IMG/VR virus record: IMGVR_UViG_3300013126_005772
Span: 1-26,695 of that record
Strand: one strand, 5' to 3'
DNA: 26,695 nt
Origin: a virus
A model generated the notes under the pieces. The model ran no database searches and was not told the DNA's origin. It saw nothing but the letters and a program-made list of their open reading frames with translations. Position numbers and translations under genes: made by a program. Shown here in pieces: positions 1-26,695 of this stretch (the stretch's first letter is position 1; each line of letters begins with the position of its first letter).

Positions 1-516
1 GTGGCACTGAAACCCTGCAAGTCCTGCAAGCACCAGGTCGACACGTCGGCGAAGACCTGCCCCAACTGTGGCGTGGCCAATCCTGGCGTGTCCGCCAAGG
101 AGCAGCTCATCGGCGTCATCATCCTGGTGGTGATCATCGTGGTTGCCTTCAAGGCGTGCTCCGGTGGGAGCGATGAAAAGGAGGCCGCCGCGGCTGCGCC
201 GAAAGTCGATCCGGCCACTTGCCGCAAGGAGCTGGGATGCTGGGCGGAAGAGAAGATCGTCACCGCCAGCATGTCCTGCAAAGAGCCGGTCGAACGCCTG
301 GCGAAGTTCAGCGCGCGCTGGACGGATGGCACCTTCGATATGAAGTTCAGCCGCTATCGCTGGAAGGACCAGGAGCGCGGGATCGTCACCTACCTCGGCG
401 ACAAGATCGAATTCCAGAACGGCTTCGGGGCCTATCAGGGCCACGTTTACGAATGCGATTTCGACCCGTCAATCGATGCGGTGCTGGCAGTTCGAGCCCA
501 GCCCGGGCGGCTGTAA
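1..516 (+). CDS. Zinc-ribbon single-pass membrane protein, first gene of a candidate RexAB-like module
   Basis: The 171-aa product opens with a zinc ribbon (two CxxC knuckles at Cys6/Cys9 and Cys20/Cys23), followed by one membrane helix at about residues 35-52. A C-terminal domain of about 115 residues then carries four cysteines (74, 80, 93, 152) that could form disulfides, which would fit an outside location with the ribbon in the cytoplasm. The gene starts with GTG on the first base of the window, so the true start or promoter may lie upstream. It ends 22 bases before the next gene and is probably co-transcribed with it. I do not recognise a named family beyond the ribbon. Its role is inferred only from position: it may be an accessory or sensor part of the module, or an unrelated prophage membrane protein. 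Confidence 0.8.
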   Translation: MALKPCKSCKHQVDTSAKTCPNCGVANPGVSAKEQLIGVIILVVIIVVAFKACSGGSDEKEAAAAAPKVDPATCRKELGCWAEEKIVTASMSCKEPVERLAKFSARWTDGTFDMKFSRYRWKDQERGIVTYLGDKIEFQNGFGAYQGHVYECDFDPSIDAVLAVRAQPGRL

Positions 517-538
517 TAACCACCAGTAAGGGATAACC

Positions 539-1609
539 ATGGCTGAGTCTGTAACCAAGACGATCCACTACAAGCGGGCTGTTATCTCCGGCGGTGGCAA
601 CTTGCAGGAGATCCTCGGTCGGGTATTCGCCGAAGGAAGCCCTGCGCACCGTGTCGGTCAGCGGAAAGAGATTGTCAGCGCGGACACCAATAGCTTCCGC
701 GTGATCAACCACAAGCGTGATTACAACGGCATGCTCTTCTGCCAGATGATCTACTTCGAGCCGGGGCGTAGCCAGGCTTACATCACGCTCAACGATGACG
801 CCGAGTCGTATGCGCTGGACGCACTGACCAACGAGGCGCTCAACAACATCGAGGCGCCGGCCGAGCGCGAGCAGCACCGCAAAGAATTCGTCGATTCGTT
901 CCTCTACTTCGGCGTCTTCGAGAATCACCTGGTAGTGCTGCAGTCCAGTGCCCTGCGCTCGCGCGAGCTGGAAGCGCACCTCGGCTGGCTGATTGGCAGC
1001 TTCGGCGGGGTCGCCATTGGCACGGCCATCATCTTGCAGGATCAGCCGTCTCAGGAAACCTTCGAGCGGATCGCCCGGGCGCCGGTGAAGAAGATCGAAA
1101 TCGGTTCCCCGATGACAACCGCACAGGCTGTTCCAGAGGGTGAGCGTGAGGCGCAGCAGGAAGTTGCCCCGGCCCAGCCGGAGGAAGAGGAGGGGATCGA
1201 TGCCCGCCGTGTGCGGTTCTTCCCGACAGGGTTCGCCGGCGACGTGATCAAAGCTGCCCTTGGAGCCGATTGGTTCAACCGCCTCGATCTGGAGGAGGAC
1301 CTCGACGAGGCGAATCTCAAGGTTAGCCTGGAGATCACCTACGTTCGTCAGACCACGCGGGTCGGGCAGCGGATGCTTGATAACATCGCCACCTCGCTTC
1401 GGCATGTTGATGAGGCAGACGTCAGGATTTCGCTCAATGGGGGTGGCGAGATCAAGGGCAATGACCTGAAACTATCGGGCCCCATATCAGTCGCAAAGCT
1501 GGAGAATGGACTACTCGATGAGGGTGTCCTATACCACAAGATGCACGGCTGGCTGGTTGGGAAACTTCGCCAAGGCGATGCAGATCCTGAGCAAAACGCA
1601 GAAGAGTGA
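539..1609 (+). CDS. RexA-like soluble protein (putative phage exclusion sensor)
   Basis: This 356-aa soluble protein has no signal peptide or membrane segment. An AAGGGA ribosome binding site precedes the ATG. From memory of lambda RexA (279 aa), several blocks line up in the same order: an N-terminal NL..IL stretch (21-27) followed by VG (39-40); FLYFGVFENHLVVL (121-134) with a following helix ending LIG (151-153); KIEIGSPM (185-192); FAGDVIKAALGAD (232-244) with an acidic stretch after it; and ADVRISLNGGGEIKG (293-307). An acidic low-complexity linker (about 195-220) seems to be an insertion relative to RexA. The next gene encodes a four-helix membrane protein, as rexB follows rexA. The family assignment is an inference from motif order and context. 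A Kiwa KwaB-type protein is the main alternative. Confidence 0.6.
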   Translation: MAESVTKTIHYKRAVISGGGNLQEILGRVFAEGSPAHRVGQRKEIVSADTNSFRVINHKRDYNGMLFCQMIYFEPGRSQAYITLNDDAESYALDALTNEALNNIEAPAEREQHRKEFVDSFLYFGVFENHLVVLQSSALRSRELEAHLGWLIGSFGGVAIGTAIILQDQPSQETFERIARAPVKKIEIGSPMTTAQAVPEGEREAQQEVAPAQPEEEEGIDARRVRFFPTGFAGDVIKAALGADWFNRLDLEEDLDEANLKVSLEITYVRQTTRVGQRMLDNIATSLRHVDEADVRISLNGGGEIKGNDLKLSGPISVAKLENGLLDEGVLYHKMHGWLVGKLRQGDADPEQNAEE

Positions 1610-1612
1610 TAG

Positions 1613-2143
1613 ATGAAAAAGCAAGGTGGATGGACAGGAACTGGCGTGCTGGCAGTGGTGCTTTCCGCTGCCATGGGCGCGCTCCTGGCTCATTACATTG
1701 TGGCTTCGTTCGATCGCACCACTGCACCGGTTGTGCAGTGGGGGCTGTTGACGGTTTTCCTATTGCCGATGGGCTTTGCCATCCAGCTATGGGTCAACCT
1801 GAATAGCATCCGTGAGACGAAGGGCTTGTCCGGTAGCGAGCGCCGTCGAATCCGTGAAACGGTGTCGGAAAAAATACGGCAAGTTCAGATCGCGCTCACG
1901 TTCTACCTGGTGTCCGCCATCATCATTGCGTTCGGACTGTGGTTCTCACCCGCGAGTTGGAAGGTCTACCACGCGGTGACGGTTTATACCGGGCTGAGCT
2001 TGGGGATCAGCATCTCCAGCTTCTTCCTGATCCTGCATGAGTGGCGTGAGATATCTAACTTCAAGAGCAAGGTTTTCGAGCGCAGCGCTCGCAATAAACA
2101 ACTGGCGAAGAAGCTGGACGCGTTGAACCCGAAGAGCAAGTAA
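1613..2143 (+). CDS. RexB-like four-helix membrane protein
   Basis: The 176-aa product has four hydrophobic segments at about residues 10-32, 40-62, 91-111 and 121-142. A highly charged loop with several Arg and Glu residues lies between the second and third, and the C-terminal tail is basic. Lambda RexB (144 aa) has the same layout of four helices, a basic loop after helix 2 and a short tail after a small-residue-rich last helix. Here that helix reads GLSLGISISSFFLIL. The start lies three bases after the stop of the RexA-like gene, so translation is probably coupled. If the analogy holds, it would form an inner-membrane channel that depolarises the cell when its partner senses infection. A Kiwa KwaA-type protein, also with four helices, is an alternative. 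A strong terminator follows directly. Confidence 0.6.
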   Translation: MKKQGGWTGTGVLAVVLSAAMGALLAHYIVASFDRTTAPVVQWGLLTVFLLPMGFAIQLWVNLNSIRETKGLSGSERRRIRETVSEKIRQVQIALTFYLVSAIIIAFGLWFSPASWKVYHAVTVYTGLSLGISISSFFLILHEWREISNFKSKVFERSARNKQLAKKLDALNPKSK

Positions 2144-2160
2144 GGCCATTGAGTTACTGG

Positions 2161-2186
2161 AAGGCGCCTAGATGGCGCCTTTTTTT
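2161..2186 (+). terminator. Rho-independent terminator of the RexAB-like unit
   Basis: A perfect eight-base-pair stem (AAGGCGCC and GGCGCCTT) closes a five-base loop and runs into an uninterrupted T tract. It lies 18 bases after the stop of the four-helix membrane gene and isolates the three-gene unit from the phage genes downstream. Confidence 0.9.
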
Positions 2187-2273
2187 GCACCCGCGAAACT
2201 CTGCGAGTACCAGTCTAGAGGGGCTTGGGATTCTGAAACTTGGCTGTAACGTCAGAAATTCACTGCCAATGAT

Positions 2274-2277
2274 GGAG
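2274..2277 (+). promoter_or_regulatory. Ribosome binding site deciding the start of the 62-aa gene
   Basis: GGAG lies only one base before an upstream ATG at 2279 but seven bases before the ATG at 2285. The second spacing is normal, so 2285 is the more likely start. Confidence 0.65.
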
Positions 2278-2284
2278 TATGCAG

Positions 2285-2473
2285 ATGGGTTTCAAAGCAA
2301 TTGAGGCTGTGGACGGTCGCTCTTTGGAAGCGGGTGCACAGCCCCCGCTGGAAGGCCTGACGCCGCGTGAGTACACGCTTCTTCGGTTCTACCGTCAGCT
2401 GTGTGAGAACGATCAGCTGATGATGATGCGGATGCTGGAGGCTCTCGTCATGGGCAGCTTGCCGTCCCGCTGA
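2285..2473 (+). CDS. Small hypothetical protein (62 aa)
   Basis: The gene has a well-placed GGAG before the ATG and a strong terminator just after its stop, so it looks like a real monocistronic gene. The product is largely helical: a Pro/Gly-containing N-terminal third (about 1-27) is followed by a leucine- and methionine-rich helix, LTPREYTLLRFYRQLCEND, and then a run of Met residues near 44-50. It has no cysteine pair, signal peptide or membrane span. It lies between the candidate exclusion module and the tail end of the late block, on the opposite strand to the late genes. Function unknown; a small phage regulatory or accessory protein is possible. Confidence 0.6.
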   Translation: MGFKAIEAVDGRSLEAGAQPPLEGLTPREYTLLRFYRQLCENDQLMMMRMLEALVMGSLPSR

Positions 2474-2477
2474 TAAG

Positions 2478-2500
2478 AAGGCGCCCTTGGGCGCCTTTTT
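2478..2500 (+). terminator. Terminator after the 62-aa gene, possibly bidirectional
   Basis: AAGGCGCC and GGCGCCTT form an eight-base-pair stem around a CTTG loop, followed by five T residues on the + strand. Read on the - strand, the stem is followed by a weaker T-rich stretch and lies about 25 bases after the last late gene, so it may also end the leftward tail transcript. Confidence 0.85.
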
Positions 2501-2523
2501 CATGTCTGCGAATTGATAGCGAC

Positions 2524-2754
2524 TCAGCTGCGCGCCCAGTCGTAGACCCGTTGTTCTGGCAATCCGAGCTGGCCGTCCTGGGCGATAAATTCCTCACCGG
2601 CCCTGCGGCATTCCGCCTTCAACTCATCTATGGAAATTCCGTGTAACTCGGCTACCGAGTGGGCCGACTGCACTATTCCGCCTCCGTCGCGTACGCAAAC
2701 AAAGAGGTAAACGTGGCGTGGCCAGTCGGCATAAGGGTTGCGGCTGTCGGTCAT
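2524..2754 (-). CDS. Small hypothetical protein after tail gene D (76 aa)
   Basis: The reading frame could begin further upstream inside gene D, but the ATG at 2754 (MTDSRNPY) has an AAGGAG eight bases ahead and is the better start. The 76-aa product has an N-terminal hydrophobic strand (VYLFVCV) and a glycine-rich turn. A helical region with one cysteine follows, and the protein ends in DWARS. It has no zinc-binding cysteine pattern, so it is not the Ogr activator found after D in P2. It is the last gene of the leftward tail operon and lies 32 bases after the stop of D. Function unknown; it may be co-expressed late with the tail genes. Confidence 0.65.
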   Translation of the reverse strand: MTDSRNPYADWPRHVYLFVCVRDGGGIVQSAHSVAELHGISIDELKAECRRAGEEFIAQDGQLGLPEQRVYDWARS

Positions 2755-2762
2755 GGGCGTTG

Positions 2763-2768
2763 CTCCTT
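2763..2768 (-). promoter_or_regulatory. Ribosome binding site fixing the start of the 76-aa gene
   Basis: On the - strand this reads AAGGAG and sits eight bases before the ATG at 2754. No comparable site precedes the upstream in-frame starts. Confidence 0.7.
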
Positions 2769-2786
2769 GATTGGAGTCCCATTCAA

Positions 2787-4040
2787 TCACTCCGCTTGCA
2801 TCCTCTGCCACTCCCGATCCACTGCCCGCTGGGCATTGGACTTGCTCGCGTAGAGGTGCGTCAGGCGCTTGGGCTTGGTCTGATCGCCGGCGGTGAGTTT
2901 CTTCTGCTCGCCTGTTTTCTCGTCGCGGTACCAGGCAACCACGCCGGTGTAGTCGCCGTCGTGGTCGGCCAGCAGATCCACGTCATCGCCGTCGGGCAGC
3001 TTGGATTCCAGCTCCAGGCTGGTGGTGTAGCTGTCCGGCGTGAAGCTGTGGTGCAGGTTGCCGCCCAGCCAGACGATGGCCGCGATCTCGGCCTTGATGC
3101 CGAGCAGGCTGTAGGTCTGGTCGGGGGTCAACTCCGGGCGCCCCTTGGCCAGCGTGTAGCTGAGCGTGGCGGTACCGCGCTGCAGGCGGCCCCACTCGGC
3201 GCGGGCGGCGCGCAGGGCGCTGGCCTGGTCGGTGTAGCTGTGGCGCAGCTCCTTGAGGTTGTCGCCGCCGCCGGCGATGGCCTCCTTCTTCTCCGCGCTG
3301 TTGATCTCGTAGTAGTACGCCTTGACGCCGGTGTAGCTGTCGCGGTCGGCCTGCAGGAAGCGGTGCTGGTCGCCGTCGGCCCGGGTGAGGGTGACGTGGG
3401 GCAGGCTCAGGCCGCTGGCGGTGGTGCTCTTGCCGGCCGGCATGAACAGCAGGCGGCCGGCCTTCACCGTGCTGATGGCGTCGTGTTGCAGGCCCAGGCG
3501 GCTCAGCAGGTTGGCGTCGCTCTCGTTGGCCTGGTCCAGGTGCAGCAGCTCGATGGCCGCCAGGATGGGGCTGACCACGGGTGCCAGGCCATGGGCCGCG
3601 GCGATCGAGGCGATGACGGCGCCGAGGGTGGCACCGTCCCAGCTGCGTTCGCGCTTGACCTTGAGGCCGCCGCGCAGGTCCGCGCTGCGGGCGCGGATGC
3701 TGAGCACGTCCGGCGCGCCGCTGTGCTCGGTCTCGTCCACGGTGTAGCTGCCCTTGTCGACCAGGCCGGTATCGCTCCAGCCCAGCCAGAGGCGCACGGT
3801 GGCGCCCCGGGGCGGGATGGCCAGCAGCCCGTCGTGGTCGCTGAGGGTGATGTCGAGCTGGTCGGCCTCCATGCCGCGGTTGTCGGTCAGCTCGATGCTG
3901 ACCAGGCGCTGCTCGATGTCGAGGGTGATGTCGCGGCCGTTGACCACCACGCGGCAGATCGGCTTGGGGTAGGACGTCGCCTCGCGGTAGCGGTTGGCCG
4001 CGTCACCGAGCAGCGCGCCGGCTTGGCTGAGCACGCTCAC
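2787..4040 (-). CDS. D: Tail hub protein gpD (late control D family)
   Basis: The 417-aa protein matches P2 gpD, a baseplate hub or spike-base component homologous to T4 gp27 and VgrG N-terminal domains. The order of features fits: an N-terminal strand region with the VVVNGRDIT and ELTDNRGMEADQL motifs (about 30-62), a central region with SYTVDETEHSG, and a C-terminal part with YYYEINSAEKKE and ASALRAARAEW, ending in a basic helix. It starts with GTG and overlaps the stop of U by four bases (GTGA), so the two are translationally coupled. It is somewhat longer than P2 gpD (387 aa). Assignment is firm from sequence and order. Confidence 0.95.
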   Translation of the reverse strand: MSVLSQAGALLGDAANRYREATSYPKPICRVVVNGRDITLDIEQRLVSIELTDNRGMEADQLDITLSDHDGLLAIPPRGATVRLWLGWSDTGLVDKGSYTVDETEHSGAPDVLSIRARSADLRGGLKVKRERSWDGATLGAVIASIAAAHGLAPVVSPILAAIELLHLDQANESDANLLSRLGLQHDAISTVKAGRLLFMPAGKSTTASGLSLPHVTLTRADGDQHRFLQADRDSYTGVKAYYYEINSAEKKEAIAGGGDNLKELRHSYTDQASALRAARAEWGRLQRGTATLSYTLAKGRPELTPDQTYSLLGIKAEIAAIVWLGGNLHHSFTPDSYTTSLELESKLPDGDDVDLLADHDGDYTGVVAWYRDEKTGEQKKLTAGDQTKPKRLTHLYASKSNAQRAVDREWQRMQAE

Positions 4041-4477
4041 AGCAGCCCCCGCAGGATGCCGCCGACGCTACCGGTGAGGCTGCCCAGCAGATCGACGCGG
4101 CCGTCGTCGATGCGGCGCAGCTTGAGGTTGAACTCGATGCGGCGAGCGGCGCCGTCACGGAAGAAAAGGGTGCGCGTCTCGCTGAGCGACTCGATTACCC
4201 ACAGGCCGAAGATCCGGCCGTCGCCCTGCACCAGGGGCCAAGCCTTGCCGGTGTCGGCCATCATGCGCAGGGTGTCGAGGCTGAGCGGGCTGCCGACCAG
4301 GCCGGGCAGCAGCACGCCGGGCAAGGTGATGCTGTCCTCGCCGCGCCCAAGGTACTGGCGCGCCGGGTTGGTGCCGATGCGGCTGGTGGAGCCGTGGCGC
4401 CAGTCCGTCTGCCGTTGGAACTCCTGGTAGGCCAGGGTCTCCAGGCTGAACACGAACATGCCTAGGGCCATCATCAT
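4037..4477 (-). CDS. U: Tail protein gpU
   Basis: The 146-aa product corresponds to P2 gpU (159 aa), which acts at the head-proximal or terminator end of the tail during assembly. Visible family features are the N-terminal MFVFSLETLAYQEFQR, the central GRGEDSITLPGVLLPGL, and GRIFGLWVIESLSETRTLFF with the following helix of basic residues. Three consecutive ATG codons begin the frame. AGGAG lies nine bases before the first, so I keep that start. It follows T after six bases and overlaps D by four. Confidence 0.94.
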   Translation of the reverse strand: MMMALGMFVFSLETLAYQEFQRQTDWRHGSTSRIGTNPARQYLGRGEDSITLPGVLLPGLVGSPLSLDTLRMMADTGKAWPLVQGDGRIFGLWVIESLSETRTLFFRDGAARRIEFNLKLRRIDDGRVDLLGSLTGSVGGILRGLL

Positions 4478-4483
4478 GGGGTG

Positions 4484-7447
4484 TTACTCCTGGTCGCCGA
4501 GGGCCGAGCGCACGCGGGCAGCCTTGCCGCGCTCGCGCTCGTCCAGTAGCTGGTTGAACATCTGGCGCAGGCCCGCGGTGTCGGTACCGGGCGCCGCGTG
4601 GATGGTGATCTGGTAGGTGTCGCCCTGGACCACCATAGGCGCGCTGCTCGCTGCGGCTGATAGCGCCGGGCGGTTGTCCATGGCCATTGCCGGGCCGCTC
4701 ATGCCGAAGCTGACGGCCCCGGCTGCTGCCAGTTGCTTGGCCATGGCGGTGACCGCGCCCAGCGGGCCGCCCTGGCCGCCCACCAGCCCCTGCTCCAGGC
4801 CCTGCATGGTGAAGCCGCCCAGCTCGGCGAACACGCGCGACGGCGAGTGGATGCCGAGCTTCTCCTTGAACCAGCCGACGGTGCTGTCGCCGACGCCGCC
4901 GATCGCAGCCTTAACGGCGCCGAGCTTGTTCTTGATGCCGTTTACCAGGCCGTCCAGGAGCATGCCGCCGAAGTCGGAGAACTTGGCTGGCAACTCCACG
5001 CCGAAGTAGCTCATCAGGCCGGCGAAGGCGCGGTAGAACAGCCCCTGCGGTGAGAAGTTGAGGATCAGCGTGGCGATGCCGGTGAGGCCGCCGGCGAAGC
5101 CCTGCTTGATCTCCGCCCACAGGCCGAGGAAGAACGCCTTGACCGGCTCCCAGTTGCGATAGATCAGGTAGGCCGAGGCCGCGATGGCGGTCACCGCCAG
5201 GCCGATGGGGTTCATCATCAGCGCGCGACCGATGAACAGGATCGCCTTGCCCACCATTGGCAGCACGGCCTTGCCCAGGTTGAGCAGAACGGTACCCAGG
5301 CTCGCGCCCTTGATGCCGAACAGCGTCAGCGCGTAGCGCGCCATGGCGAACGGGCCGAGGAAGCTGGCCAGGCCCAGGGTGACGGCGCCGAACCCAGCGG
5401 CCAGCGCTGCCACGCCGGCCACGGTCTTGATGATCTGCCCGGCGAGTTCCGGGTTGGCCTTGACCCAGTCGGTCACGCGGCCGATCACGCTGTTGAAGCT
5501 CTCGAACAGCTCCACCAGCGTGGGGCGCAGGGTCTCGCCCAGGGTGGCCGAGAGGTTAAAGGCCCGGTTCTTGGCCATGTCCATGCGCGCCGATATCAAT
5601 TCCGCGCGGATGTCCGCTTCGCGTTGCATGGAGCCCGAGCCGGCGGTGGAGTTGGCCATGTCCAGCTGACGGCGGTACTCGCCGATGTTCTGGGCCAGCT
5701 TGGCGGCGTCGTCGCCGAACTCCTTGCCGAACAGCTGCGTCGTGACACCGAGCTGCTCGGCCTTGGGCAGCTTGTTGATGGCGTCCAGGACCTGCTGCAG
5801 CGTGCCCGTTGCGTTCTCGGCCATGCCGCTCTGCAGCGCCTCGGCTTCGAGCCCGAGCGCCTTGAGCCCGGCCTGGAAGCGCTTGGGCTGCTGGGTGGCG
5901 ATCGCCAGCTCGCGGATCATCGCGTTGGTGGCGGTGCCGGCCACCTCGGCGGTGGCGCCCAGGGTGAGAAAGGTGGAGCCCAGGGCGGCGGCGTCCTTGT
6001 AGCTCATGCCCACCGAGGCAGTGACGCCGGCCGTGCGCTGCAGCACCTCGATGATGTCCGCGCCCTTGGACTTGGCATTGTCGTCCAGGTAGTTGATGGC
6101 GTCGCCCAGCTGGCTGACGTTCTGAATCGGGATCTTGTACAGGTCGGCGATGCGCGCAAGGTTCTCGCCGATCTGGTCGGCCGGCAGCTCGAAAGCGGTG
6201 GCGGCATTGGCGGCCACCTCGGCGAACGCGAGCAGGTTGTCCTTGCCGGTCACGCCCATGCGCGCTGCGCCTTCCACCAGGGCGGCGATCTCGGTGGTGG
6301 CCATGGGGATGCGCTCGGCCATGGCCTTGATGGCGTCGGCCATCTCGAAGTAGGTGCTGGTGAGCTGCCCATTGCCGTCGCGGGCGCCTTCCACCTGCTT
6401 GGCCACGCCGGCCATGGCGTCCTCGAAGCCCATGTAGCTCTGCACGGTGCCGAGCACCGGAACGCCCATGGCGGCCCCTGCCGCGGCAGAGCCTGCACCG
6501 GCGCCGGCCATGCTGCCGGCGAGCTGCTGCGTCTTGTCGTACTGAGCCCGGGCCATCGCGAGCTGCTTGGTCTGCGCGGTCAGGCGCTGCATGCGACGGC
6601 CCTGCTCGGTGATGGTCTGGCTGGTCTGCTCGATGCGTTGGCGCAGGTCGCGCTCGTGCTGGCTTAGATTGCGCGTGCTGATGCCGGCGGCACCGAGCTT
6701 GTTGCGCAGGCCCTGGAGCTGCACCTGCTGGTCCTGGTGCTGCCGCTTGAGGGCGGAGGCTTCGCGCACACCTTCCCGGAACGCCCGGTTTAGGCCCTGC
6801 AGCGGCTCCTTAGCCTCGCGGAGCTGTGCCGATAGTTCGCCGACCCGCTCTTTGTGCTGACGGGTGTTAGCGGCGCTTTCGCGGTGCTGCTGGCTGAGGG
6901 TCTTTTGCCGGTCGGTGAGGGCGCGCACCAGAACAAGCTGGTCTTTTTGCTTCGCGACCAGGGCTGCGTACTCGTCGCGGAGCTTCTTCGTTGGGGTAGC
7001 GGTGCTTCCCAGCTGCTGACCAAGCTCGCGGATGCGCAGACGGTTCTGCTGCCATGTCTGGTTGGCAGCGCGTGACTCCTGGCGGGTTTCGCGCAGTTGT
7101 TGTGTTAGGGCCTTGTGCTCGGCGCTGAGTTTGTCCGATTGGGCTGCGACGGCGTTGTAGCTGGCTTGCAGGGGGGCGATGGTGCGTTGGTGATCCTGCA
7201 TTTCGCGGGAAAGCTGGCGCACCGTGTCCCGGCTCGCCTGCAGGGCCTGGCCGGTTTGCTCAGTTTGGGACTTGAGGGTGCGGAAGCTAGATATGTCGCT
7301 CTGCTGCGCTTGCAGCGTCTTGAGCTGGTCGCGGGAGTCCTTGAGGGCGCGGCCGAGGCCGACGCTCCCCTGGGTGACGGCGCGGATCGGCCGGGTGGCT
7401 CGGTCAATGGCCTGGAGGATCACCTCCATCTTCAAGTCATTGGCCAT
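4484..7447 (-). CDS. T: Tail tape measure protein gpT
   Basis: At 987 aa this is the longest - strand tail gene after the fibre and fits the P2 gpT/TP901 tape-measure family, which sets tail length and enters the membrane at DNA ejection. The first 300 residues are rich in Gln, Arg, Leu and Ala and predict long coiled coils. The conserved core follows (GMSYKDAAALGSTFLTLGATAEVAGTA region, about 475-505). Hydrophobic segments lie at about 665-705 and 715-770, and a glycine-rich C-terminal domain ends the protein. P2 gpT is 815 aa, and the excess here is mostly extra N-terminal coiled coil, which would suggest a longer tail. The ATG overlaps the end of E', as in P2. Confidence 0.95.
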   Translation of the reverse strand: MANDLKMEVILQAIDRATRPIRAVTQGSVGLGRALKDSRDQLKTLQAQQSDISSFRTLKSQTEQTGQALQASRDTVRQLSREMQDHQRTIAPLQASYNAVAAQSDKLSAEHKALTQQLRETRQESRAANQTWQQNRLRIRELGQQLGSTATPTKKLRDEYAALVAKQKDQLVLVRALTDRQKTLSQQHRESAANTRQHKERVGELSAQLREAKEPLQGLNRAFREGVREASALKRQHQDQQVQLQGLRNKLGAAGISTRNLSQHERDLRQRIEQTSQTITEQGRRMQRLTAQTKQLAMARAQYDKTQQLAGSMAGAGAGSAAAGAAMGVPVLGTVQSYMGFEDAMAGVAKQVEGARDGNGQLTSTYFEMADAIKAMAERIPMATTEIAALVEGAARMGVTGKDNLLAFAEVAANAATAFELPADQIGENLARIADLYKIPIQNVSQLGDAINYLDDNAKSKGADIIEVLQRTAGVTASVGMSYKDAAALGSTFLTLGATAEVAGTATNAMIRELAIATQQPKRFQAGLKALGLEAEALQSGMAENATGTLQQVLDAINKLPKAEQLGVTTQLFGKEFGDDAAKLAQNIGEYRRQLDMANSTAGSGSMQREADIRAELISARMDMAKNRAFNLSATLGETLRPTLVELFESFNSVIGRVTDWVKANPELAGQIIKTVAGVAALAAGFGAVTLGLASFLGPFAMARYALTLFGIKGASLGTVLLNLGKAVLPMVGKAILFIGRALMMNPIGLAVTAIAASAYLIYRNWEPVKAFFLGLWAEIKQGFAGGLTGIATLILNFSPQGLFYRAFAGLMSYFGVELPAKFSDFGGMLLDGLVNGIKNKLGAVKAAIGGVGDSTVGWFKEKLGIHSPSRVFAELGGFTMQGLEQGLVGGQGGPLGAVTAMAKQLAAAGAVSFGMSGPAMAMDNRPALSAAASSAPMVVQGDTYQITIHAAPGTDTAGLRQMFNQLLDERERGKAARVRSALGDQE

Positions 7448-7559
7448 GCTTCAGCTCCCAGCGTGTTCTGGCCCGCTCGCGCCATTCGATCAGATCAGAA
7501 AGGGCCAGCGGGTCCATGTCCGCCGGCGCCCAGTGAAAGACCACGGCCAGGTCGGCCAT
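7437..7559 (-). CDS. E': Tail chaperone frameshift extension gpE' (GpE family)
   Basis: This 40-codon frame lies between E and T. It encodes MADLAVVFHWAPADMDPLAL followed by a helix with the WRERAR motif, which is the hallmark of the P2 GpE family. In P2 the region is made mainly as a C-terminal extension of E by -1 frameshifting, and the same is likely here. The frame is open from the slippery heptamer at 7607-7613 through this ATG to the TGA, giving a fusion of about 153 aa. The stop overlaps the start of T by eleven bases. The fusion protein is a tail assembly chaperone for the tape measure and is not expected in the virion. Confidence 0.9.
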   Translation of the reverse strand: MADLAVVFHWAPADMDPLALSDLIEWRERARTRWELKHGQ

Positions 7560-7567
7560 GGCATCTT

Positions 7568-7897
7568 CTACGCAACGAGGGCAGCTTCCTTCGCCGACTT
7601 CTGCAGCAAAAAACCGGACACCGCGACGCCGCAGGCCATCAGGTCGGCCGGGTCCATGGCACCGATCTCGTGATCGGTCAGGCTGGGGGTGCTGATGCGC
7701 GGCAGCACCTTGCGCAGGGCCAGCACGTCCATCTGCACCAGGTCGACCAGGGTGACGCCGCGCAGCTCGCCGCTCATGGGCTTGCGCAGGGTGACGGTGT
7801 CGTGGGTGGTCTCGCCGCGCTTGATAGGGGTGTCGAGCTTGATGACCGCTTCGTTGGGGTTCTTGGCCTTTTCGGCGGTGGTCTCGGGGGTTTCCAT
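7568..7897 (-). CDS. E: Tail assembly chaperone gpE
   Basis: The 109-aa product (METPETT...) fits the P2 gpE tail chaperone family: a disordered N-terminus, then strands with VIKLDTPIKRGETTHDTVTL, then a helical region with GELRGVTLVDLVQMD and a C-terminal helix. A longer GTG-initiated frame exists, but AAGGAG seven bases before the ATG at 7897 decides the start. Near its end the gene contains T TTT TTG, where a fraction of ribosomes is expected to slip into E'. It lies between tube gene FII and tape measure T, the conserved position in contractile-tailed phages. Confidence 0.93.
   Translation of the reverse strand: METPETTAEKAKNPNEAVIKLDTPIKRGETTHDTVTLRKPMSGELRGVTLVDLVQMDVLALRKVLPRISTPSLTDHEIGAMDPADLMACGVAVSGFLLQKSAKEAALVA
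7607..7613 (-). other. Programmed -1 ribosomal frameshift site in E/E'
   Basis: On the - strand the heptamer TTTTTTG is read in the E frame as T TTT TTG, exactly the slippery sequence used by P2 E/E'. Slipping back one base gives GCT GCA GAA and leaves an open frame that passes through the E' coding region. The two overlapping frames and the retained heptamer show it is under selection. Confidence 0.9.
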
Positions 7898-7981
7898 GGG
7901 GTTGCTCCTTGGGTGCGTTGAGGCCGCCAGCAGGGGCGCTGCTGACGGGTTGCGGAAAGGGGGGCGCTGGCTGTGCACGGC

Positions 7982-8497
7982 TTAGATGCCGAGGGCCTTG
8001 CGGTGCTCTGCCAGGCGGTCGTCGCCGTCGACGATGTAGACGAAGTTGAGCAGGTCGATCTCGATGAGGACCTCACCGTCGACGCTGAGCTTGTAGTAGG
8101 TCAGAGCGGTGGTGATCTTGTGCTCGGTGTCTTCGCCGGGCTCGGCGTCGCCGAAGTCGATCTCTTCATGCCGGCCGCGGGTGACGATCTCCACCGCGCT
8201 GACTTCGCCGGTGTCGTCGCGCTGCACCGAGCCGGAGAAGCGCAGCTGCACGCCGTCGACCTTGGTGGCGCCGAACTGGCGCACGGCGATCAGATCCCAG
8301 CCGCCGAGGGTCCACTCCAGCTGCAGGCCGTCGTCGCTGTGGCCCAGGTCGACCTTGACCGGGCCGTCCATGCCGCCGCCCCGGTAGGCCTCCAGCTTGC
8401 GGCCGAGAACCGGCAGGGTGACGGCCTTGGCAATGCCGAGGTAGCTGTTGCCGTCGTTGAACAGATTGAGGTGCTTGAGTTTCTTGGGCAGGGCCAT
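7982..8497 (-). CDS. FII: Major tail tube protein gpFII
   Basis: The 171-aa protein is almost the same length as P2 gpFII (172 aa) and has its features: MALPKKLKHLNLFNDGNSYLG at the N-terminus, then EAYRGGGMDGPVKVDLG, and a strand-rich second half ending in a helix-strand unit (YYKLSVDGE, IEIDLLNFVYIVDGDD). It forms the inner tube of the contractile tail through which DNA passes. A GGAG lies nine bases before the ATG. It follows sheath gene FI after a short gap in the same operon. Confidence 0.96.
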   Translation of the reverse strand: MALPKKLKHLNLFNDGNSYLGIAKAVTLPVLGRKLEAYRGGGMDGPVKVDLGHSDDGLQLEWTLGGWDLIAVRQFGATKVDGVQLRFSGSVQRDDTGEVSAVEIVTRGRHEEIDFGDAEPGEDTEHKITTALTYYKLSVDGEVLIEIDLLNFVYIVDGDDRLAEHRKALGI

Positions 8498-8545
8498 GGT
8501 CGGGCTCTCCTACGGCGCGGCCTGGGCCGCGCAGGTGAATGGGTG

Positions 8546-9718
8546 TCAGGCGTTGACGGCGGCGGCGAACTGGACCAGGTGGCGGTCGGTGATGCGCTGG
8601 CGCAGCAGCAGGTTTTCCAGCGGCGGCACCGGGGTGTAGTCGTAGTCCAGGTAGAGCTTGCCGGCCTTGAGGGTGTCCTTGTCATTGGCGGCCTCGTCGT
8701 ACCAGCACTCGAAGCCGAGCAGGTAGCCCAGGCGGACCAGCTCGCGGCCCTTGGCGTTGATGCCTTCGACGATGTCGCGCACCAGGGAGGGGTGCATGGG
8801 CTTGTCCACCGCCCAGAAGTGCGCCTCGGCCATGGTGTCTGCCAGCACCTGGGCGGTGCGGGTGTAGTTCTCGAAGGCGAACAGCGGGTCAGCTGAGCAG
8901 GTGCGCGAGCCCCAGAAGCGGAAGCCGTCACGGCGGATCAGCGTGGTGACCTCGTCTGCGTTGAGCAGGCCGGCGTCGGTGGCGGGGTCCTGCAGGTCGA
9001 AGTAGATGTCCTTGGACAGGCCCGACACGCCGTTGACCGGCACGTTGGAGAGGGTTTTGTGCCAGCCGACCTGCTCGTCCAGCTTGGCGCGCAGGCCCAG
9101 GGCGCGAGCGATGGCGCTGGCCGGCGCGTTGGCGTTCGCCACGGTGTCCCAGGAGACGAAGTCAGGCCAGATGAGCATCAGCTCACGCGCACCGAAGCCG
9201 GCGCGGTAGGCAATGGCATCACTGACGGTCTCGCAGCCGTAGGCGTTGGCGTAGGCCATGCCGCGCAGCTTCTCGGCGATCGATACCAGCTCGGTGGCGA
9301 CCGGCAGCGAATCGAGCCCAGGCACGCCGAGGATGCGCGGCTTGACGCCGAGCTGGGCCTCAGCGGCCAGCAGCGCCTTCATGCCTTGGTATTGGCCCCC
9401 AGCGCTCACGCCGCCGATGATGTTGCTAGTGGTCTCGGCCTCGGTGGCGCCTTCTTCCACGCGTACCACAACGGTGACGGGCGACGCTTGGTCGGCGATT
9501 GCATCCAGGCTGCGCGCCAGGGTGCCCAGCTCACCGGCGGAACCGGAAGCGGTCAGCACGTCAGTGAGCAGCACGGGCTTGTTGAGGGGAAACTTGACCG
9601 CATCGGCATCGGACGCGGTGCAGACCATGCCCACCACGGCGGTGGAAACGGTGCGAATGGGGCGGGTGCCTTCGTTGATTTCGAGGACGCGGACGCCGTG
9701 ATGGTATTCGGTGGCCAT
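8546..9718 (-). CDS. FI: Tail sheath protein gpFI
   Basis: The 390-aa protein matches the contractile tail sheath of P2 (396 aa). N-terminal [25 protein letters not shown] and the C-terminal domain with [19 protein letters not shown] and [12 protein letters not shown] are typical, the latter including the strand-exchange arm of sheath proteins. An AGGAG lies ten bases before the ATG. It is the first gene of the FI-FII-E-T-U-D operon, and the late-promoter dyad at 9801-9819 lies about 90 bases ahead of its start. Confidence 0.96.
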
Positions 9719-9800
9719 GGGGTTGAGGCTCCTGGGCGAGTGCCGGATCAGTGAGCCTTGAGGGTGACGCGCGCGCGCAAGGGGCGCACGCGGCGGGCTG

Positions 9801-9819
9801 TGTAGCGATGGGGGTTACA
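9801..9819 (-). promoter_or_regulatory. Late promoter dyad before FI (Ogr-type site)
   Basis: TGTA-N11-TACA, identical in spacing to the dyads before V and between O and P. Its centre is about 92 bases upstream of the FI start, which would put transcription about 37 bases before the ATG if the P2 rule (dyad centred near -55) holds. It overlaps the stop codon of the small gene upstream. An alternating CG tract follows at 9768-9778, resembling those before P and V. Confidence 0.6.
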
Positions 9820-10027
9820 GCGTGCCGGCAGCTTCGGCGTAGCGGCGGCCAGCTTGCAGGGCGTTGAGATAGGCACGTGGCTTATCTGGTGCAGGCCAGC
9901 CGGCTACCTGTTCAACCTTCCAATCGAAGTCGAACAGGGCATAGCCGTGCCATTGCCCGTCTTCTGCTTTCGATAGCGAGATAGTGAAAGTCAGGTCGCG
10001 GTGTGAGTGGATGTGGGGGGTTGTCAT
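9815..10027 (-). CDS. Small hypothetical protein at the P2 Z/fun locus (70 aa)
   Basis: The frame can be opened further upstream, but the ATG at 10027 (MTTPHIHS) is preceded by GGAG at a normal distance. The 70-aa product begins with a His-rich stretch (HIHSH). A two-strand segment follows (LTFTISLSKAEDGQWHGYALFDFDW), then a helix ending in RRYAEAAGTL. It lies between tail fibre assembly gene G and sheath FI, the place where P2 carries the non-structural Z/fun cargo gene. I do not recognise a family. Its conserved-looking small fold and late-operon position could mean a tail-related role or cargo. Confidence 0.6.
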   Translation of the reverse strand: MTTPHIHSHRDLTFTISLSKAEDGQWHGYALFDFDWKVEQVAGWPAPDKPRAYLNALQAGRRYAEAAGTL

Positions 10028-10093
10028 GGAGTGCTCCGTTGCGTGTTGGGACGCAGCGGAGCGTGGCATCACGACCGAACGAGCGGGTTGAAG

Positions 10094-10873
10094 TTATGCC
10101 GAGGCATTGCCAACGCCGGCCACGGCCGCCTCGATCGCTGCGATGGTTTGCTCGGCAAGCTGCTGCGCCTGCTCGACCTTGCCGGCGGCCATCAGCGTGC
10201 GGATCTGCTCCTTGGCGGCCAGCCGCGTTTCGCGGATGACATACAGCGCCTCGGTGTACGCCGCAGCCTCGGCCAGGATGCTGTCCGCCGCCTGCTGCGC
10301 GGTGCGGCCGTTGATGGCCCAGGCGGCGACGGTGCGGGGCACCGCGTCTGCTGGGTAACCGGCATCAGCGAAGGCCTGTGCCTCGATGCGGGCGCGGTCG
10401 TATTCGACAGCTCGCAGCGGGTCGCCGGCAACGCGGGCGCGCGCTGCGTCTGCGGACGCATCGACTGACTCCAATAGCTGAACCAACAGGTCGTCGTGAG
10501 AAGGCCCCGGAAGATCAAGTAGGATCGGATAGCCGTTGGCGTCAGCGGCAATGCGGCGGCGTTGCGAAACACCCGCGAGCAGCTCGTCGCGGTGGTCGGC
10601 TGTGATTTCAACGGCGTCGGCCGGCAGCTTGCAGTCGGGATTAACGACCTCCACCAACGGCGCTTCGACGCTCAGATCGGGCACCAACAGCGGCAATGGC
10701 TCGGCCGTGTCGTTGAATACTGTCTCGCCGTCGATTGCCGCTTCTTCGCCTGGCTGGAGAAGAACTTCAGTTGTCGGCCGTACCCAGTCAGGATCTGGCA
10801 CGAAACGAGTGCGAGCGCCATGTATTTGCGTGTCATAGAAGCCGCGCTCCGCAGCGCTGAAGAAAATGCTCAT
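10094..10873 (-). CDS. G: Tail fibre assembly protein (gpG-like)
   Basis: This 259-aa protein follows the tail fibre directly, with its ATG adjacent to the fibre's stop codon. The N-terminal MSIFFSAAERGFYDTQIHG is characteristic of Caudo_TAP-type fibre chaperones in Pseudomonas phages. The middle contains the conserved DADGYPIL-like motif (here DANGYPILLD, about 110-119), and the C-terminal 110 residues form an Ala-, Glu- and Gln-rich helical region. Such chaperones help trimerise the fibre and are often matched to its C-terminal domain. Assignment rests on motif and position. Confidence 0.85.
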   Translation of the reverse strand: MSIFFSAAERGFYDTQIHGARTRFVPDPDWVRPTTEVLLQPGEEAAIDGETVFNDTAEPLPLLVPDLSVEAPLVEVVNPDCKLPADAVEITADHRDELLAGVSQRRRIAADANGYPILLDLPGPSHDDLLVQLLESVDASADAARARVAGDPLRAVEYDRARIEAQAFADAGYPADAVPRTVAAWAINGRTAQQAADSILAEAAAYTEALYVIRETRLAAKEQIRTLMAAGKVEQAQQLAEQTIAAIEAAVAGVGNASA

Positions 10874-13800
10874 TTAGTACCCCCACGAATACACATAGGC
10901 ATTGCCCTGGTTGTTTCCAATATCGTTGGCGTAGAACATTTGTGCGCCCGTTTTGCTGGAACTATACGTTTTCCAGCTCTTGACCTGATTTAGGTCGGTT
11001 CCATGGTCCTGTGCATGAACACCCAAGCAGGCGTTCGGGTATGCAACCGGCCAGATAACTTCAGCGAGCGTCTGCGGGCTTGCTACGGTGCCCGTTGTCG
11101 TCCACTGAAAAATGAACTCCCGCTTGACGCCGGCGCTGTCGCGATACGGAATCGTGATGTAGCCAGAGCCGCCCATGCTGCCAAGGCCGAGCATGCCGGC
11201 GATCAGGGTCGCTCCGGTGACGGCGCGCGTTGCGTCGCCTGCTGCAACCTCGGCGGCAGTTGCCAGCTCGATTACGCCGCGCAGTGCGTCCGTAGCGGCC
11301 GAGATAGCATGCGTATGGCTGCTGGTCGTCACGGCATTGGTGCTGCTACCCGAAAGCGTGCCGGGGGTACCGAGCGTAAGCGTGCGATCCGCGGCAAGGG
11401 TACCGCCGCCGGATAGGCCGTTGCCGGCCACGATATTTCGCGCCGCTGGCGCCTTCTCGTCTTGCAGCTTCTTGCCCTGCGCTGCAGTCAGCGCGGCCGA
11501 AGTGCTGACGCTGTCGAGCGAATCGATCAGCTGAACGATACCCGCTTCGGTAGTGGACGCAGCAGGCAGTGTCAGCTCGTGAGTGTGGCTGTTTGACGAC
11601 ACCGAGTTGGTGCTGCTTTTCGTAATAGTGCCAGGCGTGCCGAGCGAGATAGTGCGGTTCTCTGCGAGGCTGCCGCCGCCCTGCATACCTACGCCCGCCG
11701 TGATGATTCGGCTCGTTTCGACCGGAGAGAGGTTGCCCGCATGATACAGACTGGTCCATGCCGACCAGGTACCCGCTGATTTCGCCCTCCAGTAAATCGT
11801 GCTGCGCCCGCGCTCGAACAGAAGTTGCGAGGCGTTATCGCTGTTGTAGCCAACATGAAGCAACGAATGCCCCGAGCCGCCCAAGGGCGAATTGAGTGCG
11901 CCAGAGTTGAGGCCATAGACGCCGCTGGCCGGGGCTAGGTTGCAATCGTTGTTGGGCAGCGCAGCGCCGCTCGGGCCAAGACCAAACGCACCTACGGTCA
12001 ACAGCGCGCCGCTCGTGACATCCTTATCGTTGGTCTGCCTGTGCGTTTCGTTGAGCAGTTCGACCCAGCTAGTCCAAGTGCCACTGTAGTTGTAGCGAAT
12101 GAACGCTTTACCGGCCCGGTGCCCGCCGATTTGCAAAGCGAACGCCGATGCGTACGCGGCGTGAATCAGGACATCCCCGGAGAGCTTGGAGGGCCACGCG
12201 TTCGCTGTGGCGCTGGACATCCGGTAAGTGCCGTTTACCGTGATCAGATTGCAGTTATCGCCGGGTACTTCAACGCCCTGGCCACCCAAGCCAAAGGCGC
12301 CAACGGTCATGAGCACATTCGCGGTCGTATCCATCGGGCCAGTCTGGACGTTGCTTGAGTTCAGAATCGCGACCCACGGCCCCCAGGTCCCGCCGCGAAT
12401 TCGCCTCCAGGATGAGAGCGATTGCGTCATGGTCGCACTGGCAACCTCCCAGGCGAGCTGAACACCATAAGTGGTGGTGCCCATGAACTGGACCACGGTG
12501 CGACCCCCGCTGAAACCCGGTGGCAGGTTGGAAACGCCGGATGCCAAGGTGCCGTAGAAGCCAGGTGTCGTCAGGTTGTTCAGGTCGGTTTCGGCTGACG
12601 TTTGGCCGGTCCCCAGACCGAACGCACCGACCGTCATCAGCCGCCCTGCGGTCGCATCATCCCAAGTGGCCTGCTTGACGAGATCGAGGGTGGCCTGGGC
12701 TTCTGCCGCGCTGGCATCGTCCAGCAGTCCCTTTGCAAAAGCCGTGACGTTGCCGCTATGAAACAGTTCGCTCCAGGCCGACCAGCCGGTGCCGTTGTGC
12801 CACCGCACCGCTATCTGCAACGTGGAGCCTAGCGCGGCTCCTGTGGTCATGAGGATCTGGCTGCGATTTGAGGCGCCGCCGATCACTTCCAAGTGATAGC
12901 GCACGGAAGCGGACCAGCCTGCCGGAATATTGGTCAACCCGCTGTTCGGCGTAATGAACTTGCCGCCGGTGGTGTAGCTGTTGAGATCTGCCGACGTGCC
13001 AATCAAGGCAGCCCCGCCCAGGCCAAAGGCGCCCACCGTGAGCAGCGCGCCGGTAGTGGTATCCGCCACATCGGCCTGCTTCTGCAGGTTCCCGCTATGC
13101 CAGAGCTCTTGCCAGCTACTCCAGACACCTGCATTGCAGCGACGAAAAAACATCTTATCGCTGGTGCGTGAGAGCACGAGCTGCTCGGCGTAGCCGTCAC
13201 CGTAGCGCATGTGCAAGCAAGTACTGCCGCTGGAGACAGCCGGCTTGTTTAGCGTTCCGGTGTTGATGTTGTAGATCCCGCTGGCCGCGACGAGGTCCAG
13301 ATCATCAGATGGGGCTGCGGCGCCCTGCGCGCCTATACCAAAGCCGCCGACGACCAGCAGCGCGTCCGCGGTGGTATCGGTCTTCGACGTCTGCACGCGA
13401 GTCTTGTCGAGCTTTTCATCCTGCAGCTTCTTGCCCTGAGCTGCCGTCAACGCCTGCGACGTGCTGGTACTGGTGAGGGTGTCGTTTAGCCGAACAAGTC
13501 CTGCCCGGGTTGTGCTACCCGTCAGGCTCTTTAGCCCGGCCGGCGTGACCGCTCGCGAGGCGTCGGTACCCGTCTGGGTTTCCTCCGGCGTCGCCAGTTC
13601 AACCACGCCTTGGACCGTGGTGGTGGCCGGTGGGTTGATGAAGCTGATGTCACCGAAGGTGATGCTGGTGGCGTTGAGGCTCTCCAGGATAATGTCGGTG
13701 GCTAGGAGCAGCGTAGAAGGGCCCGCCTTCTGGATGATCCAGCCCGAGGCGGCCGGCTGCGAGTAGACGGCAATGAGCGTGCCCTTGTCGCTGAACAGCC

Positions 13801-14053
13801 CGAACTCGCCGACGTTGTAGGCCGCCGAACTCTCATCCAGAGCCATTACATGAATGGTGTCCGCTGCGACTGCTTGCCCCGCAATCGAACTCACTCGCTT
13901 GACCTGCGCCTGCAGCGCCGTGCGCGTTTTCGCGGGCGTGTATTGGCCAGTACCGAAGCCGATTTCGGTGATGGTAACCGGGCCGGTGCCGGTGTTTTGA
14001 GCGTTGATGATCTCGGCGCGGCCGGCATCGGTGATGGTGATAGGTAGTGCCAT
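10874..14053 (-). CDS. H: Tail fibre protein gpH with pyocin-knob repeats
   Basis: The 1059-aa fibre begins with the P2 gpH-type baseplate-attachment domain (about 1-145; MALPITITDAGRAEIINAQN). A linker follows, then five copies of a repeat centred on VGAFGLG (about residues 233, 338, 473, 583 and 686), each running into a W-aromatic knob of the pyocin-knob type. Two blocks with a TAAQGKKLQDEK motif (about 203-214 and 856-867) and two glycine-rich blocks ending in SHTH (822-825, 912-915) follow. The last 100 residues resemble the gp53-like tail-fibre C-terminal domain and are the likely receptor-binding tip. The start overlaps the stop of I by one base. Confidence 0.93.
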   Translation of the reverse strand: MALPITITDAGRAEIINAQNTGTGPVTITEIGFGTGQYTPAKTRTALQAQVKRVSSIAGQAVAADTIHVMALDESSAAYNVGEFGLFSDKGTLIAVYSQPAASGWIIQKAGPSTLLLATDIILESLNATSITFGDISFINPPATTTVQGVVELATPEETQTGTDASRAVTPAGLKSLTGSTTRAGLVRLNDTLTSTSTSQALTAAQGKKLQDEKLDKTRVQTSKTDTTADALLVVGGFGIGAQGAAAPSDDLDLVAASGIYNINTGTLNKPAVSSGSTCLHMRYGDGYAEQLVLSRTSDKMFFRRCNAGVWSSWQELWHSGNLQKQADVADTTTGALLTVGAFGLGGAALIGTSADLNSYTTGGKFITPNSGLTNIPAGWSASVRYHLEVIGGASNRSQILMTTGAALGSTLQIAVRWHNGTGWSAWSELFHSGNVTAFAKGLLDDASAAEAQATLDLVKQATWDDATAGRLMTVGAFGLGTGQTSAETDLNNLTTPGFYGTLASGVSNLPPGFSGGRTVVQFMGTTTYGVQLAWEVASATMTQSLSSWRRIRGGTWGPWVAILNSSNVQTGPMDTTANVLMTVGAFGLGGQGVEVPGDNCNLITVNGTYRMSSATANAWPSKLSGDVLIHAAYASAFALQIGGHRAGKAFIRYNYSGTWTSWVELLNETHRQTNDKDVTSGALLTVGAFGLGPSGAALPNNDCNLAPASGVYGLNSGALNSPLGGSGHSLLHVGYNSDNASQLLFERGRSTIYWRAKSAGTWSAWTSLYHAGNLSPVETSRIITAGVGMQGGGSLAENRTISLGTPGTITKSSTNSVSSNSHTHELTLPAASTTEAGIVQLIDSLDSVSTSAALTAAQGKKLQDEKAPAARNIVAGNGLSGGGTLAADRTLTLGTPGTLSGSSTNAVTTSSHTHAISAATDALRGVIELATAAEVAAGDATRAVTGATLIAGMLGLGSMGGSGYITIPYRDSAGVKREFIFQWTTTGTVASPQTLAEVIWPVAYPNACLGVHAQDHGTDLNQVKSWKTYSSSKTGAQMFYANDIGNNQGNAYVYSWGY
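11303..11707 (-). repeat. Twofold glycine-rich SHTH repeat in the tail fibre
   Basis: Residues about 783-826 and 871-917 of gpH are similar: both contain GGGxLAxxRTxxLGTPGT, then SxSTNxV, then SHTH. HxH triplets in trimeric fibres can bind a central iron ion, so these may be two metal-binding shaft segments. A TAAQGKKLQDEK block lies between them. Confidence 0.75.
11729..13381 (-). repeat. Five imperfect pyocin-knob repeats in the tail fibre
   Basis: Each unit is about 103-136 codons and starts with a D-T/V-T-x-x-x-L-L/M-x-VGAFGLG stretch. It continues into a strand-rich domain ending in a W-S-x-W motif before an S/NGN or similar turn. The first copy (VGGFGIG) is the most divergent. Such tandem domains are typical of fibres and R-pyocins that bind Pseudomonas surface sugars. 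Confidence 0.85.
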
Positions 14054-14601
14054 TACGGGGCCTCAGTGCATTGCAGGCGACGGTAGATGACTGGCCGAGC
14101 GGCGCCCTGCAGGCCGAGGCCCCCAGTAGCAGCCAGGCCGAGCGTTAGCGTGAAGTGCGAGCGCACGGGTTTGGTGCGCTCGATTTCCTTGATGATGTCC
14201 TGCTGGTAGGCGGCGGTATTGGGGACGCTAGCGCCAAGCGTGAGCACGACCTCAAAGGTGTGCGGAGCGCCCATAGGATCGGTTTGCCACCATTCACGCA
14301 AAGCCAAGGAGCTGCCGAAGCTGCGCACGACATCGCGCACGCTCTTGGCGGTGCCCTTTCGGCGCTGGATGTCGACCGCCGCGCGAATACGCTCGCGCTT
14401 AACTGCCTCGGGCCAGTACGGCTGCCAGCTGTCCAGCGAGAGCGTCCAGGCGAGCCAGGGCAGCAGGCGCGCCGGGCAGGTGTCCGGATTCCACAGATCG
14501 CGCAGCGGCACGGCCATGGTGCCGAGGCGCAGGGTGGCCTGCTCCAGCTTGCGCTCAAGCGGCGAGGCATTGGGCGGTAGCAGGCTTGGCTGATCACTCA
14601 T
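14053..14601 (-). CDS. I: Baseplate protein gpI
   Basis: The frame opens much further upstream, but the real start is the ATG at 14601 (MSDQPSLLPPNASPLERKLE). It overlaps the end of J by eight bases and gives 182 aa, close to P2 gpI (176 aa). The motifs LRDLWNPDTCPARLLPWLAW, DSWQPYWPEAVKRE and RRKGTAKSVRDVVRSFG are hallmarks of the tail protein I family, a wedge component of the baseplate to which the fibre binds. It is followed with one-base overlap by H. Confidence 0.95.
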   Translation of the reverse strand: MSDQPSLLPPNASPLERKLEQATLRLGTMAVPLRDLWNPDTCPARLLPWLAWTLSLDSWQPYWPEAVKRERIRAAVDIQRRKGTAKSVRDVVRSFGSSLALREWWQTDPMGAPHTFEVVLTLGASVPNTAAYQQDIIKEIERTKPVRSHFTLTLGLAATGGLGLQGAARPVIYRRLQCTEAP

Positions 14602-15490
14602 CCAGGCCACCATCGGTGAGGTTGATGGCGGTGCAGTAGGACGCGCTCTGGCGGTTGATGACCAGGTTGGCGGTTGGGCTGGCGAGATCCACACGCTGCA
14701 CACCCGGTTGGTGAAGCGCGGCATAGATACCGGAGAGCGTGACGTCCAGACCCAGGCGGTGCTGGCCGTTGGTGTAGGCCTCCAGCGCCGCTCGGGCGTT
14801 GGCCATGACCACTTCCCGGTCCGGGCCTGCGTAGAAGTACAGCGTGGCGGTGACCTGGTACTGGGCAATGGTCGCTGCCTGCACCTGGACGTAATCGGTC
14901 AGCGGCCGGACGCTCTCGTCGCTCAGCTTGGCCAGCACGGTGGCGAGTAGCGCCGCGCTTGGCACGCCGGTACCAGCACGCGACAGCACGGTGATCAGCA
15001 CTTGCCCAGGGGTTGGGCTGATGGCGCTGGCGTCGAGCACCTGCCCGTCCGCGCTGAGCGCGTGGAAGATGTACGCGCCCTCAGGCCCTGCGGTGGACAG
15101 CCCTTCGAGCGAGAGCTGGATGCGGTAGCGGAAGTCGCTGTCGCTTTCGTAGACGGCGGCAATCGGCGGGATGGCAGTCGGGACCGCAGGGCTGAGCAGC
15201 AGCCGCTCTACTCCGAACAAAGCGCCGAGGTTGTCCAGATCGGTACCGGTGGAGTACGGCAGCATGACGGCGCGGGCGGCATCGTTGATCCGGGCGCGCA
15301 GCTGCAGCTCCCGGAAGGCGCAAACCTCCAGAACCTTCATGAAGGGTTCCGACTCGACCTGGGCGTCCAGCTCGGGCGCGCGCTCGAGCAAATCGGCCAG
15401 CATGGCGGCGAGGATCTGCTCGAAGTCGAGCGGCTCGATCACATCCGGCGGGGCCACCTGGGCGAGGTTGATGGCGGTGAACTGGCTCAT
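14594..15490 (-). CDS. J: Baseplate assembly protein gpJ
   Basis: The 298-aa product corresponds to P2 gpJ (302 aa), a baseplate wedge protein related to Mu gp47 and T4 gp6. Family features are IEPLDFEQILAAMLADLLER, an FRELQLRARINDAARAVMLPYSTGTDLDNLG stretch, and a SDFRYRIQLSLEGLSTAGPEGAY stretch (about 120-145). The C-terminal domain carries DVTLSGIYAALHQPGVQRVDL. Start and stop both overlap neighbours (ATGA with W, eight bases with I), giving a tightly coupled V-W-J-I-H unit. Confidence 0.96.
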   Translation of the reverse strand: MSQFTAINLAQVAPPDVIEPLDFEQILAAMLADLLERAPELDAQVESEPFMKVLEVCAFRELQLRARINDAARAVMLPYSTGTDLDNLGALFGVERLLLSPAVPTAIPPIAAVYESDSDFRYRIQLSLEGLSTAGPEGAYIFHALSADGQVLDASAISPTPGQVLITVLSRAGTGVPSAALLATVLAKLSDESVRPLTDYVQVQAATIAQYQVTATLYFYAGPDREVVMANARAALEAYTNGQHRLGLDVTLSGIYAALHQPGVQRVDLASPTANLVINRQSASYCTAINLTDGGLDE

Positions 15491-15840
15491 GTGATGGCTC
15501 CGAGACGCAGCGGAATGCGCAGGCTGAGCGGCTCGTTGACGTCGGCGCGGCTGCCCTCAATGTCGAGCACCACCTGCCCTGGCTGCGCGCCCAGGAACAA
15601 CTGCACCCGACTCAGACGGATGCGCGGCTCCCAGCGCAGCAGCGCCATGGCCGTGGCGGCGTAGGCCTGCAGGCGTGTGGCGTCATTGGTGGGCCAATCG
15701 ATCAGGTCAGGCAGCTGGCTGCCGTACTCACGGCGCATCACGCGCGAGCCGATGGGCGTGGTGAGGATGTCGGCGATCGACTGGGCAAGGTGGGCGTTGC
15801 CCTCGATGGCGCGACCGGTGGTGGCGGACATGCCGATCAT
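15487..15840 (-). CDS. W: Baseplate wedge protein gpW (gp25-like)
   Basis: The 117-aa protein belongs to the T4 gp25/P2 gpW lysozyme-fold baseplate family and is near the P2 length (115 aa). The typical core is visible: HLAQSIADILTTPIGSRVMRREYGSQLPDLID, with the conserved EYGS motif, then RWEPRIRLSRVQL. It overlaps V and J by four bases each (ATGA junctions). Confidence 0.96.
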   Translation of the reverse strand: MIGMSATTGRAIEGNAHLAQSIADILTTPIGSRVMRREYGSQLPDLIDWPTNDATRLQAYAATAMALLRWEPRIRLSRVQLFLGAQPGQVVLDIEGSRADVNEPLSLRIPLRLGAIT

Positions 15841-16370
15841 TTGGGCACCGCCGTGGTACCGGAGCCGGTTTGCACGCCGCCATGCTTGTGGGTGACCAGA
15901 CTGATGCCGGATGCGACCACGTCTGCGCTGACGGTCACGGTTCCCGTGATATCGACGTTGCCGAGGATGGTGACGCCGCCCGGTGCGGTGAGCTGGGCCT
16001 TGCCGCCAGCCGGCAGAACGGCCTGCAGACGCTTGGTGATGCTGTCGTACTCGATGACGGCACCGTCGCGGTAGGTGCGGCGGTGCAGGCCTTCGCGGTC
16101 TCCGTTGGCCGGGATCAGGTCAGAGAACAGGCCTGTCAGCGCCACGCCCTGGGCGAGGTTGCCGGATGGGCTCAGCAGCACCACCTGCTCGCCGACGGTG
16201 GGCGGGTCCCACTCGCGGTCGGCACCGGCGCGCAGGTTCAACCAGGGGCGCCAGGCGGTGGTGATGTTGCCGCTTTTCACCTGGACGCGAGGCGGCTGCA
16301 TCTGGACCGCTTCGATGGTACCGAAGCGGACGATGTTTTCGAGCAGGCGGGCGAGGTCGGCAATGTTCAT
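15837..16370 (-). CDS. V: Baseplate central spike gpV
   Basis: The 177-aa protein matches the P2 gpV spike, the needle that punctures the outer membrane. After the N-terminal helix (MNIADLARLLENIVRFGTI), an OB-fold region (about 18-90; WLNLRAGADREWDPPTVGEQVVLL) and a strand-rich shaft, the C-terminus carries H161-K-H163, the HxH triplet that holds an iron ion in spike tips. It is shorter than P2 gpV (211 aa). A GTG at 16406 could give 12 more residues. I prefer the ATG at 16370 because the preceding bases match those before gene P, where no upstream start exists. Confidence 0.93.
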   Translation of the reverse strand: MNIADLARLLENIVRFGTIEAVQMQPPRVQVKSGNITTAWRPWLNLRAGADREWDPPTVGEQVVLLSPSGNLAQGVALTGLFSDLIPANGDREGLHRRTYRDGAVIEYDSITKRLQAVLPAGGKAQLTAPGGVTILGNVDITGTVTVSADVVASGISLVTHKHGGVQTGSGTTAVPK

Positions 16371-16398
16371 GCCGCTGATGCTGCGGCTCGCGCGCGCG
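16371..16398 (-). promoter_or_regulatory. Conserved late-promoter core directly before V
   Basis: These 28 bases end at the V start codon and match the 28 bases before the P start codon at 25 positions. Both contain an alternating CG tract, GAGC and GCAGCATC. There is no clear Shine-Dalgarno sequence. The dyad centre at 16427 is 57 bases from the ATG, exactly as at P. Confidence 0.5.
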
Positions 16399-16417
16399 TG
16401 GCGCACGGTGCTGAGCC

Positions 16418-16436
16418 TGTAGCGCGGGCTGCTACA
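16418..16436 (-). promoter_or_regulatory. Late promoter dyad before V (Ogr-type site)
   Basis: TGTAGCGCGGGCTGCTACA, extended by two bases on each side to a perfect eight-base inverted repeat (CCTGTAGC and GCTACAGG) around seven bases. It lies in the S-V gap, where P2 has late promoter PV. It is the most symmetrical of the three dyads in the window. Confidence 0.7.
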
Positions 16437-16444
16437 GGGCGAGG

Positions 16445-16897
16445 TCAGCGGGTGAGGTGTTCTAGGAGCTGGTCGCGGATCAATTCCAGGTCGGCATCGG
16501 TGAAGCCGAGCAGCTCGCGGCGCTCGTATTGCACCTCGGCCTGGCCGCGATCGGGGCGGTCGCGCAGGCCGTACTGGTGGACGCGGGCGATGCGGGCCAC
16601 ACGCCCCATGAAGCTGATGGCGATGGCGTCCGGGGTGCTGCGCAGCTTGAGATGCGCGGCCTGGCGCAGCTTGGTGAACATCTGGCGCTTGATGCGCCCG
16701 ACCTTGCCGCGCAGCTTGCGGGGCTTTCGCGGAGCGTACGGGGTGCCGTCCGGGTTGCGCTGGCTGGCCACGCGCTGCTGCTGGCTGCGGCGCAGCTCGC
16801 GGCCGATCTGCTGGTTGAGCTGGCGACGCGCGCCGGGTTCCAGCCGGGCTAGCAGAGCGCCGGCCCAGTCTTCCAGGGCGCGAAGATCGTCAGCCAT
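16445..16897 (-). CDS. S: Tail completion protein gpS
   Basis: The proper start is the ATG at 16897 (MADDLRALEDWAGALLARLEPG), overlapping the end of R by eight bases. The 150-aa product equals P2 gpS in length. Features are a basic linker with RNPDGTPYAPRKP, the GKVGRIKRQMFTKLR helix, the FMGRVARIARVHQYGLRDR motif of the family, and a C-terminal helix (FTDADLELIRDQLLEHL). It acts in tail completion and joining. Confidence 0.95.
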   Translation of the reverse strand: MADDLRALEDWAGALLARLEPGARRQLNQQIGRELRRSQQQRVASQRNPDGTPYAPRKPRKLRGKVGRIKRQMFTKLRQAAHLKLRSTPDAIAISFMGRVARIARVHQYGLRDRPDRGQAEVQYERRELLGFTDADLELIRDQLLEHLTR

Positions 16898-17414
16898 GGC
16901 GCACCGGATGCGGGCTGGAGATGTCGCCGCCGTCCTGGGCGGTGCTCTGCCACTCGGCCAGCAGCATGCCTTCGGCATACAGCTGCCAGGTACCCGCTTC
17001 CAGGAAGGGCTCCAGCTGGGGTTCGGCCGGGTGGGTGACGTCAAGGGCGCCTGTTGCCTGCTTTTTGACGACCACACGCTCGGTCAGTGGCAGCTTGATA
17101 GACAGGTCGACCTTGCTGTTGTCCAGGACGTCCGCCTCGAAGGCGATGGCGGTCTTGCCCTTCTCCAGGTTGGCCAGCAGTTCGTGCTGGTTGACCATGA
17201 CCCAGGCGAGGAGGGGGATAGCGACGGCATCTGGGTGCCCGGCGAAGTCGGTAAGGATGACGTTGAGGGTGTAGCTGTACTCGAACGACAGCCCATGGGC
17301 AGCGGTGCTGCGGATGGTGCCGTTGTCGATGAATACCAGCAGACGGTCGGGGTTTTTGTGCAGCTCGGGCACGGCAGCGAGCAGGTGGGCGCGCAGGGAG
17401 TTGGGCTTGTTCAT
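16890..17414 (-). CDS. R: Tail completion protein gpR
   Basis: The 174-aa product starts at the ATG at 17414 (MNKPNSLRAHLLAAVPELHKNPDRL), overlapping the stop of lysC by four bases. It matches P2 gpR (155 aa), with the LLVFIDNGTI and FEYSYTLNVILTDFAGHPD motifs and the central PLLAWVMVNQHELL. R and S work together in tail completion. Confidence 0.94.
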   Translation of the reverse strand: MNKPNSLRAHLLAAVPELHKNPDRLLVFIDNGTIRSTAAHGLSFEYSYTLNVILTDFAGHPDAVAIPLLAWVMVNQHELLANLEKGKTAIAFEADVLDNSKVDLSIKLPLTERVVVKKQATGALDVTHPAEPQLEPFLEAGTWQLYAEGMLLAEWQSTAQDGGDISSPHPVRHG

Positions 17415-17674
17415 GGCTGGGTGCTTCGTGCGTTGTGGTCGACGATGAGGTCCACCTTGGCGGCACATTCGCCCCAGGCGGCCATGAGGTAGTCGCCGTC
17501 GTCGCTCAGCTCGCCGTTACTGACCGGCGCCGCCGGGGCCAGCGTGCAGCGCGTCACGACCGGACAGCCACTGACGGTAACCTGCGGCTCCGGTAATGGC
17601 GGGGCGCTGGTGCAGGCGGCGAGCAGCATCAGGCAGAGGCTGAGCAGCCCAAGTCGCATGGGTTGGGTCTTCAC
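17411..17674 (-). CDS. lysC: Outer-membrane spanin (Rz1-like lipoprotein)
   Basis: The 87-aa product has a lipoprotein signal ending in the lipobox LLAAC with the lipidated Cys at residue 21, followed by a proline-rich segment (APPLPEPQV). The gene begins inside lysB in another frame, sharing about 158 bases. This is the classical nested Rz/Rz1 arrangement. It would be the outer-membrane half of the two-component spanin that fuses the membranes at the end of lysis. Additional cysteines (37, 43, 70) may form disulfides. ATG codons at residues 1 and 6 are both possible starts. Confidence 0.88.
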   Translation of the reverse strand: MKTQPMRLGLLSLCLMLLAACTSAPPLPEPQVTVSGCPVVTRCTLAPAAPVSNGELSDDGDYLMAAWGECAAKVDLIVDHNARSTQP

Positions 17675-17960
17675 GGCGGCGTTCCTTCTTCTTGAGCTGG
17701 TCGGTGGCCTGGGCCTGGCGCAGGTCGCTGAGCGTCTGATGCAACGCGAGTTGGTCGAGGCGCTGGGTGGCGACCTCGCCGGTGAGGCGGGCGATGGTGG
17801 CGGCCTGGCGAGTGTTGCGTTGCTGGGCGGTTTGCAGGTGCTCGGTGGCGAGATCGGCCTGCGCCTGAGCGGAGTCGATGCGCTGCTGCTGCATCCAGAT
17901 CAGCAGGCAGAGCGCGGCGACCAGGGCGAGGCCGTAGAGGAGCTGGCGGGCGGTGGTCAT
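17517..17960 (-). CDS. lysB: Inner-membrane spanin (Rz-like)
   Basis: The 147-aa product has a single N-terminal membrane anchor (about 5-23, LLYGLALVAALCLLIWM), then a long Gln/Ala-rich coiled coil (about 24-92). A basic, flexible C-terminus overlaps the spanin lipoprotein gene. This is the architecture of P2 LysB and lambda Rz. It overlaps the endolysin stop by four bases. The C-terminal segment after the KKKERRRED stretch has unusual composition, because it is constrained by the second reading frame. Confidence 0.88.
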   Translation of the reverse strand: MTTARQLLYGLALVAALCLLIWMQQQRIDSAQAQADLATEHLQTAQQRNTRQAATIARLTGEVATQRLDQLALHQTLSDLRQAQATDQLKKKERRREDPTHATWAAQPLPDAARRLHQRPAITGAAGYRQWLSGRDALHAGPGGAGQ

Positions 17961-18772
17961 GCCGCGCGCTCCTGCTCGCTGGCGAACTGCGCATAGGCCC
18001 GGGCGAGCTTCACGTCATAGAGGTTGCGGGCGTAGTTCGGGCCGTTGTAGCGGCGGGCGAACTCGGTCCACTTCTTACCCTTGAGCGCCTTGTGCAGCGC
18101 GGGGTCGGTTTCGATGAAGGTGACGAAGGCGTCGAGCTGGGCGGCCTCGCTCAAGGCCATGGTGTCCGCGAAGTGCTGGGCATCCAGGTAGCCGAGGCGC
18201 TGCCAGTGGTAGCCCATGATCTGGAACAGACCCCAGCTGGCGGACTCGAGCGCGGCGGCCGCGTGGATCTGCTGTGCCTGGGCGAGACGCTGATGCTCGG
18301 CGGTACCGCCGATGTAGCCGCCGGCCTTGCGGTTGACCAGGGCGGGATGCTTGGCGGCTAGTGCGCCCGCCTGTGCGGCGCCGACGCCGTAGGCCTGCAG
18401 GCGCTCGAACATTACGTGCCGTTCGAACAAGATCACCGGGCGGCCGTTGCTGGCGAAGCCCTCGCCGCGGCTCTCCACCTGGTTGACGGCCATGACGCTG
18501 GCCAGCGGCACGCCGAGGCGGTCGGCGGCCTGCTGGAGGTCCTTCCGCTTGAGGTAGCGCGAGGTGTCGTAACCGTGAAGCGCCGCCAGTGTCTTCGGGC
18601 CGGCGACGCCATCGTCCACCAGACCGGCGCGGCGCTGAAAGGCAACAACGGCGCGCTCGGTCTGCTCACCGAAGTCGCCGTCCACGGCTACAGCGAAGCC
18701 GGCCAGCGTGAGTGCGGCTTGCAGGTTGCGCACGGCGAGGCCGCGCGAGCCGATGATCAGCAGCTCGCTCAT
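17957..18772 (-). CDS. Endolysin: peptidoglycan-binding domain plus N-acetylmuramidase (DUF3380)
   Basis: The 271-aa endolysin has an N-terminal PG_binding_1 domain (about 5-65; RGLAVRNLQAAL, VDGDFGEQTERAVVAFQ, GVAGPKTL). A C-terminal DUF3380-type muramidase domain follows (about 78-268). Visible catalytic-domain motifs are NQVESRGEGF with probable catalytic Glu100, ASWGLFQIMGYHW (178-190) and RRYNGPNYARNLYD (240-253). There is no signal peptide, so export depends on the holin. It replaces the K lysozyme of P2, as in phiCTX-type phages. Its start overlaps the holin stop by four bases. Confidence 0.95.
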   Translation of the reverse strand: MSELLIIGSRGLAVRNLQAALTLAGFAVAVDGDFGEQTERAVVAFQRRAGLVDDGVAGPKTLAALHGYDTSRYLKRKDLQQAADRLGVPLASVMAVNQVESRGEGFASNGRPVILFERHVMFERLQAYGVGAAQAGALAAKHPALVNRKAGGYIGGTAEHQRLAQAQQIHAAAALESASWGLFQIMGYHWQRLGYLDAQHFADTMALSEAAQLDAFVTFIETDPALHKALKGKKWTEFARRYNGPNYARNLYDVKLARAYAQFASEQERAA

Positions 18773-19083
18773 ACGCCTTCCACCTTACGCTCGAATAGCC
18801 GCTTGGCGCCGGCGCGGACGCCTTCGGCGCCGACCAGGCCGATGATGCCGCCGAAGAACGGGGCCGCATCCAGCGGGATTCCGAACAGCGCCAGGCCATT
18901 GCTGGCGGCTAGGGTGATCAGGCCGCAGACGACGGACTCGATGGCGATCCGGCGCAGCGAGCCGCCGCCGAGCATCAGCCGCGAGCCGGCGATGCCCATA
19001 GAGAGCGCCGCGGCGTAGATGATGGGGTAGTTCTCCTGTACCCAAGCGGCCAGACGCGCCAGGGTTTCCGGTTGGTCATGCAT
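18769..19083 (-). CDS. Holin (lambda-type phage holin family 3)
   Basis: The 104-aa product has three hydrophobic segments at about residues 20-38, 46-66 and 74-92 (PIIYAAALSMGIAG; IAIESVVCGLITLAA; APFFGGIIGLVGAEG). It ends in a charged tail (KRLFERKVEGV), as expected for a class I holin. An in-frame ATG three codons upstream (19092) gives a protein starting MKRM. Such dual starts can yield holin and antiholin forms. The start overlaps the upstream papain-like gene, and the endolysin follows with four-base overlap. It takes the place of P2 gene Y. Confidence 0.85.
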   Translation of the reverse strand: MHDQPETLARLAAWVQENYPIIYAAALSMGIAGSRLMLGGGSLRRIAIESVVCGLITLAASNGLALFGIPLDAAPFFGGIIGLVGAEGVRAGAKRLFERKVEGV

Positions 19084-19534
19084 GCGCTTCATTCCACTGT
19101 CCGTTGAGCGTGAGGGTGTTGATGTGCTGGACGACTTCGCCCAGCTGAGCCGGGCTGTAGCGTTGCGGCATGGGGAAACCGAGCGCGGCGGCGCAGAACT
19201 CGCTGCAGAACCAGCGACGCCGGCTATGCAGGCCGACCGGCAGCAGCTGGCTGCCGAACAGGCCGAAGAAGTCGTAGCCCTGTCCGGCGTTGGCGCGGAA
19301 GACACGGGCGATCTGGCGATAGTCAGCCCAGGGCAGCGGGATGAGGTCCCAGTGTTCGAGGTTCAGCTCGATGTGCTTGGCACGCACGCCGCCGTCCATG
19401 GCCGAGGCGGACAGCCAGCGACCATCGGCCAGGACCAGCTCGCAGTGGCTGTACTCGGAGCGCGTCCAGAGGCGAACCAGGCGGTTGAACAGCGTGCCGC
19501 GGCCCTTGTAGAGGGCGAGGTAGATCAGTCCCAT
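19076..19534 (-). CDS. Papain-like (permuted NlpC/P60, YiiX-type) protein in the lysis cassette
   Basis: The 152-aa protein has no counterpart in P2 itself. The motif SHCEL near the N-terminus supplies a candidate catalytic His30. FCSEF near residues 109-113 supplies a candidate nucleophile Cys110, in the His-before-Cys order of circularly permuted papain-like enzymes (YiiX/LRAT class). YDFFGLFG (87-94) also fits this fold. It starts within the end of X and overlaps the holin start. Homologues in Pseudomonas phages are, as I recall, sometimes mislabelled as enoyl-CoA hydratase, and nothing here supports that. It could cleave peptide or amide bonds in the cell wall, or act in particle assembly. 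Confidence 0.78.
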   Translation of the reverse strand: MGLIYLALYKGRGTLFNRLVRLWTRSEYSHCELVLADGRWLSASAMDGGVRAKHIELNLEHWDLIPLPWADYRQIARVFRANAGQGYDFFGLFGSQLLPVGLHSRRRWFCSEFCAAALGFPMPQRYSPAQLGEVVQHINTLTLNGQWNEAHA

Positions 19535-19734
19535 AGGTTCACCACTTGGCGTTGTTCAGCTTGCGGGGCGGCATCCGGCAGGGTGACGGCGGTGCCGTGG
19601 GGGATTACGGGGCCGAGATCGGCGAGACCGGGGTTGGCGTCGAGGACGGCCTCGGTGACTCCAGCGGTGCGGCCGTAGTACCGCCAGCAGATGGCGTCGA
19701 CGGTGTCGCCCTGGTTGGCAATTACGGTGGTCAT
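19525..19734 (-). CDS. X: Tail protein gpX (LysM-like)
   Basis: The 69-aa protein has the single LysM-like domain of P2 gpX: GDTVDAICWRYYGRTAGVTEAVLDANPGL, then GPVIPHGTAVTLPDA. It is a small hub- or tail-associated protein. It overlaps L by one base (TGATG) and the papain-like gene by ten. Confidence 0.95.
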   Translation of the reverse strand: MTTVIANQGDTVDAICWRYYGRTAGVTEAVLDANPGLADLGPVIPHGTAVTLPDAAPQAEQRQVVNLWD

Positions 19735-20198
19735 CAGAGCAGCTCCACCGTGGTGTGGCTGATGCCGAGGATGCTGCGCAGGGCGTGGCGCGCGTCGCGG
19801 CGCAGCTCGTCGATGTTGGTGCTGTCCTCGGTGGCCTTCTGCTCGCCGCTGTTGGTGGCGTCGAAGCTGCGGTAGCGCTCGACCAGTTCGGCGGTGGCGC
19901 GGCAGTAGATGGTGCGGCGGTAGAGGTGCAGCAGTTGGCTTTCGCCCTTGATCTGAGGTGCCGGCACGTCGGACAGGGTGAGGTGGCCCTCTTCAGTACG
20001 GGCGCGGCGGTATAGGTCGAGTTCGCGGTTGGCCTCGATCATGGCGTTGATCGCGGCAACCTCGATGCGCTCGGGGGTGACACTGGCGTCCAGGCGCATG
20101 GCGGCGCGCAGGTCGAGGCAATCGATCACCGGCCAGAAGGCATCGTTCTCGATCTTATGCTCTGCGGTGGTGGCGCCGGTGGCGATAAATCCGCTCAT
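19734..20198 (-). CDS. L: Head completion protein gpL
   Basis: The 154-aa protein matches P2 gpL (169 aa), which seals the head after packaging and joins it to the tail. Family features are FWPVIDCLDLRAAMRLDASVTPERIE near the N-terminus, AINAMIEANRELDLYR in the middle, and LYRRTIYCRATAELVERYRSFDAT before a C-terminal helix. Ninety-nine bases without a gene separate its start from terminase gene M, and nothing distinctive is seen there. Confidence 0.94.
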   Translation of the reverse strand: MSGFIATGATTAEHKIENDAFWPVIDCLDLRAAMRLDASVTPERIEVAAINAMIEANRELDLYRRARTEEGHLTLSDVPAPQIKGESQLLHLYRRTIYCRATAELVERYRSFDATNSGEQKATEDSTNIDELRRDARHALRSILGISHTTVELL

Positions 20199-20297
20199 GC
20201 CTATCGCTCGAATGGGTCGGCGGTGGTCGGGGCTTCACGACTAGGCCAAGGAGAAAACCTGTCGATCAGCCCCGAGCCGCCGGGTGCGTGGGGACGC

Positions 20298-21134
20298 TCA
20301 GTTAGCGGAGGGCTCGCCGGTGCCGGTGCTGGCATCCGGAGCGCCCTGGTCGGCTTCGGCGCCCTTGGCCTGGTCGGGCTGGGGCTGATCGTCTGCCGGG
20401 GGCTCGCCAGTACCGGTATCGGTAGGCGCGCTTTCCGCGTGTTTCTTGAGGAGGCGCTCGGCGCGCTCCAGATCCTTCTTGCCACCGCAGCTGTTGTGCA
20501 GCTCGATGGCGCGTTTGAGCAGGTCGATGCCGAACTGCAGCCAGGCCCGTTCGTCCTGGGTGAGCGCTTCGGCGTCGTAGTTGAGCTGGGCCAACTGGGC
20601 GCGGCCTTGGGCGAGAACCAGCTTGGCGCGAGCCTCGTCGGGCATGTCCTGGTCGGCGGTGAGCTCGGCGGTGCGGTTGAGGGTCACGAGCGGGAAGGTT
20701 TTGCCGGCCTTCTGGGCGTTGAGTGCCGCAGTGGCGACTTCCTCGGCCACCAGGCAGCCGGTGGTGCGGTTGAAGCGATCCGGCATCACCAGCTGGTGGC
20801 GCAGCACGTACTCGGCGATCTGCAGGCCGCCGTTGAAGTCGCTGGCGTCGAAACGCCAGACCATGACGGTGACCAGCACGTCGTCCTGGGCGCCTTGGCC
20901 TGCCGCGAGTACGCCCTCGATGTAGGGGACGTAATCCGGCAGCAGCTCGGCCTTGAGCTTCGCCTTGCCTTCCGTGGACTGCACCTGCTTGAGGCGGAAC
21001 TGGTCTTGCTGCAGCTTGGCCAGCATCACCTCATAGCCGGTAGCGCCATCCATTAGCGCGGCGGGGGCGGCGGCTGCCGCCTCCTGGGCTGCGCGCTTGC
21101 GCAGCTGGTTACGTTGGGCAAGGGTCAGGCTCAT
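20298..21134 (-). CDS. M: Terminase small subunit gpM
   Basis: The 278-aa product fits P2 gpM (247 aa), the DNA-recognition subunit that works with gpP at cos. Visible family motifs include LPDYVPYIEGVLAAGQGAQDDVLVTVMVWRFDASDF split over about 66-100, then LVMPDRFNRTTGCLVAEEVA and a long C-terminal helix ending in DLERAERLLKKH. The last 40 residues are a Pro-, Asp- and Gln-rich tail with a repeated TGTGEP motif (240-245 and 270-275), beyond the usual end of the domain. The ATG lies three bases after the stop of N. Confidence 0.95.
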   Translation of the reverse strand: MSLTLAQRNQLRKRAAQEAAAAAPAALMDGATGYEVMLAKLQQDQFRLKQVQSTEGKAKLKAELLPDYVPYIEGVLAAGQGAQDDVLVTVMVWRFDASDFNGGLQIAEYVLRHQLVMPDRFNRTTGCLVAEEVATAALNAQKAGKTFPLVTLNRTAELTADQDMPDEARAKLVLAQGRAQLAQLNYDAEALTQDERAWLQFGIDLLKRAIELHNSCGGKKDLERAERLLKKHAESAPTDTGTGEPPADDQPQPDQAKGAEADQGAPDASTGTGEPSAN

Positions 21135-21137
21135 GGC

Positions 21138-22145
21138 TTAGACCTTCTCTACGTTTTCAACCAGGGCGACCAGGCCGAGGTCTTCCACGACGTAGGCGTC
21201 GTTGGAGGACTGGTAGTCGGCGATGCGGTCGTACTCCGGCTCGTCCTTGAGGTGGCGGCGGCGGGCGCCTTCCTGCCAATAGATCGACAGGTTGCTCAGG
21301 GTGGTGACCAGCACGGTGCCATCCGGGAAGTAGGGGGCGTCAACGATCGGCAGGCCGCCCAGCCGGGCGCGGGTGACGATCTCCTGTGCGGCGTTCTCTT
21401 CCTGGTTGGAGGTGGCGCCTTTCTCGACCGCGGCCAGCAACTTCTCGTGCATCAGGTTGCGCGAGACGATGACGATCAGGTCAGGGTGGCTGCGGTGCCA
21501 CGGGTCCAGCATCTGGACGGCATCGAAGACCAGACCATCGAGGGTCTTGTAGTCGCCGGTGGCACCGACGGTGACCTTGCCAACGGTGGCGCCTTCATCG
21601 AGCACGCGATCCGGAGCCTTGGTGCGAATCTTCTGCAGCCAGCCGATGTTGACGTCCTGGCGCAGCGGGTAGGTTGCCGCGTTGGTGGCCGCGGCAGCGG
21701 AGACGCCGTTCCAGCCGATCATCAGGCGGTCAAGGGCCTGCCGTTGGGCGATGGCCGCAGTGAGGCGGGTCTGGAAATCCGGGAATTTGGCCCAGGCATC
21801 GAGCAGCACGTAACGGAAGGCGCTGTCGAAGTTGGTCTGCTTGCAAGTGTAGTCGTCCTTGGACAGAGCCTGATTCTCGCCAGGGTTACGGCGGTTGCCG
21901 CCTGCGGTGTCGGTACGGCTGGCGATCGGGCCGTTGACGCCCAGCAGTAGGGCTTCGCCCGACTGCTCCATCACGCCGATGACGTTGATGCGGCCGAGCA
22001 GCGCGGTGGATTCCTGGATGGCAGTCTCGAGGTTCTGCTGCACGCTGGGCTCGACGTTGAACTTGACGGCGGCGCTGTCGACGCCGTTCAGCTTGGCTAC
22101 CTGTGCCAGGTAGCCGTTGTAGGCGATTCGGGTTTCGTTACGCAT
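21138..22145 (-). CDS. N: Major capsid protein gpN
   Basis: The 335-aa protein is the HK97-fold capsid protein of the P2 family (gpN, 357 aa). The N-terminus (MRNETRIAYNGYLAQVAKLNGV) is typical. It is followed by GRINVIGVMEQSGEALLLGV, the CKQTNFDSAFRYVLLDAWAKFPDF stretch (about 101-124) and RQALDRLMIGWNGVSAA. In P2 the first about 30 residues are removed by the gpO protease. It lies between scaffold O and terminase M. Confidence 0.96.
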   Translation of the reverse strand: MRNETRIAYNGYLAQVAKLNGVDSAAVKFNVEPSVQQNLETAIQESTALLGRINVIGVMEQSGEALLLGVNGPIASRTDTAGGNRRNPGENQALSKDDYTCKQTNFDSAFRYVLLDAWAKFPDFQTRLTAAIAQRQALDRLMIGWNGVSAAAATNAATYPLRQDVNIGWLQKIRTKAPDRVLDEGATVGKVTVGATGDYKTLDGLVFDAVQMLDPWHRSHPDLIVIVSRNLMHEKLLAAVEKGATSNQEENAAQEIVTRARLGGLPIVDAPYFPDGTVLVTTLSNLSIYWQEGARRRHLKDEPEYDRIADYQSSNDAYVVEDLGLVALVENVEKV

Positions 22146-22175
22146 GGTGTGCTCCGAGTGGGCGCTGGTGATGGG

Positions 22176-23036
22176 TCAGAACTTGGCCAAGGCTTTGCCG
22201 TCGCCGCCGGTGGCGGGTGGGCGCTGCTGTTGGCTGTGGTCCTCGGTATCGCTGAGGCGCGTGACCAGGTCGGCCAGCTCGGTTTCGAGCCTGTCGACCT
22301 TGGCGCTCAGCTCCTGGCGAGCCGTCTGTTCTGCGGTGAAGGCTTCGCCCTGCTCCTGAGCGTGCGAGGCGAGGGCCTCAACCGCTTCGGTCAGCTCGGA
22401 GAACTGGGCGTCGTCCTTGACGGCTTTGTCCTTGCTCTTGCCGAGGGCTTCCATCACACGGGAGAACAGGCCGGCGACCTTGCTCTCGCTGTCGGTGACT
22501 TCCTCGAATTCGAGGGCAACTTCGATGGCCTCGGAGAACAGGTTTTCCGGGTCATTCTTCCTTGCCTTGAGGGGGTTGGCGTCGGGGTGTTGGGCGCTGA
22601 AGGTGAGCATCTCGGTACCCAGGCTGGCCGGGGTATCGGTAACGGCGATGCCGTCCAGGTACGCACGGCCGGTGTCGGCGAACTTCGGGCGGATCTCGAT
22701 GCTGGTGAAGATCTTCTGCCGTGCCTTGTTCAGGGCGATGAGGTCGGCGGTCGGCTCGATCTGGGCGAACAGGGCCAGCTTCTTCTTGCCGGCAATCTCG
22801 ACTTCTTCGGTTTTCAGGGCGACGACGTCGCCGTAGGCCTTGAACGGGCCGTCCGGCAGCAGGCTGCGGAAGTGCTCCAGCCAGACGCGGGCGCCGTAGG
22901 TGTTCGGGTTGTAGGTTTCGGCAGCGTCCACCAGCCATTGACGTTCGATGGTGCGGCCGTCGGTGGTGGCGCCTTCGACGGCGACGCGGAAGAACTTGCT
23001 GCGGTACTTCTTGGCGGTGGGGTTGCTTGCGGCCAT
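22176..23036 (-). CDS. O: Capsid scaffolding protein with protease domain, gpO
   Basis: The product is 286 aa from the ATG at 23036, which has a GAGGAAAG ribosome binding site; P2 gpO is 284 aa. The N-terminal half is the serine protease that matures capsid proteins. Its candidate catalytic residues are Asp26, His55 (WLEHFR) and Ser112 (FTSIEI), consistent in spacing with the P2 triad. The C-terminal half (about 160-270) is a helical scaffold with Glu/Lys coiled-coil character (REALGKSK-like and LSAKVDRLETELADLVTRL). It is divergent from P, sharing the late promoter region. Confidence 0.95.
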   Translation of the reverse strand: MAASNPTAKKYRSKFFRVAVEGATTDGRTIERQWLVDAAETYNPNTYGARVWLEHFRSLLPDGPFKAYGDVVALKTEEVEIAGKKKLALFAQIEPTADLIALNKARQKIFTSIEIRPKFADTGRAYLDGIAVTDTPASLGTEMLTFSAQHPDANPLKARKNDPENLFSEAIEVALEFEEVTDSESKVAGLFSRVMEALGKSKDKAVKDDAQFSELTEAVEALASHAQEQGEAFTAEQTARQELSAKVDRLETELADLVTRLSDTEDHSQQQRPPATGGDGKALAKF

Positions 23037-23119
23037 GGGGCTTTCCTCAATCCGGGGCTGTGGGCCTTTCGTTGAGGGCATGGTCGGCACCCGGCGGGGG
23101 CGCGGCAACGCGGTTGGCA

Positions 23120-23138
23120 TGTAGGACAGAGCGATACA
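23120..23138. promoter_or_regulatory. Late promoter dyad between O and P (Ogr-type site)
   Basis: TGTA-N11-TACA, with the same spacing as the dyads before V and FI. The site is in the divergent O/P gap of about 149 bases. Its centre is 57 bases from the P start codon and 93 bases from the O start codon. This is the location of the P2 late promoters PP and PO, so one dyad may serve both directions. Confidence 0.6.
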
Positions 23139-23157
23139 GGACGCGCCGGTAGGGGCT

Positions 23158-23185
23158 CGCGCGCGCGAGCGGCAGCATCGGCGCC
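23158..23185 (+). promoter_or_regulatory. Conserved late-promoter core directly before P
   Basis: Twenty-five of these 28 bases equal those before V, including the alternating CG tract and GCAGCATC. No in-frame start codon exists upstream of the P ATG, so the similarity is not explained by protein coding. No clear Shine-Dalgarno sequence is present. Confidence 0.5.
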
Positions 23186-24940
23186 ATGAACGCTATCGTC
23201 GAACTCCCTACCGATCACCGCCGCCACGCCAAGCACCTGTATTGGCAGGGCTATCGCGTCTGCGAGATCGCCGAGCTGCTCGGCGAGAAGGAGAAGACGC
23301 TGCACAGCTGGAAGGCCCGGGACGAGTGGGACCGGGCTACGCCGTTGGAGCGCATCCAGGCGGCCACCGAGGCCCGCCTGGTGCAGCTGATACTCAAGGA
23401 ACCGAAGAGCGGCTCGGATTACAAGGAGATCGACCTGCTCCACCGGCAAATGGAGCGGCAGGCCCGAATCCAGCGCTACCAGGACGGCGGTACCGAAACC
23501 GACCTCAACCCTGAGCTGGCCAAGCGCAACGCCGGGGAGAAGCGTAAACCCAAGCGCAACGACATCACAGAGGAGATGGTCGAGAAGCTCGTCGAGGCGT
23601 TCCTCGACGGGTGCTTCGACTACCAGAAAGACTGGTACCGAGCAGGTAACCAGCGCACTCGGGCCATTCTGAAGAGCCGGCAGATCGGCGCGACGTTCTA
23701 TTTCGCCCGCGAGGCGTTGATCGATGCGCTGACCACCGGGCGCAACCAGATCTTCCTGTCGGCCAGCAAGGCGCAGGCGCATATCTTCAAGGCGTATATC
23801 CAGGCCTTCGCCCGCGACACGGTCGGGGTTGAACTCACCGGCGACCCGATCATTCTGCCGAACGGCGCCGAGATGCACTTCCTGGGTACCAACGCGCGCA
23901 CCGCCCAGGGCTACCACGGCAATTTCTACTTCGACGAATTCTTCTGGACGTTCAAGTTCAACGAGCTGAACAAGGTGGCCAGCGGCATGGCCATGCAGAA
24001 GCAATACCGGCGCACCTATTTCTCGACGCCCAGCTCGATGGCGCACGAGGCCTATTCGTTTTGGACGGGCGAGCGCTTCAACAAGGGCAAGCCAGCGGCT
24101 AAGCACCTCAAGCTGGATGTGAGCCACGACTCGCTGCAGCAGGGGCGGCTGTGCGAGGACCGGATCTGGCGGCAGATCGTCACCATCCTGGACGCCGAGG
24201 AGCGTGGCTGCGACCTGTTCGATATCGACGAGCTGCGCCTGGAGTACGACGCGGCGGCCTTCCAGAACCTGCTGATGTGCCAGTTCGTCGACGACGGGGC
24301 GAGCATCTTCCCGCTCAACCTGCTGCAGCCGTGCATGGTGGACAGCTGGTCGGTGTGGACGGACTACCAGCCGATGGCCATGCGGCCGTTTGCCGATCGG
24401 CAGGTATGGGTGGGCTATGACCCGGCCGAGTCTGGCGATTCCGCCGGCCTAATCGTGGTGGCGCCACCGCTGGTACCGGGCGGCAAGTTCCGCGTCCTGG
24501 AGCGGCATCAGTTCCGCGGGATGGACTTCAACGCCCAGGCCGAGACGATCCGCCAGGTGACGCGCCGCTACTGGGTGACCTACATCGGCATCGACACCAC
24601 CGGTCTCGGCAGCGCGGTGGCGCAGCTGGTGCGTCAGTTCTTCCCGGGCTTGAAGACTTTCTCCTACAGCCCTGAGGTGAAGACGCGCTTGGTGATGAAG
24701 GCCTGGGACGTGATCAGCAAGGGCCGGCTGGAGTTCGACGCCGGCTGGACTGACCTGGCGTCGTCGCTGATGGCCATCCGCAAGACGGTTACGCCGGGAG
24801 GGCGCCAGTTCACCTATACCGCCGGGCGCAATGAACACACGGGCCACGCCGATCTGGCTTGGGCGCTTTTTCACGCATTGCACAACGAGCCGCTGGAGGG
24901 CCAGACCGTGGCCAACACCGGCATCATGGAGATTTATTGA
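23186..24940 (+). CDS. P: Terminase large subunit gpP
   Basis: The 584-aa packaging motor and nuclease matches P2 gpP (590 aa). An N-terminal HTH-like region (about 12-45; HAKHLYWQGYRVCEIAELLG) comes first. The ATPase follows with a Walker A-like SRQIGATF (164-171) and Walker B FYFDEFFW (247-254). The C-terminal nuclease has candidate acidic metal ligands at Asp412 (YDPAESGDSAG), Asp470 (YIGIDTTG) and Asp556 (HADLAWA). It works with gpM at cos and with the portal. Its stop overlaps the start of Q (TGATG). The ribosome binding site is weak or absent. Confidence 0.97.
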   Translation: MNAIVELPTDHRRHAKHLYWQGYRVCEIAELLGEKEKTLHSWKARDEWDRATPLERIQAATEARLVQLILKEPKSGSDYKEIDLLHRQMERQARIQRYQDGGTETDLNPELAKRNAGEKRKPKRNDITEEMVEKLVEAFLDGCFDYQKDWYRAGNQRTRAILKSRQIGATFYFAREALIDALTTGRNQIFLSASKAQAHIFKAYIQAFARDTVGVELTGDPIILPNGAEMHFLGTNARTAQGYHGNFYFDEFFWTFKFNELNKVASGMAMQKQYRRTYFSTPSSMAHEAYSFWTGERFNKGKPAAKHLKLDVSHDSLQQGRLCEDRIWRQIVTILDAEERGCDLFDIDELRLEYDAAAFQNLLMCQFVDDGASIFPLNLLQPCMVDSWSVWTDYQPMAMRPFADRQVWVGYDPAESGDSAGLIVVAPPLVPGGKFRVLERHQFRGMDFNAQAETIRQVTRRYWVTYIGIDTTGLGSAVAQLVRQFFPGLKTFSYSPEVKTRLVMKAWDVISKGRLEFDAGWTDLASSLMAIRKTVTPGGRQFTYTAGRNEHTGHADLAWALFHALHNEPLEGQTVANTGIMEIY

Positions 24941-25995
24941 TGAGCAAACGTCGCAACCGTAACCAGCAGGTGGCCACCACTGACCAGGTGCGCGAGGGCG
25001 AGGTGCTGGCCAATGGTGAGGGCGGCCAGTCGATGGCCTTCACGTTTGGCGATCCGATGCCAGTGCTCGATGGCCGCGAGATCCTGGACTACCTGGAATG
25101 CTGGGCCAATGGCCGCTGGTACGAGCCGCCGGTCTCGCTGGACGGACTGGCGAAGTCGTCGAAGGCGAGCGTCTATCTACAGTCGGGCCTGATCTTCAAG
25201 CGCAACGCGCTGGCCCGCACCTTCATCCCGCACCGTCTGCTCAGCCGGGCGGCCTTCGAGCAGATCGTCATGGACTGGGGCTGGTCGGGCAACCTGTACC
25301 TGGAGAAGCGCGACAACATGCTGCGCCAGGCGATCGGCCTGCAGCCCTGCCTGGCGAAGTACATGCGGCGCGGTACCGACCTTGCGACCTACTACCAGGT
25401 GCGCGGCTGGAAGGACGAGCACGAGTTCAAGACCGGCAGCATCTGCCATTTGCGGGTGGCGGATATCAACCAGGAGATCTACGGGCTGCCGGAGTGGCTG
25501 CCGGCGCTGCAGAGCGCGCTGCTCAACGAGAGCGCCACGCTGTTCCGGCGCAAGTACTACCAGAACGGCAGCCATGCCGGCTTCATCCTGTACATGACCG
25601 ACGCGGCGCAGAACGAGGACTTCGTCACCGACCTACGTAACGCGATGAAGAACAGCAAGGGCCCTGGCAACTTCCGCAACCTGTTCATGTACGCGCCGAA
25701 CGGTAAGAAAGACGGGTTGCAGCTGATCCCGATCAGTGAGGTGGCGGCGAAGGACGACTTCGGTGCGATCAAGAACATCAGCCGCGACGACCAGCTGGCG
25801 ATGCTGCGCATCCCGCCCCAGCTCATGGGCGTGGTACCGCAGAACGCGGGGGGCTTCGGATCGATCCGGGAGGCGTCCCAGGTGTGGGCCGTCAACGAGC
25901 TGGAGCCGGAGCAGGCCCGGCTGCGGCAGATCAACGATTGGCTGGGGGAGGAGGTGGTGCGGTTCCAGCCGTATGAGGTACCGGCGCAGGGGTAA
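24940..25995 (+). CDS. Q: Portal protein gpQ
   Basis: The 351-aa portal begins at the ATG sharing a base with the P stop codon (MSKRRNRNQQ); P2 gpQ is 344 aa. Family features are FTFGDPMPVLDGREILDYLECW, FIPHRLLSRAAFEQIVMDWGWSGNLYLE split over about 90-120, then YGLPEWLPALQSALLNESATLFRRKYYQNGSHAG and PPQLMGVVPQNAGGFG near the end. It forms the dodecameric ring at the DNA-entry vertex. It is the last gene of the rightward late operon. Confidence 0.97.
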   Translation: MSKRRNRNQQVATTDQVREGEVLANGEGGQSMAFTFGDPMPVLDGREILDYLECWANGRWYEPPVSLDGLAKSSKASVYLQSGLIFKRNALARTFIPHRLLSRAAFEQIVMDWGWSGNLYLEKRDNMLRQAIGLQPCLAKYMRRGTDLATYYQVRGWKDEHEFKTGSICHLRVADINQEIYGLPEWLPALQSALLNESATLFRRKYYQNGSHAGFILYMTDAAQNEDFVTDLRNAMKNSKGPGNFRNLFMYAPNGKKDGLQLIPISEVAAKDDFGAIKNISRDDQLAMLRIPPQLMGVVPQNAGGFGSIREASQVWAVNELEPEQARLRQINDWLGEEVVRFQPYEVPAQG

Positions 25996-26018
25996 ACTGA
26001 CTATAGCGCTGCACACCG

Positions 26019-26035
26019 GCGCCTCGGAGAGGCGC
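26019..26035. other. Perfect hairpin after Q, in the expected cos region
   Basis: GCGCCTC and GAGGCGC form a seven-base-pair stem with a GGA loop. No T tract follows on either strand, so it is not a standard terminator. In P2 the packaging site cos lies just after Q, and its cohesive end is rich in GGCG motifs, as this segment is (GGCGCCTC, GAGGCGCAAAG). The assignment as part of cos is only a possibility. Confidence 0.35.
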
Positions 26036-26059
26036 AAAGTGATTTCGGTAGCACTTGCG

Positions 26060-26695
26060 TCAACCGTGCGGTGGCGTCGCAGCGACCCGCAACAGGACTT
26101 TCATATCATTCTCGAGTTTCGAGTAGTCATCGGTCCACCCGAGCGCGTCGAGGACATCTTTCGCAAGAGAGCGGAAAGGGTGGGTCATTTGGAAGCGGTC
26201 TGGATTTTTCTCATGCAGTTTTCGGAACGTCTCAACCCATGAGCTGCGATAGCGGCGATCGATCACCTTGCCGTCCGAATTTAGGTCCGGTTCCAGGCGC
26301 GTATCTTCGTAGTGCATGGCTTGATTCCGGCCGTGCCAGATCAGGTCCCTAACGCAACTACATGAAACCGATCTGCCCGCAGGCGCCCTATTTAGCGGGT
26401 CTTCATATCCCATCGAGAGTGCTTGTTTAGCAATCTGGAGTATCGCTCCTGCTGCTACACCAATCAGCACCTCTCCTGTCTCCAGGCCGTTCAGATTCCC
26501 ACGCAGCTTCATCCGGGTGCGATCCAACCTGTGGCCGCCATCGGTCACGCCTTCGAACAAAGCTAAAGTCTTTTCGTTTGAGTGGCGTGAGTTTTCCAGC
26601 CCCTTTTGCATCTCCAGTTGCGTGTTTATCGAAATGTGCAGGTCCAGCAGCATCCGTTGGGCCCGGTTGAAGTAGGTGACCGCCGCCTCAGTCAT
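26060..26695 (-). CDS. HEPN-like cargo protein (211 aa), putative defence gene
   Basis: The gene is convergent with Q and its ATG is the last codon of the window, so the promoter is unseen. The product is mostly helical. Helices at about 5-35 and 75-95 precede WHGRNQAMHYED, which contains the Rx4H pattern (Arg123, His128) typical of HEPN ribonucleases. After it come a charged region and a C-terminal helix pair. The sequence is visibly more AT-rich than the structural genes, which fits recent acquisition. It sits where P2 carries old/tin exclusion genes. I infer an RNase-type toxin or defence effector; a non-catalytic HEPN-fold protein or an unrelated helical protein is possible. Confidence 0.6.
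   Translation of the reverse strand: MTEAAVTYFNRAQRMLLDLHISINTQLEMQKGLENSRHSNEKTLALFEGVTDGGHRLDRTRMKLRGNLNGLETGEVLIGVAAGAILQIAKQALSMGYEDPLNRAPAGRSVSCSCVRDLIWHGRNQAMHYEDTRLEPDLNSDGKVIDRRYRSSWVETFRKLHEKNPDRFQMTHPFRSLAKDVLDALGWTDDYSKLENDMKVLLRVAATPPHG

Follow-up and report, generated by a model that had tools for sequence, protein, structure and literature searches.

RexAB-type systems are known from phage lambda, from the three actinophages CarolAnn (PMC6426606), Sbash (PMC6426596) and Butters (PMC7542560) and from Pseudomonas putida (PMC12894663), so that the view taken in a preliminary description of the DNA studied here, that Rex systems outside the lambdoid phages are little described, no longer holds. 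By early 2026 the number of RexAB-like systems on record stood at only five (PMC12894663). Work on lambda and P. putida has partly established a model in which a DNA-binding sensor dimer activates a membrane effector, so that membrane integrity is lost and growth stops (PMC12894663). RexA itself consists of two domains, connected by flexible loops, and has been proposed to alternate between a closed and an open state; its architecture is shared by RdgC (PMC11077077).

Here we describe a gene pair in a stretch of phage DNA of 26,695 nucleotides (the window, by which we mean that whole stretch). With a probability of roughly three in four, the pair is a RexAB-type exclusion (abortive-infection) module, an accessory "moron" of a P2-like Pseudomonas prophage that would be expressed during lysogeny. 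It is a two-gene operon with a modelled RexA-like fold in its first product and a four-helix topology in its second; its genes are obligately paired, diverge together and are under purifying selection, and relatives of the pair have been placed repeatedly in accessory slots, including the slot of rex in lambda.

The gene pair and its slot in a P2-like phage

The window is that of a P2-like Pseudomonas phage, as had been proposed. It carries the P2-like (Peduoviridae) families of major capsid, portal, terminase, sheath and tape-measure proteins, and its nearest named relatives at the DNA level are Citexvirus phages of P. aeruginosa, for example Dobby and Sirocco.

The rexA-like gene (539..1609, plus strand) starts with ATG behind a probable ribosome-binding site, AAGGGA, read from the sequence at 528..533 on the same strand. 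It encodes a soluble protein of 356 residues with a pI of 5.0, a member of PHROG 3482, and is supported as a gene by its ORF, by the fold match described below and by purifying selection. Three nucleotides (TAG) separate it from the rexB-like gene (1613..2143, plus strand, ATG start), whose 176-residue product has a pI of 10.4 and, according to its ORF, hydropathy and model, four membrane helices. Folding predicts an intrinsic terminator at 2159..2183 (plus strand), a 10-bp hairpin followed by a T run, at -17 kcal/mol and z -4.0, with 1 of 200 shuffled sequences equally good. ORFs, hydropathy and the hairpin thus confirm the arrangement given in the preliminary description, a 356-residue soluble protein followed after three bases by a four-helix membrane protein and a strong terminator. 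The terminator was not picked up by a simple terminator scan, probably because G-U pairing uses up the T run. A promoter scan upstream of the pair returned no sigma-70 site, and a scan of the window for tRNA and Rfam RNA found none.

Against relatives at a measurable synonymous distance, dN/dS is 0.03 for the soluble protein and 0.04-0.05 for the membrane protein, and a membrane-protein gene lies directly downstream in all 37 non-redundant homologues of the former; both genes are therefore real. The distances among the soluble proteins and those among their partners correlate closely (Mantel r 0.93, a value reached in 0 of 2000 permutations). The GC3 of the pair is 0.73 versus 0.95 in the neighboring tail gene, a low value that is typical of an acquired accessory gene.

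A gpD-like late tail gene (2787..4040, minus strand), recognized by profile match and locus comparison, is convergent with the pair and serves as the landmark of this P2-like slot. On the other side, at 1..516 (plus strand), lies a gene whose product is matched by profile to phrog_13160 and combines a zinc ribbon with a single membrane segment. It is not part of the module, since a different gene holds its place in relatives, and we regard it as a second accessory gene in the slot of the pair. In Dobby and Sirocco, the gpD flank holds a regulator instead of the pair. Because other genes occupy it in relatives, the slot looks like a variable accessory site. In a related P2-like Pseudomonas phage (OQ658368; locus L118, 3142-4536), the equivalent position is taken by the gene of a 464-residue protein that matches nothing in Pfam; it may be a further accessory or defense gene. 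Within the window, a 64-residue ORF follows the pair at 2279-2505 and has its own, nearly identical GGCGCC-type terminator (2470-2504), which suggests another small accessory gene.

The soluble protein and the fold of RexA

By sequence, the soluble protein falls in phrog_3482 (E=9e-98), which is annotated as of unknown function, and neither protein of the pair is matched by a named family in Pfam, NCBIfam or PADLOC. None of the 37 homologues matched Pfam RexA (PF15969) or PADLOC RexA at E-values up to 10, whereas lambda RexA itself, run as a control, did. BLASTP of the 356-residue protein against lambda RexA gave E=0.28, nothing above chance, and hhalign of the family against lambda RexA gave a probability below 1%. 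The RexA profile was built from four and then from seven RexA sequences, some of them at 46% identity or less, and the family profile was enlarged as well; even so, column-shuffled RexA scored equally well in 49 of 200 cases. Several blocks of the protein had been proposed to run in the order of RexA. They are indeed collinear in an unthresholded profile alignment, but the score is no better than that of shuffled RexA, and collinear blocks alone are not evidence.

The same shuffle test, applied to CarolAnn gp44, an accepted RexA homologue, gave weak support (7 of 200 shuffles equally good), and the hhalign E-value of lambda RexA against the CarolAnn gp44 group was not significant. Profile homology to PF15969 therefore does not define the wider RexAB type. 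A profile comparison of the present family with CarolAnn gp44/gp43 gave no match.

Structure is more informative. Our model of the soluble protein, made with the 37 homologues as alignment, is of moderate confidence (pLDDT 75, pTM 0.71). In a Foldseek search of 350,542 PDB chains, its only significant matches were two chains of lambda RexA (8TWQ; E=3.7e-5 and 6.7e-5, probability 1.00, 369 columns, nearly full length); the third match had E=0.09 and a probability of 0.08. RexA had been named in the preliminary description before this search was made, and the model thus supports the reading that the protein shares the fold of RexA, the sensor of phage lambda. The whole-protein TM-scores against RexA are low (0.27 and 0.33, rmsd 18.6), which would be expected if the two domains, joined in RexA by flexible loops, are oriented differently.

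A relative of Kiwa (KwaA/KwaB) would share the general plan of a membrane protein with a soluble DNA-binding protein, and KwaB/DUF4868 had been put forward at the outset as the family whose better match would count against RexA. It is no better match, while the RexA fold match is significant, and we regard a kinship with Kiwa as hardly conceivable: Pfam and PADLOC give no KwaB match in the 37 homologues, the family has no profile match to the KwaB proteins we fetched, and the model's 50 best fold matches in the PDB include no chain of KwaB, although KwaB structures have been deposited. With neither a profile nor a fold match, an identity as KwaB (PF16162) was rejected.

Four parts can be told apart in the model. 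Residues 1-190 (539..1108, plus strand) form an N-terminal alpha/beta domain, which from the order of secondary structure would correspond to the split globular domain of RexA; within it lies the most conserved motif of the protein, S-x-LYFGV-x-x-NH at residues 120-130. Residues 191-231 (1109..1231, plus strand) are a disordered, weakly conserved linker (pLDDT about 35) at the position of the RexA hinge. Residues 232-327 (1232..1519, plus strand) form a second alpha/beta domain, the probable counterpart of the RexA dimerization domain according to the model and to a profile path that is non-significant alone. Finally, residues 328-345 (1520..1573, plus strand) form a C-terminal helix that, by its order in the model, may correspond to helix alpha8 of RexA, which returns to the globular domain. 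An acidic insertion and a larger size had been thought to mark a new branch; neither does. The former belongs to a variable linker, whose residues 191-226 correspond to 15-37 residues with a net charge of -6 to +6 across the family, and sizes of this order were already known, from CarolAnn gp44 (370 residues) and from existing RexA-Pfam members of 328 and 343 residues.

The membrane protein and its conserved cytoplasmic loop

The membrane protein has PHROG relatives in phrog_16807 and phrog_4510, both annotated as of unknown function. Hydropathy places its four membrane segments with starts at residues 12, 45, 93 and 122. AlphaFold models it as a helical bundle (pLDDT 88), for which a search of the PDB returned no significant fold match. 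The idea that it copies RexB holds for the four-helix topology but not for homology, as sequence and profile comparison with RexB (PF15968) gave no match. For RexBpp of P. putida, likewise, HHpred found no homologue, and sequence similarity to RexB is lacking (PMC12894663); since RexBpp lacks it too, RexB homology does not define the wider RexAB type. In an Enterobacterales locus (L140, 1501-2998), a 343-residue RexA-Pfam member is followed by a 154-residue membrane protein that the Pfam RexB model misses, and divergence seems to be more rapid in RexB-type partners than in RexA.

Conservation in the membrane protein is strongest in a basic central loop at residues 64-90 (1802..1882, plus strand), which contains L-S-x-S-E-x-R-R and is predicted to be cytoplasmic by the positive-inside rule. 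The peak is at residues 71-80, where 97% of homologues have E76 and 92% have R79; further conserved positions (E146, F150, K151, R157) lie in the C-terminal cytoplasmic helix, and variation is greatest in membrane helix 1 and in the outer loops. In Sbash gp31, substitutions in the central cytoplasmic loop abolish defense (PMC6426596). We infer that the central loop receives the signal from the RexA-like protein.

As a RexAB-type module, the pair would probably defend its host against competing phages through a shutdown of the infected cell. The two genes would be expressed in the lysogen. The RexA-like protein, probably a hinged two-domain dimer that binds DNA, would probably sense incoming phage DNA or DNA-protein intermediates. 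Once triggered, it may engage the conserved central loop and C-terminal helix on the cytoplasmic side of the RexB-like protein, which would then oligomerize and permeabilize the inner membrane, so that growth stops and the infection is aborted. A point against this reading is that the soluble protein is acidic, whereas lambda RexA is basic; yet CarolAnn gp44, which is acidic as well, binds DNA (PMC11077077).

The two proteins carry strong opposite net charges (-18 for the soluble protein and +13 for the membrane protein), which are compatible with direct binding. Such binding would also suit an arrangement with reversed roles, in which toxicity and antiviral action reside in the soluble protein, which the membrane protein sequesters until infection, as gp30/gp31 of Butters acts according to the summary of PMC7542560 given in PMC12894663. 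We consider this arrangement unlikely here. The effector is the membrane protein in all four systems of lambda, CarolAnn, Sbash and P. putida (PMC12894663), and searches of the soluble protein found no enzymatic motif or toxin family.

Distribution of the family and comparison with known systems

Relatives of the pair occupy several positions in prophages. First, the pair follows a CI-type repressor gene of the same strand, at a distance of 29-727 bp, at 13 non-redundant loci. Escherichia phage Perceval carries it between CI and Kil-Gam-Bet, exactly the position of rexAB in lambda, and in Acinetobacter phages it also follows the repressor. A remote Pseudomonas member of 353 residues (E=4e-16) is again preceded by a CI-type repressor and followed by a four-helix protein. 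Second, at nine loci, the window included, the pair faces gpD of P2-like phages. Third, at 12 loci (SfIV, for example), it is found in lambdoid phages between Q and the holin, in antisense orientation to the late genes.

These positions bear on two further readings. The soluble protein could be a DNA-binding modulator of the RdgC/RexA type that acts on the prophage switch or on replication and is tethered or buffered by the membrane protein, with exclusion at most a side effect. The RexA fold is common to RdgC, RexA of lambda by itself biases the lytic switch (PMC11077077), a search of viral folds with the model returned a phage RdgC weakly and non-significantly at E=0.33, and CI adjoins many copies of the pair. 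Many other copies, however, lie far from the switch, at the gpD flank or between Q and the holin; moreover, an obligatory membrane partner with a conserved cytoplasmic loop fits a signaling pair better, and rexAB of P. putida has no effect on the repressor promoter (PMC12894663). We therefore regard this reading as unlikely, if the least unlikely of the alternatives. The other is a pair for the timing of lysis, in which the soluble protein would regulate the membrane protein, a holin or antiholin. Holin genes adjoin many of the lambdoid copies, and one phage annotation names the membrane protein Holin-X. But in the slot between Q and the holin the pair is antisense to the lysis genes, elsewhere it is beside CI, the soluble protein has the modeled RexA fold, and the window has its own, separate holin at 18769-19305. 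A role in lysis thus seems improbable, well below the switch and reversed-role readings. The Holin-X label comes from one of two Acinetobacter phage records (PQ859669 and MZ675741), the other calling the protein hypothetical, and it is probably wrong.

The family that we favor as exclusion modules is broad. One scan of viral contigs returned 161 relatives, and members were found in 9 of 399 sampled Pseudomonas species genomes and in 44 of 5,426 complete E. coli genomes, where the RefSeq copies are labeled "hypothetical protein"; one Acinetobacter phage record bears the tag "DefenseFinder protein". A literature search found no description of the family in SfIV or Acinetobacter phages, and exclusion data were found for no member of the sequence family. 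It is about as likely as not that PHROG 3482 and its relatives are a separate, ancient and broad RexAB branch, present in Pseudomonas, Enterobacterales, Acinetobacter, marine bacteria of the Oceanospirillales type and one Cytophagales metagenome-assembled genome, which moves among three or more prophage slots without dependence on the immunity switch. Its signal would pass through the conserved loop, on the cytoplasmic side, of a membrane effector that has no sequence relation to RexB.

Three other loci deserve mention. In a Pseudomonas genome (L131, 983-2400), a remote RexA-like protein of 309 residues (E=4e-6 to the family) is accompanied by a 163-residue membrane protein; this pair is possibly a separate branch. 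In Pseudomonas sp. 8Z (L105, 987-6605), a 97% identical rexA-like gene and its partner stand beside apparent exopolysaccharide genes (flippase- and ligase-like ORFs), and no phage gene was recognized in the part read by eye, so that the module may also travel outside prophages. Finally, the unannotated Salmonella phage MS2 LVA (MZ614453; L133, 2501-3802) has an unmistakable lambda-type RexA (46% identity) and then a RexB-like gene, directly behind a CI-type repressor.

If the family excludes phages, a 70-year-old model system would be far more widespread than annotated; PADLOC, the defense-detection library that we tried, recognizes only the narrow family of lambda RexA. The natural variants in the family are diverse and could be used to ask what RexA senses and by what means it opens RexB, notably whether the conserved E76/R79 loop takes the signal.

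With the RexAB type, the pair and its relatives have in common a RexA fold, a downstream four-helix protein and carriage by temperate phages, often beside CI; sequence or profile homology to PF15969 or PF15968 is not among these shared features. Compared with lambda RexA/RexB (PF15969/PF15968; 8TWQ), the fold of the soluble protein and the order of a soluble gene and a four-helix membrane gene are alike, and several homologues of the window pair share the slot behind CI. Neither protein of the window, however, has detectable sequence similarity to its lambda counterpart, the soluble protein is 77 residues longer and acidic rather than basic, and the window copy lies beside gpD of a P2-like phage, whereas that of lambda lies in the immunity operon. 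RdgC gives only the weak fold match noted above and has no membrane partner. CarolAnn gp44/gp43 are similar in size (370/178 residues) and likewise combine an acidic soluble protein (gp44, net charge -7) with a basic membrane protein, and CarolAnn, Sbash (gp30/gp31) and Butters (gp30/gp31) resemble the reading proposed here in being exclusion systems expressed from the prophage; unlike the present pair, they have Actinobacteria as hosts, and the roles in Butters are reversed. RexABpp of P. putida prophage P1 (PP_5643/PP_5644; PMC12894663), compared by its published description, differs in a soluble protein of about 330 residues, a length estimated from the 37.5 kDa of the tagged protein. Taken as a residue fingerprint, the RexBpp positions whose mutation has been published matched 0 of the fetched loci. 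RexABpp is like the window pair in being a Pseudomonas prophage pair with a RexA fold and a four-helix partner that lacks RexB similarity, and it is CI-linked, as are relatives of the window pair (PMC12894663). The kind of system is therefore already known, as the RexAB type of the actinophages and, since 2026, of P. putida, and what is new is a widespread unnamed branch.
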